From NCBI RefSeq assembly GCF_007741535.1, contig NZ_CP036525.1, positions 3,596,001 to 3,660,000 of the forward strand: 64,000 nucleotides of DNA. The letters run 5' to 3'. Source of the stretch: Rubripirellula lacrimiformis. Its GTDB lineage: Bacteria; Planctomycetota; Planctomycetia; Pirellulales; Pirellulaceae. The position numbers and the translations under genes are program-made. Shown here piece by piece: positions 1 through 64,000 of the stretch. The notes under the pieces were generated by a model. The model saw only the letters and a list, made by a program, of their open reading frames with translations. It ran no database searches and was not told where the DNA came from. Positions within the stretch are counted from its first letter, which is position 1, and each line of letters starts with the position of its first letter.

Positions 1-676
1 GACCACTCTCTACTGACTCAGCCATCCCATCAACAAGCAAGCCGCTAAACACTTTAGGGATATACACATGAGCCCGCCCCAGTCGCGTCAAGTCGGTGGA
101 CAGCTCAGAAAAGTCGGTTGCAAAGTGCGTTGACTCGGCATTGTCGTATCCGTAATTGTAGTAGCTGCTTGGCGAGACTACACCGACGATGATCACCTCT
201 TCCCCGAGGAACTCAGTTGGCTTCGCTTTGATACGGATGAGCGAAGTTTCGTCACCGACCAGCTCGATTTTCTCTAAACGCTTCCGGTTCTTCGGCGGAA
301 CGGGGACCATCTCGACAATCTCTTTGTCGATGAATGCGAGCACGGGTTTAACCGAGTCCTCAGGAAGGTTACCTAATGCAATCAGCTTGGCTGCTGCTGC
401 ATGGCGAATTGATTGCTTCGGGTCGGATAGCTGCGACACTAGCTCATCACCACCAGCGGCAAGGAACTTTGCATAGTCCTGATCCTGCTTGCGAAGCCGC
501 GACAACGGCAGGCTAACGGTGGACTGGTCGTCTTTTTTTAGTGTCAGAGACTCGCCATCTTCCGATATCGCGACGAAGTCTGCTTGCACCCGATGTTTCC
601 CCGTTGAATCAACCCATTCCCGACCGTACGAACTCACGGCGATCGACAGGAAAGCAAATAGAATCGCGGCTCGCAT
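1..676 (-). CDS. SHD1-domain secreted protein, truncated by the window edge
   Basis: The frame opens with ATG at 676 and runs to base 1 without a stop, so the C-terminus lies outside the window. The product starts with a short hydrophobic signal-like segment (MRAAILFAFLSIAVSS) followed by a REWVDSTGKH stretch and a KLPL-like SLPLSRLRKQDQDY stretch, the pattern of the SHD1 (SLA1 homology 1) domain that is frequent in exported planctomycete proteins. Residues after about 75 (SIRHAAAAKLIALG) resemble a short helical repeat. The function is unknown; SHD1 domains are usually taken as small protein-interaction modules. The family call is from pattern recognition. Confidence 0.75.
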   Translation of the reverse strand, partial: MRAAILFAFLSIAVSSYGREWVDSTGKHRVQADFVAISEDGESLTLKKDDQSTVSLPLSRLRKQDQDYAKFLAAGGDELVSQLSDPKQSIRHAAAAKLIALGNLPEDSVKPVLAFIDKEIVEMVPVPPKNRKRLEKIELVGDETSLIRIKAKPTEFLGEEVIIVGVVSPSSYYNYGYDNAESTHFATDFSELSTDLTRLGRAHVYIPKVFSGLLVDGMAESVESG

Positions 677-884
677 TTTGGCTTGACCTCAAGTTAACGT
701 GTAGTGCCTCTGTACGATCCGAGTTTATTTAACATCACCCCGCCAGTGGGGATCCGTTCGTTTTTTTATCCCATTTCGAGAACGGGACGCAATCACCCTG
801 AATCTGCACCACCCGCTGAATCGGTGTGTGGGGCGGAATGGAAAGCGGTGCGTGCGTCGCACCGAATAGATATGTGAATGCAGA

Positions 885-1154
885 TCAACCGATTGTTCGT
901 GCGGTGTCGTCGCAGCACTGAATCATTGATCGGGCGTCCATCTCACACAGTCGTGCTTCGGCGGTGTGGTATCCGGCACGCCGATACCGTTGGGCGACTG
1001 CTTCGGCGTCCATTTCGTCGGCAAACACACGAGGGTAGACGCCCGCAAGAGGAAAGACGCCCGCATTGTAGTCGCTCGGCTGATCCTCGGTGACGACGAC
1101 CCAAAAGCTGATTTCGGCGGCGTTGTTTTCTTCAAGTTCTTGAGAAAATGCCAT
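885..1154 (-). CDS. Small hypothetical protein downstream of the tape measure gene
   Basis: An 89-residue product starts MAFSQELEENNAAEISFWVV, is acidic and has normal amino acid composition. The open frame extends upstream as far as the end of the tape measure gene, with an alternative ATG at 1289, but the sequence before 1154 looks less protein-like, so the ATG at 1154 is preferred. It is the last gene on the leftward element strand, 230 bases after the tape measure stop. I recognise no family. It could be a small accessory protein of the element. Confidence 0.5.
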   Translation of the reverse strand: MAFSQELEENNAAEISFWVVVTEDQPSDYNAGVFPLAGVYPRVFADEMDAEAVAQRYRRAGYHTAEARLCEMDARSMIQCCDDTARTIG

Positions 1155-1386
1155 CGTTTGAATCCCTGCGTTTGCGTGTTTGGAGTTGAACCACGCACGC
1201 ATCATTGCAAGAAAAACGACGTTGTGAAGGGCGATTTTTGTCGGGTGCCGATCGGATGAATACACTAGATCGCATCTTGCATTGTTCATGTCCACATAAT
1301 GCACCGGAGAATCGCCAGACGTCCGTGAATTTGGCGATCCCTCGATTTGTCTTGATGCATCTTGAAAGCAAAAATAATTTCGCTTT

Positions 1387-3507
1387 TTATCCTGCCGCGA
1401 CGGTCGTCGATCTCGGATCGTCCAGCTTTGCCGAGATGGCTTGCAAGAACTCATTCGATTTCTCGGCAAGTGCGGTTCGCTTTTCTGCGAGTTCGCGGTC
1501 GCGTTGCTGGTCGACGTTCTTCTGAACAATCGTGTTCAGACCCGCAAAGTCAGTCCGCTCGACGGAGCCACGGCTCATTAGCTCGCCAATTTCCTTTAGC
1601 TGAACCACTGGCATCATCCGACCGTTGCCGTCACGTTCTTGAGTCACGTCGAAGGTCGATCGTTTGAACGCATCCGCCATCGCGGGGTCGTCGATCGTCT
1701 CGGCGAAGCCTTGGATCATCTTGGGCAGATCCGCAACCATCGCATCGTATTGCCTACCTTCATCGGCTCGAAGAACATCACCCCGTTGCAGGTCCGCTGC
1801 CGCCATCGTGGCACGCTTGGGCAAGCCTTCGAAGTCGATGCCGGTGGACTCGCCGAATGCTGCCGCACGGTCTGCCATGGACGCTCCCAGGCTATCTGCC
1901 ATAGTTTGGAACATGTTGGCCGTGTCGCCAAGCTGACCCGCGATATTCCCGCCGACTGCGGTTAAGCCTTCGGTGATCGATGTTGTCGGCTTTTTCTCAG
2001 GTTCTTTTGTTCGCGGCGTCTGGTTGTTCACGACGAAGTCCGACGCGGCATCGACTGCCGATTTCCCAACGCCGGTTACGTCGTCGAATATCCGCTTGCC
2101 CGGCGTGACTGCACCTGCTGTGAACTTGGCGACGTCGCCGAACAATCCGCCGGTGGCTTCGTTCAAGTTGCCGTATAGCTTGGATGCACTAATAGCCAAA
2201 CCGGCAACTTCGGTGGCGACGGCGGGGGCTGTAGATTTGACCGCGTTGACTGTACCGCCCGCTCCTTTGATGGCTAACTCGGCCATCATGCCTAATTGTG
2301 CGATGAACGGTCCGGCAGCTTCACTGACGCCGACCAGTGCATCGGTCAGTTCATCGAACTCGTCAGTATTCATTGCCGAGTTGAGTGATTCAAGTGACTC
2401 CTTGAGCGGTTCCATCAGAGGAAGACTTACCGACCGCGAGAACGCCTTCATCTGGTCTGCTGCCTGATCGAGTTGCCCAATTAGCAGCTTCGATTGGGCT
2501 TCCAGGCTTCCGCCGAAGTCAGTTCGAAAACCTGCGAGCAACCCGTCAATTACCTCATCGATGCTGATCTCGCCGTTCTGGCTTTTTTCGGCCAAGTCAC
2601 GCGATGACATCCCCCACTGGCTCTGTGTGACGCGTTCCACATTGATTCCAAGGTCGGAGATTTGCAGCAATTCTTCCCCCATCAGGCGACCATTCGCACG
2701 TATCTGTCCGAATGCCCTCGTCAATCTGTCGAGTCCCTCCCCGAGACCAACGCTAGATGCCGCCGCCGTGTCCATCAACGTCGTCAAATCCGAAGCGAGG
2801 GACTCCGGTGCAAAACCACTAGCGGCAAGTTTCGTCGCAGCTTGGCTGATTTGTTGAAGATCGGCGGGAAGTTTCAAATCGATCGCTTCCAATTCGGCGA
2901 ACAACTTCGCTGCCTTGTCACCATCTTTGAGGATGATCGAAAGAACCGACTTAGTTTTTTCGATGTCTGCGAGCGAACCGATGCCGGTGCTAAGCGTCTT
3001 GCCAACAACCGCACCGCCTGCCGCTGCACCGCCCGCCGCTAGAGCGGCACCGCCAGATATCGCGCCGCCTGCGAGCCCACCGGCTAATCCTGCCGTTGCG
3101 AACCTGCCGAAGAACCCCGTTTGGGCACCATGCCCGCCCGCACCACCACGACCACCCAGAGGGCGACCGGCAAGTGATCGGAAGTGGCGAAGCTGACGCT
3201 CGGCTTCTTTGGTATCCGCTTGGATCTTGATTGTTGCCGGTTCGCGGGCTAGTCGACGTGCCTCAGAACGGATCTGCCCCATCGCACGCGAAAACGGACG
3301 TTGGTCAATTGTGGGCGTTATCCTGGCCTGCGTGCTCGCAATTTGGCGAGCCAGCATTTTCAAAAAGAACTCGGATCGTGCCGACTTCGTGAAGGTGACC
3401 GGAACAACTGCTGAAGTAGCGGCGAGTCGTCGTGCGGTGAGCAGATCCTTTTTAAGTTTCGAAAGATCGGCACGCAGTCGGACAATGAATTTTTCGTCGG
3501 TGGTCAT
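1387..3507 (-). CDS. Phage-type tape measure protein
   Basis: A 706-residue product beginning with ATG at 3507 (an upstream TTG at 3522 is less likely). The N-terminus is basic and helical, followed by a Gly/Ala-rich stretch at about residues 120-170 that could form hydrophobic helices, then the conserved tape measure core with the stretches AFGQIRANGRLMGEELLQIS and DLGINV. The C-terminal third is helical and low in cysteine. In tailed phages this protein sets tail length and helps DNA passage, and normally sits among other tail genes. No other tail, capsid or portal gene is visible here, which suggests a degraded prophage or an element that keeps this protein for another purpose. Family assignment is confident; role in this element is unknown. 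Confidence 0.85.
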   Translation of the reverse strand: MTTDEKFIVRLRADLSKLKKDLLTARRLAATSAVVPVTFTKSARSEFFLKMLARQIASTQARITPTIDQRPFSRAMGQIRSEARRLAREPATIKIQADTKEAERQLRHFRSLAGRPLGGRGGAGGHGAQTGFFGRFATAGLAGGLAGGAISGGAALAAGGAAAGGAVVGKTLSTGIGSLADIEKTKSVLSIILKDGDKAAKLFAELEAIDLKLPADLQQISQAATKLAASGFAPESLASDLTTLMDTAAASSVGLGEGLDRLTRAFGQIRANGRLMGEELLQISDLGINVERVTQSQWGMSSRDLAEKSQNGEISIDEVIDGLLAGFRTDFGGSLEAQSKLLIGQLDQAADQMKAFSRSVSLPLMEPLKESLESLNSAMNTDEFDELTDALVGVSEAAGPFIAQLGMMAELAIKGAGGTVNAVKSTAPAVATEVAGLAISASKLYGNLNEATGGLFGDVAKFTAGAVTPGKRIFDDVTGVGKSAVDAASDFVVNNQTPRTKEPEKKPTTSITEGLTAVGGNIAGQLGDTANMFQTMADSLGASMADRAAAFGESTGIDFEGLPKRATMAAADLQRGDVLRADEGRQYDAMVADLPKMIQGFAETIDDPAMADAFKRSTFDVTQERDGNGRMMPVVQLKEIGELMSRGSVERTDFAGLNTIVQKNVDQQRDRELAEKRTALAEKSNEFLQAISAKLDDPRSTTVAAG

Positions 3508-3543
3508 GGATTGGTTTTCCAAAGATGGGGTTTGTGGACTGGC

Positions 3544-3975
3544 TTAATTTGAAGTTTGGCACGATGCCAGAATTTCGAAGAACGTCGTTTCGTCGCGGCT
3601 GCGGTCGTACATTTCTTGGCCACGGATTCGGCTAAGCTGACGATCGATCGAAGCCGCCGCACGTGCGTGATGACCCAAGATGCCTTTCGCGGCGGACGCT
3701 GCCACGTTCGGGTCTGCGTTGACCAAGAGACCGACCAGCGTGTCAATTGCCAATCTCTCAGCATGCACGACCGATTGAACGTTGGCATCGGCTAGCTCAG
3801 TCACACGAGTCGCGAATGCCTTTCGGTACGCCGGGGTGCAACTGAGCTTGTATCCCTTCGATTCTGACCAACCGAGGGTTTCGGACGCGGTGCCGATCGA
3901 GCACCGCTCGCTGAGGACGGTAGCCGCTAGCAAATCAGCTTCCGACTGACGGTCTTTTTTTGCATTTTCTGGCAT
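3544..3975 (-). CDS. HTH protein resembling a small terminase subunit
   Basis: A 143-residue product with an N-terminal helix-turn-helix-like segment (SIGTASETLGWSESKGYKLS, about residues 26-45) followed by a long helical region with LADANVQSVVHAERLAIDTL and NVAASAAKGILGHHARAA. This organisation, a homeodomain-like HTH plus a helical oligomerisation region, is that of phage small terminase subunits and related phBC6A51-type HTH proteins. It lies 36 bases upstream of the tape measure start and on the same strand, probably in one transcript. There is no large terminase in the window, so packaging cannot be assumed; a regulatory DNA-binding role is equally possible. Confidence 0.6.
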   Translation of the reverse strand: MPENAKKDRQSEADLLAATVLSERCSIGTASETLGWSESKGYKLSCTPAYRKAFATRVTELADANVQSVVHAERLAIDTLVGLLVNADPNVAASAAKGILGHHARAAASIDRQLSRIRGQEMYDRSRDETTFFEILASCQTSN

Positions 3976-4019
3976 GGATTTTCATCTTCAAAAGTTCCCC
4001 CTTTGGGAATCGGTAGAGT

Positions 4020-4508
4020 TCACGCGTCGATAACGTCGAGCCCCAGTCGTCGCCCTGCGTCGATCAGTTCGGCCAACGCATCGCCCGCCCGATCATCGTC
4101 GTAGATGGACTGAATCCACCAGCGGACACGGTCGTCGTCGAATCGTTGCGACTCGATCGTGAACAGCAGACGCCTGGCGTGGTTTGCAAGCCGACCGACA
4201 ATGATGGTCAGCATTTCCGAATCATCCTCATTCGGATCGGTGATCGTGAGTGCGTACCGATTGCCTTGCTTGTTCCGGTGCAGGACACCAATGCCGGAGA
4301 CTCGTTCGAAGCGGTCGCTGATTGCGAGCATTGCGATTTCCCGACTACGGTCGACGCCGGTCAGTTCGGGGTCGATCGTCGGGCGGGTCGGCATCGCCGG
4401 ATCGCCGAGCAAACGGCGTTCGTAAGCACGCCAGCGGGCATCGAGCGAGGCGACGGATTCGCCTGGGCGTCTGGCTGGTCGTTTCGGTTTGGGGCATCGC
4501 CGAGGCAT
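4020..4508 (-). CDS. Hypothetical protein of the integrated element
   Basis: A 162-residue product from ATG at 4508 (MPRRCPKPKRPARRPGESVA); the frame is open further upstream but that part overlaps a repeat-bearing intergenic segment. The N-terminus is very basic and proline-rich, while the rest is acidic and helical (ALAELIDAGRRLGLDVIDA at the end). No catalytic motif is recognised. It stands between the primase and the HTH protein, on the same strand, 44 bases upstream of the latter. The basic tail could bind DNA, but this is inference. Confidence 0.6.
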   Translation of the reverse strand: MPRRCPKPKRPARRPGESVASLDARWRAYERRLLGDPAMPTRPTIDPELTGVDRSREIAMLAISDRFERVSGIGVLHRNKQGNRYALTITDPNEDDSEMLTIIVGRLANHARRLLFTIESQRFDDDRVRWWIQSIYDDDRAGDALAELIDAGRRLGLDVIDA

Positions 4509-4577
4509 CAAATAGGTCTTGTATATGAGAGGTGAAAATTTGGATTTTGGGTCGATTAGATTTAGTAATTCTCGAAA

Positions 4578-4734
4578 CACACCATCACACCATGACACAC
4601 CAAACATTCCCTTTGCTGTGTCATATAGAAAGCCGTAAATTCCCGCACCGGATCGACTCCCGACACGGCATCACACCACTTTTGCGATTTCTGAAAATTT
4701 CACTCAGATGGTGTGACATTGGCTAGATGGTGTG
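4578..4734. repeat. Cluster of GATGGTGTG boxes, possible iterons
   Basis: Two direct copies of GATGGTGTG lie at 4707-4715 and 4726-4734 (19 bases apart), and inverted copies of the same word (CACACCATC, CACACCATG) lie at 4578-4595. The AT-rich segment between them separates the primase stop from the next gene. Such a cluster beside a primase could be a replication origin or an operator. This is seen in sequence; the role is inference. Confidence 0.4.
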
Positions 4735-4739
4735 TCGAA

Positions 4740-6377
4740 TCAGTAGTTGCCGATGGCGATTCCCTCCAGCTTTTCGATGTTCGTGGTTGACAACGGCCAT
4801 AAGCGTTTCCGGGTCGCGGTCGATCCGTTCCCAAGTTGCGTGATCTTAGATTCGGCTCCGGCTAATCGAAGTACTTTTGCAAGACGCTTCCGGGTTAGCT
4901 CAAACATTCTGTCTTCAACCGATAGCACGCTGTGTAGATTCTCAGCGTGAAGGTAGACGGTTCCGCTGATACGAATCGACCCACGCCGACCAACCAAATC
5001 CCAATCCACTGCTGCGGCATTTTCAAAGCTAAGCCAACCTGCTGCATGTCTAAGCACAGCGGACGCGATTACGCATGTGTAGTCTTCGGACGCGTCTGGT
5101 CGCTCGACCGTCATTACTCCGGGGCGTGCCAGCCGATCAGGAAGTGTTTTCCACTTTCGGCACACCGCCATAGGTAGCGGCCTGTGTGTCTGCTTCAGAA
5201 ATTCTTTTTTCATTGCGGGCAAAGATGGTGCCCAGTCCGATAGCTCACAGAACTTTTCGCTTACGGATAGGCAACGAAAGCGAAACGAAACAGGGTCACC
5301 ATCGATCAAAATCAGTTCACAGTCTTGGAGACCTTGAGCCTTTTTATCTGCATTGCCGGGAGGCGTTTCACTTGCACAGCTCAAGCCGATTTCATCCGCG
5401 TCAAGAGAGTCCGCGTATCCAACCGGATCCGGCTTCCAAAATGATGCATTCGCAATTGCATCTCGGACCTTCGCTTCGCCTTCCTCTGTCAGGAGAATGT
5501 CCCGAACATCCTTGCCTTTGCTGGCGAGAATCTCGCCAGGTAAGCGAGCAACGCGAACCGACTCGGCAATGCCAAAGAGTCGTCCGCCTGACTTTTGGGC
5601 TCCGACTTGCCCCGGCATATCCAAGTCGGGCACCAGCACCACGTTTGCACCGCGAAATAGCGGTGCAAACCGCTCGTTTAGTTGGCTACCGGAATACCCA
5701 AACGCTAGATAGCCAAGCCCAGTCAACGCTGCGGCGTCCTTGACGCCTTCGACGCCGTGCCAAGTCTCGCCCGCTGCCGGGACTCTGCCAGGCAGGAACA
5801 ACCCAGTATTACCTTTTCCGGGCTTGTTGAGGGCTTTATCGTTGGGAGTGAGGTCGCAGTACGAAAACATCTCGCCGTGCTCGTTCCAAAATGGCACTCG
5901 AGCCACTTCGATCAACTTCCCACCTGTCTTTCGCTTTTCTGGCTTTGCTCCAAACTTGCGGAATGCATCGAGTGGCATTCGCTTTGCTTTCGACACAGCT
6001 TCCACGATGCCCAATTTTGGCAAGGTAGGCTTTGGCTTGCCCACGTCCTCAGCCGACCAAATTCCGAGATACTCAGCGATTCGCTCAGCAGCCTCATGGC
6101 TGTCAAAACCGCCGAACTGTGAGACGGTATCGCGGGGACCGCCCGTATGAATGTTGCATCGATGGCAGTTAACGCGACCATGCTGGTCGACGTCCTCGTC
6201 AACAAAGAACGAGCCGTGTCCGCAAAGCGGGCACGTGTGATCGTTCTTCTGATTGCTGGGGCGAGGTTCTAGAATGTCTTCGCTGATGGGTGTCAAGGCA
6301 CTGATGATCGATTTGCACCGACCAGTTGCTTCCGCGTCAACCTCTGTGAAATCCATCGTGAATGTAGAGGTACTCAT
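4740..6377 (-). CDS. Zinc-finger/TOPRIM primase-like protein
   Basis: A 545-residue product. Residues 49-74 carry a CxxC...CxxC zinc ribbon (C49, C52, C71, C74) of the type found at the N-terminus of phage and plasmid primases. A TOPRIM-like core follows, with GVEGVKDAAAL (Glu210) and VLVPDLDMPG (Asp251, Asp253), the acidic residues expected to bind metal. The region after about 340 is unassigned and may be a winged-helix or accessory domain; no Walker A helicase motif is seen. It starts with an ATGA overlap on the stop of the upstream gene (6374-6377), which points to translational coupling. It probably primes replication of the integrated element. Confidence 0.75.
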   Translation of the reverse strand: MSTSTFTMDFTEVDAEATGRCKSIISALTPISEDILEPRPSNQKNDHTCPLCGHGSFFVDEDVDQHGRVNCHRCNIHTGGPRDTVSQFGGFDSHEAAERIAEYLGIWSAEDVGKPKPTLPKLGIVEAVSKAKRMPLDAFRKFGAKPEKRKTGGKLIEVARVPFWNEHGEMFSYCDLTPNDKALNKPGKGNTGLFLPGRVPAAGETWHGVEGVKDAAALTGLGYLAFGYSGSQLNERFAPLFRGANVVLVPDLDMPGQVGAQKSGGRLFGIAESVRVARLPGEILASKGKDVRDILLTEEGEAKVRDAIANASFWKPDPVGYADSLDADEIGLSCASETPPGNADKKAQGLQDCELILIDGDPVSFRFRCLSVSEKFCELSDWAPSLPAMKKEFLKQTHRPLPMAVCRKWKTLPDRLARPGVMTVERPDASEDYTCVIASAVLRHAAGWLSFENAAAVDWDLVGRRGSIRISGTVYLHAENLHSVLSVEDRMFELTRKRLAKVLRLAGAESKITQLGNGSTATRKRLWPLSTTNIEKLEGIAIGNY

Positions 6378-6850
6378 ACACCACCACCCTTCGCGTCAGG
6401 TGCTGACACATCGACGGTGATGATCTCCGCATCCTGCGGCACCATGTCGTACCATTCCGATCGCGGATCATGCCCCTCCGGTAACCAGCCGAGATAATTC
6501 GGGTCGCCATCGTCGAGCGGTTGCTGCGTCTCGGTATTGATCGAAAACAAGAACCCATCCGCCATCACCAGGGTGACAGCGGGCACCGACAGGATGCGAT
6601 CAGTGTCAGCGTCACGCCAGTATTGGCGGTGCGGATGACCACCGATCGCGGTCACTTTCCCCGACGGAAAATCGTCGCCGGGTGTTGATTTATTGGGATT
6701 CTGATTGTACACTTTGGGTGTTCCATAATTGCTTGCGGTAGTTGCTGGACAAAGTCGCGACGAGATCTCCCCTCCCTCACGTAGCGACATCAATACACGC
6801 CAAACGCTCGGATCTCCCCAGGTCCGGGCGTTTGTCGTTTCTGGGGTCAC
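6374..6850 (-). CDS. Hypothetical protein upstream of the primase
   Basis: About 158 residues if a GTG at 6850 is used, directly after the stop of the excisionase-like gene at 6852; the frame is open further upstream but would then overlap that gene heavily. The product is acidic, with a TPGDDFPSGKVTAIGGHPHR stretch and an aspartate-rich C-terminus ending DAKGGGV. No family is recognised. Overlap with the primase start suggests they are co-translated. Start choice is uncertain. Confidence 0.5.
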   Translation of the reverse strand: MTPETTNARTWGDPSVWRVLMSLREGGEISSRLCPATTASNYGTPKVYNQNPNKSTPGDDFPSGKVTAIGGHPHRQYWRDADTDRILSVPAVTLVMADGFLFSINTETQQPLDDGDPNYLGWLPEGHDPRSEWYDMVPQDAEIITVDVSAPDAKGGGV

Positions 6851-6851
6851 G

Positions 6852-7115
6852 TCATTGGTCGACACCTCCGTTGATGCGACGGTCAAGCCAGTCCGATAGA
6901 CCATGTACCGGCACCAAGCGACGATTGCCAACCTTTGCCGTCTGGATTTCACCATCAGAAATGATTTTGGCCATGGTGCGTTCGGACAAACTCAGCATGG
7001 ATGCCGCCGTCCGAACCGACACTGCAATCGGATGCACCGGAGCTACAGAGCATCCGTCGATGACCATATCGGGGCGGATCGGCAGCGGGGCTGATGATTG
7101 TGTGGCTACCGTCAT
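6852..7115 (-). CDS. Excisionase-like helix-turn-helix protein
   Basis: An 87-residue product with the excisionase/HTH_17 pattern: SVRTAASMLSLSERTMAKII, then SDGEIQTAKVGNRRLVPV and a closing helix SDWLDRRING. This fold is used by phage Xis proteins and by small DNA-binding regulators of integrated elements. Its ATG overlaps the TGA of the upstream MerR-like gene (7112-7115), so the two are coupled. No integrase stands beside it, so it may now act only as a regulator. Confidence 0.75.
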   Translation of the reverse strand: MTVATQSSAPLPIRPDMVIDGCSVAPVHPIAVSVRTAASMLSLSERTMAKIISDGEIQTAKVGNRRLVPVHGLSDWLDRRINGGVDQ

Positions 7116-7327
7116 TGGCTCAGCTCCATCTGAGACTCAGACCGACTTCGGGTCCGCATATAGCAGACCAACTCAGCCAGATGGCGGTCGTCGTATCGAC
7201 GCCATCCGTTTGCGGAACGCTCAATATCGGTGACGACACCGATCGCTACGGCGTGCTCGAGATGATGCCGCCGCGTGGGGCGGCCCGTTTCCCTCTCGGC
7301 TAACGAGAGTAGGGTTTTTCGGTTCAT
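7112..7327 (-). CDS. Small MerR-like DNA-binding protein
   Basis: A 71-residue product from ATG at 7327 (an upstream TTG at 7339 is open). It contains a winged-helix-like segment with ERETGRPTRRHHLEHAVAIG and a NGWRRYDDRHLAELVCYMR stretch, close to the RYYDDRHLxxL signature of MerR-type domains. It has no effector-binding domain. It is the first gene of the leftward element operon, and a near-perfect palindrome 33 bases upstream of its start (7360-7381) is a plausible operator. It is likely the element's control protein. Confidence 0.65.
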   Translation of the reverse strand: MNRKTLLSLAERETGRPTRRHHLEHAVAIGVVTDIERSANGWRRYDDRHLAELVCYMRTRSRSESQMELSQ

Positions 7328-7359
7328 GGTTTTGCCCAAGCAGCAGGAGATACAGTTAC

Positions 7360-7381
7360 CTATCGATAGCGATATCGATAG
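7360..7381. promoter_or_regulatory. Palindrome, possible operator of the element operon
   Basis: Two 9-base arms, CTATCGATA and TATCGATAG, are exact inverted copies separated by GCGA. The site lies in the intergenic region upstream of the MerR-like gene, where a repressor would be expected to bind. The structure is seen directly; the binding role is inferred. Confidence 0.5.
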
Positions 7382-7440
7382 CCGTCAGTGCAATGCGTGT
7401 GTTGCGTACATTTTGTAACTGCGTGGCCTTGGGCGGCACT

Positions 7441-7489
7441 GCTAACCCAGTGGTACACCTCCGATGCCTCGGAGGTCCGGGTTAGTAGC
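7441..7489. other. Long interrupted hairpin
   Basis: The segment folds on itself: GCTAACCC pairs with GGGTTAGTAGC at the base (one bulge) and ACCTCCGA pairs with TCGGAGGT at the top, around a TGCC loop. It does not match the integron attC consensus at the ends. It could be a terminator, a recombination site or a structured RNA. Confidence 0.4.
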
Positions 7490-7621
7490 TGAGAGACCCG
7501 CGAACCAAAACAAAGGATGGTCCACGAGCTTCACTTGGTGCGAATTTACGCTTTTGTCTGCTCCCGTCAATCAGTTTTGGGACCGCTGGCGAAAAATAGT
7601 TTCTCAGGTGCCATTCCCCTG

Positions 7622-7810
7622 TCATTGCGAAGCTATCGACAAGATCTCGGCTCGCTGTTTGGCGGAAAGGCCAGGCCACAACTCGATGAGCGTGCGAAGA
7701 TTCGAATCCAGTGTTTCGTCTGCCAAGTGTGCCGCTTTCGTGTGCCGCTTTCTACGCGAAGCACCTGAGACCATTGAATCAGGCGATTGTTCGAGTCCCT
7801 CATCGCCCAT
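7622..7810 (-). pseudogene. Remnant of att-associated ORF typical of planctomycete islands
   Basis: The frame begins MGDEGLEQSPDSM and ends LRTLIELWPGLSAKQRAEIL. An N-terminal part read off the complement of a tRNA 3' end, joined to a conserved tail with a WPGLSxxxRxxIL motif, is a pattern I associate with sequence next to tyrosine integrases at tRNA sites in planctomycetes. No integrase domain is present here, so this appears to be what remains of an integration end. Known family behaviour is recalled, not searched. Confidence 0.4.
7782..7809 (+). other. tRNA 3'-end-like fragment, candidate att site
   Basis: The segment contains TTCGAGTCCC, close to the T-arm of a tRNA, followed by a possible 3' acceptor strand ATCGCCC and discriminator A. 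The 5' half of a tRNA (GGGCGAT acceptor strand) is not found upstream and the T stem has two mismatches, so it is not a working tRNA. A partial tRNA 3' end beside an island module fits an attachment site. Confidence 0.4.
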
Positions 7811-7813
7811 TTA

Positions 7814-7857
7814 CCCGCGTTTTCCCGATGTCTCGGGGATTCAGCGGGTTTCTTTTT
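7814..7857 (+). terminator. Possible rho-independent terminator after the tRNA fragment
   Basis: Nested inverted arms CCCG...CGGG and CCCGA...TCGGG are followed by a T-rich run (TTTCTTTTT). This is the usual layout after a tRNA gene and may have been carried with the att fragment. Confidence 0.35.
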
Positions 7858-8304
7858 GTCCGTGTTTTCCGGGCTTGGTGGCTCGGGACGCAATGGGGCC
7901 CCCTCCTGATTTGGTCCACGGATTGGTACACAGGATTTCTCGCGTACCACTTTCGGATCGGTTCCACCGGAAGCAGCGCGGCGGCGGTTTTCCGTCGCCA
8001 TCGCGTAGTGCTCCCCAACCATGCATACTTCTCGGCCTCGTGCTTGATCCGGGTTGCACCACCTTCTGCATCGAGGGCATTCGTCCGAATCCGCTTTCTG
8101 GCAATCGCCTGGAAATCGTCACGGCCTTTCCAGCGACAATCCTATCCGCATTGGCAGTCTTTTTCTGAAACGTCAGCAGGCTGAAAGCCACGTTCACCGA
8201 CGAGGCAAAGATGATGACGGCCGCCATGGAGGGAATCGTTTCCATCGCGTCGGCGAACGCTACTGCCGGTGACACTTAGCACCCACGAAAAATAAGCGTC
8301 ACTA
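7858..8304. other. Gene-poor stretch with decayed coding traces
   Basis: On the minus strand protein-like pieces occur in different frames and none is a complete gene: a membrane-like piece MAAVIIFASSVNVAFSLL near 8230, a charged piece ending HEAEKYAWLG near 8020-8050, and EHYAMATENRRRAASGGTDP near 7960-8010. This pattern fits a gene broken by several frameshifts, but chance cannot be excluded. The family is not recognised. Confidence 0.3.
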
Positions 8305-8446
8305 ACGTCGTGGGCTTCGCCAGAATTCCCCTTCCCTTCCCCCACCTCCAACCCAACGATCAGGAATTCTGGCGAGTCCCACGACGTCGCAGGCTAAATC
8401 GTTTTCCGAGCGGACTCTTAACCTCATCCACCACGACAGACATTTC
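8305..8446 (+). repeat. Dispersed palindromic repeat, copy 1
   Basis: The left arm ACGTCGTGGGCTTCGCCAGA is matched by an inverted arm ending at 8386, with GAATTC next to each arm. A tail with CCACCACGACAGACATTTC follows. The whole 141-base unit recurs at 8738-8878 with a few substitutions. No ORF crosses it. Size and symmetry suggest a MITE or REP-type element. Confidence 0.7.
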
Positions 8447-8460
8447 CTGCACTGGCTTAT

Positions 8461-8489
8461 TCGTGTCATTAGTGTGATTCGTGGTTCAC
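8461..8489 (+). repeat. Short dispersed motif TCGTGTCATTAGTGTGATTC
   Basis: The motif TCGTGTCATTAGTGTGATTC followed by GTGGTT appears here, as its reverse complement at 8655-8680, and shortened at 11553-11575. It lies only in non-coding DNA. It resembles a short intergenic repeat seen in many planctomycete genomes; that link is from memory. Confidence 0.5.
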
Positions 8490-8654
8490 CGATTTGCGAC
8501 TTGCTGCAGGCGTGACTCGAAATCCAACAGCGCCAAAAACGCTCGGAAAAGTCTGTCGTCGTTGACTTGATGAATCGGGATCCAACGCATGCTCCCGCTA
8601 GTCACCTTTCCGACCGGCAGGGACGTCCGCAGGAGAATGCAGCCAAGTCGTTTC

Positions 8655-8680
8655 AACCACGAATCACACCAATGACACGA
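8655..8680 (-). repeat. Short dispersed motif, inverted copy
   Basis: AACCACGAATCACACCAATG followed by ACACGA is the reverse complement of the motif at 8461-8489, with one or two changes. The two face each other about 170 bases apart. Confidence 0.5.
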
Positions 8681-8737
8681 ATCGGAAGCGCACCCGCACT
8701 GGCATCGCAACGCACGATCGAAAAGCATCGAGACTAG

Positions 8738-8878
8738 CGTCGTGGGATTCGCCAGAATTCCCCTTCCCTTCCCCCACCGCCAACCCAACGATCAGGAATT
8801 CTGGCGAATCCCACGACGGCGCAGGTTCGATCTTTACCCGAACGGACTCGTGGCCTCATCCACCACGACAGACATTTC
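8738..8878 (+). repeat. Dispersed palindromic repeat, copy 2
   Basis: This copy has the arms CGTCGTGGGATTCGCCAGAA and its inverse ending CCCACGACG at 8818, then the same CCACCACGACAGACATTTC tail as copy 1. The arms pair better than in copy 1, so this may be the less decayed one. Single arms without partners occur at 23505-23523 and 25747-25768. Confidence 0.7.
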
Positions 8879-9165
8879 TAAAACTCGCACGCCGGTTCCA
8901 GCAGCGTACGCCGGCTACCTGACGCCTAGGTGCGAGTTTTAATGGGTGCGATTCTTCGATCGCCAGACCCCATACCGTCCTCATTCGCACCTCATGGTGA
9001 CCGGCCGCCAGAGGTGTCTCTTGGTAGTCGGAAGTCAAGGGGATTCAATTGGCGCCCAGCTTATTGCACGCCCGGTATCAATGCAACGAAATGCGCATCT
9101 CATCATCAAACCAATGAGGGCTTGAGCATCGGCTCGCAAGTTCGCGATGTCCAAGTCCAGCTTGG
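8879..9165. other. Intergenic stretch, nothing recognised
   Basis: Short open frames on both strands have non-protein-like composition. Apart from the end of the palindromic repeat, I see no feature. Confidence 0.4.
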
Positions 9166-9588
9166 CTATCCGCCGTCTGGTTTTGTTCTGGGCGACAGCC
9201 CATGCCGGGCAGCCCATTCGGCATTCCATCCGTAGATCTTCACGTGGTCGACGCAGGTGACCTCCATGTCCTGGTTCTCAAGTTGAGTCTTCGTAAGTTG
9301 GGGCGCATTTGGGGGCGAGCTGAAAAGATGCGTATGCGGGCAGTCGTTTGTGAGCAAGTCGTCTCGCAGGACATTGAGTTCATGGATCAGCAAGTCAATT
9401 CCTGCGAGGTCCGCGTGGATTGAAACCATGCTTCCATCAGAATTCGTTACAAAACTTAGCAAGTGGCGAGCTTCGATCATTGGATTCCTCTGCCAGTCGG
9501 AAAGCGTCCAGCCGTCGCAGAGTACGACCAGACGATGCTCCGTTTGTAAGAAACGATGACTTACTTTGGTGAATGAAACGCTAAACAA
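9166..9588 (-). CDS. Possible Imm32-family immunity protein
   Basis: A 140-residue product. The middle (SMVSIHADLAGIDLLIHELN, then HTHLFSSP) fits the pattern of Imm32-type immunity proteins, in which a strand is followed by a helix LxxLIxxLxxL and an HxHL motif. Such proteins normally neutralise a partner polymorphic toxin. No toxin gene is adjacent; the neighbours are repeats and an RDD membrane protein, so it would be an orphan. It could also be a regulatory protein of unrelated family. Confidence 0.5.
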   Translation of the reverse strand: MFSVSFTKVSHRFLQTEHRLVVLCDGWTLSDWQRNPMIEARHLLSFVTNSDGSMVSIHADLAGIDLLIHELNVLRDDLLTNDCPHTHLFSSPPNAPQLTKTQLENQDMEVTCVDHVKIYGWNAEWAARHGLSPRTKPDGG

Positions 9589-9674
9589 ATCTGTGACGCT
9601 GCGGTTCGGGGGCGCTGCCGAAGAACGTCTTCCCGGTCACCGCATCGCGTCTATTCTACAGCGAATTGCCACGC

Positions 9675-10271
9675 TCACTGGCGGAAAGTGGGTGGCGTTC
9701 CTAGAGATCCGCCGTCCGTCGTGTCGGTAAGCGGGCGGCAAACTCGTGGGTAGGCGATCGAGAGTCCTGCGCCGTTGTATCGGGTCAGATGGACAGGCGC
9801 GAATCCGATCGGTCTCGCACCGCTACGCAGGACGTAAGTCCCGGCATAGCAGTCACGCAAGGATTGCCCCTCGGTGTCCGCACCAAGCCAGATCAGATCA
9901 AGCAAGAGGTTGAATGGGCCGAATAACCACATCATCATCCGAAAGGTCATCGTGAACAGTGACGGTCGTTCGCCTTTGGTCGTCACAATCATCAGTCCAA
10001 GCAAGCGATAGCCGATCGTGCGTAAACGGGAACGCTTCAGCGGAACCAGGTACGCCCAGGCACCCGCGGCCCCAAGGAGAAATATGTATCCAGACGGATC
10101 AATAGCCGGGGCAGCAAACCAGAATGCCGTCAGAATTGCGATCCCAAGTGCAACCCAGGCCACAACAAGCACAGCAGTGTCAACCACCATGACAGCAACG
10201 CGCTGGGAAAAACTGGCGTAGTCGTCGAGCTCGTAATACGCTCCTGTTCCAAGTGATCGGTCAAGCGTCAT
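9675..10271 (-). CDS. RDD-family membrane protein
   Basis: A 198-residue product with SFSQRVAVMVVDTAVLVVAW (RDD box region, about residues 20-40), a second membrane segment near 60-80 (YIFLLGAAGAWAYLVPL), and RTIGYRLLGLMIVTTKGERP. These are hallmarks of the RDD family of inner-membrane proteins with conserved Arg/Asp residues; some are proposed ion exchangers. The C-terminal tail of about 50 residues after YAGTYVLRSG is an unusual extension of low complexity. It stands alone on the minus strand. Confidence 0.75.
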   Translation of the reverse strand: MTLDRSLGTGAYYELDDYASFSQRVAVMVVDTAVLVVAWVALGIAILTAFWFAAPAIDPSGYIFLLGAAGAWAYLVPLKRSRLRTIGYRLLGLMIVTTKGERPSLFTMTFRMMMWLFGPFNLLLDLIWLGADTEGQSLRDCYAGTYVLRSGARPIGFAPVHLTRYNGAGLSIAYPRVCRPLTDTTDGGSLGTPPTFRQ

Positions 10272-10428
10272 GTTGGGTCACGATTGATTTCATTCGGATT
10301 ACGGTGGGCATGACAGGGGACGAGCGGTAACGCTACGTGGAAACAAAAGTAGGTGAAAATAAAACTCGTTTTCGAGTGCGCTTTAGGTGTGTGTCACGGT
10401 TCTGCTATTTCTTCGTGTCGCTCGTTGC

Positions 10429-10671
10429 TTAAGGACGCAGAAAGTAGGTTGCGAACCGCAGCAACATTTCAGCGAAGTCGGGAAATCCGTACCCCAATGC
10501 ACCGCCAACGATGGTTCCGAGTACGGCGGCGGCAATCATCGAACCAGTTTCGGCTCCGCCAGTGAAGGCGAGTCCCACGACGGCAATCGCCACTCCAAGC
10601 ATGGCTCCGCAGAAGACGCCAACGCAGCGAACGAACCACTTGCGGCTAAACTCGTCTGTATCTTTGGACAT
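10429..10671 (-). CDS. Small two-helix membrane protein
   Basis: An 80-residue product with a charged N-terminus (MSKDTDEFSRKW) and two hydrophobic, glycine-rich helices (GVFCGAMLGVAIAVVGLAF and GSMIAAAVLGTIVGGALGYG). The glycine zippers resemble small channel-like or stress membrane proteins, but no family is named. It is on the same strand as the RDD gene and could have arisen in the same accessory block. Confidence 0.6.
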   Translation of the reverse strand: MSKDTDEFSRKWFVRCVGVFCGAMLGVAIAVVGLAFTGGAETGSMIAAAVLGTIVGGALGYGFPDFAEMLLRFATYFLRP

Positions 10672-11878
10672 GAAGTTGGTGGGACAAGGGATGAATCGGC
10701 ATGCGCATCGACCGCGCCCAGTCGGATGACGGTGGATATCAGCGGGGGCGAGCGGATGAGCGACTGTATTCTAGTCGCTTGTCACTCGTCTCATCGTGAC
10801 GGGGAAAAATTGTCCAGCGAGAAGCACGAGTCGGTCGGCTAAATCTTGCGAATCCGCTGCAGCAAACCCCACAGTGCAACTGACGCTCCAACGCCCTAAG
10901 CGACAGGGGAACCAGCTGGACCAAATGCGAAGTACCCAAAGCCAAAGCACGCAACGCAGAATGCGGAGTAGATGTCGGGTCGACTGACGTCACGGTGAAG
11001 CATCGGTATCAACCTAGAATCGTTGAACAGTACGCATCAGCGGGGCCAGTGATTGGAGCATCTAGACGAGAAGACTGACCAACGGGCTTTTGTCTGCATG
11101 CGAAGGTTGTGCAGATCGAGTTTGCGCCCTGAAGAGACCGCCCAGCTTCCGACAGCCTCGGAGAGGCGAAAGCATCATGCCGGTGGCCTCTGGCCACCGG
11201 ACGTGGCATCCCCCAATGATCTTCTCGACCGGACCGCCTGAGGGCGGCCCGGCCGAAGAGATCAAGATTGCGGCAGTGATCGCTAACCGTGGGGCAAGCC
11301 CCACGGCAATAAGCTGCCGCCGCTACGCGGCTAAGCTGGACGCTCTCTGAAGCCGGTACTACGAACGGCGCGGAACGGAGCGAACGATAGCGTTGACGGT
11401 CGTGAGCCGGGGGCTTGAGTTGCGAACAGATCGTGTTCTTGTCCTCTGCGACGAGAATGGTCAGCCGCCTGTTGAGCCTCACTCCATTGCATGATCCCGT
11501 TCATCACCTAATGGGCCGGTATGACGTGTGCGGGCAAAGGCAACCAAGGCGCTTCAACCACGAATGACACGAATCAGAAACCTACTTTCGCTGGCCTGTT
11601 CGTGTGGACGTGGTTAACCGTCTATGCGTTACCCACAAGTCAGCAGCCCGACTCCATCCGTATCTGGCCATGAAACCTGTCCGGCGCATGGCAAAGCGTT
11701 GGCCGATCTCACAAAACCCACGAATGGCCCAACGAAATTGTCCGGGTAGCAACCGCTCCGACAACGTGTCTCGCGCTTCCCACCTCCCCGCGAAAGGTTG
11801 CCATCTTCCCGATTGTTCCAAAGCAATGACGAGAAGCCGGGAATTCGCTCGGCTTGTGGTGTCCGGTGCTAGCCATGG
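10672..11878. other. Intergenic region with palindromes, no convincing gene
   Basis: Several open frames up to 157 codons occur, but they are Arg/Ser/Pro-rich and do not look like proteins. The region contains three close GC-rich palindromes (11180-11306) and a shortened AACCACGAATGACACGAATC motif at 11553-11575. I see no RNA gene. Confidence 0.45.
11180..11306. repeat. Cluster of three GC-rich hairpins
   Basis: CCGGTGGCC/GGCCACCGG (11180-11200), an interrupted inverted repeat around CCGCC/GGCGG (11221-11260), and CCGTGGGGC/GCCCCACGG (11287-11306) lie within 127 bases. They do not share sequence with the 97-bp array. A REP-like role or bidirectional termination is possible. Confidence 0.5.
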
Positions 11879-12235
11879 CTACTCCGCTTTGTCCACACCG
11901 GTCGGCAATCGGTCGGCCAATCCACCGAACAAGGCGTATGCAACGAGGACGCCAAGTCCGATGTAGCACGTCGTGGTCAGTGGGATTCGGGACCAAAATG
12001 CAATCTGGGCAGCGATCATCATCGTGATCGCTGCCGGTATGCCATGCAATCCAGCACCGACAAATATCAGAGACCAGTGAGAGGATTGCTTGACGCTGCA
12101 ACAATCGGTTTCGCGTGGTCGGGCGTCTGGAGAAGGCGTTGACGTCCTGTGGGACGAGCCGGAGCTTGCTTCACAGGCAACGCACACGACTGCCGAGTTG
12201 TCGATCGGTTCTCCGCATTGATTGCACGGTCGCAT
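11879..12235 (-). CDS. Zinc-ribbon membrane protein
   Basis: A 118-residue product. The first 21 residues hold two CxxC pairs (C4/C7 and C18/C21) typical of a zinc ribbon (MRPCNQCGEPIDN...CVACE). A low-complexity Ser/Thr/Pro linker follows, then two hydrophobic helices (SLIFVGAGLHGIPAAITMMI and CYIGLGVLVAYALFGGLA). This domain order, cytosolic zinc ribbon plus membrane anchor, is common in planctomycete hypothetical proteins. The function is unknown. Confidence 0.65.
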   Translation of the reverse strand: MRPCNQCGEPIDNSAVVCVACEASSGSSHRTSTPSPDARPRETDCCSVKQSSHWSLIFVGAGLHGIPAAITMMIAAQIAFWSRIPLTTTCYIGLGVLVAYALFGGLADRLPTGVDKAE

Positions 12236-12308
12236 CGCGATTCAGCGTTGTCGATTTTGGATGGGGGAATGTCTGCGATCAGCTGGCGGCGACCGAAGAT
12301 CTACCAGT

Positions 12309-12749
12309 TTAAAACGCCCGATTTCGACGCTCGGTTGCATCGTTCGGTGTGGCGTTTGCCGTTGCCAGTGCAGGTCGCCAAGAAGCCAACGTCTGCGATG
12401 TGTAACCTACGGCTGCCGTATTGTACGACCAAACCCGTCCGAAAAGTGTGCGATGCAGCGGGGGGAAGTCGATCAGGATCAGGTCATGAGATCCAAAAGG
12501 GAACAGTGGGCGAGCAGAGCGTGCATTGTGTTTCATCTTCCACGGGCGACCGATTCGAAAGTGGCAGTCGCGAGCGTCGCAACAAATCACGTCATCGCCC
12601 CAGCGAAGCGTCAGGATGGTTCCATACAGCTCCACAACCGGCAATTGCTGGTCGCCCGCGAATAACACCGGGCCCTTCCTCCAAAGTTGCAGCAAGTCGT
12701 CGGGAATCGTTTCGACCAAGCGATCGGTGTTGTTGTCCACGTCGGTCAT
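12309..12749 (-). CDS. Hypothetical protein
   Basis: A 146-residue soluble product starting MTDVDNNTDRLVETIPDDLL. It contains VVELYGTILTLRWGDDVICC and a PLFPFGSHDLILIDFPP stretch, both protein-like. The last 40 residues are Ala/Thr/Arg-rich and may be read-through after a lost stop. No motif or family is recognised. It is 73 bases upstream of the zinc-ribbon gene on the same strand. Confidence 0.5.
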   Translation of the reverse strand: MTDVDNNTDRLVETIPDDLLQLWRKGPVLFAGDQQLPVVELYGTILTLRWGDDVICCDARDCHFRIGRPWKMKHNARSARPLFPFGSHDLILIDFPPLHRTLFGRVWSYNTAAVGYTSQTLASWRPALATANATPNDATERRNRAF

Positions 12750-12982
12750 GATGTGAATTCAATTTCCTTCACCGGCGTGCGGTAGCAATCACCGATGGGT
12801 GGCGAATCACTTGCAATCAATCAAGAGAACAACACCGCCGCGCCGGTGCAACGCTTAGGTGCGATTCGATCCTCGTCCGGTCATGAAGCCACACCAGTGG
12901 GAAACAGGGACCGAACGTCGCAGGCAATTCTACAGCATGACGCACACATGGGCTGCAACATCCAGGCACCAACGAGATATCG

Positions 12983-13504
12983 CTAGAGGCCAACAGTACT
13001 GATGAAATACATGGCGATCAGAAAAGCTAGGAAGTGTGGAAGCGTCAACGAGAGTAGTCCCCCGATGGATGGCAACCTGAAGAATGCCGGAATCATCGAG
13101 AAACCACCGATGAACAGTCCATTCGCGTATAGGGTTACGACCTGCTCACCTTCGCCTAAATCACCGAAACGATCAGAAAGCCAAAGCAAACAAGCAAACA
13201 AAAACAGCGGAACGAAGCAGGTGGCAGCGGCTAGGTAGCGAGAGCGAAAATAGCAGCCAACAATGGCACCAACAAAGGCAAAGCCGACGACGAACGGAAC
13301 CGCAATCATTCCAACGTATGCGTTGTCGTCGCTTGCGAGCGAAAATGGCGTACCAGTGAGTGCAATCGCGCCCATTACCATCAGTCCAAGCGAGGCGTAC
13401 CCCAGCGATGCCCAAGTCATTGCTATCGCGTCAACGGCCCAGTGCATCTCCACGTGGTGACGGACAGGACTGCCCGTGGTGTCAGTTGGTGAGTGCTGAT
13501 TCAA
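12983..13504 (-). CDS. Hypothetical membrane protein
   Basis: A 173-residue product with four to five predicted membrane helices (for example LGYASLGLMVMGAIALTG, GMIAVPFVVGFAFVGAIVGC, AATCFVPLFLFACLLWL and LLSLTLPHFLAFLIAMYF) after a polar N-terminus. There is no recognised family or conserved charged motif. It is one of several small membrane proteins on this strand between 9.6 and 14.1 kb. Confidence 0.6.
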   Translation of the reverse strand: MNQHSPTDTTGSPVRHHVEMHWAVDAIAMTWASLGYASLGLMVMGAIALTGTPFSLASDDNAYVGMIAVPFVVGFAFVGAIVGCYFRSRYLAAATCFVPLFLFACLLWLSDRFGDLGEGEQVVTLYANGLFIGGFSMIPAFFRLPSIGGLLSLTLPHFLAFLIAMYFISTVGL

Positions 13505-13669
13505 TGCGCAGGTTTGATTTTGAGGAGGACGCGATCAGTTGGGGAACGAGCTGCAATCCGATCGTCGGTCAGGTGTGAAAAATCCCAATGGTTCATGGTG
13601 GGCTCGCCAAGCAAACCGGACTCCATCCCCATCACGGATCGTTTGCACGGGGGCCCGCGGTGGATGAAG

Positions 13670-14026
13670 TCAGCTCGGCCATCGCCCGTTCGCGGCGATG
13701 GCAACTCCCCCGGCACACATTGCTAAGTAGGTCGTCGGTCCTAGACGCCCGATCTCGGGTTGTGGATTCACAAACGAGTTCAGCAAAACACCCGCTAACG
13801 CAAGGGCGGTGATGCCGCCAACCAAGCGGATCGCCGGGGTGCGGTGCTTGGAGCTTAAGCATGCAATCGCGATAAGCAGCGGGAAAACACTGATGACGGC
13901 AAAAATGATTGGCTGGCGTGCGCTAGACCCCGTCAGGGCAAGGAACAGTGCGAGCGAAAGCAGAAGTGTCGCGAAAACCGCAGAAACGATTCCGGAAAGC
14001 AGTGTCAGAGTTTGTCGTGTTGTCAT
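13670..14026 (-). CDS. Hypothetical membrane protein
   Basis: A 118-residue product with four hydrophobic segments (LLSGIVSAVFATLLLSLALF, IFAVISVFPLLIAIACL, LVGGITALALAGVLLNSF and a C-terminal YLAMCAGGVAIAA). The start ATG at 14026 is followed directly by a short polar MTTRQT lead. The family is not recognised. Similar size and layout to its neighbours suggests a group of accessory membrane proteins. Confidence 0.6.
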   Translation of the reverse strand: MTTRQTLTLLSGIVSAVFATLLLSLALFLALTGSSARQPIIFAVISVFPLLIAIACLSSKHRTPAIRLVGGITALALAGVLLNSFVNPQPEIGRLGPTTYLAMCAGGVAIAANGRWPS

Positions 14027-14865
14027 GGCAGGTGCGTTCGGTCTCGAATTGCACGCGTGCGATTACGTGCGATGGTTTCAGTCGGAAAACGAGTTGCGAT
14101 CGATCGATCAAAAAGCAGTTTACCAGATGCGGCTCGGGATACCCGCTGCGGGTGGACACAGACCGTTTCTCGGTTGCTGTCCAATCGGATAGAGGTTTCG
14201 TTGATTCCTTGGATTGATGGAACAGTCTTTCGGCTTTCGATGTCAATCTTGCACGCGCGAGTCAGCAATCGCTTGGAGTGTTTCCTGGTACATGCGGCGT
14301 CGGTAACGCTCAAGCGATCACCGTTGCTGATGACAAAAATGGTTCGCAACCATTTGGCCCGAGACGGAAGCGAGGCGAACGGATTCTGAAATTTCAGGCG
14401 ACTCTTAGCTAGGAACCGACCAACATTTTCTCCGAACGGACGATTCGATCCGTGATGATCGATCGCAGTGTGCCCCACGCGTAGCAAGTGGGAATGCGGA
14501 AAAACCTGGGTCGACCGGATTTGATTGCCGTCCAGGAGAAAGGATCCTCCATTCAAACCGGAGACTTCGGCGTTTGCGCCAACGAGTGGTCCATCGCAAA
14601 TTTTTGAACCCCATCCATTTTCTAACCCATTGTTCTGGAGTACCGATCCATCCTCCGATCCGCATTTGTGAAGGATGGCCTCGAAAGCAAAACTCCATGC
14701 GTTTCAATGGATCAAAGTGAAACCTGAGGTCGTCCGACTGGAAATGGCCATTTCGTCATTGGGGAAGAAAAGATTCGCGGGTTAGATGATTTGGGTGTCT
14801 GAAGATAGCGGATGACTTGTGAACCGTTCGGCCGCGATGGGGCGATGGAATAGGCGTCAGAAGAT
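14027..14865. other. Stretch without a convincing gene; possible decayed FHA-like frame
   Basis: A minus-strand frame is open from 14704 to 14023 without a good start codon. Its first part reads LNGGSFLLDGNQIRS and then HLLRVGHTAI, which resembles the end of a forkhead-associated (FHA) domain, but the remainder is Arg/Ser/Thr-rich. It may be the remnant of a larger gene. The rest of this stretch shows nothing. Confidence 0.3.
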
Positions 14866-15243
14866 TCAACCTGCTTTGAGACTTGCCTGTGCGATGACGA
14901 CTGTATGATCGTCGACCTGTCTGATTCGGCTTGCGTCGGTGGAAAGAGATTCCTCTGATTCCGAGACGGAGGCTGCTTTCCCGGCCGCGGTTTTCACCAT
15001 CTTGAATCCCTCCAGCTTGCATGCTGATCCAACGGGCAACTCTGCGAATAGGAATGGGACCTCGTCGCTTACCGCCAGCGGGAAGACTTCATCGTCAGGG
15101 TAGAAAATCATCGCTTTGCTGTGCGATGAAGGTAGACCGCAATCCTGGACCTGGACCGCACGGCGGGCATCCAGTTTTCTATATCTGTGGCCTTGGAATT
15201 GGAAGTCATCCAGGTCGGACACGTCTCGGAATTCGCACTGCAT
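14866..15243 (-). CDS. Hypothetical protein
   Basis: A 125-residue soluble product from ATG at 15243 (MQCEFRDVSDLDDFQFQGHR). Composition is protein-like, with an acidic, hydrophobic core (DDEVFPLAVSDEVPFLFAEL) and a Ser/Glu-rich linker. No motif or family is recognised. It is transcribed away from the histidine kinase gene. Confidence 0.5.
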   Translation of the reverse strand: MQCEFRDVSDLDDFQFQGHRYRKLDARRAVQVQDCGLPSSHSKAMIFYPDDEVFPLAVSDEVPFLFAELPVGSACKLEGFKMVKTAAGKAASVSESEESLSTDASRIRQVDDHTVVIAQASLKAG

Positions 15244-15659
15244 ATCTGATCACCATGGTAAGCCGATGGGGAAGGTGAAGGAACGGTTCACCCCCGAGAG
15301 GGCCGCAAAGATCGTGCCGGACTACCAAGTTGCGGTTGTCCATCGGGACGCGGTCGCTGTGGGCCCGGTTGCTGGGGGGCCCGGTCGCTGGGGACCCGGT
15401 GCCTATCGAGAAAGCACCAACGAACGGGACAGCACGTCAGTGAGCCATCCAGACGTCCTCGGCGACGCCGCCGACGTTCGAGGCGTGCCGGCGTAACGAT
15501 GGCGAACGAAAAGCAGCAGCGTTGGTCGATCGTCGATCCGTTGACTGTTTCCGAAAAGTGGCGATTGGGAACCGCCGCAGGCATTCGTCCATTCGCGTTC
15601 TGGGAGGTAGAATCCCGACGTACCTGTTCTCCACATGCCCTGCGTGCAACCTTGTCTCT

Positions 15660-17831
15660 ATGATCCCCAGCGAAAATCCCTATCGCCGCCAGCGATTCGT
15701 TGAGGCTGCTACGATCGCGATGGTCGTCACGCTGCTGGTGACAGGTGGCGTCCTGAACTATCGCGGATTTGGTCAGCTGCAGCAGAATCGAGGACGCATT
15801 CGACACACCAACGAAGTGCTGATGACTCTCGCCTCGACCGAAATGGCATTGAAGGATGCCGAGACGGGTCAGCGTGGATTCATCATCACCGGTGAAGACT
15901 CGTACTTGGATCCGTTCAAAACGGCAATGGCCAAGATCGACAATGTGGTGGACCAGTTGGACCAGCTGACACTGGACGATCCGGTTCAGCACAGCAAGCT
16001 GCCGCGACTTCGCAAGTTGATAGGGGAACGAATCGCAGAGCTCCAAATGGCCATCGAAGCTCGTCGCGTGGGAGGGCTGGACGCGGGAAAGGCTGCCGTG
16101 GATACCGACATCGGCAAGCAAACGATGGATTTGATCCGCACGCACATCGGCGAGATGCGAGACATTGGAACTTCCGCTCTGTCGCAGCGTCGTGAAGCAG
16201 CAGAGCACTCCTATGTCGTTGGTCGGTGGACCTCGGTTGCGGTCACGCTGGTTGGATTTTCCTTGATCGCAGGAATGCTTTTCTTGATCGAACGGAATCG
16301 GCGTCTGGATTCGCGGATGCGTTGGTTTCTTGAGCAAATCCAGGACTATGCAATTTTCACGATGGATGCCAACCACCGCGCGACAAGCTGGAATCGAGGT
16401 GTCGAACAGGTGCTAGGTTATTCCAGTAGCGAGTTCATCGGCCAAGATATCCTGACCCTGTTATTTCCTGATGATGCGATTGCCGACGGTTCGGCGGAAG
16501 CGGAATTTCGGACCGCCGCACAGCACGGAGTCGCCAATGACGATCGCTGGATGCTGCGGGCAAATCGCGAGCGGTTCTGGGCCTCGGGTGCGACCAACGC
16601 CATCGTGAACGATCGTGGAAAGCTGATGGGATTCAGCAAGGTGATGCGAGATCTGACTCACCGCAAACGGGCTCAAGACGAACTCGCGGATTTAGCGGCA
16701 AAGCTTTCGGAGGTCGATCAACGAAAAGACGTCTTCCTTGCCACACTGGCTCATGAGCTTCGCAATCCGCTTGCACCGATCAAACATGCGATCGAGCTGA
16801 TGGGCATGAACCAACTTGATGACGAAGTCGAAGAACTACGACAGGTCATGTCCAGGCAGTGTGATCAAATGGTTCACCTGATTGACGACCTGCTGGACGT
16901 TTCGCGTATCAGTCGAGGGAAGATCGAACTGCGAAGCGAAGTGATCGATTTGCACAAAATTATCCAGACATCCGTCGAGTCAACGACGTCGCTGGTTTGC
17001 ACCAACGAACAACACATCGAAGTGCAATGCGAAGCAGCGGAGGTTTTTGTCAATGGTGATCCCGGGCGACTGACGCAAGTCGTTTCGAACCTGTTGACCA
17101 ACGCATCCAAATATAGCGGGAAGGGCTGCGAGATCAAAGTTTCGGTGTCGGTAGAGCAGACCACCGGAGGCGAGTGGGCAGTGATCTCCGTTGCCGACAA
17201 CGGGATTGGCATCGCAGCGGACCAGCTTGATTCGGTCTTTGAGATGTTCGAACAGGTCAATGACACCTTGGAACGTGGCGACGCCGGACTCGGCATCGGT
17301 TTGACTCTGGTTCGCACATTGGTCGAACTGCATGGCGGCGAAGTCACGGCGTACAGCGAGGGCGTTGGGCGCGGAAGCGAGTTCGTGGTTCGGTTGCTTC
17401 GATCGAACGAGGTCGCCGCTATCGAGGAAACGAAGCCGCAACCGGCAACGCTGACCACACGACCATTTCGTGTTCTGGTCGTGGAAGACCAACGGGCACT
17501 ACGAGTCATTCTCGCTCGGTTGCTCGAAAAAATGGGACATCAAGTCGAAACCGTCGAAGGCGGAGCCGATGCCATCCGTATTCTGGATCGATTTTCGCCC
17601 GAGATCATCTTTTCGGACATTTCAATGCCCGGCATGACTGGCTACGAACTGGCTAGCCGCCTGCGGAAGCGGGAAAGCATGAAAGGTGTGACGATCATCG
17701 CGATGACCGGCTACGGTCAGGCAAACGATCGTGACCAGGCAATCGAGTCCGGCTTCGACGAACACCTTGTTAAACCGGTCGATGCCGATCTGTTGAGGCT
17801 GACTCTCGCTCGAATCGCAGAAAAGTCGTAG
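15660..17831 (+). CDS. Hybrid histidine kinase: CHASE3, PAS, HisKA, HATPase, receiver
   Basis: A 723-residue product from ATG at 15660 (the frame is open to 15522). Order: membrane helix at about 17-33, periplasmic CHASE3 domain with the ETGQRGFIITGE motif, second membrane helix near 195-215, PAS domain, HisKA with phospho-acceptor His365 in LAHELRNPLAPIKHA, HATPase_c with N box NLLTNASKYS, G1 VADNGIGIA and G2 GLGIGLTLV, and a C-terminal receiver with Asp653 in FSDISMPGMTGYE. All key residues are present. CHASE3 kinases sense an unknown periplasmic signal. No separate response regulator or HPt gene is next to it, so its output partner lies elsewhere. Confidence 0.92.
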   Translation: MIPSENPYRRQRFVEAATIAMVVTLLVTGGVLNYRGFGQLQQNRGRIRHTNEVLMTLASTEMALKDAETGQRGFIITGEDSYLDPFKTAMAKIDNVVDQLDQLTLDDPVQHSKLPRLRKLIGERIAELQMAIEARRVGGLDAGKAAVDTDIGKQTMDLIRTHIGEMRDIGTSALSQRREAAEHSYVVGRWTSVAVTLVGFSLIAGMLFLIERNRRLDSRMRWFLEQIQDYAIFTMDANHRATSWNRGVEQVLGYSSSEFIGQDILTLLFPDDAIADGSAEAEFRTAAQHGVANDDRWMLRANRERFWASGATNAIVNDRGKLMGFSKVMRDLTHRKRAQDELADLAAKLSEVDQRKDVFLATLAHELRNPLAPIKHAIELMGMNQLDDEVEELRQVMSRQCDQMVHLIDDLLDVSRISRGKIELRSEVIDLHKIIQTSVESTTSLVCTNEQHIEVQCEAAEVFVNGDPGRLTQVVSNLLTNASKYSGKGCEIKVSVSVEQTTGGEWAVISVADNGIGIAADQLDSVFEMFEQVNDTLERGDAGLGIGLTLVRTLVELHGGEVTAYSEGVGRGSEFVVRLLRSNEVAAIEETKPQPATLTTRPFRVLVVEDQRALRVILARLLEKMGHQVETVEGGADAIRILDRFSPEIIFSDISMPGMTGYELASRLRKRESMKGVTIIAMTGYGQANDRDQAIESGFDEHLVKPVDADLLRLTLARIAEKS

Positions 17832-18081
17832 CGGTCTCGTCGCCGGCCGGACCATCCGGTTTCGCCAACGCACCAAGCAGGATCCCGCTCTAGAAACGGC
17901 TGGACCGCCGTCGAGGACCCGATCCGCGTGTGTGAATGTCGAGAGTCCCTGTGGGCAAAGCTCTTTCGAAAAGCAAGAATCGACGGTCGCATCTGGCTGG
18001 ACGGATCAGCAAGAAGCAAGTCGACGCTAACGCAGGTGTCGGCGGGCGCCACGCTGCCGCGACTGCGGTGCATCGCGGTGG
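17832..18081. other. Intergenic, nothing recognised
   Basis: Convergent gap between the histidine kinase and the NPYQPP protein. Short frames here are not protein-like and no clear terminator hairpin is seen. Confidence 0.4.
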
Positions 18082-18540
18082 CTATTTGTCTCTGGACGAA
18101 TGGACGTCCAAGGGATCCATTGTCAGAGCAGCAGAGAGTTTCGCAGGATCGACGATCGCGGGGTGAATGATTGGTGACCGAAAACCACAGTAGTCGAGGA
18201 CCATTCCCGTCATCAGTTGACAACCTTCAACGACCTTTCTGCACTTGGGGTTTTCATGCAGAAAGACCGGCAGAAATCGAAGGGCTTCTTCAGCAATCAA
18301 AGCAAGCCGATCGTCCCCATGGTCCGAACTCGGCGACCCTGCAAAAAATGCGAGTGAATCCGATGGGTCAATGAAGAAACCAATGCCTCCGCATACAATG
18401 GCTTCTCCAGCATCGAACCTTGGTTCCGGTCTCACGAATCGTGTTGCCGGTTTCGAAAGGAACCGTACAACTCGTGACCAAATCGTTACGGGGGGCGAAC
18501 TCGGTATCGGCGGTTGGTAAGGATTTGGCGATTGAGTCAA
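18082..18540 (-). CDS. NPYQPP-type hypothetical protein
   Basis: A 152-residue product that starts MTQSPNPYQPPIPSSPP, the N-terminal tag shared by many planctomycete hypothetical proteins. A core follows with DAGEAIVCGGIGFFIDPSDS, then a C-terminal region with CQLMTGMVLDYCGF. Usually such a tag precedes membrane helices, but here only a weak hydrophobic segment is seen. Function unknown. Confidence 0.6.
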   Translation of the reverse strand: MTQSPNPYQPPIPSSPPVTIWSRVVRFLSKPATRFVRPEPRFDAGEAIVCGGIGFFIDPSDSLAFFAGSPSSDHGDDRLALIAEEALRFLPVFLHENPKCRKVVEGCQLMTGMVLDYCGFRSPIIHPAIVDPAKLSAALTMDPLDVHSSRDK

Positions 18541-18653
18541 CGGGGTAAACCAAAAGCGTCAGTGTGGGGCTGCATGACACGGGATCGAGGTTGCGTCCGG
18601 ATTTACGTCGCGGTGTTCAGGTTCTGTTCAACGGGCCGCATTGTATCCGATGG

Positions 18654-19367
18654 TCAGTCGTCACCATCGGTTGGTGCAGGTTGGCCATCGTAGGATCGAT
18701 AGCCATGGCTTGCCTGTTTTGCATCGGTGCGAAGCTGGCCGGTACCGGCGATTCGCGTTGCGACGAATTCGTGAGGATTGAACCCCAGATGGCCGTACTT
18801 GCCTTTCGGGCTCAAATAACCATGGATCCGCACGCGGCAATGACGGTGTGGGTTGCCCATTCCGGGAAGAATCTGTTTGTTGTCTGAGAGGGGGGCATTC
18901 AAGCCAGACGGCATCGGTTTCCACTTTAGCCGATCTTCTTTGCACTCGCGGCTGACTGATAGCCACCACGAGTCCTTGAAATTCGGTGCGTTGTCTGGCT
19001 TGAACACCGACACCTCGAAACCAGTGATCCAGACGCCATCGTAGGTGGCTGGTGTATAGCCGTAGGAGGTGAGGACCTGATGTATTGCGTTTGGGTGTCG
19101 GTTGCGATACTCGATTCCGGCGACGAATCCCGCCGGGTCGAAACAGGCGTTGGGAAGCAATCGGGTATCACGGTATCCACGCAAAAAGTCAGAACCGAAC
19201 TCGCGCACTTCCCGCTGCACATCGAGCGGTTTTGAAGACAGGGACGCAAAGTGCGACTGCGCCATCTCCTTGACGAAACGCGGAACTTCCCGAGTCGCGT
19301 CCGCTGCGGATAATGTACATGGGGTGCACGCAATCACGATCAACGGGATGCATCTTGTGGCTAACAT
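18654..19367 (-). CDS. Secreted hypothetical protein
   Basis: A 237-residue product with an N-terminal signal peptide (CIPLIVIACTPCTLSAADA, cleavage probably after ALSA-like LSA). The mature part contains YGYTPATYDGVWITGFEVSV and DSWWLSVSRECKEDR, protein-like and with balanced charge. No catalytic motif is recognised. Likely periplasmic. Confidence 0.6.
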   Translation of the reverse strand: MLATRCIPLIVIACTPCTLSAADATREVPRFVKEMAQSHFASLSSKPLDVQREVREFGSDFLRGYRDTRLLPNACFDPAGFVAGIEYRNRHPNAIHQVLTSYGYTPATYDGVWITGFEVSVFKPDNAPNFKDSWWLSVSRECKEDRLKWKPMPSGLNAPLSDNKQILPGMGNPHRHCRVRIHGYLSPKGKYGHLGFNPHEFVATRIAGTGQLRTDAKQASHGYRSYDGQPAPTDGDD

Positions 19368-19448
19368 GTCACTTCACTGATGAACGGAGCGGATTTGTCG
19401 TTTCGCATTCCTTTGAATCATCGCAGGCCAGTTCCTCTTCTGGTTCGC

Positions 19449-19694
19449 TTAGGTCGCTTGCGCTGCGCGATCCAACGCGTCCAGCCTGGTTCGCAGCTCA
19501 CGGTTTTCGTCGCGTAGTTGGGTCAGGTACGCGCCGACAAAAAAGAAACACATGGGCATGAAGAGCATGAAGACCATCGTCGCGGAATTGTCCGAGCCGC
19601 CTTTGCGGTAGGCCCACAAGTTGGCGACCGTGGTAATCACGGCAAGCACTGCACAGAATCCTGCTGGAAGCCAGGGAGCAACTTTTTCACGCAT
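19449..19694 (-). CDS. Small membrane protein with coiled-coil tail
   Basis: An 81-residue product with two membrane helices (WLPAGFCAVLAVITTVANLW and MVFMLFMPMCFFFVGAYL) and a charged C-terminal helix (LRDENRELRTRLDALDRA) that looks like a short coiled coil. It could anchor a partner at the membrane. Not assigned to a family. Confidence 0.65.
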   Translation of the reverse strand: MREKVAPWLPAGFCAVLAVITTVANLWAYRKGGSDNSATMVFMLFMPMCFFFVGAYLTQLRDENRELRTRLDALDRAAQAT

Positions 19695-20358
19695 CGGGGA
19701 GAACCTGTTGGAGACTTACTGGGCTCAGTCGTGACAACAGCGGCAATCGAAGCATACCGTCGTGTGAATGAAATCGGATTGCAATCGTTATCGCTGATGT
19801 GGAACTCTTGAGGATCTAGTTGTAGCACTGTGCAAGGCCGCCATGGTCGCACGGACGCCGATCCGTCGAATCTGTTCCCGTCATGGATGTGTTGGTGCAG
19901 CCAGCGAATCGATTCCGACGCGGCGTCATCCATCCGATCGAATGCCGGTCTGTCGATCTGCCTGCCTGTAGGTTGGAAGCGCGAGATCCCAGGCCAACAG
20001 CACAGACGACCCATTGGATCCAGAGTCCGCTGGTTGGCGGAATGGATGAATGAAGTGCATTCACGGCGAAGATCGCGTTTTCCGTTCCAGGCCGAAATGT
20101 TCAGAGGGATCCATCGGCCCGAAACGATTGATTGTGGACGTGCGATGCAGTCCAGAACGGGATCTTGCGATTTTGACTTTTTTCGGAGCGAGCGAATGGG
20201 AACAGGTTTTCGCGAGTTGTGTTGCACGGGGGCGACAGATGCGAACGAGTCGCTGTGGCGAATATTTCGTAGGGTGAGCGTCCCGCCAGTGTCACGACTG
20301 ATTCAGCGATTGGATCGATCGTCTGCCGCCAGTTCTGTGGGAGGGAGTGCTGTGTTTG
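19695..20358. other. Intergenic, nothing recognised
   Basis: Open frames of up to 190 codons occur on both strands but are Arg/Ser-rich and overlap each other. No RNA gene, hairpin cluster or known repeat is seen in this 660-base gap. Confidence 0.4.
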
Positions 20359-20976
20359 TTAATTTTGGAACTTCTGTGCCCAGGTTTGCAGGCCCCGCAT
20401 GATCATTTCAATGGAAACCGTTCCGACATACAACGCCGTCACACGGCCCGCGATTTCGATGTATCGATGCACAAGGTGCTCTTGAGTCGACTTTGCACGA
20501 TCGTGCAGGGATTTCAAGAGGAGCATTAGCGACAAGGAGATTGCGACCGCAACGATGATCGCGCCGCACGCCAAAAGCGGTTCAAGCTTTTTGCCGATCA
20601 CCACACTTGCGCTCAACGTCCCAGGTCCGACCAGCACCGGCATCGCGATCGCGCCGACCAAATGTTGGGATTCCCCACGCAGCATTTCGATCGTGTTGGT
20701 TCCCTTAAAGACAAACTGCAGACCGATCATCAAGAACACAATCCCTCCGAAAATCTGAAAGGAAGCGAACTCTGCTTGAATGATGCTGGAAAATATCAGA
20801 TCGCCAGCCAGAGCGAAAATGCAGAAGACAGTGGAGGCGATCAATCCAGCGCGGACCAGCACATTGCGGAAAGTGCTATGGTCGAGGCTTTGGACGACTC
20901 CAAAAAGGTAGACAATGACCAAGAAGGGGTTTAGCAAGGCCAGCAGAAGTGAAACGGATTTGACGAAGTCGAGCAT
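20359..20976 (-). CDS. MarC-family integral membrane protein
   Basis: A 205-residue product with six hydrophobic segments. It shows the MarC-family features: SVSLLLALLNPFLVIVYLFG at the N-terminus, FQIFGGIVFLMIGLQFVFKG, and IAMPVLVGPGTLSASVV. The length matches the family (about 200-220). MarC proteins are of uncertain function; a proposed role is in amino acid or small-molecule export, and the earlier antibiotic-resistance link was not upheld. No operon partner is seen. Confidence 0.85.
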   Translation of the reverse strand: MLDFVKSVSLLLALLNPFLVIVYLFGVVQSLDHSTFRNVLVRAGLIASTVFCIFALAGDLIFSSIIQAEFASFQIFGGIVFLMIGLQFVFKGTNTIEMLRGESQHLVGAIAMPVLVGPGTLSASVVIGKKLEPLLACGAIIVAVAISLSLMLLLKSLHDRAKSTQEHLVHRYIEIAGRVTALYVGTVSIEMIMRGLQTWAQKFQN

Positions 20977-21320
20977 CGTGTTGCGGCAAAGAACGGCGGG
21001 TACAACGAATCGCGACGCCTAGTGGACCATTTTGAAATCTGCCGTATACCCGACTCGAATTGGCCCGTCGCTGAATCGTCCATTTTGGAAAATTCGGGGC
21101 TGTGTGGCGTGTGATCGGGGAATCGCGATCCCGCGGCCTGACAAACACTCGCTGTGACCCTGATCATCTCCATGGCGATCGATCCTTTGCCTGTCCTCAG
21201 ATCGTTTGCCATATCTGTGTGTCGTGACCTGACCGCTGGCTTTTCTGACCGCTGGCTTTGCTGAGAAACTAAGCTATTGCACAATCGATCTCGGACTTCT
21301 TCCCGGACTTGGACCAAGAC

Positions 21321-22775
21321 ATGACGACGCGAACCCGCTGCATTTGGGTGACGATGTTTTTGCTGCTGACCGCATCGCCGGTGGTTGGGATGGCAGATGA
21401 GGCGGCAAAACCGAACTTCATCGTGATCTACTGCGACAACCTCGGGTACGGTGACATCGAACCTTTTGGATCGACTCTGCACCGGACGCCGAATCTGAAC
21501 CGCATGGCACGCGAAGGCCGAAAGTTCACTCATTTTTGCGTCACGGCTGGCGTCTGCACTCCATCGCGTGCCAGCATCATGACCGGCTGTTATGCACAGC
21601 GAGTCGGGATGCATCTGAATCCACGCGATGGTGTCGTGCTGCGACCTTTGTCCCCCTACGGATTGCACCCGGATGAGATCACAGTTGCCGAGGTGCTGAA
21701 GCAGCAGGGGTACGCCACCGCGATGGTTGGCAAATGGCACTTGGGCGACCAGCTAGATTTTCTGCCGACGCGGCAGGGGTTCGATTGGTTCTTCGGCGTG
21801 CCCTATTCCGACGACATGACGGCGCGAGTTTGGGACCGGGACGGATCCCAATGGCCACCGCTGCCGCTGATGGAGAACGAAACGGTCATCGAAGCGCCCT
21901 GTGACCGTAACGGTTTGACGCAGCGGTACACCGAGCGAGCGATGGATTGGATTGCCGATCACCAGGACGAACCATTCTTTTTGTATTTCCCCCAAGCCAT
22001 GCCCGGCAGCACCAAGACTCCGTTTTCCAGTGACGCGTTTCGCGGGAAGAGTCAGAACGGACCATGGGGCGACGCGGTCGAAGAACTCGACTGGTCGATC
22101 GGCCAGATGCTTGACCAGCTGGTGCAGTTGGGCATTGCTGAGAACACGTTTGTGATCTGGACGTCGGACAACGGTGCTCCGATCCAGCGTGATCCCAGCG
22201 ATCTTAGCCGCGGTTCGAACCTGCCGCTTCACGGTCGTGGTTATACGACCAGCGAAGGGGCGTTTCGAGTTACGACGATCGTCTGGCAGCCGGGCAAGGT
22301 GCCTGCCGGGACCGTGTGCGATGAACTAGCGACGACGATGGATTTGCTGCCCACCTTTGCTCATCTGGCTGGCGGTGATCCACCGTCCGATCGCATCATC
22401 GATGGGCATGACATCGCGCCGCTGCTGTTTGGCGACGCGGATGCTAAGACGCCCTATCAGGCATTCTATTACTACCATCAGGATCAATTGCAGGCGGTGC
22501 GGTTCGGGCCGTGGAAGATGTTTTTGCCCATCGCAGCGTCAGGCGGGCACCCGCATTTCAGTGGCAAGCAGAAGTCCGCGACGCTGCTGTTCAACGTGGT
22601 CGACGACATCGCTTGCCAACACAATGTTGCATCGGAGCATCCCGAGATTGTTGCCCGAATGAACGAACTGGCAGATCAGGCACGAAGCGATCTTGGTGAC
22701 AAGGGCCATCCGGGGCCCGGCCAACGTCCGATCGGGAAAGCCGCCAGTGTTACGCCGCGACGTTTGCCCCAGTGA
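21321..22775 (+). CDS. Secreted Cys-type sulfatase (first of three)
   Basis: A 484-residue product from ATG at 21321 with an N-terminal signal peptide (CIWVTMFLLLTASPVVGMA). The core begins KPNFIVIYCDNLGYGDIE, with the metal-binding Asp followed by Asn instead of the usual DD pair. The formylglycine site is VCTPSRASIMTG with Cys79, in the Cys-x-Pro-Ser-Arg form. GKWHLGD and the later WTSDNGAP motif complete the active site. It hydrolyses a sulfate ester, probably of a polysaccharide, outside the cytoplasm. It requires a formylglycine-generating enzyme, which is not in this window. Confidence 0.92.
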   Translation: MTTRTRCIWVTMFLLLTASPVVGMADEAAKPNFIVIYCDNLGYGDIEPFGSTLHRTPNLNRMAREGRKFTHFCVTAGVCTPSRASIMTGCYAQRVGMHLNPRDGVVLRPLSPYGLHPDEITVAEVLKQQGYATAMVGKWHLGDQLDFLPTRQGFDWFFGVPYSDDMTARVWDRDGSQWPPLPLMENETVIEAPCDRNGLTQRYTERAMDWIADHQDEPFFLYFPQAMPGSTKTPFSSDAFRGKSQNGPWGDAVEELDWSIGQMLDQLVQLGIAENTFVIWTSDNGAPIQRDPSDLSRGSNLPLHGRGYTTSEGAFRVTTIVWQPGKVPAGTVCDELATTMDLLPTFAHLAGGDPPSDRIIDGHDIAPLLFGDADAKTPYQAFYYYHQDQLQAVRFGPWKMFLPIAASGGHPHFSGKQKSATLLFNVVDDIACQHNVASEHPEIVARMNELADQARSDLGDKGHPGPGQRPIGKAASVTPRRLPQ

Positions 22776-22865
22776 TGGATGTCCGGCGTGGCGGATTCAC
22801 GGCGTGATCGGGGGGGGGGCGTGACGGGGTGTTGGCGTGATCTGATCGATCGCGCCGCAGGCCAG

Positions 22866-23231
22866 CTATCGGGCCAGCCGGTCTTCGAACTCTAGTTTCG
22901 ATGACGAGTTCAGCAGGACGTAGTTGAACTTCTTGACCGCATCGAATTTCGAGATTCGCATGTAGCGGGCGTAGAGATCGAAATCGCCACATTTCGCTAA
23001 CTGGTCCAAATCCGTTTTGCCGCTCGTTTCGTGTTCGGCGACACATGCTTTGATGACGACAGGGTCCAACGTCGAAATGAATTGGTCGAACAGCGAACTG
23101 TCGCGAGTTTCCAGGACATCGGTGAACAGCGGGTTTTGACTTGCACGCCAATCCCCTTTTTTAGATCCGATCGCTACATATGCCAGCGACGAAGAGACAA
23201 ACAGACACAGGGTGACAGCAGCGATACGCAT
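22866..23231 (-). CDS. Small secreted hypothetical protein
   Basis: A 121-residue product with an N-terminal hydrophobic segment (RIAAVTLCLFVSSSLAYVAI), which is either a signal peptide or a membrane anchor. The rest is acidic and helical, with DVLETRDSSLFDQFIS and KKFNYVLLNSSSKLEFEDRL. Two cysteines (ACVAEH, KCGDFD) could form a disulfide. The family is not recognised. The gene is convergent with the sulfatase. Confidence 0.6.
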   Translation of the reverse strand: MRIAAVTLCLFVSSSLAYVAIGSKKGDWRASQNPLFTDVLETRDSSLFDQFISTLDPVVIKACVAEHETSGKTDLDQLAKCGDFDLYARYMRISKFDAVKKFNYVLLNSSSKLEFEDRLAR

Positions 23232-23504
23232 TCAAGACTCCTAACAGCCGACAGGACATGGTTTCCAAGCCTAGGTTGCATTCCCACGCGAGGGGGGGGC
23301 TGCTAGGTGGTGACCGGGGTGAATGCCGCAAACAGCAGGCGGTACATTCGGACGCACCCGCACCAATCATCGTTTCGTTCTCACCGTCACTGTCCCGACG
23401 GACCACACAGAATTCCAATTCGCGGAGTGTGGGTTGGTGTCGTGGGACGTTGGAAGTCGTGAAGGGGGAGGGAGAGGAGTTCTAGGGAGGCAACTTGCGG
23501 GGAC

Positions 23505-23523
23505 GGAATTCTGGCGAATCCCG
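23505..23523 (-). repeat. Single arm of the dispersed palindromic repeat
   Basis: GGAATTCTGGCGAATCCCG equals one arm of the repeat at 8738-8878. A degenerate partner (GTGTCGTGGGA) is found upstream near 23436. It lies just past the stop of the toroid-like gene. Confidence 0.5.
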
Positions 23524-23533
23524 TTACTGCCTT

Positions 23534-24799
23534 CTAGTTCAGGAGGTTGTTGCGGCGTGCTTTCCAGTAGGCTGCGATGTGGAAGACGACTCCGCAGCTA
23601 GAGCAATGTTGATAGTCCGTCTGTGTTATCAATTGGCGGATAAGTTCCACCGATTCGGTTTGGTTTTCAGGTGCCTCGACCATCCATTGGATCACGGCGG
23701 TTTCTCCCGCTTCGCGAGTCAGGTGCCAGACCTGGCGATACGGTCCCCACTGGGGATTGGGATAGCCGGTTTGGTTGAGCCATTTTTCGACATGTCGCCA
23801 ATCGGGGCCAAGCATCTGCATTTCCTGTGGTCCCTTGTTCGCAATCGCCGTCATCGTGTGCTTTTGTTGATTGCTGGCTAGCGAAGCGACGTGGTCCATG
23901 ATTTTGGAAATTTGGATCTGCAAACTTTCATCGGTTTCAAGCACGCGAAGCAATTCCAACGAAGCTTGCATTTGCAACAGCGCGTAGGCGGGCGAGTTCT
24001 TGCTGGGGGTCGCGGATTGTTCCACGGCCGGGGTGATGTATTGTCGCCAAAGCTTTCGGTAACGTTCCTGTCCTGTGGTGTCCCAAGCAGCGGCATAGAT
24101 CATCGGCAAACGGGCCGCTTCGTGTGCCTGCACATTCCACATCCGGCAGATCCCCAGTGGGCATCGCGTTCCGTCGGCTCGGCAGAAGTCATAGTTGTTT
24201 TCAGGGGTTGCAAAGTCGATCATTCGGTTGGCAACGTCTGCCAGCAGTGATCCGATCTGCTGCTTGGTCGCGTCGTCGGCAAGAGGGCTGTGGTGGAATT
24301 TCCACAGACCATGAACGAAGTGGGTGACTTGGTCGCGCGACGAGTTGATGTAGACGCTTGTTTTGTCTTCGGGGCAAACGTTGCGAGCGATAAAGCCGGG
24401 GACGCCATGCACCGTTGCACTGCGATGCATGCCACTGAATACTTGGTTTGCTTGTTCGCGAAGGCTTTCGTCACCGGTAACGGCATACTGATCGCAGATC
24501 GCGCTCAGCATGGCACCACCTAGGATCATGCCGTCTTCCATTCCCGAACCGTATCCGCAGGGATTGGGATACTGGCGGCCGACCTCTTCCGCACTGGGCA
24601 GGTGTGCCAGTTCTTTTCCCGCTTCGTAGCTGCTCAGGTAGTCCATGAAAGTTTGCGAATCGGGGTGGTAGAACCGACTCCAGGCAACATCCCATGCTTG
24701 CTGGATCTGCGTTTGAATTGAGGGCGATGGGCCTTCAGCCCCAGCAGAAAGTGGAGCCGCGATCAATAGAATGGCGGTGATCCAGATTTTGAAATTCAT
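23534..24799 (-). CDS. Secreted alpha-helical toroid-like protein, possible glycan-active
   Basis: A 421-residue product from ATG at 24799 with a signal peptide (FKIWITAILLIAAPLSAGA). Repeated helical pairs (for example YGSGMEDGMILGGAMLSAIC, VHGLWKFHHSPLADDATKQQ) and aromatic-rich turns suggest an (alpha/alpha)-barrel as in several glycoside hydrolase and lyase families. The C-terminus has a CSSCG pair. I cannot assign a catalytic residue or a GH family. The nearby sulfatases fit a role in sulfated polysaccharide use, but this is inference. Confidence 0.6.
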   Translation of the reverse strand: MNFKIWITAILLIAAPLSAGAEGPSPSIQTQIQQAWDVAWSRFYHPDSQTFMDYLSSYEAGKELAHLPSAEEVGRQYPNPCGYGSGMEDGMILGGAMLSAICDQYAVTGDESLREQANQVFSGMHRSATVHGVPGFIARNVCPEDKTSVYINSSRDQVTHFVHGLWKFHHSPLADDATKQQIGSLLADVANRMIDFATPENNYDFCRADGTRCPLGICRMWNVQAHEAARLPMIYAAAWDTTGQERYRKLWRQYITPAVEQSATPSKNSPAYALLQMQASLELLRVLETDESLQIQISKIMDHVASLASNQQKHTMTAIANKGPQEMQMLGPDWRHVEKWLNQTGYPNPQWGPYRQVWHLTREAGETAVIQWMVEAPENQTESVELIRQLITQTDYQHCSSCGVVFHIAAYWKARRNNLLN

Positions 24800-24993
24800 A
24801 GGTCGTCGCACGCGTTATTCGGACGGGAGGGCAGGGGCAGTCAGTTGCATCGGACTGTCGTGGTTTCGATCGGCCAATGGCGGGGCGACATCCCAAGGAC
24901 GCGGCCCAGGATCGAAATGGTAGGGCGGTTAAGTCTACCGTTTCCGGCAGCATCGTGATCGGATGATAGAATCGGATCGGCAGAAGCCAGCGA

Positions 24994-25689
24994 TCAAGGC
25001 TTCGCAAACTTTCGCTTCAGGTGGTCGCTGGTCAGGTGTTTAAGGACATCCAATGCTTGGCATTGATTGTCGTCCCCATAATCCACGTCGATGGGCCCGA
25101 TCGCCTTGGCGGCGGCAATCGCTTTTTTGTTCAGCGCTGGGGTTCGCTTGCCGATTCCCATCAACGCGCTGGCCATCGCTTCGCGTACCCACATATCTTC
25201 GGCTTGGATGGTTTGGCGGATGCGCTGGATGCGATCGGCCAGAAACGCGTCGTCCATTCCCTTGGGATTTTTCTTCGACAATTCGTAGAGCAGCGAGTAT
25301 CCGCATCGCCGCTTGGCTGCATCGTCGTCGTCCATCCACTCGGCAGCGAGTTCCAACGCGAATGGAGTCTTCGCCAACGGGGCACCACAGGAAGCGAAGA
25401 CGTGCGACATCATCCCGTCGCCCAACTGGGTAACCTGCGATTGGGCCTGCTGGCGAGTCATCAACTTAGGATCGTCAACGAGCATGCCCAGGATGCGAGC
25501 GTCGTAATGATCCGAATCCCAGAGGTCAGCGGCAAGTTTGTGATCCTTGCCGATCTGTTTGGCGAAGGCCCGTAGTTTGGTCAGCCCGATGCCAAAACTT
25601 TTCAGACCGCGAGGCTTCTGATTCCAGTGCGCGATTCCTCGCTCATCCCGGTTCTCTTTCAGCCACCGCAAAACTTCGTTCTTGTTCAT
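24994..25689 (-). CDS. DNA alkylation repair protein, AlkD-like
   Basis: A 231-residue product from ATG at 25689 (an upstream GTG is two codons away). It is made of HEAT-like helical repeats, with AADLWDSDHYDARILGMLVD, a MSHVFASCGAPLAKTPFALE stretch and AEDMWVREAMASALMGIGKR. The W-[DE]...R-xLG spacing and the length match the AlkD/AlkC family of DNA glycosylases, which remove positively charged alkylated bases by an unusual non-flipping mechanism. The gene is alone on this strand. Confidence 0.75.
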   Translation of the reverse strand: MNKNEVLRWLKENRDERGIAHWNQKPRGLKSFGIGLTKLRAFAKQIGKDHKLAADLWDSDHYDARILGMLVDDPKLMTRQQAQSQVTQLGDGMMSHVFASCGAPLAKTPFALELAAEWMDDDDAAKRRCGYSLLYELSKKNPKGMDDAFLADRIQRIRQTIQAEDMWVREAMASALMGIGKRTPALNKKAIAAAKAIGPIDVDYGDDNQCQALDVLKHLTSDHLKRKFAKP

Positions 25690-25746
25690 ACTCACCCGTC
25701 CCTTGAGCCATCACACCTCGCACCCATAAACGTCGCCCCGCCCGCC

Positions 25747-25768
25747 GCCGTGGGATTCGCCAGGAATC
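25747..25768 (+). repeat. Single arm of the dispersed palindromic repeat
   Basis: GCCGTGGGATTCGCCAGGAA repeats one arm of the elements at 8305 and 8738; no second arm follows. It lies in the gap between the AlkD-like gene and the next gene. Confidence 0.5.
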
Positions 25769-26024
25769 AATGTTCGCGACCGACTGATTTCGTGATCCGC
25801 GACGCGTCAGCGGTCGGGCATTGCCGTTGAACGTTCGACACAATCAACTGTCGGCGAGCCGACACTCTCGATTGAAAGAGCGATTCAGCGAAGGCGCATG
25901 AGCAACAGAAAATCGAATTGACGTTCTGCATCGAAGGTCGATCCATTCGCTTTTAACGTCGAGTCGGCTCTGGATTTGGCCATCCCGAACTTTCGATCGC
26001 AGACAATTGCGGCGGGGATCGTGC

Positions 26025-26315
26025 TTAGTCGACCAAGGCGTATAGACCGTCGCCGGTGTGTCGCAGTTTTCCGGTGTTGGCAAGTTCTCGCCACACGGCT
26101 CTGGGAAATTGGTCTGGTGGCCGGATGGCGAACACGCCCGAACGCTGTCCGGACGACATCGGACCGTGGCCCAAACGCGATTCATCGTCCAGTTGCGTCA
26201 GCTTCAGCCGTTTGCGGAACGCTTTGAGCGCCAGACGCAGCTCTTCGGCGGATGGCGGGGGCGGTGCGGCTGGCTTTTCCGCGGGTGAGTCTGGTTTGGG
26301 GGTTGGGTCCGTCAT
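26025..26315 (-). CDS. Small conserved planctomycete hypothetical protein
   Basis: A 96-residue product from ATG at 26315. The first 25 residues are Pro/Ala/Lys-rich (MTDPTPKPDSPAEKPAAPPP) and the rest is SAEELRLALKAFRKRLKLTQ, then DDESRLGHGPMS and GVFAIRPPDQFPRAVWREL. I recall this type from planctomycete genomes, always short and unassigned. It may be a small DNA- or protein-binding protein. It diverges from metY. Confidence 0.65.
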   Translation of the reverse strand: MTDPTPKPDSPAEKPAAPPPPSAEELRLALKAFRKRLKLTQLDDESRLGHGPMSSGQRSGVFAIRPPDQFPRAVWRELANTGKLRHTGDGLYALVD

Positions 26316-26732
26316 GGAGAAACTGGCTGGTTGGTGGATAATTTGGGCAATGATCGCTGAAGAGTGGGATTGCCGACCATCGATGGTTTGCGTGCATTGT
26401 CGTCTCGCGGGCGGCATGAATCAACCGATGGGGGGCGACCGACTTCGCCATCCCGCATCAGCCGTCTTCCCGACCGGCACCGTTCCCGACCAGAGATCCA
26501 CCCGGACCGCAGTTTCGGTGGATGGGGGGGGCGGCGAAGAACGATCGGTCGAATGTCGGGATTGGATCGTGCAGTTGGATGATGCTGAGAAAGGAACCCG
26601 ATTTGGGGGGGATCGCGGCGGCGGTTCAACGGTTCCTGGGCGGGGAATCTAGCGTCATCGCTTGCCAGACGATTTTGCTTTATGATTTCGGCCCGTATCA
26701 CCGCCCAAGACCGTTTTCCAGGAAACGATTCC

Positions 26733-28040
26733 ATGACCGATTCGCATCGTCCCGGTACTCTCGCACTGCACGCCGGCCAAGAGCCTGACTCGGCGACCAA
26801 CAGCCGGGCCGTTCCGATCTACGCGACGACCAGCTTTACGTTCAACGATACCGATCATGCGGCTGCCCTCTTTGGCTTGTCGGAATTCGGCAATATCTAC
26901 AGCCGGCTGATGAATCCAACCGTGGACGTGTTGGAAAAACGATTGGCGGCAATGGAAGGTGGAGTCACCGGTCTGTGTTTCGCGTCGGGCCAAGCAGCCA
27001 TCACGGCGGCCGTGTTGACGCTAGCCCACAGCGGCCAAAACATTGTCAGCAGCACATCGCTGTATGGCGGCACTTGGACTCTGTTCACCCAGACCATGAA
27101 GCAAATGGGAATCGAAGTTCGATTCTTTGATCCCGATCATCCCGAACAAATCCATGATTTGATCGACGAGAACACGCGTCTGGTCTACATGGAAAGCATT
27201 GGCAATCCTAAGAACGACGTACCTGATTTCAAAGCGATCGCGGACGCCGCTCACTCGGCCCCGCACGGACCTCTGCCGTTGCTGTGCGACAATACGACCA
27301 TGACGTCGATGTTGCTAAAGCCGTTCGAACACGGCGTGGACATCGTGATCTACAGCACGACCAAGTTCTTGGGTGGTCACGGGGTTCACATCGGTGGTGC
27401 CATCGTCGACAGCGGCAATTTCAAGTGGGCCGATCAGCCCGAGAAGTGGCCCGAATTTTGTGCACCGTCGCCTTCCTACCACGGTGCGGTTTTCGAAGAA
27501 CACCTGCGTCCGATGGGCAACATTGCCTATCTGTTGCACATTCGTACGCACTGGCTGCGTGATACCGGCGCGGCGATGAGCCCGTTTGCGGCGTTCTTGA
27601 CGCTGTTGGGTGTCGAAACCTTGCACCTTCGCATGCCCCGCCACTGCGAAAACGCTTTGGCGGTTGCCAAGTTCTTGGAAGGCCACGAAGCGGTCGAATG
27701 GGTCAACTATCCCGGACTGAAATCGCACAAGGACTACAACAGCGGCCAAAAGTATCTGCCCAACGGTCAAGGCGCCATCATGGGCTTTGGCATCAAGGGC
27801 GGCATGGAAGCTGGCAAGAAGTTCATCAACGCCTGCAAGTTGTGCTCGCACTTGGCGAACATCGGGGATGCCAAGACTCTGGTCATCCACCCAGCCAGCA
27901 CGACTCACCAACAACTCTCTGCCGAAGAACAGGCCAAGGCAGGCGTGTTGCCCGAGTACGTCCGCGTGTCCGTAGGAATCGAAGATGTCGAAGATATCAT
28001 CGATGACTTGACGCAGGCCTTGGCCGCTGCCACGGCATGA
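26733..28040 (+). CDS. metY: O-acetylhomoserine sulfhydrylase (MetY type)
   Basis: A 435-residue PLP enzyme from ATG at 26733, beginning [20 protein letters not shown]. It contains [20 protein letters not shown] with the PLP-binding lysine, [20 protein letters not shown] and the C-terminal [10 protein letters not shown], all marks of the Cys/Met metabolism family. The length and the adjacent metX favour MetY, which makes homocysteine from O-acetylhomoserine and sulfide, over cystathionine gamma-synthase. Its stop overlaps the start of the metX-metW fusion by four bases (ATGA at 28037-28040). No SAM or SAH riboswitch is seen upstream. Confidence 0.88.
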
Positions 28041-29833
28041 CTGAGAGTACGCGGTCTGCTGATACCACCAGCACCGACGATATCCGATCGGCATCACCGC
28101 TAAGGCATGTCCAATCGGTCGATTTCGAAGGGCCGATTTCGTTGTCGCTCGGTGGTGAACTTTCGCGAGTCAGCTGCGCTTTTGAAACTTGGGGGCGACT
28201 GAACCAGGACGCCTCCAATGCGGTGCTGGTCTGTCATGCAATCTCCGGTGATTCACATGCCGCACGCCATGACGAAAGCGACGATCCCGGATGGTGGGAA
28301 AAGTTGATCGGTCCCGGCAAGGCAATCGATACCGATCGATTGTTTGTGGTTTGCCCCAACGTGTTGGGGGGGTGCCGCGGAACGACCGGTCCCAGCGACA
28401 TCGACCCTGCGTCGGATCCGCCGCGACCCTACGGCGCCGATTTTCCACGGATCACCATCGCCGACATGGTCGACGTCCAACACATGTTGGCCGGCCATTT
28501 AGGGATCAAGCGTTGGCATGCCGTGGTGGGGGGATCATTGGGCGGTCACCAAGCGATGACTTGGGTCACACGCTATCCCAAATCAGCGCAGACATGTGTC
28601 ATCATCGCGTCGTCCCCTCGATTGACCAGCCAGGCGTTGGGGTTTGATGTGATCGCACGCAATGCGATTCAAACCGATCCGTACTTTGCCGGCGGACAGT
28701 ACTACGATCAGAACCATCGACCTGACACCGGATTGGCGATCGCACGCATGCTGGGGCACATCACGTATCTGTCCAGCGAAGCGATGGAGGACAAGTTTGA
28801 TCCCGATCGTCACGACCCGCGGCAAATCGCATCCAGTTTCGAACAGCGGTTCAGTGTCGGTTCGTATCTGGCGCACCAGGGCGAAAAATTTACAACTCGG
28901 TTCGATGCCAATAGCTACGTGACGTTGTCGATGGCGATGGATCTTTTTGATCTGGGTGCCACTCGACTACAGTTGATGGAAACGTTCAACGATTCAGATT
29001 GTGATTTCCTGTTGGTCAGTTTCAGTAGCGATTGGTTGTTCACGCCTCGCCAGTCGCGCGACATCGTGGCCGCACTGACGGCTCTAAACAAACGGGTGAC
29101 CTACGCCGAGATCACGTCAACGGCTGGGCACGATTCGTTCCTGGTGGATCGTGACATTGAACAGTACGCCGGGATCGTGGAAGCTCGCTTGGGCAAGATC
29201 GAAACTCGCCAGTCGGATCTTTCGCCGGTCGAAGAATTGATCCTGTCGCTGATCCCCAGCGGAGCGTCCGTGTTGGATCTAGGGTGCGGTGACGGCAATC
29301 TATTGGCGGCCCTGCGGGGCCGCGGCCATGATGATCTGGTCGGCGTGGAAGTGGCACAAGCCAATATTTTGAAAGCGGCCGGTCGCGGATTGAATGTCAT
29401 CGACTACGACTTGAACACCGGTTTGCCTGCGTTCATCGATGCACAGTTTGATTTTGTCGTCCTGAGCGCCACCCTGCAGGCGGTTTCCAATGTCGCTGAA
29501 TTGTTCGACGAGATGCTGCGGGTTGGCAAGCGAGTGATTGTTAGTTTTCCTAACTTTGCCTATCGCAAGCTGCGCGAAGACTATGTGGTTCGTGGCCGTT
29601 CGCCTCGCGCACCAGGGGAATTCAACTATCGCTGGTATGACACGCCCAACCGGCGGTTCCCGAGCATCGCGGACGTCTTGGATCTCTGTCGAGAAAAGCA
29701 GATCGAGGTCCAGCAGGAAGTCTATTTTGACTCGGAAACATCGGCCGAAATATCGCCCGAGGATGATCCGAATCTGAATGCGGACACCGCGATCTTGGTG
29801 ATCTCGCAACCTGGATCGCCAACCAATCCCTAA
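28037..29833 (+). CDS. metX: MetX-MetW fusion: homoserine O-acetyltransferase joined to MetW
   Basis: A 598-residue product. Residues about 25-385 are an alpha/beta-hydrolase acyltransferase of the MetX type: [20 protein letters not shown], catalytic Ser in [14 protein letters not shown], Asp in SSDWLFTP and His in [10 protein letters not shown]. Residues about 400-598 are MetW-like, with the methyltransferase fold signature [15 protein letters not shown] and [17 protein letters not shown]. In many proteobacteria metX and metW are neighbouring genes; here both are in one reading frame. MetW is thought to be needed for MetX activity. It makes O-acetylhomoserine for the upstream MetY. Confidence 0.9.
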
Positions 29834-29847
29834 AGCAGAGCACTGTC

Positions 29848-31233
29848 ATGAATCGAGTTTCGTTTTCTGCGTCTCTTGTTGGCTTGATTCTGTTGGCAGT
29901 GCTGCCGCTGCGGGATTGCCACGCGGCGGATCAACCGAATGTACTGCTGATTTTAGCCGATGATCTGGGATACCAAGATCTTGGTTTTCAGGGCTCGCCG
30001 GATATCCAATCACCCCACTTGGACCGGATGGCGGGCAAGAGCATTCGGTTCACCGATGCCCATGTGACTGCGTCGGTGTGCAGTCCGTCACGAGCCGGTT
30101 TGTTGACGGGCCGATATCAACAGCGGTTTGGGCACGAAGCGAATTCGCCGCCGCATCCTCAGGGGATGGATAGAAGCGAAGCGACGATGGCCGACCGGAT
30201 GAAGTCGCTGGGATATCGAACTGCCGCGATCGGAAAGTGGCATTTGGGAGCCACCGATGACCAGTACCCAACGCGGCGAGGATTCGACACGTTTTATGGT
30301 TTGCGTGAAGGAGGGCGTGGATACCTTTACGACCAAGTTCGCTACGACAAGCCGGGCAACCATCGCGCGATCGAACGCGATGGCAAACCGGTGAAGTTTG
30401 CTGGCTACCTGACCGATGTGCTGGGGCAACAAGCGATCGACTTCATCGACCTGCCATCGTCAGACCCGTTTTTTGTCTACCTGTCCTTCACCGCGCCGCA
30501 CGGGCCGTTGCAGGCGACCGAAGAAGACCTACAGCGTTTCCAGCACATCGCGGACAAACGTCGGCGAACTTACGCCGCGATGGTATGGGCCATGGACCGC
30601 GCGATCGGAAAAGTGATGGACCATCTTCAGCAGATCGACCAGTTGGACAATACGATCGTATGGTTCCTTAGCGACAATGGCGGCGCAACCAACAATGCAT
30701 CCAGCAACGTTCCCTTGGCGGGACACAAGGGGATCAAGTTCGAAGGTGGGATCCGGGTTCCGTTTCTGATGCACTGGTCCGGGCGTTTTCAAGCTGGTCG
30801 AACGGAGGATCGGATGGTCAGTTCAATGGACATCTTGCCAACTTCTTTCGCAGCCGCCGGCGGTGATCCGAAGGTGATGTCCGATGGAAATCGTCCGGTC
30901 GATGGCGTGAACCTGTTGCCGTTTTTGTCCGGTCGGGATGATGGTGTGCCACACCGGAAATTGTATTGGCACAAACTGTGGTTCAGTGCGATGCGAGACG
31001 GGCCCTGGAAATTGATCTACGTCCAGGACTACGGCTATGCGCTATACAACGTCGCCGATGACGTCAGCGAAACATCGAACTTGGCGGCGAGGATGCCTGA
31101 ACGTACCGAAGCTATGGTGGCGGACATGAACCGTTGGAAACAGGATATGGCTCAGCCGCTGTGGAGCGAGGGTACGCGATGGTTCAAAGAGCACAGCAAG
31201 AACCACATTCGAATCATCGAAGGTGGACGCTAG
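29848..31233 (+). CDS. Secreted Cys-type sulfatase (second of three)
   Basis: A 461-residue product with a signal peptide (FSASLVGLILLAVLPLRDCHA). The core opens NVLLILADDLGYQDLG with both metal-binding aspartates, and the formylglycine site is VCSPSRAGLLTG with Cys78. GKWHLGA and FLSDNGGATNN complete the active site. It begins only 14 bases after the metX-metW stop and is probably in the same transcript. A hairpin (31245-31267) follows its stop. It probably cleaves sulfate esters outside the cytoplasm. Confidence 0.92.
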   Translation: MNRVSFSASLVGLILLAVLPLRDCHAADQPNVLLILADDLGYQDLGFQGSPDIQSPHLDRMAGKSIRFTDAHVTASVCSPSRAGLLTGRYQQRFGHEANSPPHPQGMDRSEATMADRMKSLGYRTAAIGKWHLGATDDQYPTRRGFDTFYGLREGGRGYLYDQVRYDKPGNHRAIERDGKPVKFAGYLTDVLGQQAIDFIDLPSSDPFFVYLSFTAPHGPLQATEEDLQRFQHIADKRRRTYAAMVWAMDRAIGKVMDHLQQIDQLDNTIVWFLSDNGGATNNASSNVPLAGHKGIKFEGGIRVPFLMHWSGRFQAGRTEDRMVSSMDILPTSFAAAGGDPKVMSDGNRPVDGVNLLPFLSGRDDGVPHRKLYWHKLWFSAMRDGPWKLIYVQDYGYALYNVADDVSETSNLAARMPERTEAMVADMNRWKQDMAQPLWSEGTRWFKEHSKNHIRIIEGGR

Positions 31234-31244
31234 CTTTCACCGTA

Positions 31245-31267
31245 GCGAAAGTTGCCAAAACTTTCGC
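31245..31267. terminator. Hairpin after the second sulfatase
   Basis: GCGAAAGTT and AACTTTCGC are perfect 9-base inverted arms around GCCAA, 11 bases after the stop codon. No long T run follows. The place fits transcription termination or RNA stabilisation. Confidence 0.5.
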
Positions 31268-31270
31268 CCG

Positions 31271-31374
31271 ACGAAACCACGCGACGAAACCACGCGACGA
31301 AACCACGCGACGAAACCACGCGACGAAACCACGCGTTGAAACCACGCGATGAAACCACGCGATGAAACCACGCG
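31271..31374 (+). repeat. 13-bp tandem repeat, eight copies
   Basis: The unit ACGAAACCACGCG is repeated eight times without gaps; the last three copies start TT, AT and AT in place of AC. It lies between two sulfatase genes. The unit has no internal symmetry. It is the simplest of the tandem repeats in the window. Confidence 0.9.
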
Positions 31375-31659
31375 TCGGTTGCGTCCAACCCCCGCGCACG
31401 ATCCCCCACCGCCATCTGCTCGCCAATCACGAATCGCCGTGAAGCGAATGTCACAGCATCGGCAGAGAGACCCGGCAACCGCCTTCGGTAATTCGGGATC
31501 AATCGTCGACGGATTTGCTGGCTGCGGTTTGCGTTTGGAATCGCCGATTTAGTTGACTTCGCATTCGGTGCCGATGACACTAACGCGTTCTCGTTGGTCG
31601 GCAGATCAGGTTGCCGTTTACCGACGCTGTGTTTGCAAATCAGTCCAGAGGCCCTTTCC

Positions 31660-33168
31660 ATGTTGCTACGTCGATCTTCGCGCCCGAGTCGGTTCGGTCC
31701 TTTTTCGGCCGGAGGTTCTGTGATTGGTCGTTGCAGATGGCTGTTCATCGCTTTCTGTTGTGTGCAAACGATCGCGTTGTTGCCATCGCGTTTATCGGCC
31801 GCCGAATCTGTCGATGCTGCCAAGCCCAACTTTATCGTGATCTTTACCGACGATCAGGGGTACAACGATCTGGGATGTTTCGGATCCAAGAAGATCAAGA
31901 CGCCCAACATTGACCGTATGGCTCGCGAAGGACGCAAATACACCAGTTTCTATTCGGCGTGTTCGGTTTGTTCGCCATCGCGAACGGCGCTGTTGACCGG
32001 GTGCTATCCCAAGCGTGTTGGCATGCACCGGCACGTGTTGTTTCCGCAAAGCGATTATGGGTTGAATCCAGCGGAATACACGATTGCGGATCACTTGAAG
32101 GCCCAGGGCTACGCGACCGCATGTGTCGGAAAGTGGCACCTCGGGCACCACCCCGAAACCTTGCCGACATCCAACGGATTCGATTCGTATTTTGGAATCC
32201 CCTATTCCAATGACATGAACCATCCGGGCAACCAAGGCAAACCACGCGTGCCATCGAATCAGTTGTGGGCTGACCAAGCGACCAGTGTCACGTTGTGGAA
32301 AACACCGCTGTTTCAAGATGAAGAGATTGTCGAGTTGCCTGTTGACCAACGTACGGTCACGCGCCGGTACACCGACCGCGCGATTGAGTTTGTGAAGTCG
32401 AATCGTGACGACCCGTTCTTTTTGTATCTGCCGCATTCGATGCCGCATATCCCGTTGTACGTGCCCGATGACGTCTACGATCCCGATCCGGCTAACGCGT
32501 ACACCTGTGTGATCGAGCATATCGACGCCGAGGTGGGACGATTACTAGACACTGTTCGGGAACTTGGCTTGGATCAAAATACGTACATCATTTACACCAG
32601 CGACAATGGCCCATGGCTGCAGTTCAAAAACCATGGTGGCAGCGCCGATCCACTGCGTGATGGGAAGGGCACTACGTTCGAAGGTGGCCAACGCGTGCCG
32701 TGTGTGATGTGGGCGCCTGGACGCGTGCCAGCAGGCACATCCTGTGACGAATTCACCACGACGATGGATCTGTTGCCTACGATTGCCAAACTGTCTGGCC
32801 AGCCGCTGCCCAGCGATTTGGTCATCGACGGTTTTGACATTTCAGGAACGTTCGATGAGAAGTCTTCGCCGCGAAACGAGATGGTTTTCTACAGTTCACG
32901 CGGGCTGTTGGAAGGGATTCGTGTGGGCGACTGGAAATACCTAAACAAGCAACGGGGCAAGCCTAAGAACGCGGGCAAGAATTGGAAACCGCAATCGCAG
33001 CAGTTCCTGTTCAATCTTGCCAACGACATTGGCGAGCAAGAGAATCTGTTCGAATCCCATCCTGAAATCGTCGCCAAACTGAGTGCTCGCATGAAGCAGG
33101 TCGACGACGAGGTCACCGCCAACGCTCGTCCAGTTTGGCGACGTCAGCCGGTGGCAATCGCAAAGTAA
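31660..33168 (+). CDS. Secreted Cys-type sulfatase (third of three)
   Basis: A 502-residue product from ATG at 31660, with an Arg-rich N-terminus before the hydrophobic signal (WLFIAFCCVQTIALLPSRLS). The core has KPNFIVIFTDDQGYNDLGCF, and the formylglycine site is VCSPSRTALLTG with Cys104. GKWHLGH and IYTSDNGPWLQFKNHGG are also present. Similarity in layout to the first sulfatase (KPNFIVI, DRM-AREGRK) suggests they are closer to each other than to the second. The 13-bp repeat lies upstream and the 97-bp array begins 57 bases after the stop. Confidence 0.92.
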   Translation: MLLRRSSRPSRFGPFSAGGSVIGRCRWLFIAFCCVQTIALLPSRLSAAESVDAAKPNFIVIFTDDQGYNDLGCFGSKKIKTPNIDRMAREGRKYTSFYSACSVCSPSRTALLTGCYPKRVGMHRHVLFPQSDYGLNPAEYTIADHLKAQGYATACVGKWHLGHHPETLPTSNGFDSYFGIPYSNDMNHPGNQGKPRVPSNQLWADQATSVTLWKTPLFQDEEIVELPVDQRTVTRRYTDRAIEFVKSNRDDPFFLYLPHSMPHIPLYVPDDVYDPDPANAYTCVIEHIDAEVGRLLDTVRELGLDQNTYIIYTSDNGPWLQFKNHGGSADPLRDGKGTTFEGGQRVPCVMWAPGRVPAGTSCDEFTTTMDLLPTIAKLSGQPLPSDLVIDGFDISGTFDEKSSPRNEMVFYSSRGLLEGIRVGDWKYLNKQRGKPKNAGKNWKPQSQQFLFNLANDIGEQENLFESHPEIVAKLSARMKQVDDEVTANARPVWRRQPVAIAK

Positions 33169-33225
33169 GGTCGATCTGCATCGAGCCATCCCATCGCAAA
33201 ATGCGTTGCGTCCGGATCGCCGGGC

Positions 33226-33629
33226 CGCCCGGGCAACGCGCGGCGCGCCCGAGCACGCGGCGACTCGACGGCGGGATGTGCGCGTTGGATCGCCCGCACC
33301 GCTTGGGCAACGCCCAGCGCGCTGGTGCGGCTGAAACGCGCGGCCCGCTGGGCACGCGGCGACTCGACGACGGATGTATGCGTTGGTTCGTTTAACCGCT
33401 TGGGCAACGCCCAGCGCGCTAGTGCGGTTCAAACGCGCGGCCCGCTGGGCACGCGGTTAAACGATGGTGGGTGTACGCGCTGGTTCGTTTAACCGCTTGG
33501 GCAACGCCCAGCGCGCTGGTGCGGCTGAAACGCGCGGTCCGCTGGGCACGCGGTTAAACGACGGCGGGTGTACGCGTTGGTTCGCCCGCACCGCTTGGGC
33601 AACGCCCAGCGCGCCAGTGCAGCTGAAAC
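33226..33629. repeat. 97-bp tandem array, left block
   Basis: About four units, decayed at the left edge. The unit consensus begins GCTGAAACGCGCGGCCCGCT and contains CGCTTGGGCAACGCCCAGCG; total length is 97 bases. The block is cut by the IS66 element exactly after GCTGAAAC at 33622-33629. Long open frames here are artefacts because 97 is not a multiple of three. Confidence 0.93.
33622..33629. repeat. Left copy of IS66 target site duplication
   Basis: GCTGAAAC, identical to 36227-36234 on the other side of the element. Eight bases is the size usual for IS66-family transposition. Confidence 0.9.
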
Positions 33630-33670
33630 GTAACCGTCCACCAGTGCCATTAAGCGTTGCGGGTTGACGG

Positions 33671-35431
33671 TTACTTTTTGATTCGTCGACGGCGAGCGCG
33701 GCGGATTCGTTTGCGATCGGCGGCTTGTCGGCGTTCGTCTTGGCGATACTCGCGGATGGATTCCGGGTGCGATTCTCGCCATGTGTGGGGAGACATCGCG
33801 GCCCAGTTGGTTTCGCCGACAAGTGCTCGACGCAGGACGTCTTCCAGGTACGCGTGAACGTCCAGGTCGTTTCGAATCGCTGTTCCGATGATTGTCATCA
33901 GGTTGGCGGCTCGTTCACCTGCCGACAACGAGCCTTTGAACAGCCAGTTCTTTCGCCCCGTCGCGACACGTTTCATTAACTGCTCGCAGTCGTTGTTGTC
34001 GATCGGGATCCCAGCGTCGTCGATGAAGCGACCCAGCGCCTCCCGGTGACGACAGATGTACGCGGCCGCTTGCCCGAGATTGCTTTTGGGAAGCACCTTC
34101 GGCGAACTCATCTGATCGCTGGCCAAGTACTCGTCGATCTGCCCAAGCACATGACTCGACAAGCTTCGGCGTCTGGCAAGTCGCTCCGCGTCACCCAACT
34201 CTTTGATTTGATCTTCGATGTCGTAGAGCATGCGGATCAGTGATTCCAGCTTGGCGACTTGGATCGGGAATGCGCTGCGGCACTCGTCGACCTTGCGGCG
34301 CGCATGCGCCCAGCACGCCGCCAACGTGATTCGCGAATCGCTGCGCACACCGATCTTTTGAAAGCCCGACCAGCAGTCTCCGATAAGTGTTCCTTCATAA
34401 TCCCCCAGTACGTCGTCCGGACCGTCGCGGTGGCGACTGACAGTGAAGTCGAACGCCACCACTGGAAGGCGTGAAGCGTAGTAGCCCCAGAAGTTCGCTC
34501 TGATACTCGGCTTTCCCGAATCGATCGCCTTGGCGAAGACCTCGCTGATCCGCTCACCGCGAGGATGGTTCGACAAGTCCGGCATCGTTCTTGGCGTGAT
34601 CAGCACGACGCCGGTATCGTCACAGCCAACGCAGGTGTCTGTTTTAAGAAGCGATCGCAGGTGCTCAGCCAACGGACGCAGCGTGAACTCCACGGCCGTT
34701 TCGATATTCGCCAGCGTGCTGCGACTGGGCGTCCAACCGCTGCCGGCGAACAAGTCCTGCTGGCGGTAAAACGGCAAGTGATAAAAGTATTTCCAGGCCA
34801 CCACTTCCACGCCGACCGAGGTGTCAAAGCGGTCACCTTGGACGAGTCCGGTCGGACGCTCGGGACTGGTGATGCCTTGGTTCTGATTGGCTGGGTGAAC
34901 GTACTTGGCGTATTTATTGACCCGCACGCGAAGCTCGGGCCGAATCCACTCGAGCGTTTCGACTTCGTCATAGCCGATCAGCTTGAGACCCTCGCGCCTG
35001 TCTTCGGGTAGGTCGATGATCCGCTCGATGCGAGGCAAGTGTTCGGGGAACTTGCGGTCGTTTTTGATGAGAGATTTGGACTTGCGTTTCTTCTGTTCTT
35101 CTTCGGCATCTTCGATGACTTGCTCGGCTTCACGGACGGCTTCTTCGAGCGCGCTGACCACTTCGGGCGTGGCTTCGTCGCCGAGATCTAGAAAGAGCTG
35201 GCCTTCGCCATCGGTGCGGCGTTCACTTCGCCGGCCAAAGAGTTGCTGAAGTAGCTTGTCGACTCGGAGCTGCAGGTCAACGTTTTCCGACTCGAGTTTG
35301 TCGTTGTGATTCTTCAACTCGAGAACCGAGTGGGCTTGCTGCTCGACTTGCGATTGCAAGCTCGCGACCAACCTCTGAAGATCTTTCACATCGCTGGGGA
35401 ACTGATCGTCGGTAAGTTGCTTTGTATCCAT
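33671..35431 (-). CDS. tnpC: IS66 transposase TnpC
   Basis: A 586-residue DDE transposase. The N-terminal coiled coil (SLQSQVEQQAHSVLELKNHN) is followed by LLQQLFGRRSERR, the zinc-binding-like linker region, then a DDE core with VGCDDTGVVL, LIGDCWSGF and the C-terminal IDNNDCEQLMKRVATGRKNW. AACWAHARRKVDECR is also typical. The length is slightly above the usual 510-550 because of a basic C-terminal tail (DERRQAADRKRIRRARRRR). All catalytic motifs are present. Confidence 0.95.
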   Translation of the reverse strand: MDTKQLTDDQFPSDVKDLQRLVASLQSQVEQQAHSVLELKNHNDKLESENVDLQLRVDKLLQQLFGRRSERRTDGEGQLFLDLGDEATPEVVSALEEAVREAEQVIEDAEEEQKKRKSKSLIKNDRKFPEHLPRIERIIDLPEDRREGLKLIGYDEVETLEWIRPELRVRVNKYAKYVHPANQNQGITSPERPTGLVQGDRFDTSVGVEVVAWKYFYHLPFYRQQDLFAGSGWTPSRSTLANIETAVEFTLRPLAEHLRSLLKTDTCVGCDDTGVVLITPRTMPDLSNHPRGERISEVFAKAIDSGKPSIRANFWGYYASRLPVVAFDFTVSRHRDGPDDVLGDYEGTLIGDCWSGFQKIGVRSDSRITLAACWAHARRKVDECRSAFPIQVAKLESLIRMLYDIEDQIKELGDAERLARRRSLSSHVLGQIDEYLASDQMSSPKVLPKSNLGQAAAYICRHREALGRFIDDAGIPIDNNDCEQLMKRVATGRKNWLFKGSLSAGERAANLMTIIGTAIRNDLDVHAYLEDVLRRALVGETNWAAMSPHTWRESHPESIREYRQDERRQAADRKRIRRARRRRIKK

Positions 35432-35471
35432 GATGTGTGATTGTACGCATCATGGATGCAAATGGTTTGGC

Positions 35472-35825
35472 TCAAGCGGCTTTCATTCGCTTACGTCTTG
35501 TCTTGGCGGATTTCAGTGACACGCCCGCGATCCACATGGCCAGTTCCACCGAATCGATCGTGACATGCGATTGGTCACCTTGCGGCTTTGGCAGCTCGAC
35601 GGTGCCTTGCTCGAGTCGTCGATACCACAGCGTCAGCCCGCCGGTTTCCCACCAGAGAGCTTTGATGCGATCCCGCTTGCGATTAACGAACAGGAACAAC
35701 GCTCCGCCGGTGACGTTGTGACCGAGCGATGCGGTGACGATGCCGGTCAGTCCGTCGAACCCCTTTCGGAAGTCGACCGGCGTGGTGCAGAGATAGATGG
35801 GAGTGCTGGTGGGCAGGCCGATCAT
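35472..35825 (-). CDS. tnpB: IS66 accessory protein TnpB
   Basis: A 117-residue product with the IS66 Orf2 pattern: YLCTTPVDFRKGFDGLTGIV, GGALFLFVNRKRDRIKALWW and GGLTLWYRRLEQGTVELP. Its start overlaps the tnpA stop by four bases (35822-35825). The protein is required for transposition of family members; its precise role is not settled. Confidence 0.95.
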   Translation of the reverse strand: MIGLPTSTPIYLCTTPVDFRKGFDGLTGIVTASLGHNVTGGALFLFVNRKRDRIKALWWETGGLTLWYRRLEQGTVELPKPQGDQSHVTIDSVELAMWIAGVSLKSAKTRRKRMKAA

Positions 35826-36151
35826 GACCGCACCGACGTGGGGCCCGTCGCCTCGAACCGGATACGAACGCCGCCGGGGAGCTCAACGGACATCATGGTA
35901 ACGGTTTCTGTCGGCGGGCTCAGTTCTGCTTGCCGGTTTGGGGGCAGACTGACAGGGATGAACCGGGGGAGCGACGGCGATGATGACGGGGTGTCGGCTT
36001 GCAGCATGCGACGCCACCGATAAAAGGAGGCGGGTGAGAAACCTTCGGCAGCACAGAACTGGGCAACGGTTTGGCTGCTCTGCTGAAATCGATCGATCCG
36101 ATCGATCCAGGATCGGCGAGTGGCGGCGTGGGAACGGTCAGTCATCGGCAC
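35822..36151 (-). CDS. tnpA: IS66 accessory protein TnpA
   Basis: A 109-residue product with a helix-turn-helix of the transposase-8 type: WIDRIDRFQQSSQTVAQFCA followed by EGFSPASFYRWRRML. It is the first gene of the element, 75 bases inside the right terminal repeat. The C-terminal part is Pro/Ser-rich. Presumed to bind element DNA. Confidence 0.92.
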   Translation of the reverse strand: MPMTDRSHAATRRSWIDRIDRFQQSSQTVAQFCAAEGFSPASFYRWRRMLQADTPSSSPSLPRFIPVSLPPNRQAELSPPTETVTMMSVELPGGVRIRFEATGPTSVRS

Positions 36152-36226
36152 GAGCTCCTAGTCACGAGAGAACACAAAGCTCCAACGCTAACCCACGCGC
36201 CTACAACGGTTCTGGTGTACGGTTAC

Positions 36227-38200
36227 GCTGAAACGCGCGGCCCGATGGGCACGCGGCTAAACGATGGCGGATGTACGCGTTGGTTCGTTTAACCGCTTGG
36301 GCAACGCCCAGCGCGCTAGTGCGGTTGAAACGCGCGGCCCGCTGGGCTCGCGGCGACTCGACGACGGATGTACGCGTTGGTTCGTTTAACCGCTTGGGCA
36401 ACGCCCAGCGCGCCGGTGCAGCTGAAACGGGCGGCCCGATGGGCACGCGGTTAAACGATGATGGGTGTACGCGCTCGGTTCGTTTAACCGCTTGGGCAAC
36501 GCCCAGCGCGCTAGTGCGGCTGAAACGCGCGGCCCGCTGGGCACGCGGTTAAACGATGATGGGTGTACGCGTTGGTTCGTTTAACCGCTTGGGCAACGCC
36601 CAGCGCGCTAGTGCGGTTGAAAAGCGCGGCGCGCCCGAGCACGCGGCGACTCGACGACGGATGTATGCGCTGGTTCGTTTATCCGCTTGGGCAACGCCCA
36701 GCGCGCTAGTGCGACTGAAACGCGCGGCCCGCTGGGCACGCGGCGGCTCGACGACGGATGTACGCGTTGGATCGCCCGCACCGCTTGGGCATCGCCCAGC
36801 GCGCTAGTGCGGCTGAAACGCGCGGCCTGCCCGAGCACGCGGCGGCTCGACGACGGATGTACGCGTTGGATCGCCCGCACCGCTTGGGCAACGCCCAGCG
36901 CGCTAGTGCGGCTGAAACGCGCGGCCCGCTGGGCACGCGGCGACTCGACGACGGATGTACGCGTTGGTTCGTTTAACCGCTTGGGCATCGCCCAGCGCGC
37001 CGGTGCAGCTGAAACGCGCGGCCCGCTGGGCACGCGGTTAAACGATGGTGAGTGTACGCGCTGGTTCGTTTAACCGCTTGGGCAACGCCCAGCGCGCTGG
37101 TGCGGCTGAAACGCGCGGTCCGCTGGGCACGCGGTTAAACGACGGCGGGTGTACGCGCTGGTTCGTTTAACCGCTTGGGCAACGCCCAGCGCGCTAGTGC
37201 GGCTGAAACGCGCGGCGCGCCCGAGCACGCGGCGACTCGACGACGGATGTACGCGTTGGTTCGCCCGCACCGCTTGGGCATCGCCCAGCGCGTCGGTGCG
37301 GTTGCAACGCGCGGCCCGATGGGCACGCGGTTAAACGATGATGGGTGTACGCGCTGGTTCGCCCGCACCGCTTGGGCAACGCCCAGCGCGCTGGTGCGGC
37401 TGAAACGCGCGGCCCGCTGGGCACGCGGCTAAACGATGGCGGATGTACGCGTTGGTTCGTTTAACCGCTTGGGCATCGCCCAGCGCGCTAGTGCGGTTGA
37501 AACGCGCGGCACGCCCGAGCACGCGGCGACTCGGCGACGGATGTGCGCGTTGGTTCGTTTACCCGCTTGGGCAACGCCCAGCGCGCTGGTGCGGCTGAAA
37601 CGCGCGGCCCGCTGGGCACGCGGTTAAACGACGGCGGGTGTACGCGCTGGTTCGTTTAACCGCTTGGGCAATGCCCAGCGCGCTAGTGCGGCTGAAACGC
37701 GCGGCGCGCCCGATCACGCGACAACTCGACGACTGATGTACGCGCTGGTTCGTTTAACCGCTTGGGCATCGCCCAGCGCGCTAGTGCGGCTGAAACGCGC
37801 GGCCCGCCCGAGCACGCGGCGACTCGACGACGGATGTATGCGTTGGTTCGTTTAACCGCTTGGGCAACGCCCAGCGCGCTAGTGCGGCTGAAACGCGCGG
37901 CGCGCCCGAGCACGCGGCGAATCGACGACGGATGTGCGCGTTGGTTCGTTTAACCGCTTGGGCAACGCCCAGCGCGCCGGTGCGGCTGAAACGCGCGGCC
38001 CGATGGGCACGCGGTTAAACGATGACGGGTGTACGCGCTGGTTCGTTTAACCGCTTGGGCAACGCCCAGCGCGCTGGTGCGGCTGAAACGCGCGGTCCGC
38101 TGGGCACGCGGTTAAACGACGGCGGGTGTACGCGCTCGGTTCGTTTAACCGCTTGGGCAATGCCCAGCGCGCTAGTGCGGTTGCAACGCGCGGCCCGCTG
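36227..38200. repeat. 97-bp tandem array, central block
   Basis: About twenty head-to-tail units of 97-99 bases, starting with the right copy of the IS66 target duplication. Each has the hairpin TTGGGCAACGCCCA and an outer pair GCCCAGCG/CGCTGGGC. Many carry the 11-base arms CGGTTAAACGA and TCGTTTAACCG; in others the left arm is replaced by GGCGACTCGACGAC or the right arm by TCGCCCGCACC. Units with CGGTCCGCTGG start at 37104 and 38082. The block ends at the second insertion sequence. Confidence 0.95.
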
Positions 38201-38259
38201 AGGCTGTGAATAATTGAGTTTTGGCTTGTTGGATTTCTGCATGGGGCTAAATTATTTGC

Positions 38260-39588
38260 ATGAAAATTCCAACCGATGCTCAGCAGCGTGGTTCCGCTCG
38301 CACCCACCGCCCCGAACGCAGCCAAGTTGAGATGCGGTTCTATTCGCTTGACCAGATGGTGGCCCGCGAGCACCGCGTTCGTTTGGTATGGCAGTACTGC
38401 GAATCGCTCGACCTCGGACCGCTTTACGAGAAGATTAAATCGAAAGTAGATGGTCGTGGTCGCACCCCGATCGATCCGCGAATCCTCTTCGCCCTGTGGT
38501 TCTACGCAACGCTCGAAGGGATCAGTAGCGCCCGCCGTTTGAGCGATTTGACCACCCGCGACTTCCACTACCTGTGGATCTGCGGCGATGTCACGGTTAA
38601 TCATCACACCCTGAGCGACTTTCGCAGCGGCAACGCCGAGTATCTCGAGAAGTTGCTTAGCGACTCGATCGCCGTGCTGCTGAGCGAAAAACTGATCACG
38701 TTGGATACCATCGGGCAGGATGGCATGCGGGTGCGTGCCTCGGCCGGCAGCAGTTCGTTTCGGTCCGAATCGACGCTCCAACAGATGCAAGAGGTTGCCG
38801 AAGACTATGTAAAGGAACTCGCCGAGCGATCCGACGAGGAAGCTGCCGCGGCAACTCGGGCCGAACAGGCCGCCCGCAAGCGTGCTGCCGACGAACGACT
38901 CGAGCGTATCAAGGCGGCTCAAGAGAACCTCAAAGAACTTGAGCGACGTCGTAAAGAGAAACGATCACGCAAAAGCAAGTCGACCCCACGAGCCTCCACA
39001 ACGGACCCCGAAGCGGCGCGGATGAAGATGGGAGACGGCGGTTTTCGCCCCGCCTATAACGTCCAATTCGCCAGCGACGGCGACTCTCGAATTGTCGTCG
39101 GCGTGAGCGTTGACAATCAGGGCAGCGATCAAGGTGAGATGCTTCCGATGTACGAGTCGATCTGCCGCACCTATGGGGTGACGCCGGCACACTACTTGGT
39201 CGACGGCGGGTTCACCAAAGCGAGCGATATCGAAGCGATGGACGCTGCGGGGACGGAGGTTTACGGTCCACTGAAGGACATCAAAAGACAAGTCGCTAAC
39301 GGCAAGGATCCCCATGCGAGCAAGCCGGGCGATAGCGACGCGATGGCGAGGTATCGAAAGAGGATGGGGACACCCGAGGCGCAGGAGATGTTGAGACGAC
39401 GTCCATCGATAGCTGAATTTCCCAACGCGGAATGTCGTAATCGCGGTCTTCATCAGTTCCGGGTTCGTGGCCAGAAGAAAGCAATGGCCCAAACGCTTTG
39501 GCACGTGCTGGTGAACAACTTCAATCGATTGAACAACCTAGGATTTTTACAAACACTGATGAGGCAATCCTGTACTGCGACGCCTTGA
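38260..39588 (+). CDS. IS1182-family transposase
   Basis: A 442-residue product. The N-terminal part (VEMRFYSLDQMVAREHRVRL and DPRILFALWFYATLEGISSA) and SDFRSGNAEYLEKLLSDSIA are typical of the family. The DDE-type core has TIGQDGMRVRA, LVDGGFTKASDIEA and the C-terminal LHQFRVRGQKKAMAQTLWHV. A charged helical insert (about residues 180-245, rich in Ala, Glu, Arg and Lys) separates the first Asp from the rest. It appears full-length and possibly active. Confidence 0.9.
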   Translation: MKIPTDAQQRGSARTHRPERSQVEMRFYSLDQMVAREHRVRLVWQYCESLDLGPLYEKIKSKVDGRGRTPIDPRILFALWFYATLEGISSARRLSDLTTRDFHYLWICGDVTVNHHTLSDFRSGNAEYLEKLLSDSIAVLLSEKLITLDTIGQDGMRVRASAGSSSFRSESTLQQMQEVAEDYVKELAERSDEEAAAATRAEQAARKRAADERLERIKAAQENLKELERRRKEKRSRKSKSTPRASTTDPEAARMKMGDGGFRPAYNVQFASDGDSRIVVGVSVDNQGSDQGEMLPMYESICRTYGVTPAHYLVDGGFTKASDIEAMDAAGTEVYGPLKDIKRQVANGKDPHASKPGDSDAMARYRKRMGTPEAQEMLRRRPSIAEFPNAECRNRGLHQFRVRGQKKAMAQTLWHVLVNNFNRLNNLGFLQTLMRQSCTATP

Positions 39589-39774
39589 GGTTGGCCTCCG
39601 GTCTCCAATCGTTGGACGCATCGCGTCCAACGAAGCTTCAAAGCGATCCACCAAGACAAAAGAACCACCGAAGCTTCAACCTGAAACTTTGACGACGACC
39701 GGCAATCCAAAATTTTTGAAAAACCACTTCAAAAACACGGCGTCAAGCCACAACCGGCCAATTATTCACAGTCT
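39589..39774. other. IS1182-like element right end, non-coding
   Basis: This is the tail of the element between the transposase stop and the right terminal repeat. It has no protein-like frame. Confidence 0.6.
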
Positions 39775-40346
39775 CGATGGGCACGCGGCGACTCGACGAC
39801 GGATGTACGCGTTGGTTCGTTTAACCGCTTGGGCATCGCCCAGCGCGCCGGTGCAGCTGAAACGCGCGGCCCGCTGGGCACGCGGTTAAACGATGGTGGG
39901 TGTACGCGCTGGTTCGTTTAACCGCTTGGGCAACGCCCAGCGCGCTGGTGCGGCTGAAACGCGCGGTCCGCTGGGCACGCGGTTAAACGACGGCGGGTGT
40001 GCGCGTTGGTTCGTTTAACCGCTTGGGCAACGCCCAGCGCGCTGGTGCGGCTGAAACGCGCGGCGCGCCCGAGCACGCGGCGACTCGACGACGGATGTGC
40101 GCGTTGGTTCGTTTAACCGCTTGGGCATCGCCCCGCGCGCCGGTGCGGCTGAAACGCGCGGCTCGTTGGGCACGCGGTTAAACGATGGTGGGCGTGCTCG
40201 CTGGATCGCCCGCACCGCTTGGGCACACGGTTAAATGATAGTGGACGTACGCGTTGGATCGTCCGCACCGCTGGGGCGGCGCCCAACGCATTGGTGCGAG
40301 TGAAACTTGCGGGCCGGCCGAGCACGCGGTCAAACGATTCTTGGTC
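39775..40346. repeat. 97-bp tandem array, right block
   Basis: About six units. The first three repeat, almost base for base, the three units that begin at 36911, including a CGGTCCGCTGG variant starting at 39953. The last two units are degenerate: CGCTTGGGCACACGG at about 40215 has lost part of the unit, and CGCTGGGGCGGCGCCCAACG is altered. The array ends about 85 bases before the stop of the next gene. Confidence 0.93.
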
Positions 40347-40432
40347 AACCCGGCGGGCGACACAGTGCTTCGGCGTCGAGTTTTTTTGCCACGATGTGGC
40401 GACAGCCTTGGCCCGGCGGGCTTGCCGACCGG

Positions 40433-41431
40433 CTAGCGAATGGTGCCGCGTAGCGGGTAGGCAGATGATGCGTCCGCCGAGTATTCGCTGGGGCCGCTGA
40501 CGATCGGTCGTGTTCCGATTCCGGTGGATGTGTTCGGACTGGTGCCGGTTGCGGCCATCGGCATGCCGCCCGACAGAGTTGTCAGGTCGACTTGGCGTGA
40601 TGCTGACGTGGGCATGGTGAACAGGTTCGGGTCGCCGCTAAGCAGTTGGTTGACGGTATAGTCGCTGATGTCGATTCGCATCGTCAGCGGTGGGCCCATC
40701 CCGGCGCCGGGGACTAGGTTCAAATCGACACGATGCGGCAGCACGCATTGTTGGGCTTCGTAATACCGATGGTTGGACGCCTGGCTTTGGGCCACCAGTT
40801 GCCCCGATGGGTTGTACAAATATTGATCGGTCACATAGCCGGCTTTCGGTTCGATGAACAGATCGCGTTGGTAGTTGCCGATGGAGGAAGCGATGGTGCT
40901 GCGTACTTGCAGTTTTCCATCGGGCAGCAAAATCGGACCGGCGACCACCGTGTTCGGATCAATCTGGGCTAGACCCAAGGCATCCATGATCCAGGTCGGG
41001 TCGACGGGAAGGATCGCGCGGTCAAGCTGTTGCTGATAGGCTTGATGGCTGGCGTAATACAGCTTTTTGGACATGTCTTCGGGAACTTCGAACCAGAAGA
41101 CGTCCTGGTTGCTTCCCATGTCAAAGCCCATCCCCAGCAGGATGGGGATACTTCCACGCAGGCGAAAGTTCTTTTCTCGCTGCAGATTCATCGTAGCGCT
41201 TAATCGCGGCACGCTAGGCATGCTTAGCAGTTCGATCGAGGCTGAATTCGTCGACAGTTGTTGGACGTTGGCGGTTCGATTGACGACCGTCGCAACTTCC
41301 TGCAATGTCGGTGTTTCGTTGAACACCACGGGCGGCGGTGGATAGGGTATCGCAGGCTGGCGACGTGCGCAGGTTGCGCCGCCAGAGACGAACAGGACGA
41401 ATCCCATGGCGATGATGCCGAAAGCTCGCAT
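40433..41431 (-). CDS. Secreted or lipoprotein-like hypothetical protein
   Basis: A 332-residue product with an N-terminal hydrophobic segment ending SGGATCARRQP, whose cysteine may be a lipid attachment site, although the lipobox is not ideal. Later parts, NLQREKNFRLRGSIPILLGM and DVFWFEVPEDMSKKLYYA, resemble outer-membrane lipoprotein carrier or LolA/DUF4292-type beta sheets. The C-terminal 60 residues are Ser/Thr/Gly-rich. Function unknown. Confidence 0.65.
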   Translation of the reverse strand: MRAFGIIAMGFVLFVSGGATCARRQPAIPYPPPPVVFNETPTLQEVATVVNRTANVQQLSTNSASIELLSMPSVPRLSATMNLQREKNFRLRGSIPILLGMGFDMGSNQDVFWFEVPEDMSKKLYYASHQAYQQQLDRAILPVDPTWIMDALGLAQIDPNTVVAGPILLPDGKLQVRSTIASSIGNYQRDLFIEPKAGYVTDQYLYNPSGQLVAQSQASNHRYYEAQQCVLPHRVDLNLVPGAGMGPPLTMRIDISDYTVNQLLSGDPNLFTMPTSASRQVDLTTLSGGMPMAATGTSPNTSTGIGTRPIVSGPSEYSADASSAYPLRGTIR

Positions 41432-41517
41432 CCGTGCGTGACTCCTGCGCAGTAAATAATCAATAGGAATGGGTTGGACAGGACGTTGGTTTCAGGCCGC
41501 CATGTCGGGTTGCTGCG

Positions 41518-42033
41518 TCAGGCGACGACGTCTTCGTCGGGGGCGGCTTCGCAGTACAGCAGTTCGTTCAATTCGTCGCGAAGCGTTTCAGATTCGCTGC
41601 GGGAAATTTCGCAGGTTTCGATATCGATTGTCGATCCATCCGCGATCACCTCGATTCGCATCTGGTTCTCGGCGAGTTCGGATTTGTCGGATTCAGCCGC
41701 GGGGCGGATCAATCGCCGACGCATCAGCATCAACGCCAACAAATAGCGGCTCTTGGCCTTCTCCGGAAACGGTTCCATCGACCGAAGCAAATCGATCAGC
41801 ACCTCGGGTGGAGCGAGCACCATTTTTCGTGCCGCCGAGGTCGGCATTTGTTTCTTCCACCAACCGACGGCACCCTCGGGTGGTTCGGTCCATGATTCCG
41901 CTGAATAGTCGTGTCGGACGTAGTCGTCACCGGATTCGCTGATGACGCTGTAATACCATTCGCCTTCGCGCAGCGGTCGCTTCAATGCATGGCATTGGCG
42001 AGTGCAGCGGTTCAGTTTGTATTCACCAAGCAT
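41518..42033 (-). CDS. Conserved planctomycete hypothetical protein
   Basis: A 171-residue product from ATG at 42033 (an in-frame TTG is four codons upstream). It begins LGEYKLNRCTRQCHALKRPL with a CxxxC pair that could bind metal, then REGEWYYSVISESGDDYVRH and a helical core SAARKMVLAPPEVLIDLLRS. I recall it as a protein often present in planctomycetes beside core genes; the role is not known. Confidence 0.65.
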   Translation of the reverse strand: MLGEYKLNRCTRQCHALKRPLREGEWYYSVISESGDDYVRHDYSAESWTEPPEGAVGWWKKQMPTSAARKMVLAPPEVLIDLLRSMEPFPEKAKSRYLLALMLMRRRLIRPAAESDKSELAENQMRIEVIADGSTIDIETCEISRSESETLRDELNELLYCEAAPDEDVVA

Positions 42034-42279
42034 CGAATTGACCAAGGAACAGGTTCGCCAACGGGGGCGGGCAACCGGGCGTTTGCGGGATTTCGGTATC
42101 GAATATCCAACTTTGCATGCCCCCCCGGTACGTAGGTTCCCGGCGGAAATGCAGTAGTTTGATTTTACCCTAGCAAATTGGTGCCCAGCGGCGAAAGTGC
42201 GTCTTGGCCCGCATTCCTGGTCGAATCGAGCATGGCCGCCGCGGCGATGGTAGCAGGACCGCGGGGACGGGGATTTCGG

Positions 42280-42522
42280 CTAGCCCGCGGAGAAGAAGCG
42301 GGCACTTGATCCGCCCCCGCCGATCGGCACATTCACCTTTGACAGGCACATGGGGCAGTTTCCGATGTACGCATTGCCGCTGTTGTTGCGATAGATGCGA
42401 CCGTAAGTACGGCAGCATCGAAATTGAATTCCCAGAAATGGCCTGGGTTGGCGAGGCGAGGAACCGAAGGGGATTTCGGGACCATCGGGATCGCTGCTGG
42501 AATCAAATTGAGAGCTGTTCAT
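42280..42522 (-). CDS. Small cysteine-containing conserved protein
   Basis: An 80-residue product with FLGIQFRCCRTYGRIYRNN and AYIGNCPMCLSKVNVPIGGG. Two cysteine groups (CC and CxxC) likely bind zinc. Pattern and length match a small planctomycete-conserved protein. It is 72 bases downstream of nothing on its strand other than fmt's 3' side, and is read separately. Confidence 0.65.
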   Translation of the reverse strand: MNSSQFDSSSDPDGPEIPFGSSPRQPRPFLGIQFRCCRTYGRIYRNNSGNAYIGNCPMCLSKVNVPIGGGGSSARFFSAG

Positions 42523-42593
42523 CGTTTCGAACGTACCGTCGATAGGTCACAAATCCTTCCTTGGGATTCGATGATCTATCAAATTGGTCGGCT

Positions 42594-43580
42594 CTATGGC
42601 GAGAACAACTTGGCACCGGGGGGCGGAGCGTGGCCTCGCAAAAAGTCGGTCGCCGGCATTTCTCGCTTCCCGGCCGGCTGCAAGCGGGTGATCTCGATGA
42701 TTCGGTCGCCGCTGGCCACCAACAATCCCTTTCGTTCGAAGGGGGCGCCGTCGATGATCTCGCCCGCACTGTGACCCGATGCATCCAGATCGGTCGCGGT
42801 CACCGACTTGATCGCCAACCGTACGGGCGGTTTGCTTGGATCGACCAGAATGTGGGTGAAGGCCACTGGCCAGGGTTGCATGCCGCGGACGTGAAAATCG
42901 ATCTCGGCAGCCGAACGCCCCCAGTCGATGTCGCCATCGGATTTTGCCAGTCGCGGTGCCTTGGTCACTTTCGCAGCGTCTTGGACTGTCCCGATCGTTT
43001 GTTCGCCGTCCCATTTCGAAAGCGTTTCCACGGATTCGAGCGTGGCCGCGATGCCGATTTCGGAAAGCCGTTGTTCCAGTTCACCCGCGGTTTCATCGCT
43101 GTGGATAGGGGTTTGTGCCGATGCGATGATCGGCCCACCGTCTAGTCGCGGCGTCATGTGGATGACCGAAACACCCGTGACGGCATCGCCGTTTAGCAGC
43201 GACCATTGCACGGGGGCGGCACCGCGATACAGGGGCAGCAGCGAACCGTGCAGGTTGATGCCGCCGATGGTGGCTGTGGCCAATGCATCGGGCTTCAAGA
43301 TATGTCCGTAGTCACACACGACCAGCAGCCACGGATTCAGGGCGCCGACCTTTTCAATCGCATCAGGATCGTTGATCGTATCGGGTGCAAAAATCGGCAG
43401 ATTGTGTTGCTCGGCCCACGATCGGACGGGCGATGGGGGCGGTCCTTTGCGGCTTTTGACCGGCGGCATCGGCTTGGTCACGACCAACGCGATCTCGTGG
43501 CCGGCAGACCGCAGGGCTTCGAAAGATGGCACAGCGAAGGGGCCGGTGCCCATCAAGACCAGACGTTTAGAATCAGTCAC
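42594..43580 (-). CDS. fmt: Methionyl-tRNA formyltransferase
   Basis: A 328-residue product starting with GTG at 43580. N-terminal formyltransferase domain with MGTGPFAVPSFEAL, the INLHGSLLPLYRGAAPVQWS active-site stretch (Asn-His) and TGVSVIHMTPRLDGGPII, followed by a C-terminal OB-like domain with FHVRGMQPWPVAFT. Length fits the family. It formylates initiator Met-tRNA. It lies 69 bases downstream of def on the same strand, the usual def-fmt pairing. Confidence 0.93.
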   Translation of the reverse strand: MTDSKRLVLMGTGPFAVPSFEALRSAGHEIALVVTKPMPPVKSRKGPPPSPVRSWAEQHNLPIFAPDTINDPDAIEKVGALNPWLLVVCDYGHILKPDALATATIGGINLHGSLLPLYRGAAPVQWSLLNGDAVTGVSVIHMTPRLDGGPIIASAQTPIHSDETAGELEQRLSEIGIAATLESVETLSKWDGEQTIGTVQDAAKVTKAPRLAKSDGDIDWGRSAAEIDFHVRGMQPWPVAFTHILVDPSKPPVRLAIKSVTATDLDASGHSAGEIIDGAPFERKGLLVASGDRIIEITRLQPAGKREMPATDFLRGHAPPPGAKLFSP

Positions 43581-43649
43581 GGTTTACTTCGGTTGGGACA
43601 GGCGGGTTCGGCGTGGCAGTTGGCGGGTTTGGGCAGTTGCCCCCGCAAA

Positions 43650-44234
43650 TCAGGTGTACTTTTCGTACCAGGGAGTCAATCGTTTCACCAATTCTTCGTC
43701 CGAAGGGATACCGCCGGATTGTTGTTTCGATCGAAAATCGGTCTCCAGTTCGGCCAAGCCGTCTTCCAGGTCACGCCGTCCCTCGTCGCTCATCCGATCA
43801 TAGAACATCACGCCGTCGAGGTGATCGTTTTCGTGTTGCAAGATACGGGCCAGGAAACCATCGACGGTACGTTCGATGGGGTTGCCCTTGAGGTCAAACG
43901 CGCTGAGACGAATCGATTTGGGGCGTTTGACTTGACCGTACAGCCCGGGCAGGCTGAGACAGCCCTCTTGAGCGGTTTCGTTGCCTTTGGGACGCTGCAA
44001 TTCGGGATTGATCAGGATCAATTCCTCGCCATCGCCCCGTTCGCCGGCTGGATTGACGACAAATAATCGAATCGGCAGATCGACTTGGTTGGCGGCCAGC
44101 CCCACCCCGTTGGCCTCGTACATCAAGTCCAGCATTTGATCAACGATCGCTCGTAGATCCCGGTCGACGCGGCGGATCGGCTTGCTGCGTGTTCTCAGCG
44201 TCGGGTGCGGATGCGGAATGATGCTCAATTGCAT
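43650..44234 (-). CDS. def: Peptide deformylase
   Basis: A 194-residue product with the three deformylase motifs: GVGLAANQVDLP, QEGCLSLPGLYG (metal-binding Cys) and LQHENDHLDGVMF (HExxH with metal-binding histidines). It removes formyl from the N-terminal methionine of new proteins. It is followed by fmt and is divergent from mch, with about 140 bases between their starts. Confidence 0.94.
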   Translation of the reverse strand: MQLSIIPHPHPTLRTRSKPIRRVDRDLRAIVDQMLDLMYEANGVGLAANQVDLPIRLFVVNPAGERGDGEELILINPELQRPKGNETAQEGCLSLPGLYGQVKRPKSIRLSAFDLKGNPIERTVDGFLARILQHENDHLDGVMFYDRMSDEGRRDLEDGLAELETDFRSKQQSGGIPSDEELVKRLTPWYEKYT

Positions 44235-44374
44235 GGTTAGATCGAATCAGACGCGGAAGGTCGGTCGGTGATGGCGGACGCCTAGGATGATCGATTTTGC
44301 GTCATTTGGGTAGCCAAGGGCAGTCCGTTCTTTTGCCAGGCGGCGGCCGACCCGTTCTAGACATCGGGCATGGG

Positions 44375-45343
44375 ATGCACGACGATTTGGTCATGATGCT
44401 AAACCAACTGTCTTATGAATTGTTTCGCCGGTCGATCGACAACGCTGCGGGTCTGAACTGCCGTGTCGCATCCGTTGGCGGTGCCCAGATCCTAGACGCG
44501 GGGATCGATACCCGCGGTTCCTTGGCGGCCGGATTGGTGCTGGCGCGACTGTGTTTGGGGGATCACGCCAGCGTGAAGATCCACCCGGCGGACCCCGATC
44601 GGTTGGTGTCCGACAATTCAGTCCATGTTCAATGCGACCACACGTTGGCGGCATGTCTGGGATCCCAGTACGCGGGCTGGCCGATTCAGACCGACGACTT
44701 TTTTGCGATGGGCAGCGGCCCGATGCGGATGTTCCGTGGCCGGGAAGCGACGCTAAAAGAACTGGATCTTTCGGAAACCGGTGAACATGCGGTGGGTGTT
44801 CTGGAATCCGACAAACTGCCCACCGAGTCGGTCATCGCCATGATCGCGGAACAATGTGGTGTCCAGCCATCGGGAGTTTCGCTTGCCGTGGCGCCCAGCA
44901 CCTCGATCGCTGGTTCAGTCCAGGTGGTGGCCCGCAGTATTGAAACCGCGATGCACAAGCTGCACGAATTGAAATTCGACGTCCGGACGATCGTGTCCGG
45001 TACCGGCAATTCACCCCTGCCGCCTCCGGCCAAGCCCGGTGACATGGTTGGCGGGATCGGTCGCACGAACGATGCGATGTTGTACGGCGCCAGCGTTACG
45101 TTGTGGGTGGATACCGATGACGAGGCGATCGAAGCGGTTGCCGAACATGTGCCCAGCCGCGGTTCGAAGGACTACGGCCGACCGTTTGCAGCCATCTTTC
45201 AAGACTATGAATACGACTTTTACAAAGTCGATCCCATGTTGTTCAGTCCGGCAGTGGTCACGATCCATAACCTGCGTACCGGACGAACTTGGATCCACGG
45301 GCAAATCGCTACCGATACTCTTCGCGAATCGTTCCTGTCATGA
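44375..45343 (+). CDS. mch: Methenyl-tetrahydromethanopterin cyclohydrolase
   Basis: A 322-residue product from ATG at 44375; 44393 is another possible start and the frame is open to 44297. It begins LNQLSYELFRRSIDNAAGLN and has VGGAQILDAGIDTRGSLAAG, VHVQCDHTLAACLGSQYAGW and GTGNSPLPPPAKPGDMVGGI, all characteristic of Mch. The enzyme interconverts formyl- and methenyl-tetrahydromethanopterin. This pathway is known in archaea, methylotrophs and planctomycetes. Its stop overlaps the start of the next gene (ATGA at 45340). Confidence 0.92.
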   Translation: MHDDLVMMLNQLSYELFRRSIDNAAGLNCRVASVGGAQILDAGIDTRGSLAAGLVLARLCLGDHASVKIHPADPDRLVSDNSVHVQCDHTLAACLGSQYAGWPIQTDDFFAMGSGPMRMFRGREATLKELDLSETGEHAVGVLESDKLPTESVIAMIAEQCGVQPSGVSLAVAPSTSIAGSVQVVARSIETAMHKLHELKFDVRTIVSGTGNSPLPPPAKPGDMVGGIGRTNDAMLYGASVTLWVDTDDEAIEAVAEHVPSRGSKDYGRPFAAIFQDYEYDFYKVDPMLFSPAVVTIHNLRTGRTWIHGQIATDTLRESFLS

Positions 45344-46341
45344 TCAGCGATGCTGTGCCCCCGCAGGATAATAGCTCGGTAGACCGTCAGCCGGTTAAGC
45401 GTGAACAACGTCAACCAAACGATGGCCAACGCCGCCAGCGGTTTTTGGTGCTCGGTGGTGGCGAGGGGTGGCACGCCAATCAGTTGCGATCGGCGGCGGA
45501 TGATCGAGGCTGCGAAATCGCGTTTGGGACTTACCCTAGTCTGTCTGCGTCGATTGGTCCGGCGGGTGGGACCACGATCGATTGCGACGCAGGTTCCTTG
45601 GCGACCTTTGACGCGATCCTGACCAGGACGATGCCGATGGGAACGATCGAAACGTTGACGTTTCGGTTGGCGACCTTGCATGGACTGTCCGATGCTGGGA
45701 TCACCGCGGCGCTCGTCAATCCGGCTCGATCGCTGGAGATTGCGATCGACAAGTTTGCTACCTTGGCAAAGGTTGCCTCGCTAGGCTATCCGGTTCCCGA
45801 AACGGTGGTGGTCCAGTCGCGGTCCCAAGCGATTGATGCATTCCGGTCGTTGGGCGGGGACGTGGTGGTGAAGCCGATCTTTGGTGGTGAAGGCCGGGGG
45901 GTCATGCGAGTGCGTGATCCGGAGCTGGCTTGGTACACGTTTTCGACTTTGGAATCCCTGGGCGCGGTTGCCTACGTGCAAGCGTTCGTGCCGCCGGGCG
46001 GTCGCGACCGACGGTTGTTGGTGATCGGCGATCAGGTCTGGGGTTTTCGTCGGACCAACGAACGTGATTTTCGAACCAATGTTTCCGGTGGCGGCGAAAC
46101 CCTGCCCTTCGATGTCAGCGACGAACAATCGACGTTGGCGAAACGAATTTGCCAATCGATCGGATTGAAATTCGCGTCGGTCGACTTGCTGGACTGCGAA
46201 GGCGGCCCGGATTGTGTCGTCGAGGTCAATGGGATTCCCGGTTGGAAGGGTGCCCAAGCGGTTTGCGAGACCAACTTGGCGGACCAAATCATTTCACTTC
46301 TTTGTCATCAAGCGGCGATCCGCCACGAGGTCGCTGCATAA
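45340..46341 (+). CDS. ATP-grasp protein, RimK/Orf5-like, of the H4MPT pathway
   Basis: A 333-residue product. N-terminal RFLVLGGGEGWHANQLRSAA, a central ATP-grasp core with FGGEGRGVMRV and RRLLVIGDQVWGFRR, and CVVEVNGIPGWKGAQAVCE at the metal site. In methylotrophs the gene next to mch (orf5) encodes just such an ATP-grasp protein, thought to act in tetrahydromethanopterin cofactor synthesis, perhaps adding a glutamate-like group. It overlaps mch at its start and the next gene at its end (TAATG at 46339-46343). Confidence 0.8.
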   Translation: MISDAVPPQDNSSVDRQPVKREQRQPNDGQRRQRFLVLGGGEGWHANQLRSAADDRGCEIAFGTYPSLSASIGPAGGTTIDCDAGSLATFDAILTRTMPMGTIETLTFRLATLHGLSDAGITAALVNPARSLEIAIDKFATLAKVASLGYPVPETVVVQSRSQAIDAFRSLGGDVVVKPIFGGEGRGVMRVRDPELAWYTFSTLESLGAVAYVQAFVPPGGRDRRLLVIGDQVWGFRRTNERDFRTNVSGGGETLPFDVSDEQSTLAKRICQSIGLKFASVDLLDCEGGPDCVVEVNGIPGWKGAQAVCETNLADQIISLLCHQAAIRHEVAA

Positions 46342-48017
46342 TGGCCACCCAAGTACCCGATGGAAATGTTGCTGCACGTTTACGAGTCGTTGCGGCGTTG
46401 ATGCCCGGGGCGGTGGCGATCGCCCAGCCCGATGGTCCGCCGGTCCCTAACCAGGATCGGGCCTATGCGTTGACCACGTTCGGCTGCCTGGACGAAAGCA
46501 GCGAAGCGATCGCGAGAGGGCTGAATGCTTGGGGGCTGAAGCCAGGCATGCGTGTGGCCATGTTGGTCCCGTTTGGCGCCAGCTTCATTGAACTGACTTT
46601 TGCATTGTTGAAAGCGGGCGTCGTCGTGGTGCTCGTGGATCCTGGCATGGGCCGCAATCATTTGGTGCGTTGTCTATCCGAAGCCCAGCCGGACGGATTC
46701 ATCGGAATCCCCAAAGCCCAAGCGATTCGAACCGTTCTGCGATCGAAGTTTCCCAACGCCAAGTGGAACGTGACTGTCGGACGACGTTGGTTTTGGGGAG
46801 GCAAGACGCTGGCCCAGATCAAGGCGATGGGCAATGCGGTCAAAGGTCCGGATCCACTGCCTCGAATCGAACGAAGCGATCCGGCTGCGGTCATCTTCAC
46901 CACCGGAAGCACCGGTCCGCCCAAGGGTGTGCAGTACACGCACGGCACCTTCCACGCCCAGATCGACCGGATTCGCGAACGGTACGACATTCACCGCGGA
47001 TCCCGTGATCTGGCTTGCTTCCCCTTGTTCGGATTGTTTGATGCCGTGATGGGCGTCACCACGATCATCCCCGACATGGACCCCACGCGGCCCGCCCAGG
47101 TGGACCCTCAACGTTTGGTCGAAGCGGCAACGCAGTGGGAAGTGGATCAGGCGTTCGGGTCGCCAGCGCTGTGGAACACCGTCGTGCGTTGGGCCGAAGC
47201 CAATGGTCACGGTCGCGTCTTCCCGACGTTGAAACGCGTTCTGTCCGCCGGGGCGCCGGTCCCGGCTGCGACGCTGGAAAAGCTGCGTGGATTGATCGAT
47301 CCCGACGCGATGGTGGTCACCCCCTACGGCGCGACCGAGGCACTGCCGATCGCGTCGATCGAATCACGTGAAATCATCGCCGAAACCGGGCCGGCGTCAG
47401 CCAAGGGCAAGGGGGTTTGCGTTGGGACTCGGTTCGAAGGAGCCGAGTGGCGAGTGATCCAGATCGAAGATGGACCGATCAGCGATGTATCGCAAACCGT
47501 CGAAATGCCGCTGGGCAAGATCGGTGAATTGATGGTGAGCGGCCCGATGGTGACCACCCAGTATGTCGTGCGTCAGGACCAGAATGCGTTGCACAAGGTC
47601 GCGGACGGCGATCGAATCTGGCACCGGATGGGCGACGTCGGGTACCTGGATGGTCGCGATCGGTTTTGGTTTTGTGGTCGCAAGGCGCATCGTGTCACGA
47701 TGGAAAAACGAACGCTGTTCACCATCCAGTGCGAAGCCATCTTCAATGCCCATCCGCGAGTCTATCGATCGGCCTTGGTGGGACGCGGCCAACGCCCCCA
47801 TCAAACGCCGGTTGTCTTCGTCGAACTGTTTGCCGATGCCCAGCCTAAGAATGATGCCGATCGAAACGAGTTGCTGTCCGAGCTGAAAGAGTTGGCGGCA
47901 CGCAATCCACTGACCCGGCGCATCGAGGAAGTCGTGATTCGCCAAGAACCGCTGCCGGTCGACATCCGACACAACAGCAAGATTTTTCGAGAACGTTTAG
48001 CCGACGAACTGAACTAG
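46341..48017 (+). CDS. oleC: AMP-forming ligase of the OleC type
   Basis: A 558-residue product from the ATG that overlaps the previous stop. It has the AMP-binding motif TTGSTGPPKGVQYTHG, FPLFGLFDAVMGVTTIIPDM, VTPYGATEALPIASIESRE and a C-terminal HRMGDVGYLDGRDRFWFCGR. These longer motifs match OleC, which forms a beta-lactone from a beta-hydroxy fatty acid in long-chain olefin synthesis, better than ordinary fatty acyl-CoA ligases. No OleA, OleB or OleD gene is in the window. Start-stop overlap with the ATP-grasp gene suggests co-translation despite apparently unrelated pathways. Confidence 0.78.
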   Translation: MATQVPDGNVAARLRVVAALMPGAVAIAQPDGPPVPNQDRAYALTTFGCLDESSEAIARGLNAWGLKPGMRVAMLVPFGASFIELTFALLKAGVVVVLVDPGMGRNHLVRCLSEAQPDGFIGIPKAQAIRTVLRSKFPNAKWNVTVGRRWFWGGKTLAQIKAMGNAVKGPDPLPRIERSDPAAVIFTTGSTGPPKGVQYTHGTFHAQIDRIRERYDIHRGSRDLACFPLFGLFDAVMGVTTIIPDMDPTRPAQVDPQRLVEAATQWEVDQAFGSPALWNTVVRWAEANGHGRVFPTLKRVLSAGAPVPAATLEKLRGLIDPDAMVVTPYGATEALPIASIESREIIAETGPASAKGKGVCVGTRFEGAEWRVIQIEDGPISDVSQTVEMPLGKIGELMVSGPMVTTQYVVRQDQNALHKVADGDRIWHRMGDVGYLDGRDRFWFCGRKAHRVTMEKRTLFTIQCEAIFNAHPRVYRSALVGRGQRPHQTPVVFVELFADAQPKNDADRNELLSELKELAARNPLTRRIEEVVIRQEPLPVDIRHNSKIFRERLADELN

Positions 48018-48130
48018 CGTTTCGATGACCGCAGGACGGGCCATTGAAATCGATCCAGCGTCTTCTCCTTGTCGGGGAAATTCGGATGCATCGGCTGTAA
48101 TCTCTGGCAACGATACGAGAGAGAGAAACG

Positions 48131-48400
48131 ATGGACTTTTGGGACAATCACTCGATCTGGTTCGTACTGTTTATGTTCATGTTTCCCAGGCTGACCATGC
48201 TGTTTGCCACCACGTTCGGCGGTGGTGTGCTGTATTGGATAGGCTGGCTGTTTGCGCCTCGGTTCACGGTCGCGGTCATTGCGACGATGCTGTACGGGGA
48301 CACCAATATCGTGATGGTTGTCTTGGCATGGCTATGGGCACTGGGCGGCGAGACGACCGAGAAAACGGTGGTCAGCCGGCGGGCCAGTCGCCAATCTTAG
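48131..48400 (+). CDS. Small membrane protein
   Basis: An 89-residue product starting MDFWDNHSIWFVLFMFMFPR with hydrophobic segments FVLFMFMFPRLTMLFATTF, VLYWIGWLFAPRFTVAVIAT and IVMVVLAWLWAL. A purine-rich ribosome site (GAGAGAGAAACG) lies just before the ATG. Family not recognised. It is convergent with the following membrane protein and overlaps its stop by four bases. Confidence 0.7.
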   Translation: MDFWDNHSIWFVLFMFMFPRLTMLFATTFGGGVLYWIGWLFAPRFTVAVIATMLYGDTNIVMVVLAWLWALGGETTEKTVVSRRASRQS

Positions 48401-49557
48401 TCTTCGCATTCGCCGCCGCGTTGATCGACGCTGTACAACGCCCCGATGGATTTCGATGAAATCGCCATGGATTTTGCCAAGCCGATGGCGGCCCATTCCA
48501 GCGGTTTGAATGCCACATAGGTTGCGTCCGCAAACCAAATGTTGGACCGACAGCGATGGGCTAGCGGTGGTCCAATGCGGTCATAGCAGCGTCGGATCGA
48601 TGCGTGGGTGTTGGGCAGAGCGGTGGCGATCGCGAATTCGGCAAACTTCAGTCGCTGCATTTGCGGGTTGACTAAAATTTGGTCTCCGTGACGAGGTCGT
48701 GATGCGACCAGCCGACGGTGGCCACCGGCGGCGGCCGACGTGACATAGCAATTCGGAGCCGCGGTAGGCAACTTGGCGTACTCTTTCATCATGATGTCGG
48801 TCGCCAACACCCATGCAGCCCACCATGATCCGATCCAAGCGATCAGGAAACCCACGCCCAGCGGCGTCAAAGTTGACGGCAGGTTGCCGCCGGATGCCGC
48901 CCTTTCATGGCGTAGGTACAACGATGCGCGGATGAATGTGACCAGGCAAAGCACCGGAGATGCGGCGCTGCCGATGAACCAAAGTCCTAACAACAGTTCC
49001 ATCGATTCGAACCCGGATCCAGTCCACTGAATCAACGCGATCAACAATGCGGCGATGGTCGTCAGAATCAAAAGATGGGCAATCGTGAACCGCCCGATCC
49101 GAGACAAAATGCTATTGAACGCGAAAACGGTCAGTGCCAAAACGGGCGCGGTAAGAGCGGCAAAAACGTACGTGAAGGGGCCGTTTGCGATTGTTGTCAT
49201 GACAAGGAACTGAAACGACAACGCCACGCCGGCGTAGATGCACCACCGCAAGATCAGGAATCGAGAACTCGCGGGGCGGACGAGCCACAGGGTCAGGCAT
49301 GCCATGCAGCATCCGACCAGCGGCAAAAACGGGCCATACCCAGGCCACGTCATCAACATCGCGACGTAGGCGTCAAGCTGGCCGGATTGCCACAGAGAGC
49401 TAATCGAGATTGGCGATGAAGCCGTCACGATGAACGCCGATATCGGAAATAGCACACCTGTGATCAGGAACTTGACGCGCAACTGTACCGATGCCGTTCG
49501 GGCGGGCGTGGAGGGCCCCGTGTCGGTGCGGGCTGCGACGATTAACAGGTCGTCCAT
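48397..49557 (-). CDS. Membrane protein of the DUF6688-like type
   Basis: A 386-residue product from ATG at 49557. Six or more membrane helices occupy the first 260 residues (for example LPLVGCCMACLTLWLV, FAALTAPVLALTVFAF and IAHLLILTTIAALLIALI). The C-terminal cytosolic part has NCYVTSAAAGGHRRLVASRP, QMQRLKFAEFAIATALP and YDRIGPPLAHR, a pattern I recall from DUF6688 proteins (CYVATAAAxGH). Function unknown. Confidence 0.7.
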   Translation of the reverse strand: MDDLLIVAARTDTGPSTPARTASVQLRVKFLITGVLFPISAFIVTASSPISISSLWQSGQLDAYVAMLMTWPGYGPFLPLVGCCMACLTLWLVRPASSRFLILRWCIYAGVALSFQFLVMTTIANGPFTYVFAALTAPVLALTVFAFNSILSRIGRFTIAHLLILTTIAALLIALIQWTGSGFESMELLLGLWFIGSAASPVLCLVTFIRASLYLRHERAASGGNLPSTLTPLGVGFLIAWIGSWWAAWVLATDIMMKEYAKLPTAAPNCYVTSAAAGGHRRLVASRPRHGDQILVNPQMQRLKFAEFAIATALPNTHASIRRCYDRIGPPLAHRCRSNIWFADATYVAFKPLEWAAIGLAKSMAISSKSIGALYSVDQRGGECED

Positions 49558-49836
49558 GTCGTGACGTGAAAAATGGGGGTGGGAGGTGTCTTTGTCAGTG
49601 AAACATGAACCAGGGGTGGGGGCGTTCGGCGCCGATCCGGTATCGTCGCATATCGAATCGAGGTGACGCAGGCGAATTGAATGGATGCAGTGGACCTTGG
49701 CCGCGGCCGCCATTGCCAGGGGACGCAGGACGGCGTGCACAGATTCCGACTTCGCGATTTGTGTTCCGGGCGTTACATTTGTGCAAGTTCACCGCCGTTC
49801 ACTGCATCCCTATCAAGCTTAGCCGACGTCAAAGTC

Positions 49837-50820
49837 ATGCGTATCGTTCTTTGTTATCCGGTCAACCAAAATCACATCGCTGCGATCCAAGCGGCCGCAC
49901 CGGAAGCCGAGGTGGTCGATGCCGGTCAGGACCGAATTGACGAACTGTTGCCAACCGCGGACATCTTTGTCGGGCACGCCAAGGTACCGGTGGATTGGGA
50001 CCGCGTGTTGGCGGCCAAGCGTTTGAAATGGATCCAATCCTCCGCAGCCGGTCTGGATCACTGTTTGGTTCCCGGCGTGATCGATTCGGACATCATCGTC
50101 AGCAGCGCGTCCGGGTTGTTCGCCCCGCAGGTCGCCGAACAGACATTTGCATTGCTGTTCGGGCTGCTGCGCCGGTTGCCACTGTTCTTTCGCGCCGAAG
50201 CCAGCCGAGAATTTGTGCGATTGCCGACGGATGACTTGCGAGGCAAAACGGTAGGAATTGTTGGCCTGGGCGGAAACGGTCGGATGTTGGCCAAGATGCT
50301 GGCACCCTGGGATGTGCGGATCATCGCGACCGACTATTACCCGGTCGACAAGCCCGATGAAGTCGACGAGCTGTGGCCGGCAGAAGAACTGGATCGATTG
50401 CTAGGTGAAAGCGACATTGTGATTTTGGCACTGCCGTTGTTTTCCGAAACGCTGGGGCTGTTCGACCATCAACGAATCGCAAAGATGCGAAAGGGCAGCT
50501 ATCTGATCAACGTGGCACGCGGTTCGGTCGTTGTCGAAGACGCCCTGGTTTCGGCGCTGAGGTCGGGACATTTAGCGGGCGCCGGTTTGGATGTGACCGA
50601 GGTGGAACCATTGGATCCCACCAGCCCGTTGTGGGACGACCCGAAGGTGATCATCACGCCACACGTCGGCGCCCAGTCGTCGCGCCGCGTGGATGACTCG
50701 ACATCGCTGGTCTGCATCAACCTGCGTCGGTACTTAAGCGGTGAATTGCCATTGAACCGGGTCGACAAGAAACTGGGCTTTCCCCATCCGTCGGTGGTTT
50801 ACCGCGGGGCGTCGCAGTGA
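49837..50820 (+). CDS. D-2-hydroxyacid dehydrogenase
   Basis: A 327-residue product from ATG at 49837. It has the NAD-binding TVGIVGLGGNGRMLAKMLAP (GxGxxG), the catalytic-loop signature INVARGSVVVEDALVSALRS with Arg, Glu in GAGLDVTEVEPLD and His in VIITPHVGAQ. Substrate is not evident; glyoxylate/hydroxypyruvate or phosphoglycerate are options, but no ACT domain is present. Stop overlaps the next small gene. Confidence 0.85.
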   Translation: MRIVLCYPVNQNHIAAIQAAAPEAEVVDAGQDRIDELLPTADIFVGHAKVPVDWDRVLAAKRLKWIQSSAAGLDHCLVPGVIDSDIIVSSASGLFAPQVAEQTFALLFGLLRRLPLFFRAEASREFVRLPTDDLRGKTVGIVGLGGNGRMLAKMLAPWDVRIIATDYYPVDKPDEVDELWPAEELDRLLGESDIVILALPLFSETLGLFDHQRIAKMRKGSYLINVARGSVVVEDALVSALRSGHLAGAGLDVTEVEPLDPTSPLWDDPKVIITPHVGAQSSRRVDDSTSLVCINLRRYLSGELPLNRVDKKLGFPHPSVVYRGASQ

Positions 50821-51116
50821 AAATCCGTCCGATTAGCAGCAGCAACCGCAGTCATCGACTTCCCGACGGGGCGTGCGAGGCGGTGTTGGCAAACCGAGAT
50901 GCGGTTGCCGGGCCGGTCCGATTGCCGCTTTCGCGGGCCAGCGACTTTGTGGACCAGTTCAATCGAATCTATGGACGATTGGGATTGAATTTGGCGATGA
51001 CGCCTGCCGCTGATGCCGCTGATGCCGCTGATGCCGCTGCGGCGACGCAAGTGCTGCTAGAGAAGTTGTGGGAGCAGTCTGCGGATGGATCGGCAGACGT
51101 TTCTGAGAAGCCATGA
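50817..51116 (+). CDS. Small hypothetical protein with alanine-aspartate repeats
   Basis: A 99-residue product from GTG at 50817, overlapping the stop of the dehydrogenase (GTGA). It includes RLPLSRASDFVDQFNRIYGR and a 9-base DNA repeat (GCCGCTGAT, three full copies and part of a fourth from 51006) that encodes a DAADAADAA segment. A strong terminator follows immediately. Function unknown; the coding call rests on its fixed position and composition. Confidence 0.55.
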   Translation: MKIRPISSSNRSHRLPDGACEAVLANRDAVAGPVRLPLSRASDFVDQFNRIYGRLGLNLAMTPAADAADAADAAAATQVLLEKLWEQSADGSADVSEKP

Positions 51117-51156
51117 AAAAATCCCCGCCAACTTTTCAGTTGACGGGGATTTTTGT
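51117..51156. terminator. Rho-independent terminator
   Basis: ATCCCCGCCAAC pairs with GTTGACGGGGAT around TTTTCA, with one mismatch, flanked by A and T runs so it can act in both directions. It closes the dehydrogenase transcript and could also serve the Cys-rich gene that ends 69 bases away. Confidence 0.85.
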
Positions 51157-51224
51157 GTTTAGCTTTAACGTGGCTCGTTCAAATGCTTACCGATAGAAAA
51201 GAGCAAGTGATCAAGCCAAGTGGA

Positions 51225-51740
51225 TTAGAAGCCACAGCCACAGCTGGGTTCTGCACCGCAAGTAGGTCCGCAAGGAGCTGCGATTTCGCAACCACAAGCT
51301 GGTTCGATTGCACAGCCGCTATCGCAGCAGCTGTTTCCACGCTTGAACAAGCGTGACAGCAATCCCTTGACTTTGCTTCCGCAAGAAGGTCCGTCACAGC
51401 AAGGGTCAACCATTTCGCAGCCACAAGTTGGTGCAACAGCGATTTCGCAACCGCAAACAGGTTCGACTGCACAACCGCTGTCACAGCAGTTGTCATGACG
51501 ATGGAACAGCTTTTTCAGCAGGCCCAGTTTCGGTGCACAACCCGAGTCACAGCAAGGGTCGACGACTTCGCAGCCACAGACAGGAGCAGCGACTTCGCAG
51601 CCACATGCAGGCTCGACGTCACAACAGCTGTCACAGCTGTTTCCGCACAATTTGTCAAACAGGCCGAACGCACTTGCGTTGACCGAGCTCGTGGCGACCA
51701 AAGCGACTGCGAGCAAAGCAGGAATGAATACACGACGCAT
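51225..51740 (-). CDS. Secreted cysteine-rich repeat protein
   Basis: A 171-residue product with a signal peptide (FIPALLAVALVATSSVNASA). I count about 30 cysteines, close to 18 percent. Three modules each begin with a short amphipathic stretch (GLFDKL, GLLKKLFHRHD, GLLSRLFKRG) followed by a CCDxGC-type cluster and EP-CGCE. Two further CGCE/VDPCCD elements lie between them. The layout suggests internal duplication. The cysteines may form a disulfide-rich envelope protein or bind metal. Similar Cys-rich exported proteins are frequent in planctomycetes; no function is known. Confidence 0.8.
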   Translation of the reverse strand: MRRVFIPALLAVALVATSSVNASAFGLFDKLCGNSCDSCCDVEPACGCEVAAPVCGCEVVDPCCDSGCAPKLGLLKKLFHRHDNCCDSGCAVEPVCGCEIAVAPTCGCEMVDPCCDGPSCGSKVKGLLSRLFKRGNSCCDSGCAIEPACGCEIAAPCGPTCGAEPSCGCGF

Positions 51741-52473
51741 CGTGATATCTCCATGGAGTTAGGTTTTGGAAGGATTTGCTGAGTCTAGGCCGCGGCACGC
51801 CCGTCCGGCTTTCTTGGCAGTTTCATCAGCTGTTCCCGACCAGACGTGGACGTAGGTCGGAAGTCGCTGATGAGCCAAAAAGGCCGATCGGCAAGTGGTG
51901 GCTTCTCAGCCCACCGCACCGAAGTGAATCGGTCGGTGTTCAAAGGTAGCTATCGGAGAGTCTTACCCAAGAACAATGGCGAACTCGATCCAATTCAATG
52001 AAGAGCAAAGATTGACGCGTTGGTCGCAATGCTTCTGCCACGTCGATCGGTCGTGTCGGTTGTAAGTCCCGCTCTGCAGAGTGGTTTGGTACGGCAAGCT
52101 TACCAAACCGCCAAGGCCAGCCAGGAGGGCGGGGATCAGGGACACCCCACGCAGGACTAGACGGTTCATCGTCAAAGTCGCCGCCGCAATTCTCTTTCGG
52201 CTGCGTTGTGGCACTCTCTGCCGATTGTCTCGATCATGACGGCGCGCGACAGAGGTGGATGCAACGATCGGTGGCCCGTCGAGACGCTCGGCGGGTGTTG
52301 GTCGCAGGGCACGGCGTAGGGCCAGTGGCCGCTGGGTGGATGGCCGTGTGGTAACGCAACTGGCGAAGGGCCATTGGACATGGGTGGATGGCCGAAAGTC
52401 TTGGCGACATTCGCGACGGCGTGGGGCGTTGTGGGGGAATCGTGGCTTGAATTCGACCAGGGCGGGGGGCACA
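51741..52473. other. Long intergenic region, no convincing gene
   Basis: A short minus-strand frame from ATG at 52169 (MNRLVLRGVSLIPALLAGLG) looks like a signal or membrane segment and ends at 51963, but the rest is not protein-like and it may be decayed. On the plus strand GGCCGAAAGTCTTGGCGACA at about 52391 resembles the hairpin motif at 31245. Nothing else is seen. Confidence 0.35.
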
Positions 52474-53703
52474 CTATCGGTCGGCGTTGGCCGCATCGTT
52501 GCTGGCCACGACTCGGTGTTGCTCGGAATCGGCAACCAGAAACTTGGCTCCGTCCAAAACTCGAATTCCATGCGGGCGTTTCAGCGGCGTTGTTGTCTTT
52601 GCCGCTTTGCCGCCTAGCACCGTTTCGATTTGGTCCGTTCGAAGGTCGATGCGGCGGACGGCGTGGTTCTCGGTATCCACGACCAGCAGCCTGCCGCGAT
52701 CATCGATGTCCAATCCCTTGGGGCCGCTGAAGGTCGCGGTTTTGGGGGAACCGCCATCGCCGGAGTACCCTTTCTTTCCCGTCCCGGCCACATGGTGGAT
52801 GGCTCCGGTTGCTCGATCGATTCGCCAGATGCTGTTTCCTTCCCGCAGTGCGACCCAGATCGACTTGTCATCGACGGCCAATGATCGGGGGCCGAACAGC
52901 GGCGATTCGCTTGCCTTCGCGCCGTCGGTTGGCAATTGCTTTTGGCCGTTGCCTGCGATGGTTTGCACGATGCCGCTGGTTAGATCGATACGGCGTAGTC
53001 TGTGATTAACCGTATCGGCCACGATTAGGCCGCCCGCATCATCCAGCACCACGCTGTGCGGTTGCCGAAAACGAACTCGATCCCCGGATTCGCCGTCACC
53101 GGCAAACCCCTCGGTCCCATCGCCGGCGATGGTTGTGATGATGCCGGACTCGGAATCGATTCGGCGTATGACGTGATTGCGAGTGTCCGCGATGTACAGG
53201 TTGCCGGCCGGATCACTGCGAACCTCGTGCGGCCAATTGAAGGTCGCGTCTAGCGCTGGTCCGTCGTCACCGCTGTATCCCTGTTGGCCGGTTCCGGCAA
53301 CGCGGCTGATCATGGGGTGGTCCAATTGCCCGTGATAGACGCAGTGATCGTCGATCGTTGTGATCCAGTATCGATCGCCCCGGACTTCGATGCCGAAGGG
53401 ATTGCCCAGCAACAGATCGTTCCGATTTTGAGTCATCGGGCCGTTGGTAGAGGCTGTGGGATCAAGTGATCCAGAGGGCTGGCCAGACGACAATGGGGTT
53501 CGTCCACAGCCTGCAAAGATTCCGTAGCGTTGTCTGCCCGAGTTTTCCCAGACCGCCGATGATTGACCGCCGGTGCTGGACTCCTGCGTCCCCACGGACT
53601 GTGCGCCCACGGAGTCTGGGCGTTGCGCTGGCAAGCGATCGGGCGGGGCGATGGCGAGGGCTAGCAGCGCCAATGCCGGAATCAGTGGTGTCCGCGTCAT
53701 CAT
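52474..53703 (-). CDS. Secreted NHL-repeat beta-propeller protein
   Basis: A 409-residue product from ATG at 53703 with a signal peptide (LIPALALLALAIAPPDRLPA). At least five NHL blades follow, for example GNLYIADTRNHVIRRID, GGLIVADTVNHRLRRIDL and GRLLVVDTENHAVRRIDL, separated by IAGxGxxGxxGDG turns. Such proteins form six-bladed propellers that bind proteins or ligands. It is 32 bases downstream of the HD-GYP gene on the same strand and may be co-transcribed. No catalytic site is seen. Confidence 0.87.
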   Translation of the reverse strand: MMTRTPLIPALALLALAIAPPDRLPAQRPDSVGAQSVGTQESSTGGQSSAVWENSGRQRYGIFAGCGRTPLSSGQPSGSLDPTASTNGPMTQNRNDLLLGNPFGIEVRGDRYWITTIDDHCVYHGQLDHPMISRVAGTGQQGYSGDDGPALDATFNWPHEVRSDPAGNLYIADTRNHVIRRIDSESGIITTIAGDGTEGFAGDGESGDRVRFRQPHSVVLDDAGGLIVADTVNHRLRRIDLTSGIVQTIAGNGQKQLPTDGAKASESPLFGPRSLAVDDKSIWVALREGNSIWRIDRATGAIHHVAGTGKKGYSGDGGSPKTATFSGPKGLDIDDRGRLLVVDTENHAVRRIDLRTDQIETVLGGKAAKTTTPLKRPHGIRVLDGAKFLVADSEQHRVVASNDAANADR

Positions 53704-53735
53704 GATCGGGTTCTCCGAGAAAGGGGGAGACGCGA

Positions 53736-55169
53736 TTATGAGTCGGTGGGCTCCCGTTTGGAATACGCGTGCATGACTTCGGGGCACGAAAGCAGCACAT
53801 CCACGACATCAGCGGCCCATTGCTGTCCGCGACCACCCTGGAAGATCGCGACCACCTTGTCCAGCGGCATGCCGCTTCGGTACGGTCGGTCACTGGTCAT
53901 GGCATCGAACGCATCGGCAACCGCCAACACTTGTGCGTCACGCGGAATGTTGGTGCCCACAAGCCCGTCGGGGTATCCCGTTCCATCCCACGATTCGTGG
54001 TGGTGGCGAACGGCCGGCAAAATCTTTCGGAACGGTCGAATGCCCTTCAGGATTTCGTAGCCCAACACGGGGTGCTGTTTGATCTGTTCAAATTCGTCTT
54101 CGGTCAACCGACCGGGTTTGCAAAGGACCGAATCCTGGACGCCGATCTTGCCGATGTCATGAAGGATGCCGGCCATTCGAATGCGGGCCACGCCGTCTTC
54201 GTCAAATCCAAGGCGTGTTGCTAGTTCGACGGACAGATCCGCGACTCGCGTGCTGTGACCCGACGTGTACGTGTCTTTCGCATCCAACGCCGATGCCAGC
54301 GATCCGATCATGCCTTCGAACATGTGCTGCAGCGCCATGAACTGACGTTGATTCACCAAGTGAACCCCCAGCATCATGGAGGTCGACTTCATCAAGTCGG
54401 CTTCGACTGTGCCGAATTCTTCGCTCTTGTACTCTCGGATCGCAATCATCCGGCCCAGCAATTGATTCTGTCCGTGGATCGGTACCACGATGAAACGCCA
54501 GGGTCCGGATTCGTCGACGACGACATGGTTGTTGACCATTACGGCTTGGTGAGAATCATTGTGGTAATGCTCGACACATTCAATCGCATGTCGGATGAAA
54601 TCCGGTGAATGCAGTTGGCCGGTCGAGAACATTCGCGACCGAACGCCGGATTCTTCATCCCGTTCGATGTCGATCAGCAACGTGTTTGCAGTGATGCAGG
54701 GTGCCAGTTCATTCAGCAAGCAGTCGCAAAGCGTGGCCGGATCCTCGTCCAGTTTCAGCTGTTCGCTCAACTGGTGGATCAGCGAGAGTTCTTCGAATTT
54801 GATCGATAGCGCCTCAGTCAACCGTTCCATCTCGTCCGCCATCGTGTCCTCGGGCGACCGATTGTCGGGTGCGGGAGGCGATGGCATCGGCATCGGAATT
54901 GTTTTTGCGATGGGCATCCACGGTTTCACGCTCGCATTTGCGCTGGCGTCCGACGGTGATTGGGCGGCAGAACCCTGTGCCAATTGCGTCGTCTCGAATC
55001 CGTTGCGACCGGATTTTTCAGTGGTAGATGCAGGCGCAGCCGGATCGCGGTGGCTCGGATCTCGCTTGGCCGGGGCCGACCTTGTTGCAGGAGTTTGCGT
55101 CGGCAAGGCGATCGTCGGTGCGGACGATGACGAAGTCGCGTTCGCGGGGGTGACGGATGCAGATGACAT
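53736..55169 (-). CDS. GAF and HD-GYP domain protein
   Basis: A 477-residue product. The first 110 residues are low-complexity Ser/Ala/Pro-rich; translation might instead start at MADEMERLTEALS. A GAF-like sensory region covers about 140-290. The HD-GYP domain follows, with SGHSTRVADLSVELA, GILHDIGKIGVQDSVL, HHESWDGTGYPDGL and VADAFDAMTSDRPY. All metal-binding residues and the GYP motif are present, so it may hydrolyse cyclic di-GMP. The signal read by the GAF part is unknown. Confidence 0.88.
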   Translation of the reverse strand: MSSASVTPANATSSSSAPTIALPTQTPATRSAPAKRDPSHRDPAAPASTTEKSGRNGFETTQLAQGSAAQSPSDASANASVKPWMPIAKTIPMPMPSPPAPDNRSPEDTMADEMERLTEALSIKFEELSLIHQLSEQLKLDEDPATLCDCLLNELAPCITANTLLIDIERDEESGVRSRMFSTGQLHSPDFIRHAIECVEHYHNDSHQAVMVNNHVVVDESGPWRFIVVPIHGQNQLLGRMIAIREYKSEEFGTVEADLMKSTSMMLGVHLVNQRQFMALQHMFEGMIGSLASALDAKDTYTSGHSTRVADLSVELATRLGFDEDGVARIRMAGILHDIGKIGVQDSVLCKPGRLTEDEFEQIKQHPVLGYEILKGIRPFRKILPAVRHHHESWDGTGYPDGLVGTNIPRDAQVLAVADAFDAMTSDRPYRSGMPLDKVVAIFQGGRGQQWAADVVDVLLSCPEVMHAYSKREPTDS

Positions 55170-55732
55170 AATCGGTGACGCGTGTTCTGGAAGGGAAGGT
55201 CGTGAAGTTGGTCAGCGACCTGCCCGTCGAATCGAACGGTCTTCGCTGATCAACGCCTTGCCCCAAGCGCGACATCCCCGTCGATGGGAACGGATCGATA
55301 CTGAAGGTAAGACATGGGAAGCCTAGCTCGGTTCGTGTGGTCGAAATGATCGGAATTGCGCGAATGGCGTGGGGAACCGCCGGCCAGGCTGCCCAGCGGT
55401 GAACGTTATTCCGATTGCAACGTTTCTGACGCGTCCGATCGACTATCGGCTGCGATCACTGGCCAATGGACTGGAAAAACGCCAGCCATCCGATTCGAAT
55501 TTTGGCCCCGTACTCCCGGCAAAACGGTTACGACCGTATCATGCACGGCTGTTTCTACGGACCCCTTTCCCGCGTTTTGCGAAGGCATGATCGGGGACAG
55601 CAGACCGAATGATCCGGATTCATCTCCGATCGTCCGGCGCCGCGATATCGACGACCCGCCGCACCCGCTGTCGCACTGACCTTTCAGCCCTCACAACTCG
55701 CTAGCGACTCGCAAGCAGAGCCAGACCATCCA
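55170..55732. other. Intergenic, nothing recognised
   Basis: Divergent gap between the HD-GYP gene and fumC, so it must hold promoters for both. Frames within it are Arg/Pro-rich and not protein-like. No clear repeat is seen. Confidence 0.4.
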
Positions 55733-57157
55733 ATGACTGATTACCGTACCGAACGCGATTCGATGGGCGAAGTTCGTGTTCCTGCCGACGCGTTTTACGG
55801 GGCACAAACTCAACGAGCGGTTGAAAATTTTCCGATCAGCGGTTGGCGGTTGCCGCCGGCGATGGTTTCCGCGATGGGGATGGTCAAGTACGCCTGCGGA
55901 GTTGCGAACCGTGATCTGGGAAAACTGACCGGATCGGGCAAAAATCCGATGCTGGAGGGGCAGGTCGACGCGATGTTGCAGGCCGCAATGGAAGTTGCCG
56001 AGGGCAAATTGGCGGATCAGTTCCCGATTGACGTCTTCCAGACGGGCAGCGGAACTAGCAGCAACATGAATATCAATGAAGTGATCAGCAACCGTGCGAT
56101 CGAAATCGTCGGTAGTGACCGAACGGCCAAGGAAAAGCCGATCCACCCCAATGATCACGTCAACATGGGACAGAGCACCAACGACACGTTCCCCACGGCG
56201 ATTCATGTCGCGGCTGCGGTTCAGATCGAAACCAATCTGTTGCCAGCGCTGCGGCGGATGCATGCGTCGCTAGCCGAAAAGGCGAAACAGTGGGACAAGG
56301 TGATCAAGATCGGCCGGACCCATTTGATGGACGCCACCCCGCTAAGGCTTGGCCAAGAATTTGGTGGCTTTGCCCGCCAACTGGAACTGTCGATCGCCCG
56401 TGCCGAATCGGCCCGCGATGCCGTGCTGGAATTGCCCGTCGGTGGGACTGCCGTCGGCAGCGGTATCAATACTCATCCCGAATTTGGGGCACGTGTCGCC
56501 AAAGTCTTGGCCGATCAAACCGGCGTCGCCTTTATCGAAGCCGTGAATCACTTTGAAGCGAACGCCCAGCGTGACGCCTTGGTGCATTCGCACGGCGAAC
56601 TGAAGTGCATCGCCCAGACGCTATTCAATGTGTCCAACAACATCCGTTGGCTAGGCAGCGGCCCGCGTTGCGGATTCTATGAAGTCAAGTTGCCGACTCG
56701 CCAACCCGGCAGTTCGATCATGCCCGGCAAGGTCAATCCCGTGATGTGCGAATCGATGATGCAATTGACCGCGCGAGTGATGGGCAACGACACCTGCATG
56801 ACCGTCAGCGGCGCCAGCGGCGGGAACTTCCAATTGAACATCATGATGCCCGTGATGGCACATACGATTCTGGAATCCGTTCACCTGTTGGCACAGGGGA
56901 CCAACGCGTTCGTCGAATTCTGTGTCGACGAAATGGAAGCGAACGTCGAAAGCTGTGAAGCGTCGGTCGAACAGAGCCTGTCGATGTGCACCAGTCTGAA
57001 CGCGTTGATCGGGTATGACCAAGCGGCCAAACTTGCCAAAGAAGCGTTCGCGTCAGGGCAAACGATCCGCGAACTGTGCCGCGAAAAAGGCATCCTGCCG
57101 GAAGATACCCTGACCGATGCACTGGACCCCTGGAAGATGACCGAGCCGCAGGCGTAA
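55733..57157 (+). CDS. fumC: Fumarate hydratase, class II
   Basis: A 474-residue product. It starts TDYRTERDSMGEVRVPADAF and has the family signature GSSIMPGKVNPVMCE in the flexible loop with the catalytic Ser, TGSGTSSNMNINEVI, and IGRTHLMDATPLRLGQEF. It converts fumarate to malate in the TCA cycle. Length is typical. No TCA neighbour is adjacent. Confidence 0.95.
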   Translation: MTDYRTERDSMGEVRVPADAFYGAQTQRAVENFPISGWRLPPAMVSAMGMVKYACGVANRDLGKLTGSGKNPMLEGQVDAMLQAAMEVAEGKLADQFPIDVFQTGSGTSSNMNINEVISNRAIEIVGSDRTAKEKPIHPNDHVNMGQSTNDTFPTAIHVAAAVQIETNLLPALRRMHASLAEKAKQWDKVIKIGRTHLMDATPLRLGQEFGGFARQLELSIARAESARDAVLELPVGGTAVGSGINTHPEFGARVAKVLADQTGVAFIEAVNHFEANAQRDALVHSHGELKCIAQTLFNVSNNIRWLGSGPRCGFYEVKLPTRQPGSSIMPGKVNPVMCESMMQLTARVMGNDTCMTVSGASGGNFQLNIMMPVMAHTILESVHLLAQGTNAFVEFCVDEMEANVESCEASVEQSLSMCTSLNALIGYDQAAKLAKEAFASGQTIRELCREKGILPEDTLTDALDPWKMTEPQA

Positions 57158-57450
57158 CTTGGCCGGCTGGTCTGGCACCGGCATGAACCCGATCGATCCG
57201 ATCCCAGATCGAGCGCAACTGGATCGAACGCAACTGGATCGCATGCAACCGAAGCAACGAGCGATCAATCAGTGTTGCGTTTCAAGTCATCTCGCCCCCG
57301 CCGCGCTGCGGTTTGCGGGGGAGAGAGTTCGAGAGAGGGGGGGGGGACGAAAGAAGCGACGCTTGTTGGTCGCTCGTTGTTAAGAATTCCCCCATCGAAG
57401 GATGCCGGAATCGCAGGTTGGATGGGCCAAGGCTCTGCGGGCCTGCGGCG
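57158..57450. other. Intergenic with a 15-bp repeat and a G-run
   Basis: Three copies of a 15-base unit (GATCGAGCGCAACTG, GATCGAACGCAACTG, GATCGCATGCAACCG) lie at 57207-57251. A long run of G is found near 57340. No gene is seen between the convergent fumC and hydrolase genes. Confidence 0.6.
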
Positions 57451-58824
57451 TCAAGCCATCGATCGCTGGACGATTCGTTGCCGGTACAGCCGATCGGCGA
57501 TCTGGCGCAAATGGAATGGCATCCACACCTGATTGGTGTAAATGCCGTGTCCAAATAGTTTCCGGTTTCGGCCGGTTCGATCATCCGGGTAGTCGACCAA
57601 CAGCGTTTTGCCGTCGATCGATCTTCGACGCCCGAGTCGCAGCCGGTCGATCAGTCCAGACCGGGCCGATTTGACTTCAAACATGTCACGCAGAATTCGA
57701 TTGCGTCTGATGTCGGCCACCGATTCCAGAAGCCCGCTTCCCAGTGCTGGGAAATCGGTCCCGGCGATTCCAACGTGCTGTGCATAGTCACCGGCGGTTG
57801 CGGCGATGATGTCGTTGATCGATTGGGGCAGCACCGCCTTGGTTTCGTGTTCGGCGTCCAGAGATCGGTGTTGGACGAAATGCAAAATCCGGCCACATAC
57901 CGTCGTGTTCCAGCGGTAGCGTAACGGGACCCCGAAAGTCGCCACGTCGATTGTGGGCAGGCGATCCAAGTCCAGTTCGACGAACCGGCGTTGATGTTCC
58001 TCGGTTCCCCATACGGTGTGAACGGGGTTGCCGACCGGGTCCGTTGCTGTGTCACCGATCGCATCGTTCGTCGTTTCATCAGCGATCCGATCGTTCCGCA
58101 GGATCGCTTGCGGATGGAAGGCTTGCTGGTAGAACGCTTGTCGTGCAGCCGGATCGGCCGCGATCAGCTGGGACAACATCGCCATGACGTTGCCGCCATG
58201 CGAATGAGCCAAGATGAGCGTTCGTCGGTCGGCGGCCGCCCGACTGTCGATCAATCGATCGAACAACTGCAGTGCGCCTTGGGCTCGGCCGAGGGTGTGG
58301 TTTTCGCCCGACCATCGAAGCCGCTCGACCACAATTGGAAGCCGTCGATGATCGTGACGTTTTGCGCGCAGGTTGCCGGCATCCGGTTCCATCGATCGAA
58401 AAGCACCCGCTTGCGAAGCACCGGCCCCGCGGAAACCCGGCGGTGCGGTTTCGGTTTTCCGGTTCAGCGCGATCGACATGGATCGGGCATACGCGTCGGT
58501 GAAATTCCCGACATCACCGATCACTTGATCGACCCATCGCTTTGCCAATTCCGACATCCAGGCGGCTGATCCGGGCGCGATCCGTGCTAGTCCTCGTATC
58601 ATCCCCATCGCATCGTCGCCGGCGAAGGTACCGTGCAGTAAGAGCACGCGACCAACGCCTGCGTCACGCAAAGGATGGGCCGGGACATCGTCGTTCTCTG
58701 TCTCGCCCGCTTCAGGCGAAAGCAATTCGTAATCGCCTTCGGGTTCATCGGCCGCCAAGGTGTGCGACAAGAACGACACCTTGGACGCAGCGTTGTCCGA
58801 CCCGCCTGTGGAACGCGGATTCAT
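57451..58824 (-). CDS. Alpha/beta-hydrolase-like protein
   Basis: A 457-residue product. The hydrolase features are GRVLLLHGTFAGDDAMGMI (strand with HG oxyanion motif) and RTLILAHSHGGNVMAMLSQL, where HSHGG holds the nucleophile Ser. A large insert lies between, and FVELDLDRLPTIDVATFGVP follows. It lacks a clear signal peptide. It starts 4 bases after the metF stop on the same strand, so the two are likely co-transcribed. Substrate is not known; lipase-like activity is possible. Confidence 0.7.
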   Translation of the reverse strand: MNPRSTGGSDNAASKVSFLSHTLAADEPEGDYELLSPEAGETENDDVPAHPLRDAGVGRVLLLHGTFAGDDAMGMIRGLARIAPGSAAWMSELAKRWVDQVIGDVGNFTDAYARSMSIALNRKTETAPPGFRGAGASQAGAFRSMEPDAGNLRAKRHDHRRLPIVVERLRWSGENHTLGRAQGALQLFDRLIDSRAAADRRTLILAHSHGGNVMAMLSQLIAADPAARQAFYQQAFHPQAILRNDRIADETTNDAIGDTATDPVGNPVHTVWGTEEHQRRFVELDLDRLPTIDVATFGVPLRYRWNTTVCGRILHFVQHRSLDAEHETKAVLPQSINDIIAATAGDYAQHVGIAGTDFPALGSGLLESVADIRRNRILRDMFEVKSARSGLIDRLRLGRRRSIDGKTLLVDYPDDRTGRNRKLFGHGIYTNQVWMPFHLRQIADRLYRQRIVQRSMA

Positions 58825-58828
58825 CGGG

Positions 58829-59698
58829 TTAGCTGACCAGTTGCAGACCGTCCAACAATGCAGTCGCCGCGTCGCTTTTGTTCAGCACGTAATAGTGGAT
58901 GCCAGGGACATCGTTTTCGACCAAGTTGACGGTTTGCATTCGGGCGTGTTCGACACCGATGCGAAACTGCTCGTCAGCATCCTCGGTCGCGTCCATCGCC
59001 TTTTCCAGATCGTACGGGATCCTGGCTTTGCACATCGTTGCGATCCGCTGGGCCTGTTTGAAATTGGTGACCGGCAAGATGCCTGGCACGATCGGAACAT
59101 TGATTCCAGCGGCGACACAGCGGTCACGAAAGCGGAAATAGTCGATGTTGTCGTAGAACAACTGCGTGATGATGATATCGGCTCCGGCATCGACCTTTCG
59201 CTTCAGATTTTCCAGGTCCGTTTTTGCATCGGGTGACTCTTGGTGCACTTCGGGGTAGCCCGCGACAGCAATGCCCAGGTTCGAAAACTTGCTGTGGATC
59301 AATTCCACCAATTCGTTGGCGTATCGCAGCCCACCTTCCACAGCGACGAATTCTTCGGTGCCTTTGGGGGGATCGCCGCGCAGTGCAACGATGTAGTCGG
59401 TGCCCTGGGCGGTGGCTTCGTTGAGGTACGATTCCAATTCTTCTACGGTGGAACCGACGCAGGTCAGGTGAGACGCAACCGGCAGGTTCGTGATCTCACG
59501 CACCTTGGCGAGCACCGATAGCGTGGTGCCACGAGTCGACCCGCCGGCACCGTAGGTGCATGTAAAGTAGCTGGGTTTGAACTCGCACAACCGGCGCACA
59601 TTGTCGGCCAGCGATTCCAAGCCCTGAGCGGTCTTTGGCGGGAACAGTTCGAACGAGATTGCGCAGCGAGAATCTTTGTAATGCGAAATCAGACTCAT
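58829..59698 (-). CDS. metF: 5,10-methylenetetrahydrofolate reductase
   Basis: A 289-residue product from ATG at 59698 (the open frame continues upstream into repetitive leader sequence, where it reads KSTAKSTGKST and is not real). It has ISFELFPPKT, FTCTYGAGGSTRGTTLSVLA, TDYIVALRGDPPKG and ADIIITQLFYDNIDYFRFRD. It reduces methylene-THF to methyl-THF for methionine synthesis. It is near the methionine-related genes but 30 kb away from metY-metX. Confidence 0.93.
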   Translation of the reverse strand: MSLISHYKDSRCAISFELFPPKTAQGLESLADNVRRLCEFKPSYFTCTYGAGGSTRGTTLSVLAKVREITNLPVASHLTCVGSTVEELESYLNEATAQGTDYIVALRGDPPKGTEEFVAVEGGLRYANELVELIHSKFSNLGIAVAGYPEVHQESPDAKTDLENLKRKVDAGADIIITQLFYDNIDYFRFRDRCVAAGINVPIVPGILPVTNFKQAQRIATMCKARIPYDLEKAMDATEDADEQFRIGVEHARMQTVNLVENDVPGIHYYVLNKSDAATALLDGLQLVS

Positions 59699-59815
59699 CG
59701 GTTTACCTGTAGAAATGGATCTTATGGATTGGTTTTGGCGGCAGCGTATGCAGGCTGTGGCAGCGTGCGTGCAGCGAATGGCGTGGGTGCCCGAAATTCG
59801 ACGGGGCAATTTGGC

Positions 59816-59875
59816 GGTTGATTTGCCGGTTGATTTGCCGGTTGATTTGGCGGTTGATTTGGCGGTTGATTTGCC
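59816..59875. repeat. 12-bp tandem repeat upstream of metF
   Basis: Five copies of GGTTGATTTGCC or GGTTGATTTGGC follow each other with no gaps. They lie in the region between phyH and metF, about 120 bases before the metF start. Confidence 0.85.
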
Positions 59876-59930
59876 GGTGCGTTTGCGGTGGACTTTCGAT
59901 TTCAAGGAAATCGGAACGAAGGTCCCCGAT

Positions 59931-59975
59931 GTCCGGCGCTGATTTGTCCGGCGCTGATTTGTCCGGTGTTCATTG
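59931..59975. repeat. 15-bp tandem repeat upstream of metF
   Basis: Two exact copies of GTCCGGCGCTGATTT and one altered copy (GTCCGGTGTTCATTG). It neighbours the 12-bp repeat and shares the TGATTT core with it. Confidence 0.75.
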
Positions 59976-60064
59976 TTCAGTGGCCCGTATTTGTTTTCCG
60001 AAACTGGGGGGGCGTTTTCAGAAAATGGCGTTCGTTTTTTAGAATAGACGAAAGGAAAGGCCAT

Positions 60065-60901
60065 CTAGTCGTTGGATGGTCGTGCGGCACCGGGCCACAT
60101 CGATTTGTCGGCCGATCCCTTCACGCTGACACCTTTGGCATTCCACCCCAGATACGCGGTCACATCGGCCGGACAGTAGCGAAGCGTCAGCCCGCAACGC
60201 CGGTTGGGGCTGCGGTTCGGGGCCGATCCGTGGACCAGCAGGTCGCTGTGGATCGAAATCTGGCCAGCCTGGATGGGCGTTTGGCGTAGGGTGCCATATT
60301 TTTCGGGATTCTTGACCGATTGATCCAGCACGTTTCCTGCTTCGCCATCACTGACTTCGAAATCGATCAGCCCATGTTGGTGGGACCCGTTGAAAACTTC
60401 CATGCACCCATTTTCCATCGTCGAATCGTCGATCGCCAACCAGACTGTGACCGCCTTGGTGGGGGTCAGCGGCCAGAAACTGCAGTCCTGATGCCAGTCG
60501 ACACTTTTCCCGTCGCCAGGCATTTTGCAGAAAAAGTGGGCTCCCCAACCAATGACATCTTCGCCCAACAGATCACTGACGTAACCCACGATTCGGTCAT
60601 TGGTCAGCATATCCCATACTCGGCCGTGCTTCAGGTGGGCGCTGCTGATCGAATAGCTGTCGCGTCCCTCGGCGATCGCCTGAGCCAACAGAGAGTCGAA
60701 ATAGCTGCGGATATCGGAGATCGATTCGGGGTCGTAGACGTCCAGCGGCCCCAGATAGCCGTCTCGGTTCCAAGCTTCAATCTGGTCGCGTTCTAGGACC
60801 GCAGGAGTCTCATTTTTCGACGGGAAAAAACGAATGTCGCGTTCCACCGTCGCGATGGATTCTCGATCGGGAATGATGGCAAAGTCGTTCGTCGATTGCA
60901 T
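60065..60901 (-). CDS. Phytanoyl-CoA dioxygenase family protein
   Basis: A 278-residue product. The Fe(II)/2-oxoglutarate site is visible as SVDWHQDCSFWPL (HxD) and the distal His in DLLVHGSAPNRSPNRRCGL, which also carries the 2-oxoglutarate-binding Arg. AVTVWLAIDDSTMENGCMEV is also typical of PhyH. These enzymes hydroxylate various small molecules. The real substrate is not known. It is upstream of metF on the same strand but separated by about 370 bases of repeats. Confidence 0.87.
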   Translation of the reverse strand: MQSTNDFAIIPDRESIATVERDIRFFPSKNETPAVLERDQIEAWNRDGYLGPLDVYDPESISDIRSYFDSLLAQAIAEGRDSYSISSAHLKHGRVWDMLTNDRIVGYVSDLLGEDVIGWGAHFFCKMPGDGKSVDWHQDCSFWPLTPTKAVTVWLAIDDSTMENGCMEVFNGSHQHGLIDFEVSDGEAGNVLDQSVKNPEKYGTLRQTPIQAGQISIHSDLLVHGSAPNRSPNRRCGLTLRYCPADVTAYLGWNAKGVSVKGSADKSMWPGAARPSND

Positions 60902-61068
60902 CGGAGATCTCTTGCGTAAAACACATCATTTTCGGTAATAGTCAGCCAAACTGATTGTAGTCGTCGACAGCTAACGATGTCAGTACGACCAGTGACCCGA
61001 GTCAAATCGGTTGCGGTGACGAACACCGTTATCCTGCGACCAACTGGAAACGCGATGGAGAGCGTCCA

Positions 61069-61584
61069 ATGACCGCCAAACCCGAATCATGGACTGCCCG
61101 GTTGTGCAGTGAATCGCCAGCGGAATTAGTGGCAACGTTACAAGAAATGTCATCAGACACCGGAATTACCGGCTGTACCGCGGCAACCATCCGGCTGGCG
61201 GAGAGCCGCAGCGACGATGTCCGGCAATGGGCAGCCGAGGCGTTGGAAAACTCGATCACCCCCACCCTTGAAGATGTCGACGAACTCGCCGAGATGCTAT
61301 TTTCGGCCGAAGGTGGCGAGATCGCGTATTGGTCAGCCACGATGCTAGGGCGATTGGGTGAAAGCCTTGGCAGCAATTCGAAAACGGCCGTGGCCGCGCT
61401 GGAATTTTGCGTGGGGGATTCGATGTACCTGCCGGCTCGCGAGCGGGCGGTATGGGCGCTAACGCAAATTGGGCCTCCCGCAGCCTCAGCCGCGTTGACC
61501 CTGCGGCGAACGGCCGAAGATGCGCCGCCGCGATTGCAGCGGTTGGTCGAAAAAGCCTTGTTGATGTTAGGCGACGCTGCCTAG
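61069..61584 (+). CDS. HEAT-repeat protein
   Basis: A 171-residue soluble product made of helical pairs: DVRQWAAEALENSI, EIAYWSATMLGRLG and ARERAVWALTQIGPPAASAA. This spacing of about 35 residues is the HEAT/PBS-lyase type. Likely a protein-binding scaffold. It is followed after 102 bases by the EEP-family gene. Confidence 0.7.
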   Translation: MTAKPESWTARLCSESPAELVATLQEMSSDTGITGCTAATIRLAESRSDDVRQWAAEALENSITPTLEDVDELAEMLFSAEGGEIAYWSATMLGRLGESLGSNSKTAVAALEFCVGDSMYLPARERAVWALTQIGPPAASAALTLRRTAEDAPPRLQRLVEKALLMLGDAA

Positions 61585-61686
61585 GTCCGTGCCGGCACGC
61601 TCCCGCTGGTCGGTTAGCCGAACTTGCTTGGGCAGACCGGTTCCAGGTTTCTGATCAATTGAACGTCCGCTGAAAAGGAGGTCGGA

Positions 61687-62766
61687 ATGATGAAGTTTTT
61701 CCGTCGACTTTTGGGCCGACGCCGCCGCACGCCGCGCAGTCGCAACACCAGCGTTACCGTCGACATTCCGTTGTTGCGCTGGGTAGGACCCGTCGTTACC
61801 GTGGTCGCGATGTTCATCATCTTGGGAATGGTGGTCGGTGGGCAGATCAACTTGGCTGCCTTGGACGACTATGGCGATGGGGAAGACGGTTCATCGCAGC
61901 TCGCTGGCTTGACCCCCGTGCGATTGGATTCCGGCGGTCCGAAGTCCAACGAAGCGATCCGAATTGCAACGCTGCATGTTGACCGGTTGGGTGACGGGGA
62001 TGGAGTGTCTGCCGAAAGCGTTACCGCGCTGGTGTCGATGGTTTCTCGATTTGACATCGTTGCACTTCAGGGCATCCAGGGATCCGGGGCGGCATCGATC
62101 CGATCGCTCGTCGACGTCATCCGAGTGTCCGGTGGCCGATACACTGCCAGCATCAGCGAGCCGATTGGTCGTGGGAACAACCTTCAATCGTATGCATTGA
62201 TTTGGGATGAATCTCGGATGCGGATCGTGCCAGGTGCGGTTGGCATCGTGGACGACAGTCGCGATCGGATGATGTTCGAGCCTATGTACGCATCGTTCGA
62301 AACGCGTGTTGGATTCGCCGACGGTCGTCGGCCGTTTCGGTTCACGCTGATCAATGCTTGGGCCATTGATCAATCGCAAGGTGGGCCCAGCGACGAGACG
62401 TCGGTCCTGGTCGACGTCTTCACCAGTGTTCGAAACTACGGGTACGAACTGGCTGGCGAAGAAGACTGCATTTTGTTGGGCGACTTGGGGGCAACTTCCG
62501 ATCGGCTAGGCGCGTTGGGCCAGATTCCCGGTGTGGTATCGGTGGTTGCCGATGGCCGCAATTCGCAGCACATTCTATTGGACCCAAATTACACCGCCGA
62601 ATTCACTCGCCAGGCCGGGGTGTTGTCCGCCAGCGATCTGCCAGAGGTCAGCGCCGATGCACTGCGCAGCGTCAGCAGCCAGATGCCGGTGTGGGCCGAG
62701 CTGAGTGTGTGGGAGGTGCCGACGATGGAAACCGGTGCCTCGTCCCGCACCGAAGTGATTCGGTAG
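61687..62766 (+). CDS. Membrane-anchored endonuclease/exonuclease/phosphatase-family protein
   Basis: A 359-residue product with a very good ribosome site (AAAGGAGGTCGGA) before ATG 61687. A basic N-terminus (FFRRLLGRRRRTPRSR) precedes one membrane helix (VGPVVTVVAMFIILGMVV). The outer domain has RFDIVALQGIQGSG, SYALIWDESRMRI and CILLGDLGATSDRLGAL, which match EEP folds, though the usual QE pair is QG and the GDFN motif is GDLGA. Several catalytic positions thus differ, so nuclease activity is doubtful. Confidence 0.72.
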   Translation: MMKFFRRLLGRRRRTPRSRNTSVTVDIPLLRWVGPVVTVVAMFIILGMVVGGQINLAALDDYGDGEDGSSQLAGLTPVRLDSGGPKSNEAIRIATLHVDRLGDGDGVSAESVTALVSMVSRFDIVALQGIQGSGAASIRSLVDVIRVSGGRYTASISEPIGRGNNLQSYALIWDESRMRIVPGAVGIVDDSRDRMMFEPMYASFETRVGFADGRRPFRFTLINAWAIDQSQGGPSDETSVLVDVFTSVRNYGYELAGEEDCILLGDLGATSDRLGALGQIPGVVSVVADGRNSQHILLDPNYTAEFTRQAGVLSASDLPEVSADALRSVSSQMPVWAELSVWEVPTMETGASSRTEVIR

Positions 62767-62804
62767 CGGGTGAGTGGTCGGGCGTGCAATTCCGGTCGAT
62801 CGCG

Positions 62805-63368
62805 TTAGGCGCGCGAGAGGAACTGGCCTGTGCGGGTATCGATTTTCAGTCGTTCGCCTTCTTTGATGTATTCCGGCACCTGCACCACTAGGCCGGTTTC
62901 CATCGTGGCCGGTTTGTTGCGGGAAGTGGCCGAGTTGCCCTTCACGCCGGGATCGCACTGGGTGATGGTCAATTCGACCGAGGCGGGCAGGTCCAAGCCG
63001 ACGCAGGCGTCGTTGTAGATCAGGGCTCGGATCCCCTCGAGTCCTTCGGTCATGTAGGGCAATTCTTCCTCAGCGTCTTCCAATGCCAGTTCGTACTGCT
63101 GGTAATCTTCCTTGTCCATCAGGTGCAGGTGAGTGGCGTCGGTGTACATCATCTGGACGTCGCGCCGCGAAAAGTCGGCTTCGTCCATCGCATCGGTCCC
63201 CTTCATCGTGATGTCGACCTTGTTGCGGGTCAGCACGTTGCGGGCGCGAAACTTGTACAGGGTTGCGGCGCCGCGGGCCGAGGGCGAGTGGACGGAGATG
63301 CCCTGGATCACGACCGGGTTCCCTTCGTGCACGACTACGGTTCCGGTCTTTACCTCTTTTGCCAGCAT
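62805..63368 (-). CDS. yeiP: Elongation factor P-like protein (EfpL/YeiP type)
   Basis: A 187-residue product with three domains of EF-P fold. The tip of domain I reads SPSARGAATLYKFRARNVLT, which is the form found in YeiP/EfpL, with Arg where EF-P has the modified Lys or its surroundings. MDKEDYQQYEL, GNSATSRNKPATMETGLVVQ and VPEYIKEGERLKIDTRTGQF agree. It is expected to relieve ribosome stalling at proline-rich motifs. No modification enzyme gene is nearby. Confidence 0.85.
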   Translation of the reverse strand: MLAKEVKTGTVVVHEGNPVVIQGISVHSPSARGAATLYKFRARNVLTRNKVDITMKGTDAMDEADFSRRDVQMMYTDATHLHLMDKEDYQQYELALEDAEEELPYMTEGLEGIRALIYNDACVGLDLPASVELTITQCDPGVKGNSATSRNKPATMETGLVVQVPEYIKEGERLKIDTRTGQFLSRA

Positions 63369-63615
63369 CGGTGTTCTTTCGGTTTGACGGACGTCGCGGT
63401 TCGCGGCAGCCGCCGGGTGGATCTTGTCATTCCGCTGCGGAGCCAGCCTAGCGCTGGGAAAGTCGCCCGGCGAAGCGTGACAGGTAATGTGCGATCGAAG
63501 TGACCGCGCAGACCATCACAGCAGAATTTAGAAAGTTGGTTGGGGTGTGAATCTCGTTTCGCAAGCTGGCGGGACCGCCGATCGCGGTCCTCGCAAGACG
63601 AGCGGGCAGAATTGT
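63369..63615. other. Intergenic, nothing recognised
   Basis: Gap before the efpL-like gene; a promoter is expected. No repeat or RNA is seen. Confidence 0.4.
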
Positions 63616-64000
63616 CTATCGCCAAAGCCAATCGCGAAAGCCCTCGACCACAAGCGCGCGATCGCCGAAGCCTTTCCAGGCCAAAAACGCGATCAGCAAA
63701 GTCGTGATCGTTAGCATCGCAAACCCGCGGCGAGGTGCCGGGGCCGGGCTTTGCGCCATTTCATGCCGCAGATTGCCAAGCAAAGCGTTCCAGAATCGGG
63801 GCGAACCCACGGGTTCAAACGCCAGGATCCGAGCATGGTCGAGTCCTCGTTGCCCGTCGACTCGCAGGTGGATGCCGAGGGCCGGAAGATGAACCTGCAG
63901 TTGGTTGGCGTCTCCGATGGTGCTGGGGTCAAGCCGCGTCGCGGCACGCAGCAGCGGTGGATAAGTTTCCTCGGGCGTACGTCCAAAGACCACCAACTTG
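63616..64000 (-). CDS. C-terminal part of a membrane-anchored hypothetical protein
   Basis: The frame is open to the window edge, so the N-terminus is missing (a TTG at 63996 is not a convincing start). The visible 127 residues contain QLQVHLPALGIHLRVDGQRG, a basic Pro-rich linker and one membrane helix near the end (FAMLTITTLLIAFLAWKGFG). The family is not recognised. Confidence 0.55.
   Translation of the reverse strand, partial: KLVVFGRTPEETYPPLLRAATRLDPSTIGDANQLQVHLPALGIHLRVDGQRGLDHARILAFEPVGSPRFWNALLGNLRHEMAQSPAPAPRRGFAMLTITTLLIAFLAWKGFGDRALVVEGFRDWLWR

Follow-up and report, generated by a model that had tools for sequence, protein, structure and literature searches.

In P. fluorescens SBW25 REPINs mostly occur as singlets, and no ordered cluster is larger than four REPINs and one REP (Bertels and Rainey 2011, PMC3116915). 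Members of the GTAG/CGTC REP super-families have been reported in Planctomycetes too (Di Nocera 2013, PMC3733652), and the class 3 TnpAY1 transposases occur chiefly in Planctomycetes, Acidobacteria, and Proteobacteria (PMC6006769). Dispersed satellite families were confined, in the reference set of Subirana and Messeguer (2019, PMC6749651), to Leptospira interrogans and Methanocella conradii. The REP-targeting IS families described by Tobes and Pareja (2006, PMC1525189) are IS3, IS110, IS4, IS256, and IS5, and IS1182 is absent from the portion of their text on which we draw. The locus described here joins REPINs, bacterial satellite arrays, and hairpin-targeting insertion sequences, which are usually separate fields.

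The window, a stretch of 64,000 nucleotides from the planctomycete Rubripirellula lacrimiformis, contains a repeat array that an earlier note had described as about thirty tandem 97-bp units over about 2.9 kb, split by two insertion sequences. The description is accurate: without both insertion sequences the array measures 2,948 bp (404 + 1,973 + 571), with 29 left-arm anchors, units of 97 to 99 bp, and a size of about 29 to 30 units, and both of the motifs named in the note are present. TRF detects a period of 97 to 98 at 33235-33630, 36227-38200, and 39778-40208, the middle block (36227-38200) giving 20.2 copies with 87% match and a score of 2704. The features of the locus are as follows.

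31594-33168, + strand: sulfatase gene, 3' end towards the array (PF00884, E 8.9e-60)
33226-33629, + strand: segment 1 of the probable REPIN array, 4 left-arm anchors (TRF and unit list)
33622-33629: target duplication GCTGAAAC of the IS66-family element, second copy at 36227-36234 (read from sequence)
33630-36226, - strand: IS66-family element (NF033517, NF033819, NF047593; ends read from sequence)
33671-35431, 35472-35825, and 35822-36151: tnpC, tnpB, and tnpA of the IS66-family element
36227-38199, + strand: segment 2 of the probable REPIN array, 20 left-arm anchors (TRF and unit list)
38200-39775, + strand: IS1182-family element, 1,576 bp, with ends GAGGCTGTGAATAATTG and inverted GAGACTGTGAATAATTG
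38260-39588, + strand: IS1182-family transposase, 442 aa (NF033551, 312.7 bits, cut-off 270)
39776-40346, + strand: segment 3 of the probable REPIN array, 5 left-arm anchors (TRF and unit list); beyond about 40209 the right edge is degenerate (read from sequence)
40433-41431, - strand: conserved 332-aa protein, 3' end towards the array

The IS66-family models score well above their cut-offs (NF033517 261 bits against 180, NF033819 98.1 against 50, NF047593 64.3 against 28). The array does follow a sulfatase gene, as previously noted, and this gene is convergent with the ORF at 40433-41431 across the array. The 332-aa product of that ORF, called lipoprotein-like in the earlier note, has no match in Pfam and NCBIfam at E≤0.001 and is present in 21 of 22 genomes of the genus, R. 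lacrimiformis included.

Each unit consists of an element of about 76 bp in REPIN form, in which a short loop separates two bulged hairpins of inverted orientation, each lying behind the tag TCGTTTAAC, and a spacer. The order is tag and bulged hairpin (left arm), loop, inverted hairpin and tag (right arm), and then the spacer, an anatomy that bears out the earlier impression of an unusually structured unit. Each arm forms a bulged hairpin preceded by TCGTTTAAC, which is a conserved unpaired 5' tag, and in an alignment of 234 near-complete units, picked by a pattern requiring both arms, the two arms are inverted and near-inverse copies of each other. Either strand folds more stably than its shuffled versions (z −2.37 and −2.47), and paired columns covary. 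Across species, covariation of the lower stem exceeds shuffles in three of five measures and does not in the other two (pairs with double change 453/500, pair types 467/500); the comparison used the 18 of 32 REPs with a GCC/GGC upper stem, and hence tests only the lower stem. The 26 complete units in the window have a mean pairwise identity of 0.868, and in 8 of them the right arm is disrupted, with CCCGAGCAC or CCCGATCAC replacing GNTGGGCAC in the unit list read by eye.

The loop between the arms is about 12 to 16 nt in most arrays and 23 in one, and spacers range from 16 to 54 nt (array medoids). Spacers are conserved inside an array and differ between most arrays, although some arrays share spacer families (28 of 30 array spacers compared). 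The array had been said to lack spacers; in fact neighboring elements are about 20 nt apart, but these spacers are conserved within the array and so are not CRISPR-like. A CRISPR was rightly dismissed in the earlier note, since unique spacers are absent and spacers within one array are mostly 0.7 to 0.95 identical. A coding repeat is likewise rejected, because 97 to 98 is no multiple of the reading frame and the commonest step varies from about 94 to 130 bp among related arrays.

Whereas a single array would, according to the earlier note, point to neutral expansion, the genome holds many clustered copies, with at least 406 matches to the repeat (40 of 123 first-look candidates scored). In 1.55 Mb read directly, partly selected for holding arrays, 333 matches form 39 clusters, 36 with two or more matches and 3 single, an array split by an insertion sequence counting as two or more clusters. 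An unbiased sample of 60 evenly spaced 20-kb windows contained the element in eight, with 72 matches (E≤1e-3), every one of them in a run of at least two; at E≤1e-2 the same sample yielded two partial lone matches, at 6026579 and 7585497, the latter at a window edge. Hundreds of units are present, and nearly all are arranged as same-orientation tandem arrays. The arrays have no orientation bias relative to replication (17 vs 19 clusters), and decay of their edges is weak (12/21, p 0.076). By heuristic ORF calls the arrays are situated between longer ORFs, and ORFs of 110 aa or longer overlap 15 of 28 array regions (IS transposases, the RAYT gene, ORFs between merged clusters, and short ORFs).

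A gene for a RAYT-type HUH transposase is found at G000:C1:5222195-5222806, and the same REP-bearing element lies on both of its flanks, as it does at the RAYT locus L127. The protein is assigned to the Y1 transposase fold and has the motifs QHVH and YVIENP, corresponding to HUH and Y--NP; H102, H104, Y172, N176, and P177 are invariant among 20 aligned RAYT sequences (alignments of 20 and 22 sequences were drawn from 81 loci, excluding rows with internal stops or doubtful ends). Its scores lie below the curated cut-offs (NF047646, 46.1 of 80 bits, E 4.4e-12; PF01797, 21.6 of 23), PHROGs gave no match, and a PDB sequence search returned nothing convincing. Five other Y1 loci of the genome (2947958, 2854212-2854962, 7485839, 2750916, and 407365) are without the element in their 1.5-kb flanks.

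Among the 28 closest RAYT homologs readable on both sides, GTTTA[AG]C occurs on both sides in 22, a count that is not blind because the motif was set after the flanks of 26 of the closest ones had been inspected; of 48 more distant homologs, only 8 carry the tag in both flanks. The hairpins flanking homologous RAYTs differ in sequence and mostly retain the tag, which is TCGTTTA[AG]C in R. lacrimiformis and in most of the close homologous flanks, and is neither GTAG nor CGTC. A RAYT flanked by the element, together with the tag at 22 of 28 close homologs, therefore identifies a REPIN-RAYT system with a tag outside both super-families, and the tag common to the RAYT clade predicts what the RAYT protein recognizes. 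Taken as a whole, the evidence is best explained by reading the array unit as a RAYT-linked, tandemly amplified REPIN, which is a non-autonomous element made of a pair of inverted REP hairpins, and we regard this identity as very likely. The REPIN arrays probably depend on a single transposase gene at another place in the genome.

As in P. fluorescens SBW25 (PMC3116915), the unit is an inverted REP doublet and the RAYT gene adjoins a cluster of the REPIN that belongs to it, and some tandem clusters there also take in flanking DNA; unlike the SBW25 REPINs, the planctomycete element is almost wholly tandem (36 of 39 clusters with at least two) and has the tag TCGTTTARC. Like the mostly intergenic GTAG/CGTC super-families (PMC3733652), it consists of short palindromes that end in a conserved unpaired tag and is repeated in tandem together with flanking DNA, as those families sometimes are, but its tag is GTTTA[AG]C. 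The W[TA] motif, the YV start of the Y motif, and atypical flanking hairpins in many copies recall TnpAY1 class 3 (PMC6006769); however, the Y motif is YVxxNP (class 2 type) rather than YV[VI]xEQ and the foot is TCGTTTARC rather than CnGA. Judged from motifs only, YVIENP and TCGTTTAAC against an EQ ending and a CnGA foot, the transposase does not belong to class 3. The arrays resemble prokaryote satellites (PMC6749651) in being dispersed, non-coding, long-repeat families, but in the part of that account used here no transposase is tied to the satellites.

Of the 21 other genomes of the genus, 20 lack any match to the repeat at E≤1e-3, with at most 15 candidates scored per genome (15 of 22 in G001, 15 of 24 in G011), and as far as these sequence searches reach it is lineage-specific. 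Of 60 genomes searched, 11 contain a RAYT match and four the repeat; both occur together only in R. lacrimiformis. The other three are G021 (at least 94 matches, 40 of 455 candidates scored), G027 (at least 116, 40 of 120 scored), and G036 (2), both strands of one place often being listed in G021 and G027. In G027, where each of the 41 candidates was scored, the RAYT profile has no match at E≤1; in G021 and G036 the RAYT-like loci inspected are without the element. Loci were obtained for 30 of 38 NF047646 matches in the three genomes, none with the element by profile; a few contain the tag motif, none of which, on reading, is a hairpin of this REPIN family. That these genomes carry the element although no cognate RAYT was detected in them counts against a strict link between RAYT and repeat. 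Among the matches listed, 39 of 40 clusters in G021 are single dispersed elements and 25 of 36 in G027 are single. Dispersed singles in G021, a mixture in G027, and nearly all arrays in R. lacrimiformis appear to represent three states of a single family of elements, and make the transition from REP to tandem array a testable question.

The arrays could instead be selected chromosomal sites behind converging genes, such as transcription stops or sites for gyrase or nucleoid proteins, a proposal compatible with a REPIN origin that we consider unlikely. It would accord with the 15 array regions between convergent ORFs against one between divergent ORFs (26 of 28 regions classified), and the introduction of Nunvar 2010 (PMC2817692) gives gyrase and IHF as proteins that bind the BIMEs of E. 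coli; selection removing promoter insertions would, however, give an equal convergent bias, the repeat is missing from the searches of 20 of 21 other congeneric genomes (at most 15 candidates scored in each), and in G001 and G011 the conserved neighbor gene has no adjoining array. Less likely still, host recombination and slippage alone made and spread the arrays, with the RAYT as a bystander. Identity between units is flat with distance in many arrays, a block duplication is visible within the window array, some arrays have spacer families in common, and the cognate RAYT was not found in G021, G027, and G036, all of which such an origin would explain. Slippage does not yield single dispersed clusters like those of G021, though. 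The bystander role is also at odds with the RAYTs of R. lacrimiformis and L127, each of which has the element in both flanks, and with the tag that REPs next to homologous RAYTs share in many planctomycete records.

The folding of both strands and the covariation of paired columns would also suit tandem genes for structured or small RNAs, and the earlier note had proposed a structured RNA source. That proposal found no support and is highly improbable: Rfam returned nothing at gathering score over 31000-42000 (the one match, RF03037 at 40758-41000, lies outside the array and scores 18.8 of 61.1 bits), the repeat is lineage-specific, and near-inverse arms are expected of a DNA hairpin element, so that the REP architecture explains the hairpins. 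Integron attC sites have the core consensus RYYYAAC/GTTRRRY. The outer-stem GTTTAAC/GTTAAAC fits it, but we give integron-like recombination sites almost no credence, as just the short spacers, and no cassettes, lie between units and the RAYT association accounts for the motif.

For the preferred REPIN identity, RAYT-driven movement and a mechanism of amplification can be inferred. The RAYT would recognize tag and hairpin in single-stranded DNA and so seed new loci; a seeded unit, with some flanking DNA, would expand to an array through local tandem amplification; unequal exchange or slippage would homogenize the arrays; and arrays would survive where harm is least, mostly behind converging genes. 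A bolder and rather doubtful version is that a planctomycete RAYT clade with the tag TCGTTTARC itself drives local tandem amplification, for example by rolling-circle-like copying of a nicked REPIN and its flank, so that a domesticated HUH transposase would generate satellite DNA, and that the IS1182-family element might have specialized on the satellite hairpin loops as a harmless landing site.

The assignment of the second insertion sequence to the IS1182 family is based on the transposase model score above cut-off and on the terminal inverted repeats GAGGCTGTGAATAATTG and inverted GAGACTGTGAATAATTG. Its insertion point is the trinucleotide loop of the hairpin of the REPIN right arm, and the loop trinucleotide is duplicated. 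The hairpin-loop specificity of this insertion, like the mobile-element identity, had escaped the earlier note. The element resembles IS1272/TnSha1 (PMC4923244) in belonging to the IS1182 family and inserting into hairpins, but TnSha1 is described as making blunt cuts in hairpin stems that are unrelated to one another and as deleting part of the target, whereas the planctomycete element duplicates the trinucleotide loop of a single REP hairpin. Copies at a fixed site in REPs are also a property of the REP-targeting insertion sequences of Tobes and Pareja (PMC1525189). All 12 copies found genome-wide (40 of 44 candidates scored) occupy the same hairpin loop; insertion is specific for the REPIN hairpin loop and constitutes a clean case of structure-guided insertion.

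The tandem array described in the earlier note is present in the window at 33226..40346 and spans 2,948 bp when the IS66-family and IS1182-family elements that split it are removed. It contains 29 left-arm anchors with steps of 97-99 bp between units, the 26 complete units have a mean identity of 0.868, and a three-unit block is duplicated within it (block-to-block identity 98, 97, and 92%). A sulfatase gene lies on one side of the array and a 332-aa conserved ORF on the other, in convergent orientation. Two shorter tandem repeats were also detected in the window: a 13-bp repeat (8.2 copies, unit CGACGAAACCACG) at 31269-31374, upstream of the sulfatase ORF, and a 12-bp repeat (ATTTGCCGGTTG) at 59809-59878, within the minus-strand ORF 58829-60064.

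To define the unit, 234 near-complete elements were collected from the window and 19 of 20 fetched regions, with a selection pattern that demanded both arms. The left arm of the consensus is TCGTTTAACCGC[G/T]TGGGCA[A/T]CGCCC[C/A]G[C/T]GCG, and the sequence after the variable loop is CGCGCGGCCCGNTGGGCACGCGGTTAAACGA. The arms are inverted near-copies of one another, each forming a bulged hairpin behind an identical tag, and the loop is about 12-16 nt in most arrays and 23 nt in one. This anatomy, together with the transposase evidence below, supports identification of the unit as a REPIN associated with a RAYT (REP-associated tyrosine transposase). When array medoids were compared, the arms were 0.91-0.92 identical, the loop 0.52, and the spacer 0.44 (shuffled spacer, 0.42). 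Some spacer families are common to a few arrays, e.g., 875290, 877816, and 5823649, suggesting that some arrays were seeded by spacer-carrying units or blocks. At left-arm pair 13-26, 170 units have G-C and 63 have T-A; since T-A is the consensus in 6 of the 20 sets, one or a few events account for the change.

A search of the 8.54-Mb single-contig R. lacrimiformis genome (G000), in which the window is C1:3596001-3660000, gave at least 406 matches to the 97-nt consensus at E≤0.001, with 40 of 123 first-look candidates scored. Within 1,551,681 bp that were read directly, and that were selected in part for their arrays, 333 hits fall into 39 clusters, 36 of which have at least two hits, and the best hits share one direction inside every cluster. 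Of 60 windows sampled systematically (1.2 Mb), eight contained the element, and all 72 hits at E≤1e-3 were in runs of two or more, accompanied by two lone partial hits at E≤1e-2. Isolated REP arms were not found outside the clusters and their 400-bp margins, even allowing up to 7 mismatches. According to an ORF heuristic, convergent genes flank 15 of the 26 array regions that could be classified (28 in total), same-direction genes flank 10, and divergent genes flank one, and an ORF of at least 110 aa overlaps the array in 15 of the 28. Array orientation showed no correspondence with replication direction. Two other repeats occur in the genome: a long CRISPR array (repeat GTTTCAATCCACGCGCCCGTGAAGGGCGCGAC) approximately 2 kb from a REPIN array (G000:C1:3312395-3318347), and a 128-bp tandem repeat of 3.9 copies, unrelated to the REPIN, at G000:C1:4431073-4431570.

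The IS66-family element is flanked by 8-bp copies of GCTGAAAC. For the IS1182-family element, 40 of 44 candidates were scored, giving 10 near-identical copies and two of about 75% identity. Each of the 12 copies found interrupts a right-arm hairpin, with GCCC on one side and GGGC on the other, and both IS orientations occur. Both ends were read in 11 copies, and in 10 of these the trinucleotide loop (GAT, GCT, GGC, AAC, ATC, or AAT) is present on each side of the insertion. The exception is the window copy, where GCT on the left and GAT on the right suggest that copies recombined later. The twelfth copy (L304) has GCT on the left, and its other end, beside cluster 875290, also has GCT. The IS1182-family element is hairpin-loop-specific, with the REPIN arrays as its landing site. 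Hairpin targets are known for the IS1182 family (PMC4923244), and five families other than IS1182 include ISs that target REPs (PMC1525189).

The genome's own RAYT gene (G000:C1:5222195-5222806) encodes a 204-aa protein with QHVH and YVIENP motifs. It matches NF047646 (REP-associated tyrosine transposase) with an E of 4.4e-12, below the curated cut-off, and the PF01797 search gave a weak match at 5222435-5222599; the protein also scores just under the cut-off of that profile. It does not fit any of the motif rows of PMC6006769 exactly. The element profile matches on both sides of the gene, with three hits before and eight after, and the element is absent near the five other Y1 loci found in the genome. 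A contig scan identified 80 loci homologous to the RAYT in named records, nearly all from Planctomycetota by title. One homolog with 55% identity (L127) is flanked by the same element, at E 0.0022 on one side and 0.00017 on the other, and its predicted structure resembles the transposases of IS608 and ISDra2 as well as 4er8, a RAYT bound to REP. The hairpins flanking the other homologs differ; the tag is mostly kept. Among the 30 closest loci, 28 had at least 150 bp on each side, and GTTTA[AG]C occurs on both sides of 22 and on at least one side of 24, a count that was not blind because the motif was fixed after reading the flanks of 26 of the closest loci; its density is 1.91 motifs per flank, compared with 24 in 519 background windows. 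Among 48 more distant, previously unread loci, it occurs on both sides of eight and at least one side of 10, with 0.29 per flank compared with 61 in 889 windows, 39 of those 61 coming from L198 alone. This record (L198:944-7873, Pirellulaceae bacterium M30B19) contains a degraded RAYT homolog amid tandem REP arrays of 71-80-bp units, with about 45, 3, 13, and 16 copies, indicating that long arrays recur in this clade.

We consider it very probable that these components constitute a REPIN-RAYT system with a tag that belongs to neither the GTAG nor the CGTC super-family, a RAYT without an exact match among the motif rows of PMC6006769, almost wholly satellite-like arrays, and a role as landing site for an IS1182-family element. 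The RAYT would cleave at the tag, new loci would be seeded, and arrays would then be amplified in place. Both the block duplication and the homogenization of arrays are consistent with slippage or unequal exchange, and the array edges show no clear excess of decay (12 of 21, p 0.076).

The 97-nt consensus is present at E≤0.001 in four of 60 genomes searched, including R. lacrimiformis. With at most 15 candidates scored per genome, it had no match at this threshold in 20 of 21 other same-genus genomes; all candidates were scored in 18 of these 20, 15 of 22 in G001, and 15 of 24 in G011. The genes flanking the window array are conserved in the nearest relatives. In G001 the array is missing and other genes occupy the interval between the two flanking orthologs, and in G011 there is no array by the 332-aa gene and the sulfatase ortholog is elsewhere on the contig. 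Among the matches listed, the element occurs as dispersed singles in G021 (same genus) and as singles and small arrays in G027 (same family). A RAYT profile search of G027 gave nothing at E≤1, and the RAYT-profile genes found in G021 and in a further genome with the element, G036, are all without it. Of all the results, the presence of the element without a detected cognate RAYT in these three genomes weighs most against a strict link between RAYT and REPIN; RAYT loss would explain it. A different hairpin repeat with ACTCGCTTGCGCGTCG or a near variant, found in tandem in G036, flanks RAYT homologs in G021 (L205) and G036 (L203). On another G021 contig (C13, L100), a RAYT-like gene is followed by GGGCCGGGGGCCCATGCTAC repeats, which on the other strand read as GTAG-tagged REPs.
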